Assembly (NCBI GenBank): GCA_902512755.1
Contig: CABXKB010000005.1
Coordinates: 1 to 64,000, forward strand
Direction of reading: 5' to 3'
DNA: 64,000 nucleotides
DNA from: an uncultured Bacteroidota bacterium
GTDB taxonomy: Bacteria; Bacteroidota; Bacteroidia; Flavobacteriales; Flavobacteriaceae
Part shown: positions 1 to 64,000 of the stretch, piece by piece
Layout: each line of letters opens with the position of its first letter
Numbering within the stretch: position 1 is the stretch's first letter
Position numbers and translations under genes: made by a program
The notes under the pieces: generated by a model
Database searches by the model: none
The model's input: only the letters and a program-made list of their open reading frames with translations
Told to the model about the DNA's origin: nothing

Positions 1-150
1 TGCTACCATTTCTTCCCACAATGTTGGGTCAAATGGGATGTATTTTGAATCACGTAATTCTCGCATCTGACTAACTGGGGCTTTTGAGTTAAGGAGTTCT
101 GAAGCAGAATCCTTAAGCATTTGCTGTTCTTCTGTTATAATTAATGTCAT
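1..150 (-). CDS. Acyl-CoA dehydrogenase, N-terminal fragment (runs off the window)
   Basis: Fifty in-frame codons begin with ATG at 148-150 on the minus strand and continue off the left edge. The peptide starts MTLIITEEQQMLKDSA and continues with a KAPVSQMRELRD stretch. This is the usual start of acyl-CoA dehydrogenases (helical N-terminal domain, TEEQ..LRDS pattern). It begins only 7 bases after the stop of another acyl-CoA dehydrogenase gene, so it is the distal gene of the same operon. Adjacent dehydrogenase pairs of this kind often encode the two subunits of heteromeric flavoenzymes, for example those acting on steroid or branched side-chain CoA esters. That pairing is inference, because the catalytic domain of this protein is outside the window. 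Confidence 0.8.
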   Translation of the reverse strand, partial: MTLIITEEQQMLKDSASELLNSKAPVSQMRELRDSKYIPFDPTLWEEMVA

Positions 151-157
151 AATAATC

Positions 158-1357
158 TTATTTAGTGGGCAATCCCAATATTAGTTTAGAAATAATGTTT
201 AATTGGATTTCTGAAGTTCCCCCTTCGATAGAATTTCCTTTAGAACGACAAAATTTTCGAGCTAAATCTCCATCTGACTTTTCATTTTCACCCCAAAAAA
301 GTGCTTCTGATCCACCTATGGCCATTAATAATTCATGGCGAGCTATATTTAATTCTGTTCCGTAAAATTTAAAAAAAGAAGAAAGTGCTCCTGAATTATT
401 TCCTGTTTTTGCTTCGTCAGTAACTCGTTGAATTGTTAAATTAAAAATCTCTTCATCCATTTCAAAATCTGAAATTTGATTCCTTAACACTCCATCCGAG
501 ATTGCTCCATAATTATTTAAATGAAGTTTTTCGAGTGCTATTGAATGTACCTCCTTTTTTACATCTGTTTCTCCAATTCCACCTATCATTTGACGCTCAT
601 GAGTCAAAAGATATTTTGCTATAGTCCAGCCTTCGTTTAGATTCCCTATTAAGTTTCCCTTGGGTACTTTTACAGCATCAAAAAAAGTTTCACAAAAAGG
701 TGATTTTCCACTGATTAATTTAATAGGCCTAGTAGTTACTCCTTTTGAAGCCATATCAATTAATATAAAGCTAATTCCATTGTGTTTTGTCGCAATAAAA
801 TCAGTACGAACTAAACAAAAAATCCAATCAGATTTATCAGCATAAGAAGTCCAAACTTTAGATCCTGTAATTTCATAATGATCTCCCTTATCAATTGCTT
901 TGGTTTGTAGACTTGCCAAATCACTTCCGGCATTTGGTTCACTATAACCCTGACACCACCAAATTTTACCTTCTACGATCTGGGGAAGGTAATATAGTTT
1001 TTGATCTTCTGAAGCAAAATTAAGTAAAGCGGGGCCCAACATAGAAATCCCAAAACTATAGAGAGGTTTTCTACACCCCAAACGGGTCATTTCTTGAGTT
1101 AAAATATTATTTTCTTCTAAGGTTAATCCCCCTCCTCCATATTTAGTTTTCCAATAGGGTACAACCCATTTTTTTTCAAGCATGCGCTCGAACCAAAGTT
1201 TTTGATCTTCTGATTTAAATTTAGCATTACGTCCTCCCCAGTATAAATCAAAAGGATCTTTTATGGGTTGTCTCATACTTTCTGGACAATTCGCTTCTAG
1301 CCAAGCTCTTGTTTCTGTTCTAAAATTTCTCAAAGAGACATCAGTTTTCGTTTCCAT
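158..1357 (-). CDS. Acyl-CoA dehydrogenase
   Basis: A full-length 399-aa FAD-dependent acyl-CoA dehydrogenase that introduces an alpha,beta double bond into a CoA thioester. Visible family motifs are the flavin-loop pattern YSEPNAGSD (residues 138-146), GSKVWTSYA (165-173), and the C-terminal IEGGTSEIQ (377-385). The last is equivalent to the YEGTSEIQ motif that carries the catalytic Glu in MCAD-type enzymes, and Glu378 is present. ATG start at 1355-1357. The kinase-like gene upstream ends 10 bases away, and the partial dehydrogenase follows 7 bases downstream, so all are likely co-transcribed. The exact acyl substrate cannot be read from the sequence. The early DPFDLYWGGR segment resembles the FadE-like enzymes found in steroid and terpenoid gene clusters rather than classic short-chain enzymes; this is a weak impression. 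Confidence 0.93.
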   Translation of the reverse strand: METKTDVSLRNFRTETRAWLEANCPESMRQPIKDPFDLYWGGRNAKFKSEDQKLWFERMLEKKWVVPYWKTKYGGGGLTLEENNILTQEMTRLGCRKPLYSFGISMLGPALLNFASEDQKLYYLPQIVEGKIWWCQGYSEPNAGSDLASLQTKAIDKGDHYEITGSKVWTSYADKSDWIFCLVRTDFIATKHNGISFILIDMASKGVTTRPIKLISGKSPFCETFFDAVKVPKGNLIGNLNEGWTIAKYLLTHERQMIGGIGETDVKKEVHSIALEKLHLNNYGAISDGVLRNQISDFEMDEEIFNLTIQRVTDEAKTGNNSGALSSFFKFYGTELNIARHELLMAIGGSEALFWGENEKSDGDLARKFCRSKGNSIEGGTSEIQLNIISKLILGLPTK

Positions 1358-1367
1358 CTGTTATTCT

Positions 1368-2447
1368 TTAATATAAATTATCTATTTTGTTTTTTTGAAC
1401 TGCTTGTAGCCCCATTTTACCATACATTTCAACTGCCTTATTCAAGTTTTTAAAGCGCATATCAGTTGTAAATCCATTTTTATATCTAAAATAAATTTGC
1501 TGAATAATTACGGCTATTTTAAAAAGACCATAAACATAAAAAAAGGAAATATTAGCCATTTCTATACCACTTTTTTTCGCATAGTTCTCTACAATCTCGC
1601 TACGAGTTAAATTACCTTTTACAAGGGTAATATTCATGTTTTTTTCTTTTAAAAAATCAGGGTCTGATTCTTGAATCCAATATCCTAAAGTAGTCCCTAG
1701 GTCCATTAAGGGATCTCCAAGAGTAGCCATTTCCCAATCCAAAATACCTTTAATATTAAAACTTCGATCTAGAGAAAGAATCAAATTATCATACTTAAAA
1801 TCATTATGAATAAAAGCAATTCTTTGCTCTTTTGGAATATTATTATTAAGCCAAACATACACTTTTTCTAAGGGTTTAAAATCGTGAGTTTTTGCATTAA
1901 TATATCTTTTTGTCCAACCCTCAATTTGCCGTTTAACATATCCTTTAGGTCTTCCTAAATTTTCAAGTCCAGCGGCATGATAATCCAATGAATGTATTTC
2001 TGTCAATGTACTCACAAACGCCTCAGATAAGTTTCTCATTTGATTTGAATCTGGCAACTGCTCTTTAGGAGTATGGCCACGAAAAATAATTCCATGCATA
2101 CGTTCCATAATATAAAATGGGGCATCTATAACGCTTTGGTCATCACAGAATAAAAAAGGTTTCGGGACTTTGTTATAAATAGGGTGTAATCCAGAAAGAA
2201 TTCGGAATTCTCTTCCCATATCATGTCCCGATTTTATTTTTGCTCCTTTTGGAGGCCTTCTTAGAACTAGCTCTTTTTCTCCAAATTTTAATAAATAGGT
2301 CAGATTTGAATAGCCTGAGGGGAATTGTAAGACTTCTAAATGAGCCTTAGGAAGCTCCATCGCATTTCGCAAATAGGTTTCTAGAGAATCGGTCTTTAAA
2401 GATTGTCCTTCTCTAATTTTAACAGCTTTATCTAATTCACTTATCAT
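1368..2447 (-). CDS. Phosphotransferase family protein (ACAD10/11 kinase-like)
   Basis: A 359-aa member of the aminoglycoside phosphotransferase/choline-kinase fold. The catalytic Brenner motif is HNDFKYDN (residues 214-221), with Asp216 as catalytic base and Asn221 as metal ligand. The metal-binding loop is DWEMATLGDP (237-246). The N-lobe carries a Gly-Tyr-Ser-Asn loop (45-48) and a nucleotide-binding Lys/Arg region (ELVLRRPP). In animals this domain is fused to an acyl-CoA dehydrogenase in ACAD10 and ACAD11, and ACAD11 phosphorylates 4-hydroxyacyl-CoA during catabolism. In bacteria the domain is often encoded next to acyl-CoA dehydrogenases, as here. A role as a hydroxyacyl-CoA kinase feeding the neighbouring dehydrogenases is therefore reasonable inference. 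The 119-base gap upstream to the next dehydrogenase gene shows no clear promoter. Confidence 0.85.
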   Translation of the reverse strand: MISELDKAVKIREGQSLKTDSLETYLRNAMELPKAHLEVLQFPSGYSNLTYLLKFGEKELVLRRPPKGAKIKSGHDMGREFRILSGLHPIYNKVPKPFLFCDDQSVIDAPFYIMERMHGIIFRGHTPKEQLPDSNQMRNLSEAFVSTLTEIHSLDYHAAGLENLGRPKGYVKRQIEGWTKRYINAKTHDFKPLEKVYVWLNNNIPKEQRIAFIHNDFKYDNLILSLDRSFNIKGILDWEMATLGDPLMDLGTTLGYWIQESDPDFLKEKNMNITLVKGNLTRSEIVENYAKKSGIEMANISFFYVYGLFKIAVIIQQIYFRYKNGFTTDMRFKNLNKAVEMYGKMGLQAVQKNKIDNLY

Positions 2448-2566
2448 TTATTTGATGATAAATATATTCATTTAAATAATTTCTTATTTAACTAATGTAT
2501 TTTTTATCTCTATAGAATGGATATAAGTCAATACTATGGTTAGAAGTTTTTTATTATAAAACTGAA

Positions 2567-3751
2567 TCATTCTTTTAGTTTGTATTTTTTTAAAATACTC
2601 CTTGCTAATCTACTTTTATGTACTTCATCTGCCCCATCGTATATTCGAGCAGCTCTTTCGTGTCGATAATAAGAAGCAAGAATAGTATCATCAGTTACTC
2701 CTTTTGCTCCATGTACTTGAATAGCACAATCCACTACTTTTTGAAGAACTTGTGCGCAATAAAATTTAATAATTGAAATCTCAGATCTACTTTTGTAAGC
2801 CCCTTGATTATCTATTTTTTTTGCTGCATCCTGAACAAGAAGTCTTGAAGCGTTTATTTCAGCTCTACATTCTGAAATCCAGTTTTGAATAGTCTGTTTT
2901 TCTCCTAGCATCGTACCCTCAGAAATTTCTCTCAATACAGCACGGTCACACATTAAATCAAAAGCGCGTTCACACATCCCAATCCAGCGCATACAATGAT
3001 GTATCCTTCCTGGCCCCAGCCGTTTTTGTGCAATAGTAAAACCTTCGCCATCTCCACCCAAAACATTTGTTAATGGAACTTTTACATCATTAAATTTAAT
3101 TTCAGCGTGACTTTCCCAACCACCACCTGAATGTCCCATAATGGAAATATTTCTAACAAATTCTAATCCTTTACTAGATGTTGGTACAATTACTTGACTT
3201 GCTTTTTTATGAGGAACGCTGCCATCAGGATTTGAAACTAACATCACAATTGCAAAAGTAGCTCCATCAAAACCTGATGTAAACCACTTATGACCTTTGA
3301 TTACATAGTTGCCATTTTTCTTTGTAGCAATAGTTCCCATTTTTATAGGATTAGAACCTGCATAATCAGGTTCTGTCATTGCAAAACAGCTTCTTATTTC
3401 TCCTTTTAAAAGTGGATATAAATAGGTTTCTTTTTGCTGATCCGTTCCAAACTCGATAAGGATTTCCATGTTCCCAGCATCAGGAGCTTGACAATTAAAG
3501 CAGTAGTGACCATATGGACTTGCTCCTAAAATTTCACTCACTTCTCCATGCTCAGCATTTGTTAATCCTAGACCTCCATACTCTTTTGAAATCTGTGGAA
3601 GCCATAGGCCCTTTGATTTTACTTTTTCTCTTAGTTCATTAAGCTTTGGTAATTTTTCCTCCCACTTGACATTAAGTATCCAAGGTTCAAGAGTAAATAA
3701 TTCCTCTTTTACAAAAGCTTCTGTCTTTTTTTTTATTTCTTCAAAATCCAT
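2567..3751 (-). CDS. Acyl-CoA dehydrogenase (ACAD10/11-like)
   Basis: A 394-aa acyl-CoA dehydrogenase. It shows the flavin-loop motif CFAMTEPDYAGSNP (about residues 137-150), WFTSG, and a C-terminal YDGADEVHKSR block (371-381). The usual catalytic YEG triad is YDG here. DG.DEVH is the pattern of the ACAD10/ACAD11 group, so this is probably a feature of the subfamily rather than an inactivation. The preference for an ACAD11-type enzyme fits the adjacent kinase, since the two activities are fused in the animal protein. It lies between the kinase gene (119 bases downstream) and the crotonase gene (9 bases upstream) in the minus-strand operon. Likely substrates are long, branched or 4-hydroxylated acyl-CoAs (inference). 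Confidence 0.9.
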   Translation of the reverse strand: MDFEEIKKKTEAFVKEELFTLEPWILNVKWEEKLPKLNELREKVKSKGLWLPQISKEYGGLGLTNAEHGEVSEILGASPYGHYCFNCQAPDAGNMEILIEFGTDQQKETYLYPLLKGEIRSCFAMTEPDYAGSNPIKMGTIATKKNGNYVIKGHKWFTSGFDGATFAIVMLVSNPDGSVPHKKASQVIVPTSSKGLEFVRNISIMGHSGGGWESHAEIKFNDVKVPLTNVLGGDGEGFTIAQKRLGPGRIHHCMRWIGMCERAFDLMCDRAVLREISEGTMLGEKQTIQNWISECRAEINASRLLVQDAAKKIDNQGAYKSRSEISIIKFYCAQVLQKVVDCAIQVHGAKGVTDDTILASYYRHERAARIYDGADEVHKSRLARSILKKYKLKE

Positions 3752-3760
3752 TTTATAATC

Positions 3761-4543
3761 TTATTTCCCTAAAAAATCAGGCTTTCTTTTTTCAATAAAT
3801 GCTGAAACTCCTTCTTTTAAATCATGGCTTTTAAATGCATCAATTTGTTTTTTTGCTTCAAAAGCAATTGATTCATTAAGACTGTGATCCATAGCAAAAA
3901 ACATATCATCCTTTGCTATACCAATAGCTAAAGTAGGCCGAATTGCAAAATCTTCTGCCCAAGCTTGAGCATTAATTAAAATATCATCTTGTTCTACAAT
4001 ACGGTTTGTAAGTCCTAATTCCAAACATTCTTGTCCAGTTACTTTTTTCCCGCTTGTAGCAATTTCTAAAGCACGACTATAGCCAACTTGTCTTGCAAGA
4101 AGCCAACTTGCTCCGCCGTCAGGGCCTAGGCCAATATTAACAAAAGCATATAATATTGCACTATGATAACTCATAACACGAAAATCACAAGCTAAAGCAA
4201 AAGCAGCTCCCACCCCAGCAGCAGTACCGTTTATAGCGCCAATAATTGGTTTCTTTAATGAAAAAAATTGATTCATCAGTGGTTGGTATTGATCTATAAT
4301 ATATTGACTCCTTTGATCCGGAGTAACTTTATCTCCAAAAACAGACATGTCTGCACCAGCACAAAACCCGCGACCTGCACCTGTTATAACGACTGATCGA
4401 ATAGATTCGTCAACTTCACATTTTTTAAGAGAATTTGAAATTCCGTCAACCAATTCTTGATTTACAGCATTATAACGATCAGGTCTATTAAGTGTAATTG
4501 TAGCTACTCCTTTTTTTACTTTAAATAATACAGCATTTTCCAT
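3761..4543 (-). CDS. Enoyl-CoA hydratase/isomerase (crotonase) family protein
   Basis: A 260-aa crotonase-fold protein when started at MENAVLFK. The frame stays open to an upstream ATG at 4564, but that start would overlap the neighbouring MaoC gene by 14 bases, and MEN matches the usual family start. Numbered from 4564, the CoA/oxyanion-hole segments are GFCAGADM (66-73) and GTAAGVGAAFALACD (113-127). The position of crotonase Glu144 in the second segment is Ala. An acid is kept later in LGPDGGASW (146-154, Asp149). That residue combination is typical of the PaaG/enoyl-CoA isomerase-like branch rather than of a strict water-adding hydratase. In this operon it would isomerise or hydrate the product of the dehydrogenases. 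Confidence 0.88.
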   Translation of the reverse strand: MENAVLFKVKKGVATITLNRPDRYNAVNQELVDGISNSLKKCEVDESIRSVVITGAGRGFCAGADMSVFGDKVTPDQRSQYIIDQYQPLMNQFFSLKKPIIGAINGTAAGVGAAFALACDFRVMSYHSAILYAFVNIGLGPDGGASWLLARQVGYSRALEIATSGKKVTGQECLELGLTNRIVEQDDILINAQAWAEDFAIRPTLAIGIAKDDMFFAMDHSLNESIAFEAKKQIDAFKSHDLKEGVSAFIEKRKPDFLGK

Positions 4544-4550
4544 GATTTTA

Positions 4551-5045
4551 TTAATTATATGCAAGAGCTAAAAACTCAGCCACACAAGCTGGCTTTTCTT
4601 TACCCTTCAGTTCAATAATTACGTTTAATTTATATTTAGCTCCATTTGGTATAATATTAAACTCCGCGAGAGTAACTCTTCCTCTAAATTTTGATCCTGC
4701 TGGGGTGGCGTTGGGAAAACGAACTTTATCTAAACCGTAATTTATAGCCATAGAAGTCTTTTCAATTTCATAAGAATCATACATTATTTTAGAACACATA
4801 GATAACATTAAAAATCCATGAGCTATTGTGTTCTTATAGGGGGATTCCTTAATGCATCTTTTTTCATCAACATGAATCCACTGCTCATCTTCGGTGGTTT
4901 TCGCAAAAGTATTAATTCGTTTTTGATTCATTATACTCCAAGGAGTAAGTCCCAGTTCTTTCCCTAAAGCACTCTCCATTTCAGAAATTTTTTTAAATAT
5001 ACTTTTATGAGGTTTTTGTATTTTTTGTTTTTCCATAGTTCTCAT
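4551..5045 (-). CDS. MaoC-like (R)-specific enoyl-CoA hydratase
   Basis: A 164-aa single hot-dog-domain protein of the MaoC dehydratase family. It contains QWIHVDEKR (residues 56-64) followed by the hydratase-2 signature AHGFLML (75-81), which hold the catalytic Asp/His pair of (R)-hydratases. The C-terminal beta strands (VTLAEF..IPNGAKYKLNV) are also family-like. A start at the internal Met4 is equally possible. It sits between the crotonase and the first SDR, with a one-base gap to the SDR stop. Since the crotonase here looks isomerase-like, this protein is the best candidate for the hydration step of the pathway (inference). Confidence 0.9.
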   Translation of the reverse strand: MRTMEKQKIQKPHKSIFKKISEMESALGKELGLTPWSIMNQKRINTFAKTTEDEQWIHVDEKRCIKESPYKNTIAHGFLMLSMCSKIMYDSYEIEKTSMAINYGLDKVRFPNATPAGSKFRGRVTLAEFNIIPNGAKYKLNVIIELKGKEKPACVAEFLALAYN

Positions 5046-5046
5046 T

Positions 5047-5826
5047 TTACATTGTCATGTGACCTCCATCAGCAGTATAAACTCCACCTGTTGAATAACT
5101 TCCAGCTGGCGACGCTAAATAAACTGCTAAGCCAGTCATTTCATATGGTTGGGCCATTCTACGAGCTGGCAATTCTTTTTCTATTTGATTTAGTAAAGCT
5201 TTATTACTCCAAAGGGCTTTACTGAATTTAGTTTGAATTAAGCCAGGACAAATTGCATTAGAACGAATTCCATGTTTTCCCCATTCTTTTGCCTGAACTT
5301 GTGTAAGCATAATCAAAGCTGCTTTGGTAACACTATAAATACCTAATCCAAGACTAGGTTTTAATCCTTCTATAGAAGAAATATTTATAATAGCTCCATC
5401 TTTTTTTTGGCTTAAATGAGGAAAACATAAATTACTCAAAGCGAAAGCAGCTTTTACATTTACATTCATCATTTTTTCATAAACGGATTCGGTCATTTTC
5501 TCCAAAGGTTCATAGACAGGATTTATAGCTGCGTTATTTACTAATATATCTATTCTTCCAAATTTTTCTATAGTCTTGTTAACTAAATTTTCCCGCTGAA
5601 TTTCATCTCCTACATGGCAAGCTTGTGCCATAATAGAATATCCTTTTTGACTCAATTCTTTCCCGGCCTTATCAACTGCATCTTGTGAACGGCTACTTAA
5701 TACTACATGAGCTCCATATTCAGCAAAGGCAGATGCTATTGCAAGTCCAATGCCTTTGCTGGAACCACTAACAATAGCAACTTTACCAGTTAAATCAAAT
5801 AAATTTTTAGTTTTTTTTGTCATCAT
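5047..5826 (-). CDS. SDR family oxidoreductase
   Basis: A 259-aa classical short-chain dehydrogenase/reductase. It has the Rossmann motif SGSSKGIG (20-27), NNAA (97-100), the catalytic Ser of the INISSIEG block (about 148-155) and YSVTK (164-168) with the Tyr/Lys pair. The C-terminal end YTADGGHMTM is typical of FabG-like members. The start ATG overlaps the stop of the next upstream SDR in a TAATG arrangement, so translation is probably coupled. In a beta-oxidation-like operon it would oxidise a 3-hydroxyacyl-CoA or a side-chain alcohol; the substrate is not determinable. Confidence 0.92.
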   Translation of the reverse strand: MMTKKTKNLFDLTGKVAIVSGSSKGIGLAIASAFAEYGAHVVLSSRSQDAVDKAGKELSQKGYSIMAQACHVGDEIQRENLVNKTIEKFGRIDILVNNAAINPVYEPLEKMTESVYEKMMNVNVKAAFALSNLCFPHLSQKKDGAIINISSIEGLKPSLGLGIYSVTKAALIMLTQVQAKEWGKHGIRSNAICPGLIQTKFSKALWSNKALLNQIEKELPARRMAQPYEMTGLAVYLASPAGSYSTGGVYTADGGHMTM

Positions 5827-6569
5827 TAAATAGGCATTGCTCCTCCATTAGCATGTAAAGTATGTCCGCTAACAAACCCAGCTTCTTTTGAAGCTAGAAA
5901 TAGATATGCATGAGCCATATCGTCTGGCGTTCCAATTCGCCCAACTGGAATTTGAGCAATTCCCGCTTTAATAATTTCTTCTGGCATAGAATCTGTCATT
6001 TCAGATTTTATAAAGCCGGGGGCTACCGCATTCACTGTAATATTATACTTTCCAACTTCTCTACACAATGAATGTGTAAAGCCAACAATTGCTGCTTTAC
6101 TCGCAGAATAATTAGTTTGACCAAATGCACCTTGAAAAGCATTAATCGAAGAGGCTGAAATAATCCGACCATAGTTAGCTGCCTTCATATGGGGTAAAAC
6201 GGCTTTTGTCGTTATAAATAAAGAATCCACATTAACTGATTGCACCATATCCCATTCTTCCCTTGTCATTTTTAAAATAGAACGATCTCTAATTATTCCT
6301 GCGTTATTTATTAAAACATCTATCTTTCCATGATTTTTAATTATATTTTCTACGGCAGAATCTACAAAATATTGACTTGTAACATCAACCTTTTGAAAAA
6401 ATATATTCCCTCCATTTGATGAAATATTATTTGCTGTTTTTTGACCATCCTCCAGAACATCCCAAAGAAAAACCGTAGCGCCTTCATTACAAAATACTCT
6501 ACATATCCCTTCTCCAATACCTTGAGCACCACCTGTTATAATTACAATTTGTCCATCTAATTTTTTCAT
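5826..6569 (-). CDS. SDR family 3-oxoacyl reductase / 3-hydroxyacyl-CoA dehydrogenase, FabG-like
   Basis: A 247-aa classical SDR. It has the cofactor loop TGGAQGIG (12-19), NNAG (88-91), a catalytic Ser in RIISASS (about 135-141) and YSASK (154-158). Length and motifs match FabG/PhaB-type enzymes interconverting 3-oxo- and 3-hydroxyacyl thioesters. It is the first gene of the minus-strand catabolic operon, following a strong terminator at 6642-6667, so a promoter should lie between about 6570 and 6640. No clear TAnnTTTG box was found there. True fabG genes usually sit with fatty-acid synthesis genes, so a catabolic role is more likely here. Confidence 0.9.
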   Translation of the reverse strand: MKKLDGQIVIITGGAQGIGEGICRVFCNEGATVFLWDVLEDGQKTANNISSNGGNIFFQKVDVTSQYFVDSAVENIIKNHGKIDVLINNAGIIRDRSILKMTREEWDMVQSVNVDSLFITTKAVLPHMKAANYGRIISASSINAFQGAFGQTNYSASKAAIVGFTHSLCREVGKYNITVNAVAPGFIKSEMTDSMPEEIIKAGIAQIPVGRIGTPDDMAHAYLFLASKEAGFVSGHTLHANGGAMPI

Positions 6570-6632
6570 AGATAAATTAGTATTTAAAAGTTCATTCTAT
6601 TAACTAAAATCATTCACTGTAAAATAATTTAC

Positions 6633-6667
6633 AAAAAAAAAGACAGCATTTTGTGCTGCCTTTTTTT
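6633..6667 (-). terminator. Intrinsic terminator (bidirectional) after the TonB receptor gene
   Basis: A stem GGCAGCA/TGCTGTC (one G-T wobble) around a CAAAA loop spans 6642-6660. A-runs lie on the left (6633-6641) and T-runs on the right (6661-6667). On the minus strand it gives hairpin plus T-tract 19-26 bases after the receptor stop codon. It separates the receptor transcript from the catabolic operon. Confidence 0.85.
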
Positions 6668-6685
6668 ACTTTTTGAAAATATTAA

Positions 6686-9600
6686 CTATAGATCAAAAGT
6701 TGCTCTTAAGTTTAATCTTCTTCCTATAACCGGCATACTTGGGAATGCACGGTATTGTTGATTAAATAAGTTTGTAGCTGAAAGATCTAATTTAACCCCA
6801 TTAGATATTCTATATCCAATACTAGCATCTACTAGGTTTTTTTCCTGAACTACTCCAGAATAAAATCCTTGATTAGAATTGAATTCATCGTCATGTTGGA
6901 ATGCTAATGAAAATTGAAATCCATCTTTTACCATGTAATCCATCCCTAAACGGAATTTAAATCTTGGTGCATTTAAGAAATCTTGAAAAGGAAGATCATC
7001 ATCATTATCCTCACCTGGATTCCACTCATTCTGACTTAACCAGGATGAATTCCCCCAAAAAGTAAGCTTATCTGTTGCAAAATATTCCAATGAAAGGTCA
7101 GCTCCCACATGGGAACGGGTCACATCATCAAAGATTCTATATCCAGCTGAAATATGAGTTATTCCGTCATTCTTAGGAACTCTCTGGGACTCTATAACCC
7201 CAACAGCTGCTGTATTAATAAGGCCTGTATAGGCCACTCCTGCTTGTGTGAAGGCGCCGCCGACTAGCCCTGCAACCTCTTGATTAGCTGCGGCAATTGC
7301 CGGTCCAATTAGAGGGGCTGCTGTAGCAGCAACTGCTGCAGATACCGGTGCAATAGCGGGTGATCCAGGGAATAATGCGCCTGCAGGTGCTCCAGTATCC
7401 CAAATAGCTTCTGGGATACCACTTGCTGTATATTGTGCTTCTACTCCTGCTTGAACTTGTGCATTTACACCAGCCGTTACAGCTTGGGTAATTGCGGCAC
7501 TAATTACAGGGTCTGAAGCAAAATCTCCCGCAACCTGGGCTCCAAGATCAGCAGGAATTCCTTCCGCACCATTTAATCTAAAAGTAGGCCCTATAGCAGT
7601 AAATTGTGTTGACCCAGTTCTAGCAAAAGTGTATACGTCCAAACCTACTGCAAATTTATCTCCTAAAAGCCCTTTGTAACCTACCTCCCATGAAGTAGTC
7701 GTTCCATAAAGCGCTGATGGTGTTCCAATAGCCGTTGGCATTGCGCTACCATTAAAAGCGTTGTAGCCTTGTATTGTTCCAGAAGCACCTCCTGGAACAT
7801 ATGTGCTAAAGAAGTTTTGAATTAATGGTAATAGTGGCGCATATGATGGACTAGCTGCTACTCCTGCAAATAATGGAGGCAATGTTAATCCAGCTACAGC
7901 TCCATAAGGAACTGCGAGGGGCCAATTTGTTGTTCCTGCAGGTAGTGTTGCTCCACCACCACCAACAATTTCTATAGGTGCGTTTGCGTCAAAGTTTTGT
8001 GCAGTAGTTTGGCCAGATAGCCAAACATCTAAAATTCCAGGTGCTTGAATTTGTACAGGAAAATCTACATAAGTCTCTAAAGTACTTGGTGCAAATACGG
8101 CCTGGTTATAAGTTATCCTAAAACTGTTTTTACTGTTTGGTTTAAATACTAAAGCTATTCTAGGAGCAATTTTTCCTTTATCAATGAAATTTAATTTATC
8201 ATAACGTAAAGCATAAGTCAAATTAAGTTTTTCACTGAAACGAGAAGTTCCTTGTCCATAAACTCCAAATACGTTATACTCGTTATTACCATCGTTTTCT
8301 CCAAATAGTGTATTTTCAGAATCTGTTCCAATTATACGGTAGTCAGTCCCAAAAGTAAAATTCGAATCAAGGAAATTTGCTGTATCAAAACTATATTGAA
8401 GCTGTGAATCAAGAGCAGATCTCTTAGTAATTATTCTTTGTGCAGTTAGATACAGGTAAAATGGCGAGTTTTCACTACCCCCGTCATTAGCATTATAGGA
8501 TACTTGTCCGAAAAAACCACCAGATCTAATTCTTGCCTGCCCCCAATAGTCATTACCAGCTGCATAACCCGGTCCTTGTGCTTGATTTATTAGTCCGTTC
8601 CCTGAATTTAATCCTCCTGATACTACAAAATCTGTATTGTCGTTAGGTCTAAATTCTAAGTGAGCATTCGCCAAAAAAGTCTCATATTCATTCATATATG
8701 AGTTACCATCACCATCTGCATCAATTTCAGAACGTGTAAGAACAGGGGTTGATGGAACTTGTGAAGGATCAATTCTATTGCCTTTAATTATCGGTTGAAA
8801 AATTCCATTTGCTGTAGCTCCATTAATTTGAGCTAAAAAAGCAGCATCTTCAACTGGGTCCAGGCTAAACTCGTCTCCTTTTTTATATTGTGCATTTACC
8901 TTAAAACCAAAAGTCTTTTTCTCATTTGAATATGCATGTCTTAAGGCTGCTGAAAGGGTACTCAAGTTTCCTCCAATAAGTTCAATTGAAGTCCCTGGTT
9001 TGTCAATCGCTTTTTTAGAGAAAAAGTGAACAACTCCAGATTCTACCCCAGGACCATATAAAGCTGATGCAGCTCCTCTAACAACTTCAACTCTATCTAT
9101 ATCAAGATTCGATAATCCTGATTGAAAAGCAAATAATGAACCCGAAGCAGGAGATTGTAAAAAACGATAATCTAAAAGAGGGAAGACGCTAGTTCCGAAA
9201 ACCCCAGATCCTGCTCTCATTTCAAAATTTATTGAATTAGCCGATTGTTGTTGAAATTGAATTCCAGGGATATTTACTAAGTTCCTAAGTGGATCATTTA
9301 CGTTAGCTGTATTTTCTAAGTCTTGAGATGTAATGATCGAAACCGATGCGGGTGCATCCAAAATCTTTTCTGATCTTCTTGATGCAGATATTACTACCTC
9401 ATTTAAGTTTTGTCCAAACGATAATTCAACTGAGATATTTTGATCTGTAGACGTAACTTCAACTGTTTGTGATCCAAATCCGATATAACTTACTTCAATA
9501 GTAAGAGGTAATTCAGCAGATGTGTTTAGAGTAAAATTTCCATCAAAATCTGCAACAGCTCCTGTATTTGAGCCTACAACAATAATATTCGCTCCAGGAA

Positions 9601-9721
9601 TAGCTTCTTGATTTTCAGCGTCAACAACAGTTCCTGAAATAGACGTCTGCGCTAGGACTACGTTTGCTAAAAATAAAAGCAGCGTAAGAAGTCCTTTTTG
9701 TAATACATTCTTTGTTTTCAT
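6686..9721 (-). CDS. TonB-dependent outer-membrane receptor with Ala-rich inserts
   Basis: A 1011-aa outer-membrane receptor. A signal peptide (MKTKNVLQKG..VVLAQT, cleavage near 25) is followed by a CarboxypepD_reg-like domain (about 28-112, SISGTVVDAENQEAIPGANI). A plug domain (about 120-245) contains DAPASVSIITSQDLE and VEVVRGAASALYGPG. The rest is a 22-strand barrel ending RRLNLRATFDL. Two oddities lie in the barrel. There are long Ala/Pro/Gly-rich hydrophobic insertions at about residues 580-650 and 720-840, and an EF-hand-like DADGDGNSYMNE calcium loop near residue 333. Such receptors import large or hydrophobic nutrients using the proton-motive force via TonB. The lipid-catabolism operon lies directly downstream on the same strand, which suggests a hydrophobic substrate such as a sterol, terpenoid or lipid (inference). 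No SusD partner is present. Confidence 0.92.
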   Translation of the reverse strand: MKTKNVLQKGLLTLLLFLANVVLAQTSISGTVVDAENQEAIPGANIIVVGSNTGAVADFDGNFTLNTSAELPLTIEVSYIGFGSQTVEVTSTDQNISVELSFGQNLNEVVISASRRSEKILDAPASVSIITSQDLENTANVNDPLRNLVNIPGIQFQQQSANSINFEMRAGSGVFGTSVFPLLDYRFLQSPASGSLFAFQSGLSNLDIDRVEVVRGAASALYGPGVESGVVHFFSKKAIDKPGTSIELIGGNLSTLSAALRHAYSNEKKTFGFKVNAQYKKGDEFSLDPVEDAAFLAQINGATANGIFQPIIKGNRIDPSQVPSTPVLTRSEIDADGDGNSYMNEYETFLANAHLEFRPNDNTDFVVSGGLNSGNGLINQAQGPGYAAGNDYWGQARIRSGGFFGQVSYNANDGGSENSPFYLYLTAQRIITKRSALDSQLQYSFDTANFLDSNFTFGTDYRIIGTDSENTLFGENDGNNEYNVFGVYGQGTSRFSEKLNLTYALRYDKLNFIDKGKIAPRIALVFKPNSKNSFRITYNQAVFAPSTLETYVDFPVQIQAPGILDVWLSGQTTAQNFDANAPIEIVGGGGATLPAGTTNWPLAVPYGAVAGLTLPPLFAGVAASPSYAPLLPLIQNFFSTYVPGGASGTIQGYNAFNGSAMPTAIGTPSALYGTTTSWEVGYKGLLGDKFAVGLDVYTFARTGSTQFTAIGPTFRLNGAEGIPADLGAQVAGDFASDPVISAAITQAVTAGVNAQVQAGVEAQYTASGIPEAIWDTGAPAGALFPGSPAIAPVSAAVAATAAPLIGPAIAAANQEVAGLVGGAFTQAGVAYTGLINTAAVGVIESQRVPKNDGITHISAGYRIFDDVTRSHVGADLSLEYFATDKLTFWGNSSWLSQNEWNPGEDNDDDLPFQDFLNAPRFKFRLGMDYMVKDGFQFSLAFQHDDEFNSNQGFYSGVVQEKNLVDASIGYRISNGVKLDLSATNLFNQQYRAFPSMPVIGRRLNLRATFDL

Positions 9722-9989
9722 ATTTTTATTTCATTTGTTTTGAGCCCAAAAGGAATCTTTAATATTAAGATATTATAGGGGGGATTGTTCGATTTTTTTT
9801 ATTTATTTTGAACTAAGTTAATATAATTTTTTTCTTAAAAATAAATTTACCCTAAAGAGTTGAAGTCAAAAATCTTTAATATGTTATAATTACTGATCTC
9901 ATCCTTATAAAAAGTTAAGTCTCTTTTAAAAAAAATTGCTAGGTTTACTGGCATAAAAAAATAATCAGAAATCTGTCTAAATTGATCTT
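9722..9989. other. Intergenic region between divergent genes, nothing else recognised
   Basis: 268 AT-rich bases separate the starts of the TonB receptor (minus) and the acyltransferase (plus). No ORF, tRNA, riboswitch-like structure or full TTTG/TAnnTTTG promoter pair was recognised. Promoters for both genes must lie here. Confidence 0.6.
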
Positions 9990-11024
9990 TTGAAAAATAT
10001 CTTTTATTTCACAATCAAATATCTACTGAGATATTATAATCAAATTTTTTTTAGAGAAATTAAAGTATATGGATATGAAAATATTCCAGCTGATGGTGGA
10101 GTATTATTTTCTCCCAATCATCAGGGAGCCTTTTTAGACCCCCTATTAGTAGGATCAATGACGCCAAAAAAAATAACCTCTTTAACTAGAAGTGATGTTT
10201 TTGGAGGACCTTTGCAGTGGTTTTTAGATGCTTTTCAAATGTTACCTATATATCGTATTCGTAATGGATATAGCAATCTTAAAAAAAACGATGAGATTTT
10301 TGAAAAGTGTTATAAAATATTGGGAAAAGGAAAATTTTTATTGATGTTTTCTGAAGGTGGACATCATGATGAGTATTTTCTTCAGCGTCTCTCCAAGGGA
10401 AGTAGTCGATTAGCTTATAACGCCCAACTTGAAAATCTAGGAAAGAAAATATATTTGCAACCCATGGGTTTGAATTATGGACACCATCGTCAAGTTCGTT
10501 GTGATCTTCATATCGTTTATGGAAAACCAATTGAAATAGCTAAAGAAATTAATTCAAAACTAAGTGAGGCAGAAAATATAAATAAGATAAGAGAAGAACT
10601 TCAGAATCGAATGCGAGATTGTCTATGGCTTCCAGACAAGACAGAAAACTACCAGATTCAAAAAGAACACATAAATCGATTGACGACTATACTTGAGTTT
10701 AAAATGTTAAAAAAAGTACTTGCATCAAATTATGACCAACTTCCGAAAAGAAGAAAACTCTCCTCCACTCGCGGTTTTTTTGCATTATTACTTACTATTC
10801 CAAATTTCATACCCATTTGGATTACAAGAAAGGTAATTGGAAAATTTGATGACGTTGTTTTTATTAGTTCAATGAAATATGCTATGGGTGTGTTTTTCTT
10901 TCCCGTTTGGTGGTTTTTAAGTTCAATTCCCATTGCTTATTCGCTTGGTAACTCTGCTATGACCTATTATCTACTGATTTGTATCTCGACTATTTTTATT
11001 AGACAAAAGATTTTACTATTATAA
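9990..11024 (+). CDS. 1-acyl-glycerol-3-phosphate acyltransferase-like (PlsC family) protein
   Basis: A 344-aa membrane-associated acyltransferase with a TTG start. The catalytic His/Asp block is SPNHQGAFLD (41-50, His44 and Asp50). The second PlsC block is seen as MFSEGGHHDEY followed by GSSRLAY (about 115-145), where FPEGTR is usual. The C-terminal third contains hydrophobic segments (ALLLTIPNFIPIWI, FFFPVWWFL, and a last helix) that anchor it in the inner membrane. It probably transfers an acyl group to a lysophospholipid or another lipid precursor. Bacteroidota carry several such paralogues with a membrane tail, so the exact acceptor is open. It stands alone between the receptor and the ypdA-like gene. 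Confidence 0.85.
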   Translation: MKNIFYFTIKYLLRYYNQIFFREIKVYGYENIPADGGVLFSPNHQGAFLDPLLVGSMTPKKITSLTRSDVFGGPLQWFLDAFQMLPIYRIRNGYSNLKKNDEIFEKCYKILGKGKFLLMFSEGGHHDEYFLQRLSKGSSRLAYNAQLENLGKKIYLQPMGLNYGHHRQVRCDLHIVYGKPIEIAKEINSKLSEAENINKIREELQNRMRDCLWLPDKTENYQIQKEHINRLTTILEFKMLKKVLASNYDQLPKRRKLSSTRGFFALLLTIPNFIPIWITRKVIGKFDDVVFISSMKYAMGVFFFPVWWFLSSIPIAYSLGNSAMTYYLLICISTIFIRQKILLL

Positions 11025-11155
11025 ATATGATTTTAATAGTTTTTATCTATTTTAATCAATAAAAAGTACAAATAAATATCACATTTTATGAATATTTATA
11101 TTTACAATAGTTTATTATTATTGATTATTAGTTTTTGATAGTTTTTTATTATTTG

Positions 11156-11185
11156 TTGTGGAATGTTTAAAGATTGCTAAATTTA
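11156..11185 (+). promoter_or_regulatory. Putative Bacteroidetes promoter for the ypdA-like gene
   Basis: TTG at 11156-11158 and TAAATTTA at 11178-11185 are separated by 19 bases. This is one mismatch from the TTG-N17..20-TAnnTTTG consensus. The start codon at 11190 would lie about at the transcription start, so a very short or absent leader is implied. Confidence 0.4.
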
Positions 11186-11189
11186 CAAA

Positions 11190-12161
11190 ATGCAAGATGT
11201 TATTATTATTGGTGCAGGTCCAATTGGTCTTGCCTGTGGAATTGAAGCTCAAAAAAAAGGGTTAAAATATCTTATTTTTGATAAGGGATGTCTAGTAAAC
11301 TCTCTTTACAACTACCCTTTAAACATGACATTCTTTTCAACATCAGATAAGCTAGAAATTGGTGGGGTGCCTTTTATCTCTCATAATTCAAAACCGACAA
11401 GGGCTGAAGCTCTTGAATATTATCGTAGAGTTGCATCTCACTGGAATCTGAATCTAAATATGTATGAATCTGTAAATAAGATTGAAAAAACAGAAAGTCA
11501 CTTTAATATTAATACATCAAGAGGAAAATTTAGATCTAAGACAATTGTAATCGCGACCGGATTCTATGATAAACCATTCATGCTTAAAGTCAAAGGTGAA
11601 AACCTGCCTAAGGTTAAACATTATTACACGGAACCACACCCTTATTTTGGAATGGACATTGTTGTCGTAGGTGCAGCAAATTCTGCTGTAGATGTCGCTT
11701 TAGAAACGTATCGGAAGGGAGCAAAAAGTGTAACTATGATTATTCGTGAAAAAGAAATAGGTTCTAATGTTAAATATTGGGCGCGCCCAGATATCGTTAA
11801 TCGTATTGAAGAAGGAAGTGTAAAAGCTCATTATGAAGCTTCAATTACCGAAATTAAAGAAGATGTTGTCTTTTTTAAAGACAAAATGGGTGAACATAAA
11901 ATATCTAATGACTTCGTGTTAGCCATGACAGGGTATGAGCCTAACTTCGATATGTTAGAAGAATTAGGGGTAGAATTTCATAATGATGCTTTTAGAACAC
12001 CGGTGTTCAATGATGAAACTATGGAATCAAATGCAGAAGGAGTATTTCTTGCGGGTGTTGTCTGCGGGGGTTATAAAACAAATAAATGGTTCATCGAGAA
12101 TTCAAGAGAACATGCTTTAACTGTAATGAAAGCAATTGAAACGAAAAAATATTCAAAGTAA
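11190..12161 (+). CDS. ypdA: YpdA family putative bacillithiol disulfide reductase
   Basis: A 323-aa two-Rossmann flavoprotein. The N-terminal FAD motif is IIGAGPIGLACG (6-17), followed by the characteristic YNYPLNMTFFSTSDKLEIG segment (46-64). The NAD(P)H-binding motif is VVVGAANSAVDVAL (about 155-168), and a late ATG-type FAD motif reads FLAGVVCGG. This arrangement without a CxxC redox pair identifies the YpdA group, which reduces oxidised bacillithiol with NADPH in Firmicutes and is common in Bacteroidota. The bsh genes are not in this window, so the thiol substrate is inferred from the family. A probable terminator follows at 12160-12192. Confidence 0.88.
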   Translation: MQDVIIIGAGPIGLACGIEAQKKGLKYLIFDKGCLVNSLYNYPLNMTFFSTSDKLEIGGVPFISHNSKPTRAEALEYYRRVASHWNLNLNMYESVNKIEKTESHFNINTSRGKFRSKTIVIATGFYDKPFMLKVKGENLPKVKHYYTEPHPYFGMDIVVVGAANSAVDVALETYRKGAKSVTMIIREKEIGSNVKYWARPDIVNRIEEGSVKAHYEASITEIKEDVVFFKDKMGEHKISNDFVLAMTGYEPNFDMLEELGVEFHNDAFRTPVFNDETMESNAEGVFLAGVVCGGYKTNKWFIENSREHALTVMKAIETKKYSK

Positions 12162-12198
12162 ATTGATTTTTATATTATTACAAAATCAATTTATTTAT
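12160..12198 (+). terminator. AT-rich intrinsic terminator candidate
   Basis: An 11-base inverted repeat AAATTGATTTT (12160-12170) / AAAATCAATTT (12182-12192) begins at the last base of the ypdA-like stop codon and precedes an AT-rich run. The stem is perfect but weak in GC. It may only partly separate this gene from the GntP gene, which starts at 12209. Confidence 0.45.
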
Positions 12199-12208
12199 AT
12201 TAGAAGTA

Positions 12209-13549
12209 ATGTTATTTTCTCTTTTTAGTATTTTCATTGCTATCCTTTGGATTGTAATTGGGACTTCAAAAGCAAAACTTCATCCTTTTTTAGTATTATT
12301 TAGTGCTGCTTTTTTATTAGCATTTCTTCTTAGTATTCCCCCGACCGAAAGCTTGACGCTTATCAAAAATGGCTTTGGAAACATTGTCCAAAATATTGGT
12401 TTGCTTATCCTATTTGGTACAATAATTGGGGTTGCTCTAGAGGAATCAAATGGCACTTTAGCCATTGCTCAAGGAATTTTGAAACACCTTGATCGATTGC
12501 CGTTGCCTTATGCCATAAGCTGTATCGGATATCTGGTTTCTATTCCTGTCTTTTGTGACGCAGCTTTTGTTATCCTCTCACATTTAAATAAAACCTTATC
12601 CAAAAAAACAAAGACCCCACTGATAGGGCTTACGGTTGCCTTGTCTACTGGTCTATTTGCACCTCACGTTTTGGTCCCTCCAACTCCAGGTCCTTTAGCG
12701 GCTGCGTCAAATCTTCAACTAGAAAATATTTTATTGTTGATCTGTCTAGGAGGTATTATTGCGTTTATTCTTATCATTGTAGGTGGTGCTTATGGGAACT
12801 ATCTTGTAAAAAAAAATAAATACACTTTTGAAGAAGAACAAGGCCAAAGTGAAAGAGAAATAAATACATTCACTCCAAACTTTACTTCAGCAATCTTACC
12901 CATTTTAGTTCCAATAATTTTAATGGGGCTTGGTGCTTTAATTAAAATCTTACCTTCTGATTTTGCAATAAAAGAATTCTTAAGTCTAATAACCCAACCC
13001 ACTTTTGCTTTAGGGATTGGAATGCTTTTTGCTTTTTCCTTGACAACAAATAACAGTAAGAATTTTATTAATAAATCAATAAAAAAAGGTGTTATTCAAG
13101 CATCGCCAATTCTAATCATAACAGGAATGGGGGGCTCTTTAGGAAGCATAATTCAAACAATTCCTCTTCAAGACTTTGCAAAAGATATTTCTTCTTTTGA
13201 GGCTCTTGGCATATTAATTCCCTTTGGAATTGCTGCCTTACTAAAAACAGCCCAAGGGTCATCAACAGTAGCCATCATAACAACATCATCTATTGTTTTC
13301 CCTTTATTACCTTTACTAAATCTAGATAGTGAACTTGGTAAAGTTTGGGTCATCATGTCACTTGGCGTAGGGTCAATGACTGTTTCACATGCAAATGACT
13401 CCTACTTCTGGATTGTTTCTCAAATGAGTGGAATGGATGTAAAAACAGCCTACAGAACACATACAATGGGCACATTACTCCAAGGATTTGTTGGATTTTT
13501 TGTAGTATTTGCAGGATATTCTTTATGGAGGCTTTTTTTAAGCCTTTAG
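12209..13549 (+). CDS. GntP family permease (gluconate/organic acid:H+ symporter)
   Basis: A 446-aa polytopic membrane protein with about 12 hydrophobic segments. It contains the GntP-type block GTIIGVALEESNGTLAIAQGIL (about 70-91), VFCDAAFVIL, the conserved APHVLVPPTPGPLAAA loop (about 150-165) and a late SHANDSYFWIVSQM motif (about 394-407). Family members take up gluconate, 2-keto-gluconate, glycerate or similar hydroxy acids with protons. No sugar-acid kinase or dehydrogenase neighbours it, so the substrate is unassigned. Its TAG stop overlaps the TAA stop of the convergent DUF4270 gene by four bases. Confidence 0.92.
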   Translation: MLFSLFSIFIAILWIVIGTSKAKLHPFLVLFSAAFLLAFLLSIPPTESLTLIKNGFGNIVQNIGLLILFGTIIGVALEESNGTLAIAQGILKHLDRLPLPYAISCIGYLVSIPVFCDAAFVILSHLNKTLSKKTKTPLIGLTVALSTGLFAPHVLVPPTPGPLAAASNLQLENILLLICLGGIIAFILIIVGGAYGNYLVKKNKYTFEEEQGQSEREINTFTPNFTSAILPILVPIILMGLGALIKILPSDFAIKEFLSLITQPTFALGIGMLFAFSLTTNNSKNFINKSIKKGVIQASPILIITGMGGSLGSIIQTIPLQDFAKDISSFEALGILIPFGIAALLKTAQGSSTVAIITTSSIVFPLLPLLNLDSELGKVWVIMSLGVGSMTVSHANDSYFWIVSQMSGMDVKTAYRTHTMGTLLQGFVGFFVVFAGYSLWRLFLSL

Positions 13550-15375
13550 TATGAAGAGTATATTAATTCAAGCTTTACCTTTTTGTCATTTAGGGCAGAG
13601 GATGGATGTGAGCCAATCAGGACGGCACCTAGAGGGTTTAATGTAGCTGCTAATGGATAATTAAGGGTTTCTATATCCATAGCTTTTCTAGCTTTAATTG
13701 ATATTGAATTTTCTATATCGGCAGTGACCACTAATCCTAAATCATAATTCAAAGAGTCGTTTCTAATAATATTTGAAATATGATTTGTCAAATTAAACTT
13801 ATAGCGATAGGGATTATTATTTTCATCTAATTCTAAAATTCCTCCAAAATTTTGTTTGTTGGAATTTGTTCCGAAATTAGATACAGAAGCATCAATACTA
13901 TAGTCTGATAAAGGGGACCCCGACTCATAATTAAATAAATACAGTCTTTTCGCAATAAGCGATTCCAGAGAAGCCGTTTCTGGGTCAATATAGAATATAA
14001 GATTTGCCTCGTTAATCAAAAAACTTTCAGTTCTTATATCTTCTAAAAATTGATTTGAGTCAGGATTTTTATCAGCGAACAATCGAATTTTTCCATGTAG
14101 ACGACTACTTTGTACGAACAACTTATCAGTAGGCACATTATTTTTTGATGATGCGATACGTTGTTCAATAGCTGCTTCAAAAGCAGAATTTTTCAAAGTA
14201 TTTATTTGAGTTCCACCTAGGCTTAGAGATAGTTCTCTTTCCACCTTATTTACCACATCATCTGTCAAGTCGTCTAAAGTTCCCTGAGTGTCGTAATCGT
14301 CAAATTCATATAAAATTTTAATCTCTGCACCTTGAAGGTCAAGAAGCATATATAAATCATCTGAAAAATTATCAGCCCTAATTACTAGGCCTCGCATTGA
14401 TTGATTGAAAGCTTCGTTTCCTGATAGTGCATCAGTTCCTTCTAAATCAATAAGCCTTTTTTGAAAAAAATTTGGGTCTAAAGGAATGTTAAGACGAGGA
14501 GACAATCTTGTTTCTACCTGGGTTGTCTCGTCGACTTCAGGCGTATCAGGATCATCTTCTTTGAAATTAATGCGAATTTCATCAAAATCTAGGGAAATTT
14601 TTTGGTTAAAAAGAGTTGATCCTATATATCCTTCATCAAAATAATCTCGATTTGAATAATAGATTTGAGCTGACTCAAAATTAGTAGTAGGGTCAAGGTT
14701 TCCTAGGTAATAAGTTAATTCATAAACTTGAAGATCAAAATCAGCATTGCCGTTACCGTATAAAGAGTCAATTTGATACTCACGATTTTGAGGCTGATAG
14801 GTTTCATTATCATCGTCATTATGATCTAGAATTCCATCTCCATCACTGTCTGAACTTAAAGGGTCTAGGCCTGATTGAAACTCTACGATATCTGTTAGTT
14901 CGTCTCCATCGGAATTACTATCTGGATCATTAGGGTCAGCATCGAGAGAGTCAATTACCCCATCATTGTCTGAATCATTTGTATTGGAAAAAAAAGGTAT
15001 TTCTAGATAAACTTGCTTAACTGTTTCGTTTTCTTGAATAAGGTTTATGTCTGTTTGATCTTCTTGATCTTCAAAACGCTGCCTTATGTTGCCAAAAATA
15101 GGATCGGATACTATATTAAGCTGAGTAATAATGCTTGCCTCTGCTTTGCCAAAAACAGGGTGGTTTATTAACCCTAATTGGCCAAGAGGTTGCCTGTTAG
15201 ATTGAACTTCTCCTGTACCTTCTTGAAAGGTAAAAGCGGGAACTGTTCTAGAATTTGTTTCTAAAGTAAGATCTGACAATAAAGTTTCACCGATAGGATA
15301 ATAATCTTGATTACAAGATATAAATAGTAATAAAGCAATAGTTCTTATAAAAAAATGATATGAAAGCCGTTTCAA
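13546..15375 (-). CDS. DUF4270 family lipoprotein with thrombospondin type-3-like calcium repeats
   Basis: A 609-aa exported lipoprotein (lipobox LLLFISC, Cys near residue 21). The N-terminal part (GETLLSDLTLETNSRTVPAF, LGLINHPVFGKAEASI) and overall architecture match DUF4270, a surface-lipoprotein family of unknown function. In flavobacteria it is encoded beside the glycogen-synthase-like gene and panC, as here. Residues about 132-195 form an acidic insertion of DSDNDGxxDxxD / SDGDGILDHNDDD repeats, the thrombospondin type-3 calcium-binding pattern, which is not part of a minimal DUF4270 protein. The gene lies 11 bases downstream of the glycogen-synthase-like gene and is probably co-transcribed with it. 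Confidence 0.88.
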   Translation of the reverse strand: MKRLSYHFFIRTIALLLFISCNQDYYPIGETLLSDLTLETNSRTVPAFTFQEGTGEVQSNRQPLGQLGLINHPVFGKAEASIITQLNIVSDPIFGNIRQRFEDQEDQTDINLIQENETVKQVYLEIPFFSNTNDSDNDGVIDSLDADPNDPDSNSDGDELTDIVEFQSGLDPLSSDSDGDGILDHNDDDNETYQPQNREYQIDSLYGNGNADFDLQVYELTYYLGNLDPTTNFESAQIYYSNRDYFDEGYIGSTLFNQKISLDFDEIRINFKEDDPDTPEVDETTQVETRLSPRLNIPLDPNFFQKRLIDLEGTDALSGNEAFNQSMRGLVIRADNFSDDLYMLLDLQGAEIKILYEFDDYDTQGTLDDLTDDVVNKVERELSLSLGGTQINTLKNSAFEAAIEQRIASSKNNVPTDKLFVQSSRLHGKIRLFADKNPDSNQFLEDIRTESFLINEANLIFYIDPETASLESLIAKRLYLFNYESGSPLSDYSIDASVSNFGTNSNKQNFGGILELDENNNPYRYKFNLTNHISNIIRNDSLNYDLGLVVTADIENSISIKARKAMDIETLNYPLAATLNPLGAVLIGSHPSSALNDKKVKLELIYSSY

Positions 15376-15386
15376 AAGTTTAGCTA

Positions 15387-16187
15387 TTAAAGTTTATTGT
15401 TATAAAATTCAATATATGTTTCCTCATCTTTGGATTGGGAAAAGTCTAAATATGGTTTTTTACTGTCTTTTATTTCTTTAATTACTGTGTCAGGAAGATT
15501 TTCAGAGGAAATAATAATACCATCAGAATGAGTAACAGCTAGCTTGGAAAGTCCGTCAAAATTAGCTTTTTTTAAATTTTCAATATATTGATTATCAATT
15601 TTATCAAAAGCAACCTTTTCAAAAAACTTATCTGATATAGTTCCGTCAAAATTAGACTCATAAATAGAACTTACAATTTTACTTTCTGTAAATAGTGGTT
15701 CATCTGCAAAATATGATTTTAAATAAACTGGAAATAAATTTGTAAACCATCCATGAAGATGGATTACATCAGGAGACCAATTTAATTTTTTAACAGTTTC
15801 GATAACTCCTTTAGTAAAAAAAATCATCCTTTCGTCATTGTCCTTAAAAATCTTCCCCTTATCATCATGAAGTATTGCTCTTCGTTTAAAATACTCTTCA
15901 TTGTCAATGAAATAAACTTGCATGCGTTCTTTGGGAATGGAAGCCACTTTAATAATTAATGGCATATCCATATCATTAATGACTAAGTTCATCCCGGAAA
16001 GGCGAATTACTTCATGTAATTGATGCCTCCTTTCATTAATTAAACCATAACGAGGCATAAAAATGCGTGTTTGACCACCATGTTCATTTATTGCCTTTGG
16101 AATTTGAAATGAATTTCTTGCTTGTTCCGTTTGAGGAAGATATGGAATAACCTCCGAGGAAATGATTAATATTTTTTTGTCTTTCAT
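15387..16187 (-). CDS. Glycogen/starch synthase-like protein, N-terminal (GT5) half only
   Basis: A 266-aa protein aligning with only the N-terminal Rossmann half of GT5 glycogen synthases: ISSEVIPYLPQ at the start, MPRYGLINERR (about 48-58), and DVIHLHGWFTNLFPVYLK (about 138-155), equivalent to HxHDW. The C-terminal glucosyl-transfer half is absent and the frame ends cleanly. The ADP-glucose loop KTGGL of true synthases is replaced by QTEQA (18-22). The gene order glgA-like, panC, panD is conserved in flavobacteria, so the short form is probably a lineage-specific protein rather than a recent truncation. Catalytic glycogen synthase activity is doubtful. Confidence 0.82.
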   Translation of the reverse strand: MKDKKILIISSEVIPYLPQTEQARNSFQIPKAINEHGGQTRIFMPRYGLINERRHQLHEVIRLSGMNLVINDMDMPLIIKVASIPKERMQVYFIDNEEYFKRRAILHDDKGKIFKDNDERMIFFTKGVIETVKKLNWSPDVIHLHGWFTNLFPVYLKSYFADEPLFTESKIVSSIYESNFDGTISDKFFEKVAFDKIDNQYIENLKKANFDGLSKLAVTHSDGIIISSENLPDTVIKEIKDSKKPYLDFSQSKDEETYIEFYNNKL

Positions 16188-16284
16188 AAACTAATTTTCC
16201 ATGGGAAAAAGTCTTGCAAAAATACAAAATTAATAGACATATAGTTAAAAACTAACTACTTTAGCTACGTTAATGACATCCTAA

Positions 16285-17127
16285 ATGTTGACGTTTAAAA
16301 CCTCCAAAGAAATTCGAGCATACTTTAAATCAAGATCTAAAAGTATTGGTCTTGTTCCAACAATGGGTGCTTTACACTCCGGACATCTTTCTTTAGCGAA
16401 AAAGGCATGTGCTGAAAATGATTATGTGGTAATAAGTGTTTATGTAAATCCAACGCAATTTAACCATAAAATAGATTTAGAAAGCTATCCTTCAAATATT
16501 AATAGTGACAAGGTATTGCTAGATCCTTATTCTGATCAAATTATTTTTTACACCCCTGATCATAAAGACTTATATCCAGGAAAAATTCAAAGTAAATCAT
16601 ATAATTTCGGTTCAATAACAGCTCATATGGAGGGTCTATTTCGTCCAGGCCATTTTGATGGAGTAGCTACTGTTGTAGAGGCTCTTTTTAAAAATATTCA
16701 ACCTAAAAAAGCGTATTTTGGAGAAAAAGATTTTCAGCAGTTACAAATGATTAAGAATCTAAACGCCCAAAAAAAAATGAATGTTACAATTGTAAGCTGC
16801 CCAATTGTTCGAGAAAATGATGGCCTTGCAATGAGTTCAAGAAATTTACTACTGAGCCCTGAGCAACGAAAAGCTGCACCTGTAATTTACGCTACGCTCC
16901 AAACTTTGAATAAAAAAAATCTAAAATCCGATGTTTCTCTTATGAATCGTTTTTTTAAAAAACAAGTTGAACAACATTGCTTAAAAGTAGAGTACTTTTT
17001 TGTGGCTTCTATTAATGATTTAATTCCTGTTTCTAAATTAGAATTAAATAAAAAGTATCGGTTTTTTGTTGCTGTTTTTGCTGGAAAAACCAGGTTAATT
17101 GATACCATCGAATTAGACAGAATATAA
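16285..17127 (+). CDS. panC: Pantothenate synthetase
   Basis: A 280-aa PanC that joins pantoate and beta-alanine with ATP to make pantothenate for CoA. Motifs are PTMGALHSGH (25-34, containing the HxGH nucleotide loop), YVNPTQF, the pantoate-binding GLFRPGHFDGVATVV, AYFGEKDFQQLQ and the KMSKS-like REN.GLAMSSRN. Length is normal for the family. ATG at 16285 gives the expected N-terminus. It heads a plus-strand operon with panD (12-base gap), the YbhN-like gene and radA. Confidence 0.97.
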   Translation: MLTFKTSKEIRAYFKSRSKSIGLVPTMGALHSGHLSLAKKACAENDYVVISVYVNPTQFNHKIDLESYPSNINSDKVLLDPYSDQIIFYTPDHKDLYPGKIQSKSYNFGSITAHMEGLFRPGHFDGVATVVEALFKNIQPKKAYFGEKDFQQLQMIKNLNAQKKMNVTIVSCPIVRENDGLAMSSRNLLLSPEQRKAAPVIYATLQTLNKKNLKSDVSLMNRFFKKQVEQHCLKVEYFFVASINDLIPVSKLELNKKYRFFVAVFAGKTRLIDTIELDRI

Positions 17128-17139
17128 TACCTTTGAATA

Positions 17140-17490
17140 ATGTTAATTGAAATTCTTAAATCTAAAATTCATCGTATTTCCGTAACCGATGCTGACCTAA
17201 ATTATATTGGTAGCATTACACTGGATAAAAAATTAATTGATGCTGCAAATCTAATTGTAGGTGAAAAAGTTCAAATTGTCAATGTCAATAATGGAGAGAG
17301 ACTTGAAACATATGTTATAGAGGGTTCAGAAGGAAGTGGAGAAGTCGCTATTAATGGCCCTGCTGCCCGTAAAGTTCAAAAAGGAGACATCATCATCATA
17401 ATTAGCTATGCTCAGATGGAGACAGAAAACGCCAAAGCATTTAAACCCACATTGGTTTTTCCTAACGAATTGACAAACCAACTTGATTAA
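17140..17490 (+). CDS. panD: Aspartate 1-decarboxylase precursor
   Basis: A 116-aa pyruvoyl-dependent enzyme making beta-alanine from aspartate, the second substrate for PanC. The self-cleavage site Gly24-Ser25 is intact (YIGSIT), and Lys9 and the [10 protein letters not shown] and NGPAARKV blocks are family-typical. The order panC-panD makes a complete beta-alanine/pantothenate branch. The last eight bases overlap the start of the next gene. Confidence 0.97.
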
Positions 17491-18463
17491 GACTTTGAAA
17501 CAATTAAAATCTTCGATTAAAGTTCTAATTCCTATAACGATTGGAGTTTTCTTTATTTATTTAATGTTAATTGCTACGACTCTTGAAGATAGGAGGCTAA
17601 TCTTCAGTTACATTAAAAATGCTGATTTTCGCTATATAATGCTTTCTGTTTTATTTGGAATATTGAGTCATCTTTCAAGGGCTTATCGATGGAAATTTTT
17701 GTTGGCACCTATGGGCTATAAGCCTCGTTTTATTAACTCTACTTTGGCTGTTCTAATTGCTTATATTGCTAACCTAGGAATTCCTAGATCTGGTGAAATA
17801 CTTAGAGCTACAACATTAAGTTCTTATGAAAAAATTCCTTTTGAAAAATTATTTGGAACAATAATTGCCGAGCGTTTGGTTGACTTAATCTTTCTTTTTG
17901 GATTCATCCTTTTAGCTTTAAGCTTGCAATATGATTTAATCTTGCAGGTTCTTAAAAAAAAACAAATCTCGTCATCAACTATTATACTTGCTTCTGTATC
18001 AACTCTTCTTCTTTTTTTTGGTCTTCGATACTTTTTAAAAAATAATCATTCCAGGCCAATCAATAAGATAAAAGTTTTTTTTAAAGGGCTTGCCGAAGGG
18101 GTTTTAAGTTTTAAATCCATGAATAATAAAGGTGCGTTCATCTTACACACAGTTTTTATCTGGATCATGTATGTTGCAATGTTTTATGTAATTAAATGGA
18201 CCGTGCCAGAGACAGAAAATCTTGGATTAAGCGCTTTATTACCAGCGTTTGTTATTGGAGGGCTAACTATTTCTGCAACAAATGGAGGTATTGGGATTTA
18301 TCCGTTTTCGGTAGCTTTGATGCTCTCTGCTTTTGGAGTTTCTAACGAATCTGGTCTTGCCTTTGGCTGGATAATCTGGACCTCACAAACTCTAATGATT
18401 GTCGTCTTTGGAAGTCTTTCTTTTTTTGTATTACCTTTAGTTAATCGCAAAACTAATCTTTAG
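17483..18463 (+). CDS. Lysylphosphatidylglycerol synthase TM-region/YbhN-like membrane protein (UPF0104)
   Basis: A 326-aa integral membrane protein with about eight hydrophobic segments. Characteristic family pieces are [13 protein letters not shown] (about 62-74), the [13 protein letters not shown] motif (about 96-108), [12 protein letters not shown] and the late NGGIGIYPF motif. This domain is the flippase-like part of MprF and of AglD/YbhN proteins. Stand-alone versions are membrane proteins of uncertain substrate, probably in lipid-linked transport. It uses a TTG start overlapping panD by eight bases; an alternative TTG lies four codons later. The position between panD and radA is the usual flavobacterial order. 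Confidence 0.85.
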
Positions 18464-18471
18464 ACAAATAC

Positions 18472-19824
18472 ATGGCCAAATTAAAAAAAGCTTTTTTTTG
18501 TCAAAACTGTGGAACTCAACATACAAAATGGCAAGGGAAATGTAACGGCTGTAAAGAATGGAATACTTTAGCAGAAGAACTCTTAACTAAAGAGGCATTA
18601 AAAGATTGGTCCCCAGAAGAAAAAACTAAGGTTTCAAAACCATTACGAATGGATGCCATTGACGTAGATTCTGTCCCAAAAATAAAAACTGGTGATGTTG
18701 AATTAGATCGTGTCTTGGGAGGTGGATTAGTGCCTGGAGTTGTAATTCTTTTAGGTGGGGAGCCTGGAATTGGAAAGTCAACTCTACTATTACAAGTGGC
18801 GCTTCAACTAAAAAAGAAAGTTCTTTATGTCTCTGGAGAAGAAAGTCAACAGCAGATCAAACTTCGCGCATCAAGAATGGGGTTAGCAGAAGATAATTGC
18901 TTTGTTTTAAGCGAAACCCAAACTCAAAGTATTTTTCATCAATTGCAAAACATTCAACCGCAGCTACTAATAATTGATTCTATTCAGACTTTACACAGCA
19001 ACCACATTGAAAGTGGAGCCGGTACTGTTTCTCAAATTCGAACCTCTGCAGCAGAATTAATACAATATGCAAAAACCACAGATATCCCAGTAATATTAGT
19101 AGGACATATTACTAAGGATGGTGCCATTGCAGGTCCAAAGATTCTCGAACACATGGTAGATACTGTTCTTCAGTTTGAAGGAGATCGAAATCACATCTAT
19201 CGTATATTAAGGGCTCAAAAAAATCGCTTTGGCGCTACTTCAGAAATTGGAATCTATGAAATGATTTCGCAGGGCCTCAGACAAGTAAACAATCCTAGTG
19301 AAATATTAATTTCGGAAAAAGAAAGTTCTCTAAGTGGTCACGCTATCGCTGCAACAATAGAAGGCTTACGCCCTCTGATGATTGAAGTTCAGGCCCTAGT
19401 CAGTAGCGCTGTTTATGGAACTCCACAAAGAAGCAGTACCGGATTTAATTCAAAACGATTAAATATGCTTTTGGCTGTTTTAGAAAAAAGAGCTGGGTTT
19501 GCTCTTGGCAGTAAAGATGTTTTTATCAATATAACTGGAGGAATTAGTATTGAGGATCCAGCTTTAGATTTGGCTGTTATTTCAGCTATACTTTCTAGCT
19601 ATCACGATATTCCCATTTCCCAAAAAATTTGTTTTTCAGCGGAAATAGGACTTTCTGGCGAAATAAGACCAATTTCTAAAGTAGATCAACGGATACAAGA
19701 AGCTGAAAAGTTAGGCTTTGAAAACATTGTTATATCTCAATATTCTAAACTAAGTGTGGATCAAAAGTTGATTCAAGTACAACAATTCTCTAAAGTAGAT
19801 AGCCTTGTTAATTTTCTTTTCTAA
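18472..19824 (+). CDS. radA: DNA repair protein RadA
   Basis: A 450-aa RadA/Sms, a DnaB-like helicase that promotes branch migration in recombination. It has an N-terminal C4 zinc finger (Cys10, 13, 24, 27), a RecA-type ATPase with Walker A GGEPGIGKST (95-104), the RadA signature KNRFG (250-254) and a C-terminal Lon-like domain (about 270-450) with the MIEVQALV and SSTGFNSKRL regions. Full family length. It begins eight bases after the membrane-protein gene. Confidence 0.97.
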   Translation: MAKLKKAFFCQNCGTQHTKWQGKCNGCKEWNTLAEELLTKEALKDWSPEEKTKVSKPLRMDAIDVDSVPKIKTGDVELDRVLGGGLVPGVVILLGGEPGIGKSTLLLQVALQLKKKVLYVSGEESQQQIKLRASRMGLAEDNCFVLSETQTQSIFHQLQNIQPQLLIIDSIQTLHSNHIESGAGTVSQIRTSAAELIQYAKTTDIPVILVGHITKDGAIAGPKILEHMVDTVLQFEGDRNHIYRILRAQKNRFGATSEIGIYEMISQGLRQVNNPSEILISEKESSLSGHAIAATIEGLRPLMIEVQALVSSAVYGTPQRSSTGFNSKRLNMLLAVLEKRAGFALGSKDVFINITGGISIEDPALDLAVISAILSSYHDIPISQKICFSAEIGLSGEIRPISKVDQRIQEAEKLGFENIVISQYSKLSVDQKLIQVQQFSKVDSLVNFLF

Positions 19825-19865
19825 CATTAGTTTTTAGAAAAAAGAGCCTATATTAGAGAGGGTAA

Positions 19866-21221
<1,356 letters not shown>

Positions 21222-21224
21222 GTA

Positions 21225-21965
21225 GTGACTAATAAGAAAATCGATACAGTTCATGCTGTCAGTCTAGGCCTTGTTAAGTATGGAGATACTAGTTTGATTT
21301 CAACTTGTTACACTTTGGAATATGGTATGCAATCTTATATGCTTAAAGGCATATTGGCTAAAGGCAATAAAAAAAATTCTAAATCCTTATTTGAGCCACT
21401 TAATCTATTGGAATTACAAGCCCTCAAAAACCCAAAAGACCGTTTAGGTTATGTTAAAGAGGCTAAACTTCACTTTGCATATTCTTCAATTCCTTTTGAT
21501 CTTGGTAAAAAAGCTTTAGTGTTTTTCTTATCAGAAGTATTGCATCAAGTTATTCGTGAAGAACAAGAACCTAATCCGTCTCTTTACCTTTTTATCAAAA
21601 AAAATCTAATCTGGCTAGATACTCAAAATCAGTTAGGTTTATTTCATATTAAAATGATGTTGGATCTTACTAAATTTATTGGGTTTTATCCAAATATAAA
21701 GATCTCAGAAGCTCCTTATTTTGACCTAGAGGCTGGATGTATGAGTTTTGTTAAACCTCCAACTAATTTTATTGAGGAGCCAATAAAAAGTTTTTGGACT
21801 AGACTTTTAGGCATGGCTTTTGATAAAGTTGGAGAAATTAAACTCTCAAAAGAACAAAAAGCTGAACTATTAAACAAAGTCATCTCCTATTTCGAACTAC
21901 ATTTACAACAATTTAAACCTCCAAAATCAACGAAAATACTAAATGAAATTTTTAAAACGTCTTAA
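21225..21965 (+). CDS. recO: DNA repair protein RecO
   Basis: A 246-aa RecO with a GTG start. The N-terminal OB-fold begins KKIDTVHAVSLGLVKYGDTSLI and continues YMLKGILAKGNKK. The helical C-terminal domain contains FLSEVLHQVIREEQEPNPSLYLF. RecO binds SSB and ssDNA and loads RecA in the RecFOR pathway. The C4 zinc motif found in many RecO proteins is absent, as is frequent in this phylum. The gene overlaps the next TonB receptor gene by 23 bases. Confidence 0.9.
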   Translation: MTNKKIDTVHAVSLGLVKYGDTSLISTCYTLEYGMQSYMLKGILAKGNKKNSKSLFEPLNLLELQALKNPKDRLGYVKEAKLHFAYSSIPFDLGKKALVFFLSEVLHQVIREEQEPNPSLYLFIKKNLIWLDTQNQLGLFHIKMMLDLTKFIGFYPNIKISEAPYFDLEAGCMSFVKPPTNFIEEPIKSFWTRLLGMAFDKVGEIKLSKEQKAELLNKVISYFELHLQQFKPPKSTKILNEIFKTS

Positions 21966-24420
21966 CTCGTTTTTCATCTTGTTCATATGCCTATGGTTAT
22001 CAGGACAAGAAATTTTCATTGTCGACGAGATTTCAGAATTTCCATTAGAGGGGGTTGCACTCTACAATAAATCTAAAACAATTGCCACAATAACCAATGA
22101 AAATGGTTTAGCTAACTTATCGATTTTTTCTCTTGGAGAAATTATATTTGTTCAATATTATGGATATAAAAGTAGTAGTTTTGAGATGCCAAATAGAGAT
22201 ATTAGTTCCCCTTTCCAATTTGCTTTGCAAGCTGAAAATCAAAACTTAGATGAAGTAATTCTATCTGTAGCAAGGAATGCTTCCAAAAGAAAGCAAATTG
22301 CAGAAAAAGTTTCGGTAATAAGTAATGTAGAAATTTTAGCTCAACGTCCATCTACTGGAGCTGATCTAATTGGCATGAGCCCTGGGGTTAGAATTCAGAA
22401 ATCGCAAGGAGGAGGAGGAAGTCCTGTTCTTCGTGGTTTTGAAGCAAATCGTTTGCTTTTAGTTGTAGATGGAATTAGAATGAACAATGCTATATATCGA
22501 AGTGGGCACTTACAAAATGCCATAACTATTCATCCAAATATCATCGAAAGGGTTGAAATAATATTTGGCTCTTCATCAGTGGGATATGGTTCAGATGCTC
22601 TGGGAGGTGTAATACATTATTACACCCGAAACCCCCTTATTAATAGTAAGGAAAAGATTAAAACTCAGTTTTCAAGTGATTTTTCATCTGCCAATACATC
22701 ATCCATAAATTCAATTTCTACAGAAGTGAGTTTTAAAAAGTGGGCTAGCCTTACTAACCTAAGCTATTCAGGCTTTGGTGACATTCGAATAGGTAAAAAC
22801 AGGCGTCATGGTTATGATAGCTGGGGATTGACACCCTATTATTCAATTAATAATCGAAATATTTATAGTGCTTTACCGCTTGAAAATGAAAACCCTTTAA
22901 TTCAAAGAAACACTGGCTATAACCAAGTTGATTTACTCCAAAAGTTTTTATATCAAGTTGGTGATCGAAACCAATTAGTCTTAAATCTTCAATATTCCAA
23001 CTCCTCTGACATTTCTAGATATGATAAACTTGTAGAAGAAAAAAATAATTCCCTTCGATATGCAGAGTGGTATTACGGACCTCAGAAACGTTTTTTATTT
23101 TCACCTCAAATTAAAATATTTCCAGAAAAAAAATATTTAAACTCTGGTAAAATCACTTTTGCTCTTCAAAATCTGGAAGAGTCTAGAGTAAATCGTTTCT
23201 TTAACAGTTTGACCCGAAACTACCAAACCGAAAAAGTTAATATAATAAGTCTTAATGGTGATTTTGAATTTAAGCATAAGCAAAAAAGCTCTTTTTCTTA
23301 CGGTTTCGAAGGTGTCTATAATGTTGTAAGTTCCTTTGCATTTAAACAGGATCTTATTTTAAAACAAAATCGAATAACAGATTATACGCCGCGTCTACCA
23401 ATACCTACTCGATATCCAAGTAGAGGAAGCTCCTACGCGAGCTATGCCGCTTATTTAAATTGGGTATGGAGCGTAACTTCGCAGCTTACATTAAATGCTG
23501 GGGCGCGACTAACAAGTACAAATTTAGATGTAAGTTGGAAGGAATTTTATAACATAAATGCACTTCTTTCAGAAGTAAATCTTGATTCCGAAGCATTAAC
23601 TGGAACAATTGCTTTAACCTACCGCCCAAATAAAATGACTCAATGGAATGCAATTATTTCAAACGGATTTAGAAATCCAAATATTGACGATGTTGGTAAA
23701 ATTCGAGAAAGTAAAGGTGACCTTGTTGTGCCAAATCCATTTCTCTACCCAGAATATGCTTACAATTTTGAGTTAGGTATAGCTCATTACCTTCCCAAAG
23801 CAAAAAACTATTTCTCGGTCAGAGGTTTTTCTACCCTAATTTCAAGGCATATTGGAAGGGCTGATTATATTATCTTTACCGATAAAACTACTCCAAGTCT
23901 AAATACCATTTTATACAATGGCGAGGAGGTCAATACTTTAGCTAATGAAAATTTGGGTAATCGCTATTTATTTGGAGTCTCATTAGATGGAAATATTTCA
24001 CTTACAAGTAATTTTTTACTAAAAGGAGATTTGAGTATTATTGAAGCCCTAAAAAATAAACAATATGGGCCACTACCTTCAATATCTCCCATTTTTGGAA
24101 GTCTTTTATTAACTTATCAAAAAAATAATTGGTTTACGAGTTTGCGCTATCAGTTTAGTGGAAGTAAAGATCCCGATGATTACAGTGATGGTGGTGAAGA
24201 TGGTTTGGAAGAAACTCCACTTATTTCAGAATCTCAAGGACTATATGCGGGTACTCCTTCATGGTCAGAATTGTCATTACTTACTCAATATCAATTGAGT
24301 CAGAAGATTCATTTAAGACTGGGATTGGATAATATTTTTGACGTCCACTACAGAAGTTTTGCTTCTGGAATATCTGCTCCTGGAAGAAACTTTAAACTTG
24401 GAGTTAATATTAGTTTCTAA
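21943..24420 (+). CDS. TonB-dependent outer-membrane receptor (heme/siderophore-receptor-like)
   Basis: An 825-aa outer-membrane receptor. A short signal peptide (FFILFICLWLSGQ) and a CarboxypepD_reg-like domain (about 22-95) precede a plug domain with SPGVRIQKSQGGGGSPVLRG (about 143-162) and VDGIRMNNAIYRSGHLQNA. These match the group annotated as hemoglobin/transferrin/heme or siderophore receptors. The plug ends with a VEIIFGSSSVGYGSDALGG block. The barrel ends FKLGVNISF. In flavobacteria a receptor of this type commonly follows recO. The ligand cannot be assigned. The start lies inside the recO 3-prime end, implying co-transcription. Confidence 0.92.
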   Translation: MKFLKRLNSFFILFICLWLSGQEIFIVDEISEFPLEGVALYNKSKTIATITNENGLANLSIFSLGEIIFVQYYGYKSSSFEMPNRDISSPFQFALQAENQNLDEVILSVARNASKRKQIAEKVSVISNVEILAQRPSTGADLIGMSPGVRIQKSQGGGGSPVLRGFEANRLLLVVDGIRMNNAIYRSGHLQNAITIHPNIIERVEIIFGSSSVGYGSDALGGVIHYYTRNPLINSKEKIKTQFSSDFSSANTSSINSISTEVSFKKWASLTNLSYSGFGDIRIGKNRRHGYDSWGLTPYYSINNRNIYSALPLENENPLIQRNTGYNQVDLLQKFLYQVGDRNQLVLNLQYSNSSDISRYDKLVEEKNNSLRYAEWYYGPQKRFLFSPQIKIFPEKKYLNSGKITFALQNLEESRVNRFFNSLTRNYQTEKVNIISLNGDFEFKHKQKSSFSYGFEGVYNVVSSFAFKQDLILKQNRITDYTPRLPIPTRYPSRGSSYASYAAYLNWVWSVTSQLTLNAGARLTSTNLDVSWKEFYNINALLSEVNLDSEALTGTIALTYRPNKMTQWNAIISNGFRNPNIDDVGKIRESKGDLVVPNPFLYPEYAYNFELGIAHYLPKAKNYFSVRGFSTLISRHIGRADYIIFTDKTTPSLNTILYNGEEVNTLANENLGNRYLFGVSLDGNISLTSNFLLKGDLSIIEALKNKQYGPLPSISPIFGSLLLTYQKNNWFTSLRYQFSGSKDPDDYSDGGEDGLEETPLISESQGLYAGTPSWSELSLLTQYQLSQKIHLRLGLDNIFDVHYRSFASGISAPGRNFKLGVNISF

Positions 24421-24481
24421 AATGAGTTTTTTCAAAACAGCATACTATATAGGGACCTTCTTTTTTTTGGCTTAAATTAAT

Positions 24482-24489
24482 TACTTTCG
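24482..24489 (+). promoter_or_regulatory. Putative -7 box for ileS and a small leader hairpin
   Basis: TACTTTCG at 24482-24489 is one mismatch from TAnnTTTG and is preceded by a T-rich tract. The implied ~70-base leader holds a perfect AAGCTT-CAAAA-AAGCTT hairpin before the ileS GTG start. No clear -33 box at the ideal distance. Confidence 0.35.
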
Positions 24490-24566
24490 CACTTAATTGT
24501 CAATGTTAGTAAATATAAAGCTTCAAAAAAGCTTAAATAAAGTACCATCAAACAGAACTTGAAAAG

Positions 24567-27500
24567 GTGAAATTTAAAGAATACAAAGGGCTCAATTTAC
24601 CCAAAATATCTGAAGAAATTCTTGCACAATGGAAGATAAATGACACTTTTTCTTCTAGTATAACATGCAGAGAAGGCAAACCTCCTTTTGTCTTCTATGA
24701 GGGTCCTCCTTCGGCAAATGGTAAGCCGGGAATTCATCACGTCATGGCAAGAGCTATTAAAGATATATTTTGTCGATATAAAACTCAAAAAGGGTTTCAA
24801 GTTCATCGAAAAGCTGGTTGGGACACACACGGGCTTCCGGTAGAATTAGGTGTTGAAAAAGAATTAGGTATTACAAAAGACGAAATTGGAAAAAGTATTA
24901 CTGTAGAAGAATACAATGCGGCATGTAAAAAAGCAGTAATGCGATACACCAATATTTGGCATGAACTTACCGAACGAATTGGCTACTGGGTAGACATGAA
25001 TGACCCTTATGTGACATATACGTCTAAGTATATGGAAAGTGTTTGGTGGTTAATTAAACAAATTCATGAAAAGGGCTTGCTTTACAAAGGCTATACCATT
25101 CAGCCTTATTCCCCTATGGCGGGGACTGGTTTAAGCTCTCACGAGCTGAATCAACCAGGAACTTATCAAGATGTGACAGATACAACTGTTACAGCTCAAT
25201 TTAAAACAATTCCCAAGAGTCTACCTAAGCGTCTTCAAGGAGATATTCCATTATATATCTTAGCTTGGACTACAACACCTTGGACATTACCTTCCAATAC
25301 AGCTTTAACAATTGGTAGAAATATTGATTATATCGTAGTGAATACTTTTAATCAATACACCTTCAAGCCAGTTCGTCTCATTCTTGCTAAAAATCTCTTA
25401 ATAAAGCTCTTTGGAAAAACTTATGACTCTTCTAAAAAGCTAGAGAATTATAAATCAGGAGATAAAAAAATTCCATATAAAATAGAAGTTGAAATTAAGG
25501 GTTCTGAATTATTAGAAATTCGATATGAACAATTATGGCTAGAATCACCTCTTCCAATCGAAAATCCAGAAAATGCATTTCGTGTTATATCAGGAGATTT
25601 TGTTACTACCGAAGACGGTACTGGCATTGTTCACACGGCTCCTACTTTTGGAGCAGACGACGCCAAAGTAGCAAAAGAAGCAAGTCCAGAAGTTCCACCT
25701 TTACTTGTATTAGACGAAAACAATAACAAAGTACCTCTTGTAGATCTCCAAGGGCGTTTTCGTAAAGAAGTTGGAAAACTAGGAGAGCGTTTTGTTAAGA
25801 ATGATTATTATCCTGAGGGAACAGCTCCTGAACGTTCTACAGATATAGAAATTGCCATCCAACTCAAAAATGAAAATAAAGCTTTTAAGGTTGAAAAATA
25901 TGTCCACTCTTATCCAAACTGTTGGAGAACAGATAAGCCCATTTTATACTACCCTTTAGACTCATGGTTTATTAAAGTAACCGAAGTGCGTGATCTTATG
26001 ACTGGACTTAATAAAGAAATTAATTGGAAGCCAAAATCAACTGGAGAAAAACGCTTTGGAAACTGGCTTGCAAATGCTAACGATTGGAATCTTTCGCGTT
26101 CGCGCTTTTGGGGAATTCCACTACCCATTTGGCGAACAGAAGACGGGAAAGAAAGTATTGTTATAGGATCCATTGGTGAGTTGAAAAAAGCTATTGAAAT
26201 TTCAAAATCAATTGGATTAATGAAAGATAATCCCCTAAAGGATTTTAAAGAGGGGGTTTTTTCAAATTATAATTACAAAGTTGTAGATCTTCATAAAAAT
26301 GTTGTAGATAAAATTATTTTAAGTAGTAGTAATGGTGAACCCATGTATCGCGAAGCAGATTTAATAGACGTGTGGTTTGATTCCGGATCAATGCCTTACG
26401 CCCAATGGCACTATCCTTTTGAAAATAAAGAATTAATCGATGATGGAAGTACATTCCCCGCAGACTATATTGCTGAAGGGGTAGATCAAACTAGAGGATG
26501 GTTTTATACTCTCCATGCTATTGCGACTATAGTTTTTGGTAAAAAGGCATATAAAAATGTTGTTTCAAACGGATTAGTTTTAGATAAAACTGGTCAAAAA
26601 ATGTCCAAGCGTTTAGGTAATGCCATAGATCCTTTTAAAATTTTAGATAAATATGGCCCCGACGCCACACGCTGGTATATGATTTCTAATACTAACCCTT
26701 GGGATAATCTAAAGTTTGATGAACAAGGTATCGCTGAGGTGCAACGTAAGTTTTTTGGGACGCTATACAATACATTTTCCTTTTTTAGTCTCTATGCCAA
26801 TATAGACATGTTTAACCCTCATAAAGAAGTCTCTATTCCTCTTGAAGAAAGGACAGAATTAGATCAATGGATTTTATCTGAACTACATAGTTTGATTCAA
26901 GCCGTAGATGATGCTTACGAAGATTACGAGCCCACCAAAGCCTGTCGTTCTATTTCTGATTTTGTTCAAGAAAAATTAAGTAACTGGTATGTACGATTAT
27001 GCAGAAGACGTTTTTGGAAAGGTGAATATGGCCCTGATAAAATTGCTGCTTATCAAACTCTTTATGAATGCTTAGTAACCATATCAAAACTTTCCGCTCC
27101 AATAGCTCCTTTTTATATGGATCGATTATATCAAGACTTAGTTCAAGAAACCCAAAGATCGATCCATCTAACTGATTTTCCAAAAGCAAAAACTTCCTTT
27201 GTAAACATAGAATTAGAAACCCAAATCAATACTGCTAGAAGTTTGACATCTCTTGCGCTTTCACTTAGAAAGAAAGAACAAATAAAAGTCCGCCAACCTC
27301 TACAAAAAATGATCATCCCTATTAAAAATCAAATCGAGAGATCTAGAATTGAACAAATAGTAAGCCAATTGAAAGTGGAAATAAACATCAAGGAAGTTGA
27401 GCTGTTAGATGATGCAAATGCTCTTTTGGTTAAAGATATCCGCCCCAATTTTAAGACATTGGGCCCACGTTTTGGAAGTGAACTGAAAGATGTAATAAAG

Positions 27501-27959
27501 CTTATATCTCAATTAACCACAGAGCAAATCAATGAAATAGAAGAAAAAAGACAACTCGAAGTTCAAATCAATGAAAAAAACATTATTTTAGAAAGCTCAG
27601 ATGTTGAAATCTTTTTTAAAGATATTGAAGGATGGCAAGTTGCTCAAGGTGGAGGAATGACTGTTGCCTTAGACATGAAGCTAACTCCAGAATTAAAAAA
27701 AGAGGGGATTGCAAGAGAACTGGTTAATAGAGTTCAAAACCATAGAAAAGACAGTGGCCTTGAAGTCACTGATAAAATTGATATTTTCTTAAAAAACGAA
27801 CCTAAATTAGAAGCAGCTGTTTCAGAAAACAAGACTTATATTATTTCTGAAACATTAGCTGAAAACTTATATTTTAAACCCGAGATTGAGGAGGGAAATA
27901 TCCTCGAATTTGCAGACATAAAAACTGAAATTTGTATTAAAAAATTTTCTCATGAGTAA
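24567..27959 (+). CDS. ileS: Isoleucyl-tRNA synthetase
   Basis: An 1130-aa class I aminoacyl-tRNA synthetase with a GTG start. The HIGH-type motif is GIHH (55-58) within YEGPPSANGKPG. The editing CP1 domain contains AWTTTPWTLPSNTAL. The KMSKR signature is at 678-682, followed by an anticodon-binding domain and a long C-terminal DUF5915-like extension. Length (>1000 aa) matches the eukaryote-like IleS type found in Bacteroidota, the group that includes mupirocin-tolerant enzymes. The last codons overlap the DksA-like gene by eight bases. Confidence 0.97.
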   Translation: MKFKEYKGLNLPKISEEILAQWKINDTFSSSITCREGKPPFVFYEGPPSANGKPGIHHVMARAIKDIFCRYKTQKGFQVHRKAGWDTHGLPVELGVEKELGITKDEIGKSITVEEYNAACKKAVMRYTNIWHELTERIGYWVDMNDPYVTYTSKYMESVWWLIKQIHEKGLLYKGYTIQPYSPMAGTGLSSHELNQPGTYQDVTDTTVTAQFKTIPKSLPKRLQGDIPLYILAWTTTPWTLPSNTALTIGRNIDYIVVNTFNQYTFKPVRLILAKNLLIKLFGKTYDSSKKLENYKSGDKKIPYKIEVEIKGSELLEIRYEQLWLESPLPIENPENAFRVISGDFVTTEDGTGIVHTAPTFGADDAKVAKEASPEVPPLLVLDENNNKVPLVDLQGRFRKEVGKLGERFVKNDYYPEGTAPERSTDIEIAIQLKNENKAFKVEKYVHSYPNCWRTDKPILYYPLDSWFIKVTEVRDLMTGLNKEINWKPKSTGEKRFGNWLANANDWNLSRSRFWGIPLPIWRTEDGKESIVIGSIGELKKAIEISKSIGLMKDNPLKDFKEGVFSNYNYKVVDLHKNVVDKIILSSSNGEPMYREADLIDVWFDSGSMPYAQWHYPFENKELIDDGSTFPADYIAEGVDQTRGWFYTLHAIATIVFGKKAYKNVVSNGLVLDKTGQKMSKRLGNAIDPFKILDKYGPDATRWYMISNTNPWDNLKFDEQGIAEVQRKFFGTLYNTFSFFSLYANIDMFNPHKEVSIPLEERTELDQWILSELHSLIQAVDDAYEDYEPTKACRSISDFVQEKLSNWYVRLCRRRFWKGEYGPDKIAAYQTLYECLVTISKLSAPIAPFYMDRLYQDLVQETQRSIHLTDFPKAKTSFVNIELETQINTARSLTSLALSLRKKEQIKVRQPLQKMIIPIKNQIERSRIEQIVSQLKVEINIKEVELLDDANALLVKDIRPNFKTLGPRFGSELKDVIKLISQLTTEQINEIEEKRQLEVQINEKNIILESSDVEIFFKDIEGWQVAQGGGMTVALDMKLTPELKKEGIARELVNRVQNHRKDSGLEVTDKIDIFLKNEPKLEAAVSENKTYIISETLAENLYFKPEIEEGNILEFADIKTEICIKKFSHE

Positions 27960-28329
27960 AAAAACAAGATACAGCGACAAAGAGCTCCAGGAGTTCAGGA
28001 AGTTAATAGAAGAAAAGATTGAAAAAGCAAATACCGATCTTGAACTTTTAAAAAGTACTTATATGAATAATGGAAACAACGGTACAGAAGATACAGCACC
28101 TACCTTTAAAGCTTTTGAAGAAGGTTCTGAAACCATGTCCAAAGAAGCAAACACACAATTGGCTATTCGTCAGGAGAAGTTCATTCGTGATTTAAAAAAT
28201 GCATTAATTCGTATTGAAAATAAAACTTACGGGGTTTGCCGAGTCACAGGAAATCTTATCAATAAGAAGAGATTGTTTTTAGTGCCACATGCTACTTTAA
28301 GTATAGAGGCTAAGAATATGCAGAAGTAA
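27952..28329 (+). CDS. DksA/TraR-like protein with degenerate zinc finger
   Basis: A 125-aa protein with a coiled-coil N-terminal part (KELQEFRKLIEEKIEKANTDLELLKS) and a TraR/DksA-type C-terminal region GVCRVTGNLINKKRLFLVPHATLSIEA (94-120). DksA binds the RNA polymerase secondary channel using a C4 zinc finger. Here only one Cys (Cys96) remains, a pattern common to the Bacteroidota homologues. Conserved placement between ileS and lspA supports a housekeeping role in transcription control. Binding to RNA polymerase without a zinc site is inference. Confidence 0.85.
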   Translation: MSKKTRYSDKELQEFRKLIEEKIEKANTDLELLKSTYMNNGNNGTEDTAPTFKAFEEGSETMSKEANTQLAIRQEKFIRDLKNALIRIENKTYGVCRVTGNLINKKRLFLVPHATLSIEAKNMQK

Positions 28330-28343
28330 GCTTATAAGAAGTT

Positions 28344-29012
28344 CTGAACACTAAAAAAACATATTTTAACCTGGGCTGGGCGCTGGGAATTATCTTGATC
28401 ATCTTGTTATTGGATCAAGGCACTAAATTTTATATAAAACTAAACTATCCTCTTTCGGGTTATGGAGTTCCACCCATATTAGATTGGGGGTTTTTTAAAT
28501 TACTTTTTGTCGAAAATAAAGGAATGGCAATGGGTGCAAAACTAAACGACTTTATCCCCTTTATTACTGAAGATACCTCAAAACTAATTCTCACCTTATT
28601 TCGTATTGTTGCCATTTTTGGTCTGGGTTATTGGCTTTTAGATTCAATTAAAAAGCAGAGTGGGGTACTCTTAAATTGGGCTCTAGCACTCATCTTTGCG
28701 GGGGCATTAGGTAATATCATAGATTCTGTATTTTATGGAGTAATATTCACCGACAGTTATGGGAAGGTTGCTGAAATATTCCCAGAAAAAGGGTATGCAT
28801 CTCTTTTTTATGGACATGTAGTGGACATGCTTCAATTTCCTTTATTCGAATGGACTTGGCCACCATGGATGCCTTGGATAGGTGGTGAAAACTATTTATT
28901 TTTTCAATATATCTTCAATATTGCCGATACTGCTATAAGTACAGGTGTGGGAATTCTAATTGTTTTTAACAAAAAGATTTTTTCAAAGCCTGACTCTTTG
29001 CCAAGCTCATAA
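28344..29012 (+). CDS. lspA: Lipoprotein signal peptidase II (start codon uncertain)
   Basis: An inner-membrane aspartic peptidase that removes signal peptides from lipoproteins. The motifs ILLLDQGTKFYIK, FVENKGMAMGA, GNIIDSVFYG (first catalytic Asp) and FNIADTAIS (second catalytic Asp) are present, with four hydrophobic helices. The only ATG/GTG/TTG start before the DQ motif is TTG at 28395, which would remove most of the first helix. The frame stays open upstream to a TAA at 28335. Translation from CTG at 28344 restores TYFNLGWALGIILIILL as a proper first helix and leaves a 14-base gap after the DksA-like gene. A non-standard CTG start is therefore proposed (222 aa); the conservative alternative is 28395-29012 (205 aa). 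Confidence 0.85.
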   Translation: MNTKKTYFNLGWALGIILIILLLDQGTKFYIKLNYPLSGYGVPPILDWGFFKLLFVENKGMAMGAKLNDFIPFITEDTSKLILTLFRIVAIFGLGYWLLDSIKKQSGVLLNWALALIFAGALGNIIDSVFYGVIFTDSYGKVAEIFPEKGYASLFYGHVVDMLQFPLFEWTWPPWMPWIGGENYLFFQYIFNIADTAISTGVGILIVFNKKIFSKPDSLPSS

Positions 29013-29013
29013 A

Positions 29014-29232
29014 TTAAGTTTGAGGTAGTTTAAATAAATCTTCAACTTTACAATTAAGAGTATTCGCAATTTTTAATGCTAAAACTGTAGAAGGAATGTA
29101 TATCCCATTTTCAATAGCATTAATACTCTTTCTTGAGACTTCTGCAGAAACTGATAGTTCTTGTTGAGTTAAACCAGCAGATTTTCGAAATTCCTCAAGA
29201 TTATTTTGAAGTTTTTTGTGGTTCTTCCCCAA
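29014..29232 (-). CDS. XRE-family helix-turn-helix regulator
   Basis: A 72-aa protein consisting of a single Cro/C1-type HTH: LEEFRKSAGLTQQELSVSAEVSRKSINAIENGIYIPSTVLALKIANTL (about residues 12-59). Such solo HTH proteins repress their own operon or a neighbour. The TTG start lies two bases after the stop of the membrane-protein gene upstream, so the two form a unit. The gene is convergent with lspA with a one-base gap. Confidence 0.85.
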   Translation of the reverse strand: MGKNHKKLQNNLEEFRKSAGLTQQELSVSAEVSRKSINAIENGIYIPSTVLALKIANTLNCKVEDLFKLPQT

Positions 29233-29234
29233 AA

Positions 29235-29633
29235 TTATTTTTTTTCAAATTCTTCAACAGCATCAGTTAATTCTTTCCCTGTGTTTGGATAAAGATATCC
29301 AGCTATCATAGTTCCAATGCCTATAAAACTAACTAATGCCCCAACACCTTCTAAAATACGTCCCATTGCTAAAAAACCAAGTAAATAAAGACCAACACCC
29401 ACAAAAATTGATATAACTCCGCTTCTACGATAGTCAATGGGTTCCTTCTTTCTTTCTTCAAAAATTTTTAATAACTCTTCAACTTTGGACGGGTCGTCAA
29501 GATTCTTAGATATTTCAAGCACTGTTTCTCTCTTTCCCTTGGCATCATAATACAACCAAATAAATACAGTAACTGGAATTATAATTCCTGTTAGCATTCC
29601 AAAAACTGGTATAATAATATTTTGATCATTCAT
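29235..29633 (-). CDS. Small inner-membrane protein, DUF6249-like
   Basis: A 132-aa protein with an N-terminal membrane helix (PVFGMLTGIIIPVTVFIWLYY), a charged cytoplasmic stretch (about 30-68, with DPSKVEELLKIFEERKKEPIDYRRSG) and two closely spaced helices near the C-terminus. This layout fits the DUF6249 group of unknown function, but the family call is from pattern memory. The partner HTH gene follows within two bases. Membrane protein plus solo HTH pairs can form small membrane-linked regulatory units, which is inference here. Confidence 0.7.
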   Translation of the reverse strand: MNDQNIIIPVFGMLTGIIIPVTVFIWLYYDAKGKRETVLEISKNLDDPSKVEELLKIFEERKKEPIDYRRSGVISIFVGVGLYLLGFLAMGRILEGVGALVSFIGIGTMIAGYLYPNTGKELTDAVEEFEKK

Positions 29634-29657
29634 AATTTATATTCTATTAATGTAACG

Positions 29658-29691
29658 CAAACTTAACATTTTTTTCAATATGAGTAGCAAA
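29658..29691 (-). promoter_or_regulatory. Putative promoter of the membrane protein/HTH pair
   Basis: On the minus strand, TAAGTTTG (29665-29658) fits TAnnTTTG exactly, 24 bases before the start at 29633. A TTTG lies at 29691-29688 with a 22-base spacer, slightly longer than usual. Confidence 0.45.
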
Positions 29692-29720
29692 GGTTACATA
29701 GAAATATCAAATTTATATGT

Positions 29721-30299
29721 TTATTTTATGAGAAAATTTATTATACCTTTAGGATTGACACAATAATCTAAGGGAATATCTTCAGTGCGAATCCCGTCTA
29801 TTTTATCTACAGGGTTAAAAAAAGAAAGCCCGATTTTTAAAACTTCGGGTTTACAGTTCACTAAGAAATTATCATAAAACCCTTTGCCATAACCTATACG
29901 ATTTCCAATTTTATCATATCCAAGTAATGGGACAAATATTACATCTATATGTTTTGGGTCTATTAAAATTCCTTTATCTGGTTCGGGTATTCCCCAAGAA
30001 TTGACTCTAATCTTGGTGCTATCAGTTAATAAAATGTGTTCTAAATTTTTTCCACTCACCTTAGGAACTATTACCTGTTTGTCTCTTCCTTGGAGCATCG
30101 TCAGTATTAGGGAAGTGTCTATTTCTGCTTTAGATTTTATGGGAAGAAATAGATGAAAGTACTCAAAATCCCAAATAGGAAGTTTTAAACATTGATTAGC
30201 AATGTCAAAACTTAATTTTTCATGTTCCGCTTCGCTGAGTTCAAGACGCTTTTTTAAAAAATTGGTTCTTAATTTTGCTTTTGAAGCTTTAGGATTCAT
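29721..30299 (-). CDS. 5-formyltetrahydrofolate cyclo-ligase
   Basis: A 192-aa enzyme converting 5-formyl-THF to 5,10-methenyl-THF with ATP. It begins MNPKASKAKLRTNFLKKR, and its C-terminal signature is IGYGKGFYDNFL, the phosphate-binding loop of the family; PLLGYDKIGNR precedes it. The frame stays open upstream to 30458, but that would run into the divergent uvrC start. The ATG at 30297-30299 gives the normal family length and a 53-base divergent gap to uvrC. Confidence 0.92.
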   Translation of the reverse strand: MNPKASKAKLRTNFLKKRLELSEAEHEKLSFDIANQCLKLPIWDFEYFHLFLPIKSKAEIDTSLILTMLQGRDKQVIVPKVSGKNLEHILLTDSTKIRVNSWGIPEPDKGILIDPKHIDVIFVPLLGYDKIGNRIGYGKGFYDNFLVNCKPEVLKIGLSFFNPVDKIDGIRTEDIPLDYCVNPKGIINFLIK

Positions 30300-30352
30300 G
30301 AAATGATATTCTAATTGATAATAGACCCAAAGAAAATCAATATTTTCGTTTT

Positions 30353-32086
30353 GTGAAATTAGATGCGATTGAAATTCAGATAAAAAGCTTACCCCAGGTT
30401 CCTGGGGTTTATCAATATTATGATAAACAGGATAAAATAATCTATATAGGAAAAGCAAAAAATATTAAAAAACGAGTCAACTCATACTTTAACAAAACTC
30501 AAGATAACCAGAAAACACGAGTACTAGTAAAAAACATTTTCCGAATTGAACACGTGGTTGTAGACTCCGAAATAGATGCGTTACTTCTAGAAAACAATCT
30601 TATAAAAAAATACAAGCCCAGATACAACATTCTTCTAAAAGATGACAAAACATATCCTTGGATTTGTTTAGAAAAATATCCTAAACCTAAAATATTTTCT
30701 ACTAGAAATATAAATGATACATCGAAAGAATATTTTGGTCCTTATACAAATATTAAGCATCTGAAAATTATGATTCAATTAATTAAAGAAACATATCCGT
30801 TTTTAAACCAGGAGTTAAATCATCTTTTAAAGATTAACAATATAGAATCATCTGTTTTTTTATTTAAAAAACACGAACTATCAATTAAACAATTAATTAA
30901 TGGGAATTTAAATTTTTGTATTAATCATTTTAAAAAAGAAATGAAACTTCTTTCAAAGGAATTAAAATTCGAAGAAGCTCAAGTTTTGAAAGAAAAAATT
31001 GCTGCACTTAAAGGTTACCAAGCCAAATCAACAATTGTTAATCCAAAAATTAATAATGTTGATGTTTTTTCAATTATTTCTGACGAAAGTCATGGTTACA
31101 TAAATTATCTACAGGTATCTTTTGGTGCAATAGTCAGATCACATACTATAGAAATCAAAAAAAAATTAGATGAAAAAACCGAAGATCTTCTTCAGTTAGG
31201 TATAATTGAGATAAGACAGCTTTTTTCGAGTATTTCAAAGACTTTATTTCTATCTCATAAAGTGTCATTAGGAAAAGAACTCAAGGTTTTTTTACCTCAA
31301 CAAGGAGACAAAAAAAAGCTTGTAGATTTATCCCTTCGCAATGCAAAATATTTTAGAATCGATCGCTATAAACAGATAAAAATTACTGATCCTGAACGTC
31401 ATACTAAGCGTCTTATGAATCAAATGAAAGTTGATTTGAGATTACCAAAAGAACCGATTCATATTGAATGCTTCGATAATTCCAATACTCAAGGATCTAA
31501 TCCGGTTGCAGCTTGTGTAGTTTTTAAAAATGGGAAGCCCAGTAAAAAAGAATACCGTCATTACAATATCAAAACTGTAACTGGACCTAACGATTTTGCT
31601 TCTATGGAGGAAGTTGTTTTAAGGCGCTATAAAAGACTTTTAGAAGAAAATACTTCCCTTCCACAGTTAATTGTTATTGATGGAGGAAAAGGACAACTTT
31701 CTTCAGCTTTAAAAAGCTTGGATATTCTTGGATTGAGAGGTGAAATATCAATCATAGGAATTGCCAAAAGACTTGAAGAAATCTATTTCCCTAATGACGG
31801 TATTCCCTTATACTTAGATAAGAAATCAGAAAGCCTAAAAATTCTTCAACGTGCAAGAGACGAGGCTCATCGGTTCGGTATTACTTTCCACCGTCAAAAA
31901 AGAAGTAAAAGGAGTTTAACTTCAAAACTGGATGGTATTCCAGGAATTGGTCCTGCCTCACGAGATAAATTGTTAATCTCCCTAAAATCATTTAAACGTA
32001 TTAAAGCTGCTTCAAAAAAAGAGGTAATCGATATTTTAGGAAAGCAGAAGGGGGAAAGAATTTTTGATGCTCTTCAAAAAAATTGA
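30353..32086 (+). CDS. uvrC: UvrABC excinuclease subunit C, lacking the Fe-S cysteine motif
   Basis: A 577-aa UvrC with a GTG start, which makes both incisions in nucleotide excision repair. It has an N-terminal GIY-YIG nuclease (PGVYQYYDKQDKIIYIGKAKN, about 17-37), a UVR domain (about 195-222), an RNase H-like endonuclease (IECFDNSNTQGSNPVAACVVF, from about 371) and C-terminal HhH repeats (LDGIPGIGPASRDKLL). Between the nuclease and UVR domains most UvrC proteins carry RTC...C...IGxCxxPC cysteines. Here residues about 146-190 hold only one Cys, and the segment is shortened. The enzyme otherwise looks intact. Confidence 0.95.
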   Translation: MKLDAIEIQIKSLPQVPGVYQYYDKQDKIIYIGKAKNIKKRVNSYFNKTQDNQKTRVLVKNIFRIEHVVVDSEIDALLLENNLIKKYKPRYNILLKDDKTYPWICLEKYPKPKIFSTRNINDTSKEYFGPYTNIKHLKIMIQLIKETYPFLNQELNHLLKINNIESSVFLFKKHELSIKQLINGNLNFCINHFKKEMKLLSKELKFEEAQVLKEKIAALKGYQAKSTIVNPKINNVDVFSIISDESHGYINYLQVSFGAIVRSHTIEIKKKLDEKTEDLLQLGIIEIRQLFSSISKTLFLSHKVSLGKELKVFLPQQGDKKKLVDLSLRNAKYFRIDRYKQIKITDPERHTKRLMNQMKVDLRLPKEPIHIECFDNSNTQGSNPVAACVVFKNGKPSKKEYRHYNIKTVTGPNDFASMEEVVLRRYKRLLEENTSLPQLIVIDGGKGQLSSALKSLDILGLRGEISIIGIAKRLEEIYFPNDGIPLYLDKKSESLKILQRARDEAHRFGITFHRQKRSKRSLTSKLDGIPGIGPASRDKLLISLKSFKRIKAASKKEVIDILGKQKGERIFDALQKN

Positions 32087-32093
32087 GGATTTT

Positions 32094-32113
32094 AATACTT
32101 ATCAAGTATTTTT
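32094..32113 (+). terminator. Intrinsic terminator after uvrC
   Basis: A perfect 7-bp stem AATACTT/AAGTATT with a 3-base loop (ATC) runs into a T-rich tract, beginning eight bases after the uvrC stop. Confidence 0.45.
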
Positions 32114-32140
32114 CTAATAAAACTCAACAAAGAGATTTAT

Positions 32141-32148
32141 TATCTTTG
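32141..32148 (+). promoter_or_regulatory. Putative -7 box for the DUF3108 gene
   Basis: TATCTTTG fits TAnnTTTG exactly and ends four bases before the ATG at 32153, so a leaderless transcript would be expected. No clear -33 TTTG at the ideal spacing. Confidence 0.4.
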
Positions 32149-32152
32149 ATTT

Positions 32153-32950
32153 ATGATAATACGAATTGTACTAATTCTTTTCTTATCAACTCAGTTGATT
32201 TTTTCTCAAACTAATTCAAAATCAACCTTGCCAGCTATGCAATCTTTCCAAGATGGAGAGTGGTTTCAATTGCGCCTTCACTATGGCCCTTTTAATGCAA
32301 GTTATGCTACATTTTCTTTAGAGCGAGAAGCTCTTAATAACAAGGCTGTTTTTCATGCCAAAGGATTTGGAGAGACTACAGGCATTGCTAAGTGGTTTTT
32401 TAAAGTAGAAGATTATTATGAAAGCTACTTTGATGAGAATACTGGAAAACCATATAAATTCATCCGCGATATTAATGAAGGAGGGTATACAAAAAATATA
32501 GAAATTGATTTTAATCATGAGGAAGGTATTGCCCGAGTAAATGATAAAAAAAAGGGGGAAATAAATAACTTCTCAATTGAGAATAACGTACAAGATTTAA
32601 TTTCTTGTTTTTATTATTTAAGGAATTTTTATCCCAAAGATGGGGTTGAAGTCAATGAGAGTTTTGATATAAATATGTTTTTTGATAATGAAAACTATGT
32701 TTTTAAACTCAAGTATTTGGGTAAAGAAGCTATAAATTCAAAGTTTGGGAAAATTAATTGTATGAAGTTTCGGCCTTTAGTTCAATCAGGGAGAGTCTTT
32801 GAAGAACAAGAAAGTGTCACTCTTTGGGTTTCAGAAGACAAAAATCGTTTGCCAATTCGATTGCAAGCAGATATTCTGGTTGGTTCAATAAAAGCAGACC
32901 TAGAAAATTTTAAAAACCTTAAACATCCTTTTAAAATCTTATTAGAATAG
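32153..32950 (+). CDS. DUF3108 domain-containing exported protein
   Basis: A 265-aa protein with a signal peptide (IIRIVLILFLSTQLIFSQ) and the DUF3108 fold. Typical segments are FQDGEWFQLRLHYGPFNASYATFSL near the N-terminus, IAKWFFKVEDYYESYFD in the middle, and SEDKNRLPIRLQADILVGSIKADL at the C-terminus. The family is periplasmic or outer-membrane associated and of unknown function. In flavobacteria it commonly precedes an M23 peptidase gene, as here (79 bases apart), which hints at an envelope role (inference). Confidence 0.88.
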   Translation: MIIRIVLILFLSTQLIFSQTNSKSTLPAMQSFQDGEWFQLRLHYGPFNASYATFSLEREALNNKAVFHAKGFGETTGIAKWFFKVEDYYESYFDENTGKPYKFIRDINEGGYTKNIEIDFNHEEGIARVNDKKKGEINNFSIENNVQDLISCFYYLRNFYPKDGVEVNESFDINMFFDNENYVFKLKYLGKEAINSKFGKINCMKFRPLVQSGRVFEEQESVTLWVSEDKNRLPIRLQADILVGSIKADLENFKNLKHPFKILLE

Positions 32951-33029
32951 TTTGAAAAATAGATTATAACTTTTTTCAATGATTTTTATTTAACTTAAAT
33001 AAGTTTCGAAATTTGTTAAAAATTCATTT

Positions 33030-34316
33030 ATGTACCGAATGTTTATGTCTTTTTTGATTTTACTTTTTTTGGGATGTAGTAACACCTCCAATCAATCTAT
33101 TGAAGAAACTGAAAAGATCGTTGAAGAATTAATTCCTGACCTGTTTTATGGTATCGATCTTAATGAGTTTGATGTAGAAACTAAAAAAATTAAGCGAGGA
33201 GATACTTTTGGTAAAATCATAGAAGACAATGGCATTGATTACCCAGATGTTTACAATATCCTTCAAGCGATAAAAGGAAAGGTTAATGTAAGGAAACTAA
33301 CAATTGGAAAACCGTATAGTCTGTTTTATTCCAAAGACAGTATTCCAGCTCCAGAATTCTTTGTATACCATCCTGGACCACAGTCTTTTAGCCTCATTCA
33401 CTTAAGAGATAGTCTTTATGGTAACCAAGTCCATAAACCTGTGCGTTTAGTTGAGCTTGAAGCATCAGGAATCATAAAAAGTTCATTATACGAAACAATG
33501 CAAAATAGTGGCGTAAATGAGTCCCTCACTTATTATCTTTCTGATGTATATGCTTGGACTGTTGACTTTTTTCGCCTTCAAAAAGGAGATCGATTTAAAA
33601 TTATCTATACTGAAAAATTTGTAGATGATTCGATCTCAATTGGAGTAGAGCGCATTAAAGCTGCCTATTTTGAACATAAAGGAAAACCTCTTTATGCCTT
33701 TGAATACATAAGTGATCAAAAAAAAGGGATCGTAGATTATTTTGATGATCAAGCAAAAAGTCTAAGACGAGCATTTTTACAAGGACCTCTAAAATTTAAT
33801 AGGGTTTCGTCACGATATAATCTTAGAAGAAGGATCGCATATTACGGAAATCGTATACGCCCCCATAAAGGAACCGATTTTGCTGCTTCCGTAGGTACGC
33901 CCATACTTGCAACAGCCAATGGAAACATAGTGAAATCGAGTTATTCAAGAGGGAACGGAAACTATGTTACTATAAAACATAACGGAGTCTACTCAACTCA
34001 ATACCTTCATATGAAAAAACGCAACGTAAGAGTTGGTCAGTTTGTGAATCAGGGAGATATTATTGGCTGGGTGGGTATGACTGGAAATACTTCAGGTCCT
34101 CATGTTTGTTATCGCTTTTGGAAAAATGGAAGACAAGTAGATCCTTTTAAACAAAAACTCCCCGAGGCAAAGCCAATTTCTAATAATTTAAAAGCTAAAT
34201 TTGCTCAACATATTATTCCTTACAAAACTAAATTAGATTGCATCGTTTTTGATGATGACCCAGAGGCTGAAATTGCCGATAATAATCCCACTTCTTATGC
34301 GAAAGACTCTTCCTGA
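33030..34316 (+). CDS. M23 family peptidoglycan metallopeptidase lipoprotein (LytM-like)
   Basis: A 428-aa lipoprotein (lipobox LFLGC, Cys16) with a C-terminal LytM/M23 domain. The zinc-site motifs are HKGTD (His279, Asp283) and a catalytic-loop His327 (QYLHM). The usual HxH reads His358-Val-Cys360 (SGPHVCYRF). A Cys therefore replaces the expected third zinc ligand, a form I recall in the flavobacterial subfamily. The middle domain (KIKRGDTFGKIIEDNGI and onward) resembles the OapA/LysM-like region that binds peptidoglycan. It probably cuts peptide cross-links in the periplasm. The gene overlaps the pgi start by 20 bases. Confidence 0.88.
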   Translation: MYRMFMSFLILLFLGCSNTSNQSIEETEKIVEELIPDLFYGIDLNEFDVETKKIKRGDTFGKIIEDNGIDYPDVYNILQAIKGKVNVRKLTIGKPYSLFYSKDSIPAPEFFVYHPGPQSFSLIHLRDSLYGNQVHKPVRLVELEASGIIKSSLYETMQNSGVNESLTYYLSDVYAWTVDFFRLQKGDRFKIIYTEKFVDDSISIGVERIKAAYFEHKGKPLYAFEYISDQKKGIVDYFDDQAKSLRRAFLQGPLKFNRVSSRYNLRRRIAYYGNRIRPHKGTDFAASVGTPILATANGNIVKSSYSRGNGNYVTIKHNGVYSTQYLHMKKRNVRVGQFVNQGDIIGWVGMTGNTSGPHVCYRFWKNGRQVDPFKQKLPEAKPISNNLKAKFAQHIIPYKTKLDCIVFDDDPEAEIADNNPTSYAKDSS

Positions 34317-35934
34317 TACTCCATCACCAAAATTTCAAACTTGGAAAGCCCTTAAAAATCATCAAAAAAAAATAGCTTCTACAAGTATTATAGAACATTT
34401 TAAAAACGAAAGCAACCGCCTTAATTATAGTTGGCTTGAATGGGAAGATTTTATAGTGGATTTTTCTAAAAACAGGATTGATCGAAAAGGGTTTGATCTT
34501 TTAATCGAACTAGCTAAAGAAGCAGGACTTAAGGGGGCTATTGAATCTCAATTTTCAGGAGCTAAAATAAATGATACAGAAAATCGAGCTGTTTTACACA
34601 CTGCTTTAAGAAGGCTTGACAATTCCCCTGTAATTGTAGACGAGTTAGATATTATTCCAGAAATTAAAGCTATTCAAAAAAAAATGTCCGCCTTTTGTAA
34701 TAAAGTTATCTCAGGGGAATGGAAAGGATATTCAGGAAAAACTATTACACATATCGTTAATATTGGCATTGGAGGATCTGACCTAGGTCCATCAATGGTA
34801 GTAGAAGCATTGGAGCACTATAAAAACCACTTAGATATTCGTTTTGTTTCCAATGTGGAAGGAGATCATCATGAAGAAGTCCTAAAGGGGTTAAATCCTG
34901 AAACTACTATTTTTGTGATTGTTTCTAAAACTTTTACTACACAAGAAACACTAAGTAATGCCAATAGTATCAGGGCTTGGTTTCTAAATCAAGCTCCAGA
35001 AACAGCTATAGTTCAACATTTTGTTGCAGTTTCAAGCAACACCGAAAAAACAGCTGCTTTTGGAATCTCACTAGACAATACTTTTCCCATGAAAGACTGG
35101 GTAGGAGGACGATTTTCATTATGGAGTGCCGTTGGTCTTAGCATTTGTTTGGCAGTGGGTCCTGAGCACTTCCGAGCTCTTTTGAAAGGAGCTGGAAAAA
35201 TGGATTTACATTTTCAAGAGACTCCTTTTGAAAAAAATATTCCGGTAGTTTTGGCTTTATTAAGCATTTGGTACAATAACTTTTGGAATGCTGAAAGTGA
35301 AGCTTTAATCCCCTATACTCAATATTTGAGAAATCTTCCTGCCTACTTACAACAAAGTGTCATGGAGAGTAATGGTAAAAGTGTAGGGCGTGATGGGAGG
35401 CCAGTGAATTATCAAACCGGTAGCATTATATGGGGTGCGTCTGGGACCAATGGGCAACATGCATTTTTTCAACTGATTCATCAAGGAACAAAACTAATAC
35501 CTTCTGATTTTATTGGATTTAAAAAATCTTTAAAAGGAAATTCCGATCATCAAAATAAATTATTATCGAATTTTATTGCTCAAACCGAGGCGCTGATGAA
35601 TGGAAAAACCGCAGATCAAGTTAAAGAAGAACTTGAAGCTAATGATATTGATACTGAACTTCAAGAAAAACTTACTCCTTTTAAAGTGTTTGAAGGAAAC
35701 AAACCAACAAATACAATTCTTATAGATAAACTTACACCAGCTTCTTTAGGGTCTTTGATTGCACTATATGAACATAAAATATATGTTCAAGGATTGATAT
35801 GGAATATATATAGTTATGATCAATGGGGGGTTGAGCTTGGAAAACAATTAGCTGCTAAAATCTTAGATGAAATCGAAGGGAAAAAGTCTTTCTCACATGA
35901 CCCATCTACTTCAAAATTACTTTCTAAAATTTAA
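34297..35934 (+). CDS. pgi: Glucose-6-phosphate isomerase
   Basis: A 545-aa enzyme interconverting glucose-6-P and fructose-6-P. Motifs are IGIGGSDLGPSMV, SKTFTTQETLSNA, the PGI signature DWVGGRFSLWSAVGL, the catalytic ESNGKSVGRDG block with Glu, GTNGQHAFFQLIHQGT, and the C-terminal QGLIWNIYSYDQWGVELGK with catalytic Lys. ATG at 34297 (MRKTLPDTPSPKF) gives the normal N-terminus; the frame is open further upstream inside the peptidase gene. The end overlaps the convergent recJ by 11 bases. Confidence 0.97.
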   Translation: MRKTLPDTPSPKFQTWKALKNHQKKIASTSIIEHFKNESNRLNYSWLEWEDFIVDFSKNRIDRKGFDLLIELAKEAGLKGAIESQFSGAKINDTENRAVLHTALRRLDNSPVIVDELDIIPEIKAIQKKMSAFCNKVISGEWKGYSGKTITHIVNIGIGGSDLGPSMVVEALEHYKNHLDIRFVSNVEGDHHEEVLKGLNPETTIFVIVSKTFTTQETLSNANSIRAWFLNQAPETAIVQHFVAVSSNTEKTAAFGISLDNTFPMKDWVGGRFSLWSAVGLSICLAVGPEHFRALLKGAGKMDLHFQETPFEKNIPVVLALLSIWYNNFWNAESEALIPYTQYLRNLPAYLQQSVMESNGKSVGRDGRPVNYQTGSIIWGASGTNGQHAFFQLIHQGTKLIPSDFIGFKKSLKGNSDHQNKLLSNFIAQTEALMNGKTADQVKEELEANDIDTELQEKLTPFKVFEGNKPTNTILIDKLTPASLGSLIALYEHKIYVQGLIWNIYSYDQWGVELGKQLAAKILDEIEGKKSFSHDPSTSKLLSKI

Positions 35935-37612
35935 GATTCTTGATTTTTAATTGGAGATTAGTATTTCCATTATATTGGTTTTCTTCTAGAGTATAAAGAA
36001 CTGAAAAAGGTTTTTGTTTTTTGACTTCAGAAAGATTGTGCCCCAAACCAAAACCAATGCCCGAAAAACGACCCCCCGATGAGTCAATTAAATCTAGACG
36101 TAAATGAGTTTTATCTTTACCTACTATACGGCTTCCTCCTGCATCCATACATTGATGCGTGACAAAAATGGGAAGCATGTTTTTGGGTCCAAAAGGGGAC
36201 ATTTGATTTAAGATACGTAGAATTTTTAAGTTCAAATCTCTAAAACCTACATCCAAATCATAGGTTACCGATAGTTCTCTTTGCTCTGGAAGAATATGTT
36301 CTTTTGTATAATTTTCAAAGGCTAGTCTAAATTCATCTAACTGCTCAGGATTTATTGTTAATCCAGCAGCGTATTTATGTCCCCCAAACTGAATAATCGA
36401 ATCCTTACAAGCTTCCAAAGCATTATATACATTGAAACCAGAAACAGAGCGAACCGATCCTGCTATTATATCTCCTGATTTAGTCAATACTACCGTTGGC
36501 CGATAATAATGTTCTATAAGTCGTGAAGCAACAATACCAATAACTCCTTTGTGCCAAGAGGGATGAAAGACAACCGTACTATTGTTATTCGATTCCTGGT
36601 TTAATTTAATTTGCTGTAAGGCTTCCTTGGTAATGCGCTCATCTGTTGTTTTACGTTCCGTATTGAAAAATTCAATGGCTCTGGCTATAGGTAATGCTGA
36701 CTCTTTATCAGTGCTCATTAATAATTCTACCGCATTTAACCCATGATCCATTCGTCCTGCTGCATTAATCCTTGGAGCAATTACAAAAACTAAATCTGTC
36801 ACATTTAAAGGACGGTTTAAGTTTTTTAGAAAAAAATTGAGCCCTGGACGAGGATGTTCTTGAAATTGCTTTATCCCCAAAAAAGTTAGAGTTCTATTTT
36901 CTCCAACCATGGGGACAATATCCGCAGCAATAGCTATCGCAACAAGATCTATATAAGGACTTAATTCTAACTCAGGAAGCCCTAATTTTATTTGTAAAGC
37001 CTGTATTAATTTGAATCCAATGCCACAACCACACAATTCTTTATATGGATAAGAACAATCACTCCTTTTAGGATTTAAAACTGCAACTGCTTTGGGAATT
37101 TTAGCTTTAGGTAAATGATGATCACAAATAATAAAGTCAATTCCCATTTCTTTTGCATAATTAACCTGTTCAATTGCATTAATCCCGCAATCAAGAGCAA
37201 TAATTAAGCTAATTCCTTCAGATCGAGCCTTTTCAATTCCTTTTCTAGAAATACCATAGCCTTCAGAATATCTATCTGGGATATAGGGATGTACTGTTGC
37301 TATTTTATCTTTAAGATAAGATGTCATCAGGGATACAGAAGTAGTTCCGTCTACATCATAATCTCCAAAGACCATAATTCCTTCTCCATTTGAAATCGAA
37401 CTTTGAATACGTATAACAGCATCTTCCATATCCTGCATCAAAAATGGATCGTGTAAATGTGACCACTTAGGTCTAAAAAAGTCCTTTGCACTATCAAAAT
37501 CTTCAATTCCTCTTTGGGCTAGTAATGTGGCAATAGTTTTGGGTACATTAAGCATTTCTGAAAGTCTTTCAACATTTTCTTTCAATGGTTTTGGGGTTTT
37601 TTTCCACTGCAT
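35924..37612 (-). CDS. recJ: Single-stranded-DNA-specific exonuclease RecJ
   Basis: A 562-aa 5-prime to 3-prime ssDNA exonuclease of the DHH/DHHA1 superfamily. Motif I is VFGDYDVDGTTS, followed by ALDCGIN, the DHH motif ICDHHLPK, and the DHHA1 GGHKYAAGLTI. A C-terminal OB-fold ends the protein. It works in mismatch and RecF-pathway repair. Normal length for the phylum. It abuts rsmI upstream with no gap. Confidence 0.96.
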   Translation of the reverse strand: MQWKKTPKPLKENVERLSEMLNVPKTIATLLAQRGIEDFDSAKDFFRPKWSHLHDPFLMQDMEDAVIRIQSSISNGEGIMVFGDYDVDGTTSVSLMTSYLKDKIATVHPYIPDRYSEGYGISRKGIEKARSEGISLIIALDCGINAIEQVNYAKEMGIDFIICDHHLPKAKIPKAVAVLNPKRSDCSYPYKELCGCGIGFKLIQALQIKLGLPELELSPYIDLVAIAIAADIVPMVGENRTLTFLGIKQFQEHPRPGLNFFLKNLNRPLNVTDLVFVIAPRINAAGRMDHGLNAVELLMSTDKESALPIARAIEFFNTERKTTDERITKEALQQIKLNQESNNNSTVVFHPSWHKGVIGIVASRLIEHYYRPTVVLTKSGDIIAGSVRSVSGFNVYNALEACKDSIIQFGGHKYAAGLTINPEQLDEFRLAFENYTKEHILPEQRELSVTYDLDVGFRDLNLKILRILNQMSPFGPKNMLPIFVTHQCMDAGGSRIVGKDKTHLRLDLIDSSGGRFSGIGFGLGHNLSEVKKQKPFSVLYTLEENQYNGNTNLQLKIKNLKF

Positions 37613-38284
37613 TTAGCTAGTTTTTACTCCTTCAACCACAACAACAAATTCTCCTTTTGGAGTATTCTCTTGAAAAAAAGATTTTGCCCCCTCAAGACTT
37701 CCTCTAAAAGTACTTTCATAAAGTTTTGAGATTTCCCTAACAACAGCAAGCTTCCTGTCTCCACCAAAGAGCGGAATCATTTGATCGAATAACTTAATTA
37801 GTTTGTGGGGCGACTCGTAAAAGACTAGCGTTTTAGTTTCTAAAGCCATGTATTCTAAACGACTCTTTCTGCCTTTCTTAGGAGGTAAAAAGCCTTCAAA
37901 ATTAAAACGATCACAGGGGATTCCACTTTGAACTAATGCAGGGATAAGGGCTGTTGGTCCTGGCAAACACTGCACCTCAACTTTTGCTTCTAAGGCGTTT
38001 CGCACCAATAAAAATCCAGGGTCTGAGATTCCAGGTGTTCCTGCATCAGAGATAACTGCAATAGTCATTCCTCCTGTTAGTTGTTTAATAATTTTAGGAG
38101 CTTTTTGATGTTCATTGTGCATATGAAAACTCTCAAAAGGAGTATTGATTCCGTAATGCTTTAATAGTTTTATACTCACTCGAGTATCTTCAGCCAAGAT
38201 TAAATCTACCTCTTTTAAAACACGTAATGCTCTAAATGTAATATCTTCTAGATTACCAATAGGTGTTGGGATCAAATATATCAA
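37613..38284 (-). CDS. rsmI: 16S rRNA (cytidine-2'-O)-methyltransferase RsmI
   Basis: A 223-aa SAM-dependent methyltransferase (tetrapyrrole methylase fold) that modifies C1402 of 16S rRNA. It shows PTPIGNLEDITFRALRVL, AEDTRVS and SDAGTPGISDPG, the family signatures. The C-terminal extension of some RsmI proteins is absent. It ends where recJ begins, suggesting one transcript. Confidence 0.95.
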   Translation of the reverse strand: MIYLIPTPIGNLEDITFRALRVLKEVDLILAEDTRVSIKLLKHYGINTPFESFHMHNEHQKAPKIIKQLTGGMTIAVISDAGTPGISDPGFLLVRNALEAKVEVQCLPGPTALIPALVQSGIPCDRFNFEGFLPPKKGRKSRLEYMALETKTLVFYESPHKLIKLFDQMIPLFGGDRKLAVVREISKLYESTFRGSLEGAKSFFQENTPKGEFVVVVEGVKTS

Positions 38285-38317
38285 AGTTGCCGTTTTAAAT
38301 TTTTGCTAAAACATTTA

Positions 38318-38995
38318 TTAACAGTCAAAGTTTTTTTGCAAAATAGCTAAAAAGCGTTCCGCAATTTCTTCTTTTTCGTTCCAATTCTCATATTCGGTTT
38401 TAACTTGGTCTTCGATAAAATTAAAAACTTCCGTCCAAGTTTCAAAAGTAACTATCTGAGAAATCACTTTGTCATATGCAGATGCATCACCCTCAAAAAG
38501 ATTTTTTATAAAAGCAATCCTATCGTTAAGGTCAATGCTCAAGGTTTTGGAAAAGTGATCATTGATGTTTTTGACATCTGAGATTGTTTCTATACCCAGT
38601 TTAGATTCTTCTCCTAAAGTTTCTTCCTTTTTTGGCTCAAAAGAGGGTGTTTTTTCAAAGGTTTCAAAAAGCTTTTCATAAGTTTCAGGTTCAGGCATTT
38701 CAGTAACCATATTTTTAATGGTTTCCATCATAGGTTTTACTTCCAGATCCTCATCTTTTACATTATCCTTTTCAGCCTGCCCAGTAATAGAATCCAAAAC
38801 TTCTGAAAGTTCAGATTGTTGTTTTTCCCAAAGGGTTTTATTAGACACTTCCTGCTCTAAAAGCATTTTTTGAACAATAGAGAGTTCGTATAACTTTTGA
38901 ATCGCTCGATGAGTTTTTTCATCATCCCACTGTTCTTGATTATTTATAATTTTTTTAGCCCATTTAAGTAATGCGATTTTTATTTTTTCTGTCAT
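38318..38995 (-). CDS. Conserved hypothetical protein, acidic and helical
   Basis: A 225-aa protein without a recognised domain name. The sequence is rich in Glu/Lys and predicted helical (LLKWAKKIINNQEQWDDEKTHRAIQKLYEL..), with an acidic low-complexity middle (about 90-140). A compact C-terminal block reads LSIDLNDRIAFIKNLFEGDASAY. That block resembles proteins I recall beside rsmI/tdk in flavobacteria. No signal peptide or catalytic motif. Divergent from tdk across 66 bases. A cytoplasmic role is likely; function unknown. Confidence 0.75.
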   Translation of the reverse strand: MTEKIKIALLKWAKKIINNQEQWDDEKTHRAIQKLYELSIVQKMLLEQEVSNKTLWEKQQSELSEVLDSITGQAEKDNVKDEDLEVKPMMETIKNMVTEMPEPETYEKLFETFEKTPSFEPKKEETLGEESKLGIETISDVKNINDHFSKTLSIDLNDRIAFIKNLFEGDASAYDKVISQIVTFETWTEVFNFIEDQVKTEYENWNEKEEIAERFLAILQKNFDC

Positions 38996-39004
38996 CGTTT
39001 TTAA

Positions 39005-39012
39005 TACCTTTG
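39005..39012 (+). promoter_or_regulatory. Putative -7 box for tdk
   Basis: TACCTTTG fits TAnnTTTG exactly. It lies in the divergent gap, 50 bases before the tdk ATG. The upstream region is T-rich but lacks an exact TTTG at 17-20 bases. Confidence 0.4.
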
Positions 39013-39061
39013 TTTTTTAGGGATTGAGACATTCTCATATATTACAGTTGAAAATTACAAA

Positions 39062-39664
39062 ATGTTTTTAGAAAATTCTGTAAATGCTAAGGAACAATTT
39101 GGTTGGATTGAGATCATATGTGGCTCTATGTTTTCTGGAAAAACAGAGGAGTTAATTCGAAGACTTCGACGTTCTCAATTTGCAAATCAAAAAATTGAAA
39201 TTTTTAAGCCTGCATTAGATTTACGATATGAAAACGAAATGATTACTTCACACGATCAAAATCAAATTCAATCAACATCTATTCCAGCCGCCGCCAATAT
39301 TCCAATTTTAGCAGATGGCTGTGATGTGGTTGGAATAGACGAAGCTCAATTTTTTGACGACGAAATTATTCAAGTTTGTAATAATTTAGCTAATAACGGT
39401 GTTCGCGTCATTGTAGCTGGCTTAGATATGGACTACCAAGGAAATCCATTTGGACCAATGCCAGGATTAATGGCTACGGCAGAATACGTTACTAAAGTCC
39501 ATGCAATATGTGCCCGGACAGGGAACTTGGCTAATTACAGTTATCGATCCTCTTCTAATAAATCTATTGTTCATTTAGGTGAAAAAGAAAGTTATGAGCC
39601 TTTGTCAAGGGCATCTTTCTTTAAAGCTTTCCATGGCCAAAAGAAAAAAAATAAAGATTCCTAA
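39062..39664 (+). CDS. tdk: Thymidine kinase
   Basis: A 200-aa type II thymidine kinase for pyrimidine salvage. It has the P-loop GSMFSGKTEELI, the Asp-Glu Walker B in VVGIDEAQFFD, GLDMDYQGNPFGPM and the lasso region ESYEPLSR with the substrate-closing Tyr. The structural zinc site is degenerate: the usual CxxC is AICARTG with one Cys, and the C-terminal pair is missing (LSRASFFKA). This is similar to other Bacteroidota Tdk sequences as I recall them. It is followed by a TTG-started alr after a three-base gap. Confidence 0.94.
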   Translation: MFLENSVNAKEQFGWIEIICGSMFSGKTEELIRRLRRSQFANQKIEIFKPALDLRYENEMITSHDQNQIQSTSIPAAANIPILADGCDVVGIDEAQFFDDEIIQVCNNLANNGVRVIVAGLDMDYQGNPFGPMPGLMATAEYVTKVHAICARTGNLANYSYRSSSNKSIVHLGEKESYEPLSRASFFKAFHGQKKKNKDS

Positions 39665-39667
39665 TCC

Positions 39668-40756
39668 TTGAATAAACTTCACATTTACCTAGCTAATCTA
39701 GATCATAATTTTAATGTAATCCGAAACCAATTGAGTTCGAATACAGCTATTTTCGGTGTTGTCAAAGCTTGGGCATATGGGAGTGATATGATCAGAATTG
39801 CTAAACGCTTGGAACAATTGGGTGTAGATTATCTAGCTGTAGCATATGCGGAAGAAGGTGAAATACTTCGTAAAGGAGGAATAGATTTGCCTATTCTTGT
39901 TTTTTACCCCCAATCAGAAGGTTTAAAAACAATTATTGATGCTAATTTAGAACCGAGTCTATACAATATTTCACTTTTCAAAAAATTCCATCAACTGCTT
40001 AAACAAAAAAACAGAAAGCATTATCCTGTTCATATTAAATATAACACTGGCTTAAATCGGGTTGGGTTTAACCCTAGTCAAGCTGCTTGGGTTTTGGAAC
40101 AATTTAAAAGAAATGAATTTGACTTAAAAAGTGTCTATTCTCATCTTGCAACTTCAGAATCAACTGAAAATAATTCAAACAATAGTCAACAAATACAAGC
40201 ATTTTTAACCATAAAAAAACAACACGAAGATAATCCTAATACACATCCAAAATTTCATATACTTAATAGTTCTGGTATTTTTAAAAATTCCCAATATGAA
40301 TTTGATGCTGTTCGTTGTGGAATTGCCCTTCACGGATTTACTAACCACCCTGAGTTGGACCAAAAACTTAAGCCTTTAGCTAGTCTACATTCAACAATTA
40401 GTCAAATTCATAAAGTAAAAACAGGAGACTATGTTGGCTACGACCTTGGTTGGAAAGCTTCTAAAGATAGTGTTATAGCAACTTTACCTATAGGTCACGC
40501 AGATGGTATTGCTCGGCATTTTGGTCATGAAAAAACTCAGGTCCTTGTTAATGGAAGGTCTGCGCCTATTGTTGGTAATGTTTGTATGGATATGATTATG
40601 ATTAACATCAGCAATATTTCTTGTAAAGAAGGAGATACAGTTGTTATTTTTGGACCAGAACATACCGCCTCTGAATTTGCCATATCTGGAGGAACTATAA
40701 GCTATGAAATTTTATCTGGAATAGGCCCTCGAATAAATCGTGTTTTTCATTCATGA
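39668..40756 (+). CDS. alr: Alanine racemase
   Basis: A 362-aa PLP-dependent racemase making D-alanine for peptidoglycan. The PLP lysine is Lys33 in GVVKAWAYGSD, where most Alr read VVKADAYGHG. Other landmarks are IKYNTGLNRVGF, the catalytic-Tyr region TGDYVGYDLGW, and VGNVCMDMIMINI. Length is normal for a single-domain Alr without a fused MurF. TTG start. A weak hairpin/T-tract follows the gene. Confidence 0.95.
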   Translation: MNKLHIYLANLDHNFNVIRNQLSSNTAIFGVVKAWAYGSDMIRIAKRLEQLGVDYLAVAYAEEGEILRKGGIDLPILVFYPQSEGLKTIIDANLEPSLYNISLFKKFHQLLKQKNRKHYPVHIKYNTGLNRVGFNPSQAAWVLEQFKRNEFDLKSVYSHLATSESTENNSNNSQQIQAFLTIKKQHEDNPNTHPKFHILNSSGIFKNSQYEFDAVRCGIALHGFTNHPELDQKLKPLASLHSTISQIHKVKTGDYVGYDLGWKASKDSVIATLPIGHADGIARHFGHEKTQVLVNGRSAPIVGNVCMDMIMINISNISCKEGDTVVIFGPEHTASEFAISGGTISYEILSGIGPRINRVFHS

Positions 40757-40768
40757 TGAATCTGTTAG

Positions 40769-40810
40769 TTATATTCATAACAAACAGTTGTTTTTTGAAT
40801 TATATTCATA
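40769..40810 (+). repeat. Two direct repeats TTATATTCATA upstream of the asd promoter
   Basis: The 11-mer TTATATTCATA occurs at 40769-40779 and 40800-40810, exactly 31 bases apart (about three helical turns), just before the asd -33 box. A shorter ATTCATA recurs at 40853-40859. Between the repeats, AACAA/TTGTT with an ACAG loop and four T residues (40779-40796) may act as a weak terminator for alr. It could be a regulator binding site. Confidence 0.4.
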
Positions 40811-40815
40811 TAGAA

Positions 40816-40846
40816 TTTGCTTGTAATTTTTTATGTAATACTTTTG
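40816..40846 (+). promoter_or_regulatory. Bacteroidetes-type promoter for asd
   Basis: TTTG (40816-40819) and TACTTTTG (40839-40846) are separated by 19 bases, matching the TTTG-N17..20-TAnnTTTG consensus exactly. Transcription should start near 40852, ten bases before the asd ATG at 40862. This rules out the upstream in-frame start at 40817. Confidence 0.7.
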
Positions 40847-40861
40847 ACAAAAATTCATATA

Positions 40862-41851
40862 ATGAAAGTAGCTTTAGTAGGAGCAACAGGTATTGTAGGC
40901 AATGTTATGCTAGAAGTTTTAACAGAGCGAAAACTCCCCATTAATCAAATTCTTTTAGTCGCTTCATCACGTTCTGTTGGAAAAGAAATTGATTTTGAAG
41001 GCAAAACTCATACTGTAATTGGGTTAGAAGATGCTGTTAATGCTCGGCCAAATATTGCTCTTTTCTCGGCAGGCAGAGCTACTTCTTTACAATGGGCTCC
41101 AAAATTTGCAGCGATAGGAACTACAGTCATCGATAATTCATCTGCTTGGCGTATGGATCCTAGTAAAAAACTTATTGTTCCCGAAATCAATGCAAATCTA
41201 TTAACTCAAGAGGACAAAATCATTGCAAACCCAAACTGTTCGACTATTCAAATGGTTATGGCTTTAGCTCCACTTCACAAGAATTACAATATCAAGCGTA
41301 TTGTAATCTCTACCTACCAGTCAATTACTGGAACTGGAATAAAAGCTGTTGAACAATTAAATAACGAGATAGAGGGTAAGACAGGAGATATGGCTTATCC
41401 CCACCCAATCCATAAAAATGCACTGCCTCAATGTGACGTTTTCTTGGAAAATGACTACACGAAAGAAGAAATGAAGCTTGTGAACGAGACTCATAAAATT
41501 TTTAATGATTCTGCTATTGGAATTACTGCTACTGCAATTCGAATTCCAGTAATAGGTGGGCATAGCGAATCTGTAAATTTAGAGTTTGAAAATTCATATG
41601 AAGTAAATGAAATTCGTTCAATTTTAGACCAAACTGAAGGAATAGAAGTTCAAGATGACCCTAAAAATAGTTTTTATCCTATGCCAATAGGGGCCCAAGG
41701 AAAAGACTCTGTTTTTGTTGGTCGTATTCGTAGAGATTCCTCCATCCAAAATGGTTTAAATTTATGGATTGTGTCTGATAACCTGAGAAAAGGGGCTGCT
41801 ACAAACACTATTCAAATTGCAGAGTACCTGATAAAGAATAAGTTGTTTTAG
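40862..41851 (+). CDS. asd: Aspartate-semialdehyde dehydrogenase
   Basis: A 329-aa NADPH-dependent enzyme of the aspartate pathway (lysine/diaminopimelate, threonine, methionine). It has GATGIVG (7-13), SRSVGKE, and NPNCST (123-128) with catalytic Cys126. Substrate-binding and histidine segments STYQSITGTG and IPVIGGHSES are also present. ATG at 40862 is chosen because it gives the standard MKVALVGATG start and follows the promoter at 40816-40846. In several flavobacteria mscL lies between alr and asd; it is absent here. Confidence 0.96.
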   Translation: MKVALVGATGIVGNVMLEVLTERKLPINQILLVASSRSVGKEIDFEGKTHTVIGLEDAVNARPNIALFSAGRATSLQWAPKFAAIGTTVIDNSSAWRMDPSKKLIVPEINANLLTQEDKIIANPNCSTIQMVMALAPLHKNYNIKRIVISTYQSITGTGIKAVEQLNNEIEGKTGDMAYPHPIHKNALPQCDVFLENDYTKEEMKLVNETHKIFNDSAIGITATAIRIPVIGGHSESVNLEFENSYEVNEIRSILDQTEGIEVQDDPKNSFYPMPIGAQGKDSVFVGRIRRDSSIQNGLNLWIVSDNLRKGAATNTIQIAEYLIKNKLF

Positions 41852-41887
41852 AAAAACCAATAAGGCAAATAAATTATAGCTAATATT

Positions 41888-41922
41888 TTTGACGCATTAC
41901 TTCAAAAATTTTTATAAATTTG
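41888..41922 (+). promoter_or_regulatory. Putative promoter of the yceD-rpmF-fabH-acc cluster
   Basis: TAAATTTG at 41915-41922 fits TAnnTTTG exactly. A TTTG lies at 41888-41891 with a 23-base spacer, somewhat long. The expected transcription start (about 41928) lies downstream of the TTG at 41920, so translation should begin at 41947-41950. Confidence 0.5.
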
Positions 41923-41949
41923 CCGCTCAATTCTAAAGCGTTGGAAGTG

Positions 41950-42462
41950 TTGAAAGAATTTACAATCCCTTTTGTGGGGCTTAAAGACGGAAAACACGAG
42001 TTTCTATTTACAATTGATAATGCGTTCTTTGAACATTTTGAGTTTACTGATTTTAATGAGGCTTCACTCGAAGGTAAAATAGTTTTAAATAAAAAACCGA
42101 ATTTTTTAGAGCTACATTTTAACGTTTTAGGAAATGTTGTTCTTCTCTGTGATGTTTCCACCGAGTTGTTTAATCATGAGGTTAAAACTGAATTTAATTT
42201 AATCGTCAAATTCGGATCATCATCGGAAAATAATTCAGATGAAATACTAGTAATCCCAGAAGGAAGTTATCAAATTAATGTAGCTCAAAATTTCTATGAA
42301 ATAGTGGTGCTTTCACTTCCTTTAAAGCGTGTTCATCCTGGAATAGAGGATGGTACACTAAAAAGTGAAATCCTCACAAAACTCAAAGAATTAGAACCAA
42401 AAGAAGAAAAGTTAAATGGGGAGAAAGATCCCCGTTGGAATAAATTGAAAGATCTTTTATAA
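41950..42462 (+). CDS. YceD/DUF177 family protein
   Basis: A 170-aa protein of the DUF177 (YceD) family encoded directly before rpmF, as in most bacteria. The family is needed for 23S rRNA maturation in plants and several bacteria. The N-terminal part reads KEFTIPFVGLKDGKHEFLFTID, and the C-terminal part LPLKRVHPG...DPRWNKLKDLL matches the family end. The frame is open from TTG at 41920, but a TAAATTTG promoter box overlaps that codon. The TTG at 41950 (or GTG at 41947) is therefore the better start. Confidence 0.9.
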   Translation: MKEFTIPFVGLKDGKHEFLFTIDNAFFEHFEFTDFNEASLEGKIVLNKKPNFLELHFNVLGNVVLLCDVSTELFNHEVKTEFNLIVKFGSSSENNSDEILVIPEGSYQINVAQNFYEIVVLSLPLKRVHPGIEDGTLKSEILTKLKELEPKEEKLNGEKDPRWNKLKDLL

Positions 42463-42478
42463 AGATAAATAAAATATT

Positions 42479-42676
42479 ATGGCACATCCTAAAAGAAAAA
42501 TCTCCAAAACAAGAAGAGATAAAAGACGAACGCACTACAAAGCCACTGATCAACAAATTGCTACTTGTTCTAAAACAGGAGAATCTCACTTATATCACCG
42601 TGCCCATTGGCATGAGGGGAAACTTTATTACAGAGGCAAAGTCCTTGTTGATGCTATCGAAACTTCAGAAACTTAA
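42479..42676 (+). CDS. rpmF: Ribosomal protein bL32
   Basis: A 65-aa bL32 of the large ribosomal subunit. The start [20 protein letters not shown] is the universal signature, followed by [29 protein letters not shown]. The C4 zinc finger of many L32 proteins is reduced to one Cys, a common Cys-minus variant. It sits 16 bases after yceD and is followed by a strong terminator. Confidence 0.98.
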
Positions 42677-42698
42677 TTATTTAATTAATTGAGAATAT

Positions 42699-42726
42699 GC
42701 CCTCCCTTTATGGAAGGGCTTTTTTA
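42699..42726 (+). terminator. Strong intrinsic terminator after rpmF
   Basis: An 8-bp stem GCCCTCCC/GGAAGGGC with one mismatch and a TTTAT loop (42699-42719) is followed by seven T residues. It should separate the yceD-rpmF transcript from fabH. Confidence 0.85.
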
Positions 42727-42798
42727 TTATAATTATTTTATTTGCATCAAAAAACTACTATCTTCACTTATAATTAAGCTTTTAAAGCTGCGATTTAA

Positions 42799-43803
42799 AT
42801 GAACCTAGAGAGAGAGAACTTTCTTAAAGCGGCAATCACAGCTTTGGGAGGATATACACCGGATACGATTTTATCTAACCATAAATTAGAACAAATGGTG
42901 GACACTAGTGATGAATGGATACAAAGCCGGACTGGTATCAAAGAGCGAAGAATCCTAGCAGACAGTGACAAGGGAACTTCTTATCTAGCAATTAAAGCTG
43001 CGCAAGATCTTATTTCAAAGAAAAACCTTGATCCAAAGACAATTGATCTTGTCATTGTTGCAACGATTACACCTGATGTCCATGTAGCTGCAACAGCTGC
43101 TTATGTAACTTCTTCTATTGGAGCAATAAATGCTTTTGCCTATGACTTAAATGCAGCTTGCTCAGGTTTTTTGTATGGAATGAGCACTGCAGCAGCATAC
43201 ATAAGTTCTGGACGATACAAAAAAGTGCTATTAATTGGAGCAGATAAAATGTCTTCAATTGTAGATTATACTGATCGCAATACCTGTATTATATTTGGTG
43301 ATGGTGGAGGAGCTGTTCTATTTGAGCCTAGTTTAAGTGGATACGGTTGGGAAGATGAATATTATAGAAGTAATGGGACTGACCGAATGTCTCTTAGAAT
43401 AAAAGCTGGAGGTTCCTTATTCCCAACTACTCAAGAAACTCTAGATAAAGGCTGGCATAACATTTATCAGGATGGAAAAACGGTTTTTAAATATGCTGTT
43501 TCAGAAATGTCAAATGTAGCAGAAGAGATAATGAAAAGAAATGGTTTAGATGAAAAAAGTTTAGATTACCTCGTCCCTCACCAAGCAAATAAAAGAATTA
43601 TTGATGCTACAACAAAACACTTAGCCCTTAACAAAGAAAAGGTATTAGTAAATATAGAACATTATGGAAATACTACAGCAGCTACATTACCGCTGTTACT
43701 AAATGATTACGAAACTAAATTTAATATAGGAGATAAGCTCGTATTTACTGCTTTTGGTGGTGGATTTACTTGGGGTGCAGCACACCTTACATGGGCCTAC
43801 TAA
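42799..43803 (+). CDS. fabH: 3-oxoacyl-ACP synthase III (FabH)
   Basis: A 334-aa condensing enzyme that starts fatty-acid chains from acyl-CoA and malonyl-ACP. The catalytic triad is visible: Cys121 (NAACSGF), His261 (PHQANKR) and the Asn in HYGNTTAA (near 291). DTSDEWIQSRTGIKERR is the CoA-binding signature. The first ten residues (MNLERENFLK) are a small extension before the typical AAITALGGY start. It lies with accB and accC, the usual cluster. Confidence 0.96.
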   Translation: MNLERENFLKAAITALGGYTPDTILSNHKLEQMVDTSDEWIQSRTGIKERRILADSDKGTSYLAIKAAQDLISKKNLDPKTIDLVIVATITPDVHVAATAAYVTSSIGAINAFAYDLNAACSGFLYGMSTAAAYISSGRYKKVLLIGADKMSSIVDYTDRNTCIIFGDGGGAVLFEPSLSGYGWEDEYYRSNGTDRMSLRIKAGGSLFPTTQETLDKGWHNIYQDGKTVFKYAVSEMSNVAEEIMKRNGLDEKSLDYLVPHQANKRIIDATTKHLALNKEKVLVNIEHYGNTTAATLPLLLNDYETKFNIGDKLVFTAFGGGFTWGAAHLTWAY

Positions 43804-43821
43804 ATCAAAAATTAACTATTT

Positions 43822-44316
43822 ATGGATATTAAAGAAATTCAAAATCTAATAAAATTTGTTGCTAAATCTGGTGCTCAAGAAGTTAAACTTGAAATGGAAG
43901 ATGTAAAAATTACAATCAAAACAGGTTCTGCTCCTATTAAGATTGAATCAGGGGATCTAGTTCAACAAGTCCAAGCTGTGCCTGCAACTATTGTGGGTCA
44001 AATTCCAGTTTCTCCAATTCCTGTAGCTCAAGAGAAGGCTGCTAAAACTGAAGAAAAAAACGCTGAGGACGACAAATTGATTACAATCAAATCTCCAATT
44101 ATCGGAACCTTTTATCGCAAAGCGTCTCCAGATAAACCCCCATTTATAGAGGTTGGTGATGTAATTAAAGAAGGTGGTGTGTTATGTGTTATTGAAGCTA
44201 TGAAGCTTTTTAATGAAATTGAATCTGAAGTTAGTGGAACAATCGTTAAAATTTTAGTTGATGATGCTTCTCCAGTTGAGTTTGATCAACCTCTATTTTT
44301 GATTAACCCTTCATAA
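43822..44316 (+). CDS. accB: Biotin carboxyl carrier protein of acetyl-CoA carboxylase
   Basis: A 164-aa BCCP. The biotinylated lysine is Lys128 in EAMKLFNE, inside a C-terminal biotinyl domain (about 85-162). An Ala/Pro/Glu-rich linker precedes it. The N-terminal helix (DIKEIQNLIKFVAKSGAQEVKLE) binds AccC. It is followed by accC after nine bases. Confidence 0.96.
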   Translation: MDIKEIQNLIKFVAKSGAQEVKLEMEDVKITIKTGSAPIKIESGDLVQQVQAVPATIVGQIPVSPIPVAQEKAAKTEEKNAEDDKLITIKSPIIGTFYRKASPDKPPFIEVGDVIKEGGVLCVIEAMKLFNEIESEVSGTIVKILVDDASPVEFDQPLFLINPS

Positions 44317-44325
44317 CATTTTACT

Positions 44326-45666
44326 ATGTTCAATAAAATATTAATTGCAAATCGCGGTGAAATTGCCATGCGAATTATTCGTACTTGTAAAGAAATGGGC
44401 ATTAAAACAGTTGCTGTTTATTCAAAGGTTGATGCAGATAGTCTACATGTTCGATTTGCTGATGAGGCAGTCTGTATTGGTCCCGCACCTAGTAACGAAT
44501 CCTATTTAAAACCATCTAATATCATTGCTGCAGCTGAAATAACTAATGCAGATGCCATTCATCCTGGATATGGGTTTTTATCTGAAAATTCAAAGTTTTC
44601 TAAGATCTGTGATGAACATGATATTAAATTTATTGGGGCATCATCTTCAATGATCGATCAAATGGGAGATAAGGCTTCTGCAAAAGCAACTATGAAAGCA
44701 GCAGGTGTACCAACAATACCGGGATCAGAGGGATTATTAGAATCATTAACTGAAGCTAAGACTATTGCTAAAAAATTTGCTTACCCTGTTATGTTAAAAG
44801 CAACAGCCGGAGGAGGCGGAAAGGGAATGCGTGCTGTTTGGAAAGAAGAAGATCTTGAAAAAGCATGGGAAAGTGCCAGGCAAGAATCCAAAGCAGCTTT
44901 TGGAAATAATGGTATGTACATGGAAAAATTAATTGAAGAACCTCGGCATATTGAAATTCAAATTGTAGGAGATTCTAGAGGAAAAGCCTGCCATTTGTCT
45001 GAACGTGATTGCTCCATTCAAAGAAGACATCAAAAGCTTACCGAGGAAACTCCCTCCCCATTTATGACAGATGCACTTAGAGAAAAAATGGGAAATGCCG
45101 CAGTAAAAGCGGCCGAATATATAAAATATGAAGGTGCGGGAACTATTGAGTTTTTGGTTGACAAGAATCGTAAATTCTATTTCATGGAAATGAATACTCG
45201 AATTCAGGTTGAACATCCGATTACAGAACAGGTCATTGATTTTGATTTGATTTGTGAGCAAATTAAAGTAGCTGCAGGAGAAAAAATTTCAGGGAAAAAC
45301 TATTTACCCAAACTACATTCTATTGAATGTAGAATTAATGCTGAAGATCCCGAAAATGATTTTCGCCCCAGTCCAGGATTGATTTCAAACCTTCACCTTC
45401 CAGGGGGGCATGGGGTACGAATCGATACCCATGTATATAGCGGTTATGTTATTCCTCCACATTATGATTCCATGATTGCAAAACTTATTACTACAGCTCA
45501 AACTAGAGAAGGAGCAATCGGTAAGATGAAACGTGCATTAGAAGAGTTTATTGTTGAGGGGGTTAAAACAACAATCCCTTTTCACCTAAAATTAATGAGT
45601 GATTCAGCTTATCTGAAGGGAAAATACACAACTAAATTTATGGAAAACTTTTCTATGGAAGATTAG
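44326..45666 (+). CDS. accC: Acetyl-CoA carboxylase biotin carboxylase subunit
   Basis: A 446-aa ATP-grasp enzyme carboxylating biotin on AccB. It starts [20 protein letters not shown], has the glycine loop [12 protein letters not shown], the active-site [14 protein letters not shown] and the C-terminal biotin carboxylase domain (ECRINAEDP...[10 protein letters not shown]). Length is normal. It is the last gene of the plus-strand fatty-acid cluster and is convergent with the peptidase gene that follows. Confidence 0.97.
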
Positions 45667-45727
45667 AAATCCTTAATCCCTTTTTAAATTATTATAATTA
45701 CTTGATCTTGTCATTTAACTAAATGAA

Positions 45728-47866
45728 TCATCCTTTCGGTTTACTTTTAATTCTTTCTGGTAAAACTCTAAATCCCATATTATAAAGCGTAAATCCAAAA
45801 ATATCAACATATTGTTCAATTCTTTTTGAAACTGGAGTGCCAGCACCATGGCCTGTATTAGTTTCTATTCGTATTAATACTGGATTTTCTCCATTGTGTT
45901 TGTCTTGGAGCTCAGCTGCAAACTTAAAAGAATGAGCTGGAACCACACGATCATCATGATCGCCTGTAGTGACTAATGTAGCAGGATAATTCGTCCCATT
46001 TGTTACATTATGAACCGGTGAGTATGACTTTAAGTAGTCAAACATTTCTTTGGAATCCTCTGATGTGCCATAATCATAGGCCCACCCTGCTCCTGCAGTA
46101 AACTTGTGATATCTAAGCATGTCTAAAACCCCTACAGCCGGAAGTGCAACTTTCATTAGATCTGGCCTTTGAGTCATGGTTGCACCTACAAGTAAACCTC
46201 CATTAGATCCACCACGAATTGCTAAAAATTCGGGATTGGTAATTTGTTCAGAAATTAAGTATTCTCCTGCCGCAATGAAGTCGTCAAAAACATTCTGTTT
46301 TTTTTGCTTAGTTCCCGCCTTATGCCATTCCTTTCCATACTCACCCCCACCTCTTAAATTTGGAACAGCATATACTCCTCCCTGCTCCATCCATATTGCA
46401 TTAGCGATACTAAAGGAAGGCTGTAAGCTGATATTAAACCCGCCATACCCATAAAGGATTGTCGGATTTTTACCGTTGTATTTAATCCCTTTTTTATGAG
46501 TAATGATCATTGGTACTTTGGTCCCATCAGAAGAGGTGTAAAAAATCTGCTCAGAAACATAATTTTTAGATTCAAAATCAATTTTAGGAGACCAGTGTTT
46601 TTTGGATATTTTGCCCCTAGGATTATATTCATAAATAATCCCTGGTGAATGATAATTTGTAAAAGTATAGTAAAGTTTATTGTCTTCTTTCCTCCCACTC
46701 CAGCCACTTGCTGTTCCCACTCCAGGTAGTTCAATTTTTCCCATATTTTCACCCGCTAAATTGTACTGAAATACTTGTGAAATTGCATCAACCATATACC
46801 GTGCAAACAAATAACCACCACCACTGCTAACTGACAACGGATTCTCTGTTTCAGAAATTACGTCTTCCCAATATTTCTGATTGGGTTGAGTTGCTGTAGC
46901 TTTTATCAATTTTTGATTGGGTGCGTCTTTATTTGTAACTATAAAAAAAGTTGTCCCTTCACTTTCGAGAAAGTAGCTGTCAGAACTGTAATCCTCATCT
47001 ACGCGCAGTAAGGAACTATTGGGCTGACTTAAGTCTTTTACAAAGCTAATATTGCCCGAAGTTGTCTTAGAAGCAGAAATAAAGAGATAGTTCCCATCCT
47101 TTGTTACTCTTGCACCAACATAACGATGCTTCTCTTTTGAAGTTCCACCATAAACTAATTGATCCTTGGATTGAGGAGTTCCAACTTTATGATAATAAAG
47201 CTTATGTTGATCCGTCATCTCACTCAATTCGCTTCCTTTTGGCTTGTCGTAACTTGAATAAAAGAATCCTTCTTCTTTTTTCCATTGAATCCCACTAAAC
47301 TTGACATCGGCTAAAGTGTCTTCTATCACTTCATTTTTTAGAGCATCTATTATAATTATTTTACGCCAATCACTACCCCCCTCACTAATTGAATAGGCAG
47401 CAAGTTTACCGCTTTCAGAAAAACTCAATGTTTGTAATGAGATTGTACCGTCTTTAGAAAAAGTATTTGGGTCAAGGAAAACTTCTTCCTCATTGTTCTC
47501 CCCTTTTCTAAAAACGACATATTGATTTTGAAGACCATTGTTTTTATAATAATACGTATAAGGCCCCTTTATAAAAGGAGCAGAAAGTTTATCGTAATTC
47601 CATAGTTGTTCCAATCTATTTTTGATTTGATTTCTAAAGGGAATTTTATCCAAGTAAGAAAAAGTGGTTTCGTTTTGTTTAACCACCCAGTTTTTTGTTT
47701 CCTCCCCATTATCATCTTCGAGCCAACGATAATTATCAATAACTTCTGAATCAAAATAAGTATCCACAGTTGGGATTTTTTCTGTTAAAGGGTAATTGAT
47801 TCGATCGAAATTCTTTTGACATGAAATAAAGAAAAGAAAGAGTAATGAAAAATAGCGTAAATACAT
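45728..47866 (-). CDS. Prolyl oligopeptidase family (S9A) serine peptidase lipoprotein
   Basis: A 712-aa S9A peptidase with an N-terminal lipobox (FLFFISC, Cys16), so it is exported and lipid-anchored. A seven-bladed propeller begins with YPLTEKIPTVDTYFD and RWLEDDNGEETKNWV. The alpha/beta-hydrolase domain has the nucleophile Ser in RGGSNGGLLVG (near residue 555), the Asp in TTGDHDDRVVPAHS (near 640) and the His in NTGHGAGTP (near 675). It cleaves short peptides after proline. In marine flavobacteria such enzymes serve peptide scavenging. Confidence 0.94.
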   Translation of the reverse strand: MYLRYFSLLFLFFISCQKNFDRINYPLTEKIPTVDTYFDSEVIDNYRWLEDDNGEETKNWVVKQNETTFSYLDKIPFRNQIKNRLEQLWNYDKLSAPFIKGPYTYYYKNNGLQNQYVVFRKGENNEEEVFLDPNTFSKDGTISLQTLSFSESGKLAAYSISEGGSDWRKIIIIDALKNEVIEDTLADVKFSGIQWKKEEGFFYSSYDKPKGSELSEMTDQHKLYYHKVGTPQSKDQLVYGGTSKEKHRYVGARVTKDGNYLFISASKTTSGNISFVKDLSQPNSSLLRVDEDYSSDSYFLESEGTTFFIVTNKDAPNQKLIKATATQPNQKYWEDVISETENPLSVSSGGGYLFARYMVDAISQVFQYNLAGENMGKIELPGVGTASGWSGRKEDNKLYYTFTNYHSPGIIYEYNPRGKISKKHWSPKIDFESKNYVSEQIFYTSSDGTKVPMIITHKKGIKYNGKNPTILYGYGGFNISLQPSFSIANAIWMEQGGVYAVPNLRGGGEYGKEWHKAGTKQKKQNVFDDFIAAGEYLISEQITNPEFLAIRGGSNGGLLVGATMTQRPDLMKVALPAVGVLDMLRYHKFTAGAGWAYDYGTSEDSKEMFDYLKSYSPVHNVTNGTNYPATLVTTGDHDDRVVPAHSFKFAAELQDKHNGENPVLIRIETNTGHGAGTPVSKRIEQYVDIFGFTLYNMGFRVLPERIKSKPKG

Positions 47867-47902
47867 TAAAAGTTCTTTATAATTTAAAATAATGGTTTTC
47901 TT

Positions 47903-48529
47903 TTATAGGAAATTTACTAAACCTGTACTTATATCATACATTCCACCGACGATTTTAATTTCACCCTGCTTTTCCATTTCTTCTAAAACTGGGCTATCAG
48001 TACGAATTTTACTAATCGACATTTCTACATTTTTTTCTGCAACAGTATTAACAAAGTCAATGTTTGTAGAGTTTCTAAGACTATCATCTAAAGGCTCTCT
48101 AATAGCCTCTACTGCAGGTTCAATTTTATTGATTAGTGCTGTAAGATTACCTAATCGTGCGTGATCACAGGCTCCTTTTACAGCTCCACAAGCAGTATGT
48201 CCAAGAACAACAACAAGTTTTGTGCCTGCAAGTTTACAAGCAAACTCCATGCTTCCTAAAATGTCTTCATTTACAAAATTTCCTGCGATACGAACGCTAA
48301 AAATATCTCCAATTCCTTGATCAAAGATCAATTCTGAAGAAACACGGGAATCAATACAACTTAAAATTGTAGCAAAAGGAAATTGACCCTTACTCGTTTC
48401 TTTGACTTGTTGGACTAGATCTCGATCGAGTTGCTTCTTTTCAACAAAACGTTGGTTTCCATTTTTTAATTCTAGTAAGGAAGAATTAGGATTCATTTTT
48501 GATTGAGTTTCTTTTGTATGTGCTTTCAT
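47903..48529 (-). CDS. Beta-class carbonic anhydrase
   Basis: A 208-aa beta-carbonic anhydrase interconverting CO2 and bicarbonate. Zinc ligands and the dyad are present: Cys58-Ile-Asp60-Ser-Arg (SCIDSRV), then His111 and Cys114 (LGHTACGAV). RIAGNFVNEDILGSMEFA is also family-typical. It may supply bicarbonate for AccC, though it is not in that operon. Divergent from the BASS transporter gene. Confidence 0.95.
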   Translation of the reverse strand: MKAHTKETQSKMNPNSSLLELKNGNQRFVEKKQLDRDLVQQVKETSKGQFPFATILSCIDSRVSSELIFDQGIGDIFSVRIAGNFVNEDILGSMEFACKLAGTKLVVVLGHTACGAVKGACDHARLGNLTALINKIEPAVEAIREPLDDSLRNSTNIDFVNTVAEKNVEMSISKIRTDSPVLEEMEKQGEIKIVGGMYDISTGLVNFL

Positions 48530-48664
48530 AATATTAAATATGATTTTTAATATAAAAATAACGTTCCTTATTTTAATATGGAAATTGATGTTCGCATATT
48601 TGATAAGCTATAATTACAAATCTGTTTTGCAAGATTTATTACCTTTCAAATCAAAAAGATAAAT

Positions 48665-49576
48665 ATGGCTCAGCGTTTTACAGAAGCCTTCCCATTAATT
48701 GTTTCTATTTTTGCACTTGGAGGCTTAATTCACCCTCCGTTAATCACATGGTTTAATGGTCCCCTAATTACAATGGGTTTAGGAGGTATAATGCTTGGAA
48801 TGGGACTTACCTTAAAAGTTTCTGACTTTATTCAAGTTTTGCATCACCCAAAATGGATGCTGATTGGTCTTAGCTTACAGTTTTTAGTAATGCCTCTATT
48901 GGGTTGGAGTCTTGCTCAATTATTTCAATTACCGCCGCTATTTTCAATAGGAATGATTTTAGTTTCTTGTTGTCCCGGAGGAACAGCCTCAAATGTTATT
49001 GCCTATTTGGCTAAAGCAGAAGTGGCTTTATCGGTAAGTATGACTGCTTTTTCTACCCTAGCTGCTGTATTAATGACTCCTTTTTTAACTTTACAACTTT
49101 CAGGAAGTTACCTAGATATACCCACTGAAGGTTTATTTTTTAGTACTTTAAAAGTGGTGTTTATGCCTGTACTGTTGGGTATACTTTTAAATAGATTCTT
49201 CCCCAAAATCATTTCTCAAGTTATTCGCTTTGCGCCTCCCCTTGCGGTCCTCTTGATTTCTATGATTGTAGGAAGTATTGTCGGTCAAGGGAAGGAGGTC
49301 ATTTTAGATTCTGGTTTTCGTTTATTTCTTTCACTGATTACTTTACATTGCTTGGGATTTTTAATAGGCTTTTTAATCAGTTTAGCTTTGTTCAAAAATT
49401 GGAAAATAGCCAAGACTATTTCAATAGAAGTTGGAATGCAGAATTCAGGATTGGGAGTTGTTCTCGCAAGAGAAAACTTTAGTAGTCCATTAGTTGCAAT
49501 TCCAGCAGCCTTATCAAGTTTAATTCACTCCCTCTTAGGAAGTTTTTTTGTTATTCTTTTTAAGAATAAAAACTGA
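48665..49576 (+). CDS. Bile acid:sodium symporter (BASS) family transporter
   Basis: A 303-aa membrane protein with about ten helices. BASS landmarks are GLGGIMLGMGLTLKVSDF (about 38-55), LVSCCPGGTASNVIAYLAKAEVALSVSMTA (about 98-127, the sodium-site crossover with CPGG.xSN) and EVGMQNSGLGVVLA (about 259-272). Bacterial members carry bile acids, pantoate/pantothenate or other organic anions with sodium. A pantothenate precursor or keto-acid substrate is as likely as a sterol acid; no substrate can be assigned. Confidence 0.92.
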   Translation: MAQRFTEAFPLIVSIFALGGLIHPPLITWFNGPLITMGLGGIMLGMGLTLKVSDFIQVLHHPKWMLIGLSLQFLVMPLLGWSLAQLFQLPPLFSIGMILVSCCPGGTASNVIAYLAKAEVALSVSMTAFSTLAAVLMTPFLTLQLSGSYLDIPTEGLFFSTLKVVFMPVLLGILLNRFFPKIISQVIRFAPPLAVLLISMIVGSIVGQGKEVILDSGFRLFLSLITLHCLGFLIGFLISLALFKNWKIAKTISIEVGMQNSGLGVVLARENFSSPLVAIPAALSSLIHSLLGSFFVILFKNKN

Positions 49577-49600
49577 TTTACTTAATGAGTTTTTAAAATC

Positions 49601-50629
49601 TTAGGGTTTTGATTTATACTCTAGCTGTTTAAACTCTCTACGTTTTAAAAAAATTAAGCGTGCTTGATTCATAGCATTATAAAAAGAGTTGGGATTGGCT
49701 TCTCCTTTCCCTGCAATATCCATTGCTGTTCCATGGTCAGGAGAGGTTCTAATATGATTTAAACCAGCTGTAAAATTAACTCCCTCTCCAAAAGTAATTG
49801 TTTTAAAAGGAATCAAACCTTGGTCGTGATACATCGCCAAAACAGCATCAAATTCATGATAGGTTTTATTTCCAAAAAATCCATCAGCCGCGAAAGGACC
49901 AAAAATCATTTTCCCTTTATTGAATTGTTTTTGTATAATTGGACGAAGAAACATATCATCCTCTTTTCCAATCACTCCATGATCACCAGCATGAGGATTT
50001 ATTCCTAAAACTGCGATTTTTGGCTTTTTTATCCCAAAATCTTGTATTAAACTTTGTTCTAAAATCAATATTTTCTTTTCTATTATCTCAGGAGTAAGAT
50101 AAGATGTTATTTCACGAAGAGGAATATGTTCACTGGCTAAGGCAACTTTAAGTTTATCTGTGATCATAAACATTAGACTTTCACCTTCCAATTCTTGATT
50201 AAGATAATCCGTATGTCCTTTGAATTTAAAGGCATCTGATTGGATGTTTTTTTTATGAATTGGTGCAGTTACAAGGACGTCTATAAGCCCGCCTTTTAGG
50301 GCTTGAGTTGCTGACTTTAGAGAACTGATTGCAAATGAACCTGCTTGTGAACTTTCATTACCATAGTTAATTGAAAAAGCTTGTTCCCAAGCGGATAGTA
50401 TATTGAGCTTTTCTCCATTTGGTTTTTGCAAATCGCTGAGAGAACATATATTAGCTGATATTCCTAGCTTTTTTTGTTCCTCTATAAAATTCTGTGGATG
50501 AGCAAAAACGATTGGTGTGAAAAAGTCATAGATTTGCTGATCTTGAAAAGTTTTTAATATAATTTCAAAACCAACTCCATTTGGGTCTCCCACCGAAATT
50601 CCTAATCTTATTTTAGTCGATTCTAACAC
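49601..50629 (-). CDS. pdxA: 4-hydroxythreonine-4-phosphate dehydrogenase
   Basis: A 342-aa PdxA of pyridoxal-phosphate synthesis. It has LGISVGDPNGVGFEII, TAPIHKKNIQ, KGHTDYL (metal His), and the metal-binding AMYHDQGLIPFK and HIRTSPDHGTA blocks. Length and order are normal. It is divergent from ribE across 52 bases, with overlapping promoter boxes. Confidence 0.96.
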   Translation of the reverse strand: MLESTKIRLGISVGDPNGVGFEIILKTFQDQQIYDFFTPIVFAHPQNFIEEQKKLGISANICSLSDLQKPNGEKLNILSAWEQAFSINYGNESSQAGSFAISSLKSATQALKGGLIDVLVTAPIHKKNIQSDAFKFKGHTDYLNQELEGESLMFMITDKLKVALASEHIPLREITSYLTPEIIEKKILILEQSLIQDFGIKKPKIAVLGINPHAGDHGVIGKEDDMFLRPIIQKQFNKGKMIFGPFAADGFFGNKTYHEFDAVLAMYHDQGLIPFKTITFGEGVNFTAGLNHIRTSPDHGTAMDIAGKGEANPNSFYNAMNQARLIFLKRREFKQLEYKSKP

Positions 50630-50647
50630 CTAAGTAACTTTTTGTCT

Positions 50648-50666
50648 TACTTTTGGAACAAATGTA
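50648..50666. promoter_or_regulatory. Divergent -7 boxes of pdxA and the riboflavin synthase gene
   Basis: TACTTTTG (50648-50655, plus) and TACATTTG (50666-50659, minus) both fit TAnnTTTG exactly. They face away from each other within the 52-base gap and are only three bases apart, so the two promoters probably compete. -33 boxes are not clear for either. Confidence 0.45.
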
Positions 50667-50681
50667 ATTAATTATAAACGC

Positions 50682-51269
50682 ATGTTTACGGGAATTATAG
50701 AGGCATTTGCAAGAGTTAATGCTTTGACAAAAGAAGGAGATAATTTGCATATCGAATTAGAAAGTGAATTGACGCCTGAATTAAAAGTTGATCAAAGTGT
50801 TGCACATAACGGGGTTTGCTTAACAGTAGTATCTTGTAATGATAAATTTTATACTGTTACAGCCATAAAAGAAACTTTAGATAAAACTAATTTAGGCCTC
50901 CTCAAAGTAGGAGATTTCCTTAATCTCGAACGTGCAATGAAACTTGGAGATCGACTTGACGGGCACATTGTTCAAGGGCATGTAGATCAAACAGCTAAAT
51001 GTATTGCGTCTGATACTTTAGATGGAAGCTGGAGATATACTTTCGAATATGATAGTATCCCTAATAATATAACCATAGAAAAAGGATCCATCACAGTAAA
51101 TGGAGTAAGCCTTACAGTAGTTAATTCTTATAAGAATAAATTTTCTGTAGCTATAATTCCATTTACTTATGAAAACACAATTTTTAAAGAGCTTGAGGTC
51201 GGTAAAATAGTCAATTTAGAATTTGATCTAATTGGAAAATATATTTCAAAACTATATTTAAAGCGTTAA
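50682..51269 (+). CDS. ribE: Riboflavin synthase, alpha subunit
   Basis: A 195-aa lumazine-dismutating riboflavin synthase. It has the two internal repeats of the family: MFTGIIEAFARV with HNGVCLTVVS in the first, and GHIVQGHVDQ with ITVNGVSLTVVNS in the second. It catalyses the last step of vitamin B2 synthesis. Stands alone; the antiporter gene follows 29 bases later. Confidence 0.96.
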   Translation: MFTGIIEAFARVNALTKEGDNLHIELESELTPELKVDQSVAHNGVCLTVVSCNDKFYTVTAIKETLDKTNLGLLKVGDFLNLERAMKLGDRLDGHIVQGHVDQTAKCIASDTLDGSWRYTFEYDSIPNNITIEKGSITVNGVSLTVVNSYKNKFSVAIIPFTYENTIFKELEVGKIVNLEFDLIGKYISKLYLKR

Positions 51270-51298
51270 TTTTTTTAACTTAGGAAAAACTATATAAA

Positions 51299-52567
51299 AT
51301 GAATTTTCTTGAACTCGCAACGCTTTTATTACTTCTTGCCTCATTATTCTCTATAATAAACCTTCGTTTATTAAAACTTCCTCAAACAATTGGATTAATG
51401 GTTTTGGCCATATTCCTATCTGCTGGTGTTATACTTGCAGGTCAAATTTCACCTGGTTTTTTAACTTTTGCCACATCGTTGACAGAACAATTTGACTTTA
51501 GTGTTTTATTGATTGATGTAATGTTGCCTTTCTTGCTTTTCGCAGGAGCTATAAGTGTAAATGTTCATGAACTTTTAAAAGATAAATTAACAATTCTCCT
51601 ATTAGCCAGTTTTGGAGTTCTCTTTTCCACCTTTGCTGTTGGAACTGGTCTTTTTTGGTTAATAGAACAACCTGTTTTTGGTCTTTCCGAATTAGGTTTA
51701 AATTACGTAGACTGCTTGCTTTTTGGTTCTCTTATTGCTCCAACGGATCCGATTGCCGTTTTAGCTATGGTAAAAAAAATGAATCTTTCTTCGGTTACCG
51801 AAACTAGAATTGCTGGAGAATCCTTATTTAATGATGGGATTGGAGTGGTTGTTTTCCTTACCCTTTTGAGCATAAAAGCAGAAGGCATTGACAATGTAAC
51901 CGTTCAAAGTGTTGGATCACTCTTCGCTACTGAAGTTATAGGTGGGATTGTTCTTGGAGCAGTTATGGGCTTTCTGGGTATGAAATTGGTTAAATACATT
52001 GAAAATGAACATGTAGAGTTAGAAGTTTTAATCACTCTTTCTCTTGTACTTCTGGTTCCAGTTATCTCTCATGTTTTTCATTTCTCAGCTGTTTTAGGAG
52101 TTGTGGTAATGGGACTGTTTTTGAATCAAAATATTGATGGCGATGATAAACAAGAAGGGGTGCAAAAAGTTATGGGTGATTATGTATATAAGTTTTGGCA
52201 CTTGCTTGACGAAACTTTAAATGCAATTCTTTTTATCCTGATTGGCCTTGAGATTATTCCCATTCTGCAGAACTTTGATGTTTCCTACCTTTTAATTGTA
52301 ATAATTGTAATTCTTATGGTTGTGGTTTCGCGAGGTATTGGAGTCTTTTTACCAATAAAAATTTTATCTATAAAAAAGAGTTTTGAAAAAAACACAGCAC
52401 TTATAATAACATGGGGGGGCTTACGAGGAGGGCTAAGTATTGCCCTTGCCCTAAACCTTCCTGACTCAATAGGTGATGGAAAAGACTTGATTTTAATCCT
52501 TACTTACGGAGTAGTTTTATTTACCATTTTAGTTCAAGGATTGACCCTGAAAAAAATTGTGAAATAA
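51299..52567 (+). CDS. CPA1 family sodium:proton antiporter
   Basis: A 422-aa NhaP-type antiporter with about 12 membrane helices. The ion-site motif is LIAPTDPIAVLAM (about 150-162), followed by GESLFNDGIGVVVFLTLL (about 173-190) and the late RGIGVFLP and TWGGLRGGLSIALAL. The long cytoplasmic C-terminal tail found in some relatives is absent. Exchange of Na+ for H+ supports life in seawater. The stop codon sits at the edge of the regulatory element that follows. Confidence 0.94.
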   Translation: MNFLELATLLLLLASLFSIINLRLLKLPQTIGLMVLAIFLSAGVILAGQISPGFLTFATSLTEQFDFSVLLIDVMLPFLLFAGAISVNVHELLKDKLTILLLASFGVLFSTFAVGTGLFWLIEQPVFGLSELGLNYVDCLLFGSLIAPTDPIAVLAMVKKMNLSSVTETRIAGESLFNDGIGVVVFLTLLSIKAEGIDNVTVQSVGSLFATEVIGGIVLGAVMGFLGMKLVKYIENEHVELEVLITLSLVLLVPVISHVFHFSAVLGVVVMGLFLNQNIDGDDKQEGVQKVMGDYVYKFWHLLDETLNAILFILIGLEIIPILQNFDVSYLLIVIIVILMVVVSRGIGVFLPIKILSIKKSFEKNTALIITWGGLRGGLSIALALNLPDSIGDGKDLILILTYGVVLFTILVQGLTLKKIVK

Positions 52568-52599
52568 TTTGATAACCATTAAACAGGTGGTTATATTTG
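52568..52599 (+). promoter_or_regulatory. Promoter with palindromic operator-like spacer
   Basis: TTTG (52568-52571) and TATATTTG (52592-52599) are separated by 20 bases and match the Bacteroidetes consensus exactly. A perfect inverted repeat ATAACCA (52572-52578) / TGGTTAT (52588-52594) fills the spacer and enters the -7 box, as an operator would. Predicted transcription start is about 52605. The repeat could also be a poor terminator of the antiporter, but no T-tract follows it. Confidence 0.65.
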
Positions 52600-52644
52600 A
52601 GAACTAGTTCGTGCTGTGACAACAGCAAAGTTTAACTAAATATG

Positions 52645-52653
52645 AAAGGAGGT
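52645..52653 (+). promoter_or_regulatory. Strong Shine-Dalgarno sequence AAAGGAGGT
   Basis: Nine bases complementary to the 3-prime end of 16S rRNA lie five bases before the ATG at 52658. Genes in this phylum normally lack such sites, and almost none of the other genes here shows one. CTTTCCTT at 52721-52728 could sequester it (seven pairs, two G-U). Confidence 0.75.
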
Positions 52654-52657
52654 GTCT

Positions 52658-52720
52658 ATGTTTTATTATAATCATTTAAGAGATTCGAGACAGCAGATAC
52701 CCACAAGTGGTATGCTGTAG
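52658..52720 (+). CDS. Possible 20-residue leader peptide
   Basis: ATG at 52658 opens a 20-codon frame ending TAG at 52718-52720. The peptide starts MFYYNHLRDS and ends IPTSGML. It follows a nine-base Shine-Dalgarno at ideal distance, and its last nine codons are hairpin 2 of the leader RNA. No signal peptide or known domain. A second frame, ATG at 52642 to TAA at 52671 (nine codons), overlaps the Shine-Dalgarno itself and is less likely. A role as a regulatory leader peptide is inference. The alternative is that the site only recruits 30S subunits. Confidence 0.45.
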   Translation: MFYYNHLRDSRQQIPTSGML

Positions 52721-52737
52721 CTTTCCTTATCTATTTA

Positions 52738-52765
52738 TAAAGCGGATCGATGGATCCGCTTTTTT
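52738..52765 (+). terminator. Strong intrinsic terminator just before the oxygenase start
   Basis: A perfect 8-bp GC-rich stem AGCGGATC (52741-52748) / GATCCGCT (52753-52760) with loop GATG, extendable by flanking A-T pairs, is followed by TTTTT. It ends only four bases before the ATG at 52770, so it would block expression of the oxygenase unless bypassed. Confidence 0.85.
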
Positions 52766-52769
52766 CAAT

Positions 52770-53717
52770 ATGCAACAAATTCCAAGGGCCGATTTAAATG
52801 AATTTCTTTCTGGAAATCATAAACATAGGGCTGTCTTTGTTAAAAAGATAGGAACTGCATTCCAGGAAATTGGATTTCTTGCTTTAAGAGGACATTTTTT
52901 AGACGACACACTCAAAGATCAACTCTACAAAGAAATTCATTCTTTTTTTAAGCTTTCAAACGACATTAAATCTTCCTACGAAATCAAAGGAGGAGGAGGA
53001 CAAAGAGGTTATACTGGTTTTGGAAAAGAACATGCTGCTGGAAGGTCAGTCGGAGATTTAAAAGAATTCTGGCATTTTGGACAAGATTTAAAATCTAAGC
53101 CCTATCTCAAAGGAAAGTATCTTGAAAACATATCAGTTAAAGAACTAGAAAATTTTAATAATGTTGGAAACTTAGTTTTTCTCAAACTTGAAAAAACAGC
53201 TAAATATATACTTCAAGCTTTGGCACTTTATCTAAAATTAGACAAAAACTATTTTGATAAATTTATCGATGGGGGGAATTCTATCCTTAGAGCTATTCAC
53301 TATCCTCCCATTACAGAAGCTCCAAAGGAAGCAGAGCGTGCTGCAGCGCATGGGGACATTAATCTAATCACACTATTGATAGGAGCTCAAGGAGGAGGTT
53401 TACAGGTTTTAAATCGGAAAAATAAATGGATTGATGCGGTTGCGCAACCTGATGAATTGATGATTAATATCGGTGATATGCTTTCTCGCTTGACTAACAA
53501 CCTACTTCCTTCTACTATTCATCGAGTAGTTAACCCTCCAAAAGAAACTTGGGGCAGATCACGATATTCTTTGCCGTTTTTTATGCATCCTATTCCTCAG
53601 ATGTCTCTAAACTGCATTCCGCAAGCCGTGGATAAAAATCATCCAAAAAAATATGAGGATATTCTTGCTGGAGATTTTTTACATGAGCGTTTGGTTGCTC
53701 TTGGATTGATAGAATAA
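52770..53717 (+). CDS. Isopenicillin N synthase-like 2-oxoglutarate/Fe(II) oxygenase
   Basis: A 315-aa non-heme iron oxygenase of the IPNS/2OG-Fe(II) family. The iron triad is His194-x-Asp196 (AAHGDINLITLL) and His251 (STIHRVVNP). The 2-oxoglutarate-type Arg265-x-Ser267 (RYSLPFF) is present. The N-terminal DIOX_N region (VKKIGTAFQEIGFLALRGH) is also family-typical. The ATG at 52770 is chosen because the frame upstream (open to 52707) runs through a strong terminator hairpin. The substrate is unknown; family members hydroxylate or desaturate small molecules. The gene sits directly behind a structured leader with a mini-ORF and a terminator, so its expression is probably conditional. Confidence 0.9.
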   Translation: MQQIPRADLNEFLSGNHKHRAVFVKKIGTAFQEIGFLALRGHFLDDTLKDQLYKEIHSFFKLSNDIKSSYEIKGGGGQRGYTGFGKEHAAGRSVGDLKEFWHFGQDLKSKPYLKGKYLENISVKELENFNNVGNLVFLKLEKTAKYILQALALYLKLDKNYFDKFIDGGNSILRAIHYPPITEAPKEAERAAAHGDINLITLLIGAQGGGLQVLNRKNKWIDAVAQPDELMINIGDMLSRLTNNLLPSTIHRVVNPPKETWGRSRYSLPFFMHPIPQMSLNCIPQAVDKNHPKKYEDILAGDFLHERLVALGLIE

Positions 53718-53721
53718 TAAT

Positions 53722-54945
53722 TTATCTTATTTGAAGCTCTTCTAATACTGCTCTTCCTAAAGCTGCTAAAAAGGGGATTCCTATCTGATCTCCCTCATAA
53801 ATATCATCATTGAATATCATGTTTTGATTAACTAGAACAGTTGCTGTTAAAAAGAATTCAAGGTCATTTTTTTTGTCTTTTATGTAAGCTACATCTGTAA
53901 GGGTTCCGTAGGCATACCCAACTTTGTTATAAATTCTAATTTCAGGTGTCATAGCTCCTTTTTGATCTCCATAAATAAAAAATTTTCCATAACTGTCCCA
54001 ATGTTCTCCATCGTTGTAGTTTGGATTATTACTCTCCAATGTATTTCTACTCATCCAATATTGTAAAAATTTATAATCTTCATCTGTCAAATCGAATTGC
54101 TTTTCTTTAGCAAAAATTTCAGGAAACATAATTCGTTTAAGAATGCCTTGGAGATTATGTATTGAAATTCGATTTTTTTCACTAAAATCCATTGGTTCGC
54201 TAACCAATATATCAGAAATTTTATGCCCTTGTCCCTTTAAAACACCTTTCAATTGGTGGGGCCTTAAATCTAATTGAGCCTGAATGGAAGGCTGACTATA
54301 AAGAATGTTTTGATTTTCATCAAGAAAAGTATATTCCCAAGTATTAATATTGTCTGCCCCCAAAAGAAATTTATGATAAATTTGGATTTGCGAAAGTCCT
54401 CTTTTAGACAGTTCTGTATTGATATAATCTCTTCCTAAAAAGTCAAAAAGGTAGTTATATGCATCATTATCACTCACTAAAAATATTTTTTTAATCAAAT
54501 GGTTTACCGTTACTTCTCCTTTAATATTAGTTGAATCTTTTTTTAAAATCATTTCTCCCTCATTAGTGTTAATGTAAAAAGGAGTATCAGCGTTGATCTG
54601 AATGCCTTGAGATTTCAGGGTGTTTATTTTTTGTAATGCAAGAATTGCAATTGGAAGTTTTACGGTGCTAGCTGGGTAAAAATATCGATCCTCATCTAGT
54701 TGGTAAGTGTATTCTTTAAAAAACACTTTTCCGGATTGGTTTCTTTTTATTTCACTCAAAAGAATTTGAATCTCGTGTTTATCTTTATTTTTTATTGTTT
54801 TTTGAATTAGTGGATCAGGGTTTTTTAGAGCTTTATCTAAAACTGATGGGAGAGCATCACATTGGAGGAAAAGAACAAGAAAAAGAAGTGAAAAATGAAA
54901 TCTTAACATAAGGGTTTTTTTAAAATTACGCCTTTTAGATATCAT
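53722..54945 (-). CDS. Serine hydrolase, class A beta-lactamase-like lipoprotein
   Basis: A 407-aa exported lipoprotein (lipobox FLVLFLQC, Cys29). A second ATG at 54909 (Met13) would give a tidier signal peptide. The penicilloyl-serine-hydrolase motifs are SxxK at Ser93-Lys96 (PASTVKLP) and SDN at 158-160 (VSDNDAYN). The third motif reads KVG (IYNKVGYAYG) instead of KTG/KSG. The protein is about 120 residues longer than true class A lactamases. Such proteins are often annotated as class A beta-lactamase-related and may act on peptidoglycan or esters, so resistance should not be assumed. It lies 50 bases downstream of the sugar nucleotidyltransferase gene. Confidence 0.82.
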   Translation of the reverse strand: MISKRRNFKKTLMLRFHFSLLFLVLFLQCDALPSVLDKALKNPDPLIQKTIKNKDKHEIQILLSEIKRNQSGKVFFKEYTYQLDEDRYFYPASTVKLPIAILALQKINTLKSQGIQINADTPFYINTNEGEMILKKDSTNIKGEVTVNHLIKKIFLVSDNDAYNYLFDFLGRDYINTELSKRGLSQIQIYHKFLLGADNINTWEYTFLDENQNILYSQPSIQAQLDLRPHQLKGVLKGQGHKISDILVSEPMDFSEKNRISIHNLQGILKRIMFPEIFAKEKQFDLTDEDYKFLQYWMSRNTLESNNPNYNDGEHWDSYGKFFIYGDQKGAMTPEIRIYNKVGYAYGTLTDVAYIKDKKNDLEFFLTATVLVNQNMIFNDDIYEGDQIGIPFLAALGRAVLEELQIR

Positions 54946-54995
54946 TTTAGTTGTATTGTATAGATCGGGGAAAAGAGAAAACCAATGGACTTTTC

Positions 54996-55835
54996 TTATA
55001 ATGCATCAAAACTAGCTATATCTTCTGCTGAGGTCAAATCCAAGATATGTTCTTTTATTCCAAAACACTTAATTTGATTGGGTTCATTTTCATTTAGTAA
55101 TTTTATTGCTTCTGGGAGCTCTTTTTCGTTTCGCTCAGGATGAATAGGACAATCTTTTAAGTATGGATAAAGCTGCTTGCCAAAAAAGCTAAAAATATTC
55201 ATACTTACACGAATCTCACCCAGATGATCCCTATATTTTTCAATAGTTTTTGAGTTTGGCTTTTCAATAATTGCTTTTAAATATCCCTGAGAATCAATAT
55301 CCAAAATAGCGAAACTAACTAAACGTTCATCAGAAAAATTAAGTGCGGAACGTGCATAGCTAATTAAGGCGTTAGGGGCTTTACGCTCTTTAAGAAGTTG
55401 TTCAAAGACATCACGAGAATACAAATTATCTCCATTGCAAATCGTAAAAGTTTGATTTTGCAATTCAGGATATTGCTTTAAAGCCTGCTCTATTGCATCT
55501 GCAGTTCCTAGGGGTTTTTCCCTGCCTTTAGGAATATATTGAATTACAAAATGAACTTGAGCGCCAGCATAAGTATTATGAGATTTTTCTTTTCCTATGT
55601 GTTTTTGAAAAGCTTCATTTTCTGAACTAGTTATTAAGTATATGTCGGAATAACCTACTGCTACAGCATTTGAAATAAGATGGAAAATTAGTGGCTTTTG
55701 TTCTCTGCCTAGAGGTATCAAGGTTTTATGAACACTTTGAGCTATTTTTTTTTCAGATTCAGACAGCTTACTTTTACCCAATGATCTTTTCATACGGGAA
55801 GAAGCTCCACCTGCCATAATGAGTAAACTATTCAT
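54996..55835 (-). CDS. Sugar-phosphate nucleotidyltransferase
   Basis: A 279-aa GT-A-fold NTP transferase. The nucleotide-binding loop is MAGGASSRMK (7-16). The catalytic-site segments are LIPLGREQKPLIFHLI, PLGTADAIEQAL, FTICNGDNLY (Asp of the sugar-nucleotide site) and IIEKPNSKT. It would condense NTP with a sugar-1-phosphate to an NDP-sugar. The start overlaps the stop of the GHMP kinase gene by four bases (ATGA), implying tight coupling. Kinase plus nucleotidyltransferase pairs are classic salvage modules, as in fused Fkp or in HddA/HddC. The sugar is unknown; see the GH109-type neighbour for a hint. Confidence 0.88.
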   Translation of the reverse strand: MNSLLIMAGGASSRMKRSLGKSKLSESEKKIAQSVHKTLIPLGREQKPLIFHLISNAVAVGYSDIYLITSSENEAFQKHIGKEKSHNTYAGAQVHFVIQYIPKGREKPLGTADAIEQALKQYPELQNQTFTICNGDNLYSRDVFEQLLKERKAPNALISYARSALNFSDERLVSFAILDIDSQGYLKAIIEKPNSKTIEKYRDHLGEIRVSMNIFSFFGKQLYPYLKDCPIHPERNEKELPEAIKLLNENEPNQIKCFGIKEHILDLTSAEDIASFDAL

Positions 55836-56908
55836 AAATGTGAAGTTAGTTTTATTTCATAAGCTGATTTTGCTCCTGCTTTTAAAAAAGATCTAATAAC
55901 CGAGTTACATTTTTCGGGAGCTACCATCGCAACCATACAACCCCCTCCTCCAGAGCCAATAATTTTAGCTCCTGATGCACCAGCTTTCCGAGCTTCTTTT
56001 AATTGCTTTTGCATGATTTCAGGAGTATTTTGAATTTTTTCTTGTAATATTTTTTGATGGGCATTCATCCAGGATCCTAATTTTTCTTGGTCTATTGGAC
56101 CCTTTGTTAGCATGTCTCTTGCTTTTTGTGTTAAAAGATGATTGAAAATAGTAGCATACCAATAATCCTGATATACTTCAGGGACAAGAGGCAAATACTT
56201 TTTGTAATCAGATTCATTAGCTGAGTGAATATCAAACTCTGGGACTTTTTCATACACTGCTGCTATTGCAGATTTCCCAAAAATTTTTGCGTTTTGTAAA
56301 ACACTTAGAGTTTGCTTTTTTAAACCCGACTCAGCAATGACTAAAGTTCCTAATTCAGCTTTTAAACGAACTGTTTGAGTTGTTAGAGTGTTAATGTATA
56401 AAAGTCCTTTTTGAGCAATCGTATATTGGTCCATTAAGCCCCCTGGTTGATTAAAAAAATTGACTTCTGCCTCATAAGCCCATTTTCCAATTTGCTCGTC
56501 GGAAACTTTAGCGCTTTGAGTTGCCAAAAGAAATCGAATCCACGCAACAACTAAAGCAGAGGAACTTGATAAGCCTGCGTTAATTGGAATATTTCCTGAT
56601 ATTTGGATTTTATAACCTTGATTAAATGAAAAACCAGCTTTTTTTAGAACTTCTAATGATGAAATAAAGTAATCTTCACTTTTAATTTTTATGTACTTTT
56701 TGTTGAGATCTATGTTTTTAACTTGATCAATATCAATTAATTGTATAAAATATGAATTTTGATTTGTAGGTTCTGCTTCTATTTGGATAAATCTATTTAT
56801 AGTTCCTGAAATTACAGGTAAATTTAAATAGTCCTGATGGTCTCCAAAAAAACAAATGCGTGCAGGTGCTTGAACTTTTATCACTTTTTTTGTAAAATCA
56901 TGAAACAA
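55832..56908 (-). CDS. GHMP-family sugar kinase
   Basis: A 358-aa GHMP kinase from the TTG at 56908; a GTG at 56884 (MIKVQAPARI) is an equally good start. The substrate-site motif is CFFGDHQDYLNLP (about 19-31), the ATP loop is NAGLSSSSALVVAW (about 112-125), and the C-terminal glycine motif is GSGGGGCMVAM. GDHQDYL differs from the GEHTDY of galactokinase and is closer to anomeric kinases producing sugar-1-phosphates, such as glucuronokinase-like and heptose kinases. Overlaps GH109 upstream (11 bases) and the nucleotidyltransferase downstream (four bases). Confidence 0.88.
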   Translation of the reverse strand: MFHDFTKKVIKVQAPARICFFGDHQDYLNLPVISGTINRFIQIEAEPTNQNSYFIQLIDIDQVKNIDLNKKYIKIKSEDYFISSLEVLKKAGFSFNQGYKIQISGNIPINAGLSSSSALVVAWIRFLLATQSAKVSDEQIGKWAYEAEVNFFNQPGGLMDQYTIAQKGLLYINTLTTQTVRLKAELGTLVIAESGLKKQTLSVLQNAKIFGKSAIAAVYEKVPEFDIHSANESDYKKYLPLVPEVYQDYWYATIFNHLLTQKARDMLTKGPIDQEKLGSWMNAHQKILQEKIQNTPEIMQKQLKEARKAGASGAKIIGSGGGGCMVAMVAPEKCNSVIRSFLKAGAKSAYEIKLTSHL

Positions 56909-58292
56909 TAGCTAAGGGCTTTGTTTTATTCCAAAATCCTCTTGAAAAATCAGGAAATTTTTGAGGCATCCCTCCTTGGGCAACAGAGGCTTCACTTAAA
57001 GGTGCTACAGCGCTCCAAAAACAGCCCTCATATACATTTTGATCTAAAGGAATTCCTTCTCTTAAGCATTCAACCATTCTATATAGCATCATAAAATCCA
57101 TCCCACCATGTCCTCCCATTTTTTTAGACAATGCTCCCAAGCGTTTGTACATAGGATGTTCATATTGGTCATACAGAGATTCTAATTGTTCTCCTTGTGC
57201 CCAACTGTGATGATCTTTGGTTGCGCCTGAAACACCTCCTTCCAATGCTACTCTAGTTGGATATCCCGCTAATGTGCCTTTTGTTCCTTGGATAAGATTT
57301 AACCGAGAATAAGGTCGTGGACTAGTCTCGTCCCACTGAATCATTATAGTTCTCCCCAAATATGTTTTGATTATTGACGTATTTAAATCTCCACCTTGGT
57401 AATCCAAAGCATTCCATTTGTGGTCTTTTGAATAATTTTTTTCAGCATACCTTTTTCTTCCTTTGGCAGGCGAAGAGAAAGAAACTATTGAGTTAAATTG
57501 ATCTTCACCTCTTCCTAGGTTCATATATTGAGCCACGGGTCCTAGGCCGTGAGTTGGATAAAGGTTTCCATTTCGTTTAGCGTAGTGATGGGTCCTCCAT
57601 GATCCGGTTCCGCGATCTTGCTCTTCCATTTGAATACGGAGTTCGTGAATATAGGCTGCTTCAGCATGAAGTAGGTCCCCAATGATTCCTTTTCGACATA
57701 AATTAAGATATAAAAGCTCTTCTCTTCCATAATTAACATTCTCCATCATCATACAATGCTTTTGAGTCCGCTCTGAAATGTTTACAATTTCCCACATTTC
57801 TTTAAGTGTAACAGCAATTGGGACTTCAACAAATGCATGTGCTCCTTGATTCATAGCTTCAATAGCCATAGGAGCGTGATTATTCCAATTGGTCGCAATA
57901 ATCACAACATCAGGTTTTACCTCTGCCAACATTTTTTTCCATTGATTTTTATCGCCATAATATCGTGCAATATTTTGATGTCTCCGCCCGTCACTTTCAA
58001 CACAAGATGAAACCGACTTATCTACTAAGTCTTTATAGAGATCTGCTATAGCAACAATTTCTGTCCCTTGAATGGTTGCAAGTTGTTTAGCATGTCCTGA
58101 ACCGCGAGCCCCTACACCAATAATGGCTATGCGGACAGTTTGAAGTTTTGGTGCAGCAAAGTCTCCCATATAACTTCCTCCAGAGAGTGTTTTTTCATTT
58201 TCATCTGAACAAGCTAAATTAGAAGCCATATATAAGGAGGTAGTTGAAAGACCTGCTTTTTTAAGAAAATTTCGTCTGTTAAAATTTTTCAT
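56898..58292 (-). CDS. GH109-type Gfo/Idh/MocA family protein with Tat signal
   Basis: A 464-aa protein with a twin-arginine signal (NRRNFLKKAG, residues 4-13) and an N-terminal NAD-binding domain (VRIAIIGVGARGSGHAKQLA). The GH109 signature GNLYPTHGLGPVAQYMNLGRG is present, as is an earlier SWRTHHYAKRNG block. GH109 enzymes, described as alpha-N-acetylgalactosaminidases, cleave glycosides by an NAD-dependent oxidation/elimination mechanism. The ATG at 58292 is preferred over the one at 58331 because it opens on the Tat signal and follows an AAGGAG site four bases upstream. Export after folding with NAD is expected. The esterase-like gene precedes it by eight bases. Confidence 0.87.
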   Translation of the reverse strand: MKNFNRRNFLKKAGLSTTSLYMASNLACSDENEKTLSGGSYMGDFAAPKLQTVRIAIIGVGARGSGHAKQLATIQGTEIVAIADLYKDLVDKSVSSCVESDGRRHQNIARYYGDKNQWKKMLAEVKPDVVIIATNWNNHAPMAIEAMNQGAHAFVEVPIAVTLKEMWEIVNISERTQKHCMMMENVNYGREELLYLNLCRKGIIGDLLHAEAAYIHELRIQMEEQDRGTGSWRTHHYAKRNGNLYPTHGLGPVAQYMNLGRGEDQFNSIVSFSSPAKGRKRYAEKNYSKDHKWNALDYQGGDLNTSIIKTYLGRTIMIQWDETSPRPYSRLNLIQGTKGTLAGYPTRVALEGGVSGATKDHHSWAQGEQLESLYDQYEHPMYKRLGALSKKMGGHGGMDFMMLYRMVECLREGIPLDQNVYEGCFWSAVAPLSEASVAQGGMPQKFPDFSRGFWNKTKPLAIVS

Positions 58293-58300
58293 TTTACTCC

Positions 58301-59251
58301 TTAATTTATAATATTCCTTTCGATCATCCACTCCTCACATATTTTGGGCCAACTCTTAAATGCGTGACCACCATCTTTAGCAAAGCCAAGACCATGTCCC
58401 CCTTTTTCCCAGATGTGTATTGACGCAGGAATATTATATTTTCTAAGTGCTAAATAATAGAGAATGCTATTTTCAGGAGGGACTGCTGAATCTTCATTTG
58501 TATGAATCAAAATTGCAGGAGGTGTATCAGATTTTACTTGCAGTTCATTTGAAAAATAATCAACAAGTTCATTCGTTGGAGTTTTCCCCAATAAGTTTTT
58601 TCTAGATCCGTAGTGGGTGTCTGGAGAGTTTTGTAATGAAACCACTGGATAGATTAAAATCGTAAAATTTGGCCTACTACTTGTTGTCCTTTCAATTTCA
58701 ATTTTAGATTGAGACAGGCCTTGATCATGATGTGTTGAAATTGTTGATGCTAAATGACCCCCAGCAGAAAAGCCTAATACTCCTATTTTTTCTGAATTAA
58801 TTCCCCATTTAGTGGAATTAATTCTAATTATTCGCATTGCTCTTTGAGCATCCATTAGTGCGACTTCACTTTTACACTGCTCTGATTCCCAGTGTGGAAG
58901 TCTATATTTTAATACAAATGCGTTAATTCCAATTTTATTCAACCACTTAGCAACATCTACACCTTCTTTATCAAACCAAAGATCATAATATCCTCCTCCA
59001 GGCATAACAAGAACAGCTGGACTGTTATCCTTTTTTATTTTTAAGGGGAAATACCATATTTCGGGGTCTGAAATTTTTTTAAATGTTCTTCCAGTCGAAT
59101 TATAGTCAACAACTGTTTCAAAGTCACTTTTACATGGAATTCCTTCTGGATAAAGTGAAATTCTTTTAGCTTCTTTATAAAAATCTTTATTTTGATTTTG
59201 AGCGTGGCTTATAAAAAAACTAAACATAGAAATTAGCAGAAAGTTTTTCAT
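58301..59251 (-). CDS. Alpha/beta hydrolase, carbohydrate-esterase-like
   Basis: A 316-aa secreted hydrolase (signal peptide FLLISMFSFFISHAQ). The oxyanion-hole motif is VMPGGGYYDLWFDKEG (82-97), the nucleophile Ser162 lies in LGFSAGGHLAS, and the acid and His are in NEDSAVPPENS (near 254) and GGHGLGF (near 285). The pattern matches acetyl-xylan-esterase/BD-FAE-like esterases that deacetylate glycans. First gene of the operon with GH109, the sugar kinase and the nucleotidyltransferase. A TAGATTTG box lies 46 bases upstream. Confidence 0.88.
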   Translation of the reverse strand: MKNFLLISMFSFFISHAQNQNKDFYKEAKRISLYPEGIPCKSDFETVVDYNSTGRTFKKISDPEIWYFPLKIKKDNSPAVLVMPGGGYYDLWFDKEGVDVAKWLNKIGINAFVLKYRLPHWESEQCKSEVALMDAQRAMRIIRINSTKWGINSEKIGVLGFSAGGHLASTISTHHDQGLSQSKIEIERTTSSRPNFTILIYPVVSLQNSPDTHYGSRKNLLGKTPTNELVDYFSNELQVKSDTPPAILIHTNEDSAVPPENSILYYLALRKYNIPASIHIWEKGGHGLGFAKDGGHAFKSWPKICEEWMIERNIIN

Positions 59252-59296
59252 GACTTTTTATTTAATAAATAGTTTAAAAAAAAGGTTTTCATTCCA

Positions 59297-59304
59297 CAAA
59301 TCTA
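59297..59304 (-). promoter_or_regulatory. Putative -7 box of the esterase/GH109 operon
   Basis: On the minus strand TAGATTTG (59304-59297) fits TAnnTTTG exactly, 45 bases before the start at 59251. A TTTG lies at 59321-59318, but the 13-base spacer is too short, so the assignment is tentative. Confidence 0.35.
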
Positions 59305-59445
59305 AAAAACTTGATGGCAAATTGAGCCTTTTCTTTCTATCATTTATTGTTTTTTAAAATCTATAATATACACTTTTATTATCGGCTATTTCTTTAAAGT
59401 TTACATTTCTAAAGAACAAATCCCTATATTTAATTAAAAAAAATC

Positions 59446-59535
59446 ATGGGTGTAGGTGGAACTGTTCTTGGAACTATAGCTCTTTGTCTGATCATAGGAT
59501 TGCTCATTGAACTTAAGGAACGTCATATAAATTGA
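59446..59535 (+). CDS. Possible 29-residue membrane peptide
   Basis: ATG at 59446 opens a 29-codon frame: MGVGGTVLGTIALCLIIGL followed by IELKERHIN. It has one hydrophobic helix and a short charged tail, as in small transporter- or cytochrome-associated subunits. A second small membrane frame begins three bases after the stop. An A-rich stretch precedes the ATG. Function is unknown. It is kept because the tandem arrangement and helix-plus-basic-tail layout are unlikely in random AT-rich DNA, but codon evidence is thin. Confidence 0.4.
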   Translation: MGVGGTVLGTIALCLIIGLLIELKERHIN

Positions 59536-59538
59536 ATT

Positions 59539-59649
59539 ATGAGTTATTTTTTAAGGAACATTATAGTTTATGGAGCAGTAGTGATTGTGTTGTGGATGCT
59601 TTACTCCTCAATTCGTGGATTCATTAACAAGAATAAATCTGATTCTTGA
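59539..59649 (+). CDS. Possible 36-residue membrane peptide
   Basis: ATG at 59539 gives MSYFLRNIIVYGAVVIVLW, then MLYSSIRGFINKNKSDS. It has one membrane helix with basic residues on the C-terminal side and starts three bases after the preceding mini-gene. Together they look like a bicistronic pair of single-span proteins, perhaps orphan accessory subunits. No homologue is recognised. Confidence 0.4.
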   Translation: MSYFLRNIIVYGAVVIVLWMLYSSIRGFINKNKSDS

Positions 59650-59777
59650 ACAAATTGACCAAAAAGATTTTTTTATTTTATTATGTGGATATTAATACTT
59701 CCAGATAAGTTTAATCTTTATTGTAAATTCAGGAAATAAAGACCTATTATTCTTAACAAATGTCTTTTATAAAAAAA

Positions 59778-60161
59778 CTATTTTGGTTCAACTCTACTTC
59801 CCTCAACATCAAACATTCCCATCATTGATCCAGATATCTCATCTCCTTCGATTGTTAATTCAAAATCAACATCATAACTTGCAATAATCGCTTCTATAGT
59901 AATTACTTCGTCCTCTACTTTGGTTCCTTCCACTTCCCACATATAATCCCCGTTTTCTGCAGCTTCTCCTCTCATGTCAAGCTTTGAAGTGTATCCTGTT
60001 TCATTCTTGTTAATTGATAATGTTAGAGGAACATCACCTATTTGGTCAACATCAAAAATAGTAATTTCATAAACTCCAGTATACGGGTCTTTAGTTACTT
60101 TTTTCTGTACACCACAGGAAAAAATAACTAGGGAAATTGATAATAATAATAGTTTTTTCAT
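59778..60161 (-). CDS. Small lipoprotein of unknown function
   Basis: A 127-aa predicted lipoprotein (signal LLLLSISLVIFSC, Cys16). The mature part (about 28-125) reads as short beta strands rich in Asp/Glu (GVYEITIFDVDQIGDVPLTLSI, ELTIEGDEISGSMMGMFDVEG). This resembles beta-barrel or lipocalin-like domains that follow amidohydrolases or appear alone in marine Bacteroidota. No catalytic motif. It lies 16 bases downstream of another small lipoprotein gene and is probably co-transcribed with it. Confidence 0.75.
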   Translation of the reverse strand: MKKLLLLSISLVIFSCGVQKKVTKDPYTGVYEITIFDVDQIGDVPLTLSINKNETGYTSKLDMRGEAAENGDYMWEVEGTKVEDEVITIEAIIASYDVDFELTIEGDEISGSMMGMFDVEGSRVEPK

Positions 60162-60177
60162 TGTTAAAAAATTTTAG

Positions 60178-60651
60178 TTATTCAGAAGAAACTTCAGCAG
60201 GAACCAAACGATCCCAAACAGTAGTAGTAGCGCTAGTCTGATCTCTCCAGGTCATTGTGTTGTCGTTATTGGAAAATGAAATCGAGTAATTTATCACATT
60301 GTTCCCTTGAGTAAATTGATAAAATCCAGTCTCTGAATCTATCACCCATGTATAAGCTGCTATTGCAGGGCTTAGACAACCTCTTGAGTTTACATCAACA
60401 AATGTATAGCGTGTTGTTACTAATTGTGCAGTTGCTGTAGCTGTGAAGTCAAGACAAGAATATTCTGGAATTAGTTCTACTAGTGAGGTTTTCAAATCAT
60501 TCCAAATTATAACAGTTTGCTCATCATCTGTGATAGAATATACTGTCCATTCACCAATCAGCTTGTCTGGTGGTATCTCTTCGGTTGCACAACCCAAGAA
60601 AGTGATTATAATAAAAACAAATAATAATTTAGTGTAGGTTATTAATTTCAT
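60178..60651 (-). CDS. Lipocalin-like small lipoprotein
   Basis: A 157-aa predicted lipoprotein (signal LLFVFIIITFLGC, Cys21). The mature part begins DKLIGEWTVYSI, the typical first strand of lipocalin-like domains (xLxGxWxxxS). It contains two further Cys (Cys65 and Cys92) that may form a disulfide. It ends in a TMTWRDQTSATTTVWDRL strand pair. Function unknown; members bind small hydrophobic ligands or are merely structural. Divergent from the TonB-plug-like gene. Confidence 0.75.
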   Translation of the reverse strand: MKLITYTKLLFVFIIITFLGCATEEIPPDKLIGEWTVYSITDDEQTVIIWNDLKTSLVELIPEYSCLDFTATATAQLVTTRYTFVDVNSRGCLSPAIAAYTWVIDSETGFYQFTQGNNVINYSISFSNNDNTMTWRDQTSATTTVWDRLVPAEVSSE

Positions 60652-60692
60652 CTTAAATTTAAATAATTCTTTAAAGTAAAGATAAAGTGATT

Positions 60693-60720
60693 AAATCCTC
60701 AAAGGATTTGCTCTTTTTTT
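60693..60720 (+). terminator. Orphan terminator-like hairpin in a divergent gap
   Basis: AAATCCT (60693-60699) / AGGATTT (60703-60709) with loop CAA is followed by GCTC and seven T residues. It faces the plus strand in a region where no plus-strand gene lies upstream for over 1 kb apart from the mini-ORFs. It may belong to a small RNA or to a leader of the next gene. Confidence 0.4.
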
Positions 60721-60764
60721 AAAAATTATTATTCAATTAAAAAAGGTGTTTATATTTACAAAGT

Positions 60765-61232
60765 ATGAGGATTGCTCTTTTTTTAATGTTTTTTATATTA
60801 ATAATCACTTCTGCTTTCAGTCAAGATAAAATTATAGCAAAAGAACTAACCAAAAAAGAGATAAGATCTCTTAAACGAAAAAAAGCATTTGAAAAACAAA
60901 AAGTTCGCTATGAGAAACGCGGATTAAATGCTTGGGGTGTAAATGAAAATGCACCTAATCTTGTAATGGCAATCCGAGAGCATTTGGGGTCAGCAAGAAT
61001 TGATCCTCAAAGAGGACTTGTGATCATAAGGCAGTCAGAATCTTTTTCTAATACTCAAAACTACCCTTTATGGATTATAGATGGGCAACAATTTAATTTT
61101 CCCCCTAATAGTCTTTCGCTTCAAAACATTCGTGAGGTAAAAGTTTATGAGTCTCTTGCTGAAACAAATAAATGGGGACAGCAAGGAAGAGCTGGAGTAA
61201 TTGAAATTATAACATTGAACTTATCGAATTGA
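60765..61232 (+). CDS. Exported stand-alone TonB-plug-like domain protein
   Basis: A 155-aa protein with a signal peptide (IALFLMFFILIITSAFSQ) and a basic linker (KKEIRSLKRKKAFEKQKVRYEKRG). Its C-terminal domain resembles the plug of TonB receptors: YPLWIIDGQQFNFPPNSLSLQNIREVKVYES followed by GRAGVIEIIT, parallel to VDGxx...IxSIEVLK...GxxGVIxITT. No barrel follows. The TGA stop overlaps the TTG start of the next gene (TTGA), implying coupled translation. Similar small plug-only proteins occur in Bacteroidota; their function is not established. Confidence 0.75.
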   Translation: MRIALFLMFFILIITSAFSQDKIIAKELTKKEIRSLKRKKAFEKQKVRYEKRGLNAWGVNENAPNLVMAIREHLGSARIDPQRGLVIIRQSESFSNTQNYPLWIIDGQQFNFPPNSLSLQNIREVKVYESLAETNKWGQQGRAGVIEIITLNLSN

Positions 61233-62167
61233 AATTAAATAAATTAGAACCCTGTTTTGAATATTACTTTTTATTCATTGCTTTTATAGTTTTTTCAAAT
61301 GTCCTGAATAGTCAAGAAACCTCTTACAAAAGTTATTTGAAGGTTTTGGGAACAGTTCAAGATGGTGGATCGCCTCATATAGCATGTAAAAAAAATTGCT
61401 GTAGAGATTTAAGCCCTCAAGAAAAAACTAGAAGAAAGATTACTTCTTTTGAAATTTTTCAGCCTGAAAGTAAACAAAGTATACTTTTTGAAGCAACACC
61501 AGATATTGTTTCCCAATGGGCAGCTCTAAGTTTTCCAATAAAAGGAATATTTATCACACATGCACACATGGGTCATTATTCAGGTTTGCTTCATTTAGGC
61601 CGTGAGGCTCTTGGTTCAAAAAATATTCCTGTGTTTACAATGCCAAAAATGCGTTCCTTTATAGAGAATAATGCGCCTTGGAGCCAACTGGTCAACTTAA
61701 AAAATATTCAGCTCCATACACTAAAAAATAAGAAACCTATAGAACCATTAAAAAATTTAATAGTAACTCCGATTTCTGTGCCTCATCGCGATGAATTTTC
61801 AGAAACAGTAGGATATAAGATTAAAGGCCCAAATAAAACGGTCTTATTCGTCCCCGATATTGATAAATGGTCGCTTTGGGAAGAAGACCTTATTACTCTT
61901 TTAAAAGAAGTAGATTTCGCTTTTATTGATGCAACTTTTTTTAGCCGTAAAGAGATCAACTATAGGTCCTTATCTGAAATCCCACATCCCTTGGTTACAG
62001 AAACTATAACTTATTTGAAAAATGAAAATATTAGTTTGAAAAATAAAATTTATTTTATCCACATGAACCACACCAACCCTTTACTTGACAAAAATAGTGA
62101 AGCATCATATTTTATTCTTAAAGAGGGTTTTCATATTGCCCAAATAGGTTATCAGTTTGAACTTTAA
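61229..62167 (+). CDS. Exported PqqB-like metallo-beta-lactamase-fold hydrolase
   Basis: A 312-aa MBL-fold protein with a TTG start and a signal-like N-terminus (YYFLFIAFIVFSNVLNSQ). It begins the fold at LGTVQDGGSPH, as PqqB does, followed by a Cys-rich KKNCCRD. The metal motif HxHxDH reads His111-Ala-His113-Met-Gly-His116, so the Asp ligand is Gly. Later ligands are in SVPHRDEFSE, FIDATFF and FIHMNHTNP. No other pqq genes are present, so PQQ synthesis is unlikely; it belongs to an exported PqqB-like branch of unknown substrate. Translation is coupled to the plug-like gene. Confidence 0.83.
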   Translation: MKLNKLEPCFEYYFLFIAFIVFSNVLNSQETSYKSYLKVLGTVQDGGSPHIACKKNCCRDLSPQEKTRRKITSFEIFQPESKQSILFEATPDIVSQWAALSFPIKGIFITHAHMGHYSGLLHLGREALGSKNIPVFTMPKMRSFIENNAPWSQLVNLKNIQLHTLKNKKPIEPLKNLIVTPISVPHRDEFSETVGYKIKGPNKTVLFVPDIDKWSLWEEDLITLLKEVDFAFIDATFFSRKEINYRSLSEIPHPLVTETITYLKNENISLKNKIYFIHMNHTNPLLDKNSEASYFILKEGFHIAQIGYQFEL

Positions 62168-62269
62168 AAATAGGGGTTTATTTTTTTGGTTAGTATTTTA
62201 GATATTAAGATCATGAGCTTTTAATTTTATTTTTTTAACTTTCATTAAAGACAACTATTAAGTGAAAAT

Positions 62270-64000
62270 GTATTTTAATATGTTCAGTCAAATTAAAGAA
62301 CGGAATGTTGGGCTTTTGATTGGCTTATATTCTTTAATTTCTGTTCAATGTAATCTTGACGTTCCTCAGGAAGTTGAAAATGAAATGGGAAGCCTTCCGG
62401 AAAAAATAGACTTTAATTATCATGTCAAACCTGTTTTATCGGATCGTTGCTATTCTTGTCATGGTCCTGATGAAAAAAGTCGAAAAGCAGGATTGCGTTT
62501 AGATATTGAATCAATTGCTTTTTCAAAGTTAGAAAGTAATAACCGTGCATTTGTTAGGGGAAGTATTTCAAGAAGTGAAGGAGTGCATAGAATCTTAAGT
62601 AATGATCCTGAAATGCACATGCCCCCTCCAGAATCAAATCTTTCTCTAACCAATCGAGAAAAGGCAATCATAATAAAATGGATAGATCAGGGAGCCGAAT
62701 GGAAAAACCATTGGTCGTTTATTACGCCAAAAATGCCTAAAATTCCCAAAAACATAAATGTTAATTCGAAAATTAGTAATGAAATTGATTACTTCATTAA
62801 CCGAAAATTGAATAAATTAAATTTAGAATTTTCTGAAAAGGCATCCAAGGAAAGATTATTAAGGAGAGTATCTTTTGATCTTAGAGGTCTTCCTCCATCA
62901 ATAGAGGAAATTGATGACTTTGTAAATGATAATAGCCCTAATGCCTATGAAAAAGTAGTTGATAAATTTTTAAATTCAGTTGCTCATGCAGAAATGTTAA
63001 CTCTTGACTGGTTAGACCTTTCAAGATATGCAGATTCTCATGGATTACATGCTGACGGGGCTAGAACAATGTGGCCATGGAGAGATTGGGTTATAAACTC
63101 ATTTGAAAAAAATATGCCATATGATCAATTTGTGACTTGGCAAATTGCTGGTGACCTATTTGAAAATCCTACACGTGAACAAAAATTAGCAACCGCCTTT
63201 AATAGAAACTCTCCTATGACTGCTGAGGGAGGTGCCATAGATGAAGAATGGAGACTTCACTATGTTTTTGACAGAACAGAAACCCTTAGTACTGCTTTTC
63301 TTGGTCTAACAGTTGCTTGCGCTAAATGTCACGATCACAAATTTGACCCAATATCACAAAGAGATTATTATCAACTAGCTTCCTTTTTTAATAATATAAA
63401 AGAATTAGGAATGACAGGAGATGACGGAGATTTTGGGCCCCTTTTACCTATGCCAAATAAAGCGAAAGAAGATGAAATTAATCAAATTAAAGCAAAGATT
63501 AATGATAAAGAAAAAGAGATTAATATTCGAAAAGATGATTTAAGAGAGTTCTACAATTATGTAGAAAATCTTAAAAACAAAAATTCTAATGAAAAAGATA
63601 TTATAAGTAATTTAAAATCAAATTATTTAATTGGACACTATCCACTTGATAGGATTAAAAAATCTTATAACTCAAATAACAAAAAGATATTTATAGTTGA
63701 TAATAACTATTTTGCTAAATCAGAATCTAAAGCTGAAATTGTATCTGGGATAAAAGGTAAGGCTCTAAAATTCTCAACTGACATAGATTATTTAAAACTA
63801 GAAAAAGTTCCAAATTTTGAAACAAATGATTCTTTTTCAGGTTCATTTTGGATAAACTCTAATGACATGGATCCTGAAAAAACACAACACGTTCTTGGAA
63901 CAAGTGGGCAAAAAAATGATTTTTGGAGAGGTTGGGATATATACTTAGATAACGAAAACTACATTAATATGAGACTAATTAATGTGCTACCAACTAATTT
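62270..64000 (+). CDS. PSCyt1/DUF1549 planctomycete-type cytochrome protein, partial at 3-prime end
   Basis: 577 codons are open from the ATG at 62270 to the window edge without a stop; an alternative ATG lies at 62282. The N-terminus has a lipoprotein-like segment (LISVQC). A PSCyt1 heme domain follows with the c-type site CYSCH inside SDRCYSCHGPDEKSRKAGLR, then a DUF1549 (PSCyt2) domain (LRRVSFDLRGLPPS, DWLDLSRYADSHGLH, TVACAKCHDHKFDPI with a second CxxCH). A lysine-rich coiled coil follows (about 400-450). Near the edge, a LamG-like segment (GSFWINSNDM..) begins. DUF1553 is expected beyond the window. Such proteins are abundant in Planctomycetes and Verrucomicrobia; their role is undefined but they accompany glycan-degradation genes. 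Confidence 0.9.

Follow-up and report, generated by a model that had tools for sequence, protein, structure and literature searches.

Dual-function sRNAs of the SgrS/SgrT and RNAIII/hld type are short structured transcripts with their own promoter and terminator and a small open reading frame (ORF), and sRNA genes of the 3'-UTR class are located within the 3' portion of the preceding gene and are transcribed from an internal promoter. Leader-peptide attenuators (trp, his and pyrBI type) are built from a short ORF, alternative hairpins and an intrinsic terminator with a gene right behind, and in the phage T7 gene 10 leader an A/U-rich stretch lies 5' of a strong Shine-Dalgarno sequence (SD). 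Flavobacterial ribosomes normally hide the anti-SD, and ribosomes without bS21 initiate preferentially on strong SDs (PMC9976891). Pairing with the 16S rRNA tail below -13 kcal/mol is a mark of bS21-linked SD control (PMC9976891), as in the autoregulation of rpsU (bS21), and in the Flavobacteriales extended-SD control by bS21-lacking ribosomes has been judged limited to rpsU (McNutt et al. 2023, PMC9976891).

Here we describe an element that lies directly behind a Na+/H+ antiporter gene in the window (the whole 64,000-nucleotide stretch of DNA analysed) and that shares features with each of these systems. Like rpsU it has the extended SD core GAAAGGAGGUG and pairs with the same 16S tail far below -13 kcal/mol, and apart from these two no extended SD recurs in these genomes; unlike rpsU it is a putative structured small RNA with an ORF of 19–21 codons and not a ribosomal protein gene, its complementarity reaches 14 nt, and its SD persists in genomes whose rpsU no longer has one. 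With the dual-function sRNAs it shares a short, structured form, a predicted promoter and a terminator of its own and a small ORF, but conservation is highest in its start region and no base-pairing target is known, and we claim no sequence similarity. As in the 3'-UTR class it has its own promoter directly behind another gene, and its terminator would also serve antiporter transcripts, although it contains an SD-led ORF and has no known regulatory target. The short ORF, alternative hairpins, terminator and, in the window's genus, adjoining gene recall the leader-peptide attenuators, from which it differs in lacking a conserved antiterminator and a constant downstream gene. The A/U-rich stretch GUUUAACU... 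before its strong SD resembles the T7 gene 10 leader, a resemblance for which no common origin is argued.

Anatomy and distribution of the element

The initial annotation described an attenuator-like switch in front of an oxygenase gene, with four interchangeable segments: 1, TGCTGT (52612-52617); 2, ACAGCA (52622-52627); 3, ACAGCA (52690-52695); and 4, TGCTGT (52713-52718). These are located exactly as described, as are the GATTCG (52682-52687) and CGGATC (52743-52748) sequences proposed to form an antiterminator, and the GC-rich terminator ends four bases short of the oxygenase ATG at 52770. The extended SD, the start codon, the 20-codon ORF and the -7 box TATATTTG are additional to that description. 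The features, all on the forward strand, are as follows.

51299..52567, +, Na+/H+ antiporter gene, called nhaP-type (PF00999; Pfam E 5e-55)
52592..52599, +, Bacteroidota -7 promoter box (TAnnTTTG type) of the element, predicted from sequence
52612..52627, +, H1 hairpin GCUGU-GACA-ACAGC (segments 1 and 2), covarying stem and invariant loop
52630..52643, +, linker GUUUAACUAAAUAU from H1 to the SD, conserved in alignments
52644..52655, +, extended SD GAAAGGAGGUGU, complement of the 16S 3' tail ACACCUCCUUUC
52658..52720, +, 20-codon ORF MFYYNHLRDSRQQIPTSGML with stop TAG, length kept, synonymous excess in-frame only
52676..52733, +, long hairpin P2/P3 containing segments 3 and 4, indicated by shuffle z-scores
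52722..52733, +, UUUCCUUAUCUA, near-invariant, with invariant alignment columns
52739..52765, +, intrinsic terminator with 10-bp stem, invariant GAUG loop and U-run
52770..53717, +, 2OG-Fe(II) oxygenase gene (DIOX_N + 2OG-FeII_Oxy by Pfam), outside the conserved element

The 12 nt of the strong SD GAAAGGAGGTGT (52644-52655) are perfectly complementary to 16S rRNA, the start codon lies 2 nt 3' of it, and the stop codon is at the base of the second hairpin. In the predicted fold, codons 7–20 of the ORF pair with themselves and with UUUCCUUAUC to form P2/P3, and the terminator stem-loop AAAGCGGATC/GATG/GATCCGCTTT occupies 52739-52762 with a T-run reaching 52765. The transcript presumably starts near 52605. 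The fold of the region in the window has an energy of -45.4 kcal/mol (z -3.6) and beats 200 of 200 dinucleotide shuffles. The initial annotation recognised no known riboswitch class, in agreement with an Rfam 15 check that gave no match at gathering score in the window, and at relaxed score five homologous loci gave chance matches only, with nothing of note; by this test the element is a new RNA family, although every ingredient has known precedent.

The whole block, comprising the TAnnTTTG box, 5' hairpin, SD, ORF, long hairpin and terminator, recurs among relatives. A covariance model identifies the element with all parts in 34 of 38 genomes of the window's genus, the genomes being MAGs and incomplete, and in eight further Flavobacteriaceae genera among 237 sampled (E 1e-10 to 1e-36); a DNA search of 60 genomes likewise found it throughout the genus. 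Matches outside the family in an order-wide covariance-model search were weak and are not credited, and two patterns searched against viral contigs gave no match. The upstream neighbour is the same antiporter gene in every genus, with 79–99 nt between the end of this gene and the element's SD at all measurable loci, whereas the downstream gene is variable and includes convergent or unrelated genes. Part spacing and ORF length were examined in 47 elements: the TAnnTTTG box is present in 44, 26–29 nt 5' of the H1 loop, and the distance from the end of H1 to the AUG is 30–32 nt in all 47. This conserved anatomy supports the reading of the element as an unannotated separate gene for a small RNA of ~160 nt with a 20-codon SD-led ORF. 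The initial annotation had offered an independent RNA of this size as its fallback, and it is this fallback that is supported, though the RNA carries a strongly SD-led small ORF.

Shine-Dalgarno strength and the ribosomes that may use it

The 16S rRNA gene of the window's genome ends in ...GGAACACCUCCUUUCUAGAG. With this one tail, used in all of the computations, the SDs of the 47 elements pair at -16.8 to -21.3 kcal/mol, so that every one lies below the -13 kcal/mol that marks the extended class. Contiguous complementarity extends over 9–14 nt, and over 10–14 nt except in genus g278, where a G:U pair breaks the match. Pairing in the window's genome is -20.6 kcal/mol for the element versus -19.9 kcal/mol for rpsU, which matches 11 nt, and in most genomes the element equals or exceeds rpsU in strength. 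Across 37 genomes of the genus, the pattern GAAAGGAGGYG with an ATG behind it occurs 57 times; the element accounts for 32 of these matches, rpsU for 23 and other sites for two. No pairing with 16S rRNA above 7 nt was seen for the H1 loop, the linker or the terminator loop. The element keeps its SD in genera g138 and g278, whose rpsU is without one, so a simple link of the element to rpsU feedback does not fit.

The explanation that we favour, and that as a whole we hold to be somewhat probable, is that a small-transcript gene in its own right, located behind the antiporter gene, yields an SD-led RNA that is engaged by ribosomes with a free anti-SD. Transcription between the gene's own promoter and terminator would give a structured RNA of ~160 nt, as the conserved anatomy suggests. 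H1, the linker, the extended SD, the AUG and six A/U-rich codons would constitute a landing pad between two hairpins whose spacing is about that of the 30S footprint, followed by the ORF of 19–21 codons, whose 3' end lies in the second hairpin. As the anti-SD of flavobacterial ribosomes is normally hidden, the RNA is proposed to be used mainly by ribosomes whose 16S tail is free and, judging from the published rpsU work, above all by those without bS21; we put engagement by bS21-less ribosomes at an even chance or slightly better. As the predicted alternative folds suggest, translation of the ORF may open P2/P3 and free UUUCCUUAUCUA, which would then cap the SD and lower re-initiation. Either a small peptide would be the output, or the RNA would act by occupying those ribosomes.

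A bolder reading, which we regard as doubtful, is that the RNA is a dedicated sensor or decoy for specialised ribosomes, capturing free-anti-SD 30S subunits (bS21-less or immature) through its near-complete complementarity to the 16S tail and determining how many of them remain available to rpsU or other messages; the short ORF would load and release these subunits. If the favoured explanation is true, an element present in nine genera with an SD equal to or stronger than that of rpsU would widen the extended-SD regulon beyond rpsU (PMC9976891) and could serve as a natural reporter of ribosome heterogeneity. The element is a testable candidate for a second user of special ribosomes so far tied to bS21 alone, and one that surveys of annotated genes only would overlook.

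Three observations concern other extended SDs. The rpsU SD is missing or decayed where the element's extended SD stays at L308, L313, L317 and L318 (g278, g138) and at L162 and L166 (G016, G018). Elsewhere in the order, in another family, a strong-SD small ORF of 23 codons (GUUUAACUAAUAUGAAAGGAGGGCGGUUAAAUG; L118, G039:C5, about 170400-170700) lies between YbjQ-like and ClpB-like genes and is followed by a GC-rich terminator, and is possibly a second such RNA, or chance. A basic 41-aa ORF, MAKDSEGRKYNRIPGYTKKVGGKTIKVKPHVRSNRSDSKGK, with the same SD core as the element (L337, G401:C1:4164150-4164600, minus strand), is a candidate extended-SD small gene.

Coding signals and RNA structure

The ORF has 19–21 codons in all 47 elements, its stop codon interchanges between TAG, TAA and TGA at one place, and insertions within it in the alignments are of three bases each. 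Both other frames are interrupted by stops in 19 of 20 representatives. Among single-base codon differences the synonymous fraction is 0.50 in frame against 0.31 expected, and in the shifted frames it is 0.30 against 0.28 and 0.14 against 0.30, the counts coming from related sequences under RNA constraint. These signals favour translation of the ORF and are not proof of a functional peptide. They are also what a plain small-protein gene would give, in which the 19–21 aa peptide is functional and the RNA folds only for stability and expression; in-frame conservation, stop-codon interchange, in-frame 3-nt indels and the strong SD are all consistent with this. However, the peptide is poorly conserved between genera, its C-terminal half being wholly different despite retention of the hairpin, the N-terminal conservation is also accounted for by a constrained initiation region, and no Pfam family matches the peptide, such that we give this alternative limited credence.

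Terminator pairing was scored in 38 distinct elements, and all 38 retain 10 of 10 pairs with most stem positions varying, and the H1 stem has double changes such as GGUUGU/ACAACC, CACUGU/ACAGUG and AGCUGC/GCAGUU; the sequences are related, and covariation and substitution counts are thus of non-independent events. Both stems covary around invariant loops across the nine genera. The loops themselves are GAUG in the terminator (window 52749-52752) and GACA(A) in H1 (window 52618-52621), each on a freely varying stem. H1 of genus g138 has a GACAA pentaloop, and its register therefore differs there. Of the interchangeable arms in the initial annotation, the 1:2 pairing is borne out by covariation, but exchange as 1:3 or 2:4 is not conserved, with segments 3 and 4 varying independently: L008 has H1 as GGUUGU/ACAACC with arms 3 and 4 unaltered, and other genera have new arms 3 and 4. 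A pseudoknot between the GACA loop and UGUC 3' of the SD was considered from alignments inspected by eye and was rejected, the changes in UGUC being uncompensated.

Of 20 representatives, 19 (all but L024) give P2/P3 z-scores between -2.3 and -6.2, and each genus builds this hairpin from sequence of its own (UAGUUC:GAACUA, GGGGAGUA:UACUCCUU, AAAGAGA:UCUCUUU and ACAACAGAU:AUCUGUUGU). The near-invariant UUUCCUUAUCUA either closes P2 by pairing with codons 7–9 or pairs with the SD, and predictions are split between these, so that its bistability is a prediction only. In many elements the prediction leaves the SD partly paired, a point against the favoured explanation.

Another interpretation is that the element is a base-pairing sRNA in which the invariant GACAA and GAUG loops bind a target or protein and the SD-led ORF is secondary, as in a dual-function sRNA. 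The strict invariance of the loops and the covarying stems in nine genera agree with this, as do a promoter and terminator of its own as judged by sequence (TAnnTTTG in 44/47, conserved terminator). Against it, it is the SD/start region, and not a loop, that forms the longest and most tightly constrained block, the ORF length is kept in 47/47, and no target is known, and we therefore consider it unlikely.

Relation to the oxygenase gene

The oxygenase gene adjoins the element in the window's genus (g1), and four other genera have this arrangement in part. It is not beside the element at nine loci (L271, L278, L280-L283, L286-L288), and in three of the genomes concerned (G423, G619, G499) it is located elsewhere and has no element. 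Upstream regions of oxygenases in other Flavobacteriaceae are of their own kind and hold no such element. The element thus tracks the antiporter locus and not the oxygenase, so it cannot act in general as an attenuator of the oxygenase; and its retention where the oxygenase is absent, together with the relocated oxygenases without it, points to an independently evolving transcript of ~160 nt. We are highly confident in the anatomy of the element and its independence from the oxygenase, taken together as a reading of the genomes compared.

Control of the downstream oxygenase by a leader-peptide or RNA-switch attenuator, with the ORF as leader peptide, was the main proposal of the initial annotation. 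An intrinsic terminator does stand between a predicted promoter and a coding gene, and a leader ORF and alternative pairings are present. In the window's genus the oxygenase ATG lies 5–23 nt past the terminator stem (window interval 52763-52769), and no promoter box was found between them, for which reason the oxygenase is probably transcribed there by read-through past the element's terminator, and probably only in this way. At L276, however, a separate TATCTTTG box is present between the terminator and the oxygenase. The proposed GATTCG:CGGATC antiterminator is not conserved in alignments of relatives, and no conserved upstream partner for the left arm of the terminator was found. A second candidate, R3:R4 (GGUCCGCU with AGCGGAUC), was rejected, being perfect in one clade and missing elsewhere, with duplex energies of -13 to -1 kcal/mol depending on the clade. 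With the regulated gene not always directly downstream and no conserved antiterminator, we judge the attenuator quite improbable.

At L288 (G545:C2:36775-36958), one of the loci at which the oxygenase is not adjacent, there is an apparently decaying copy of the element with the SD GAAAGGAAGUG and an imperfect terminator stem, still positioned behind the antiporter gene.
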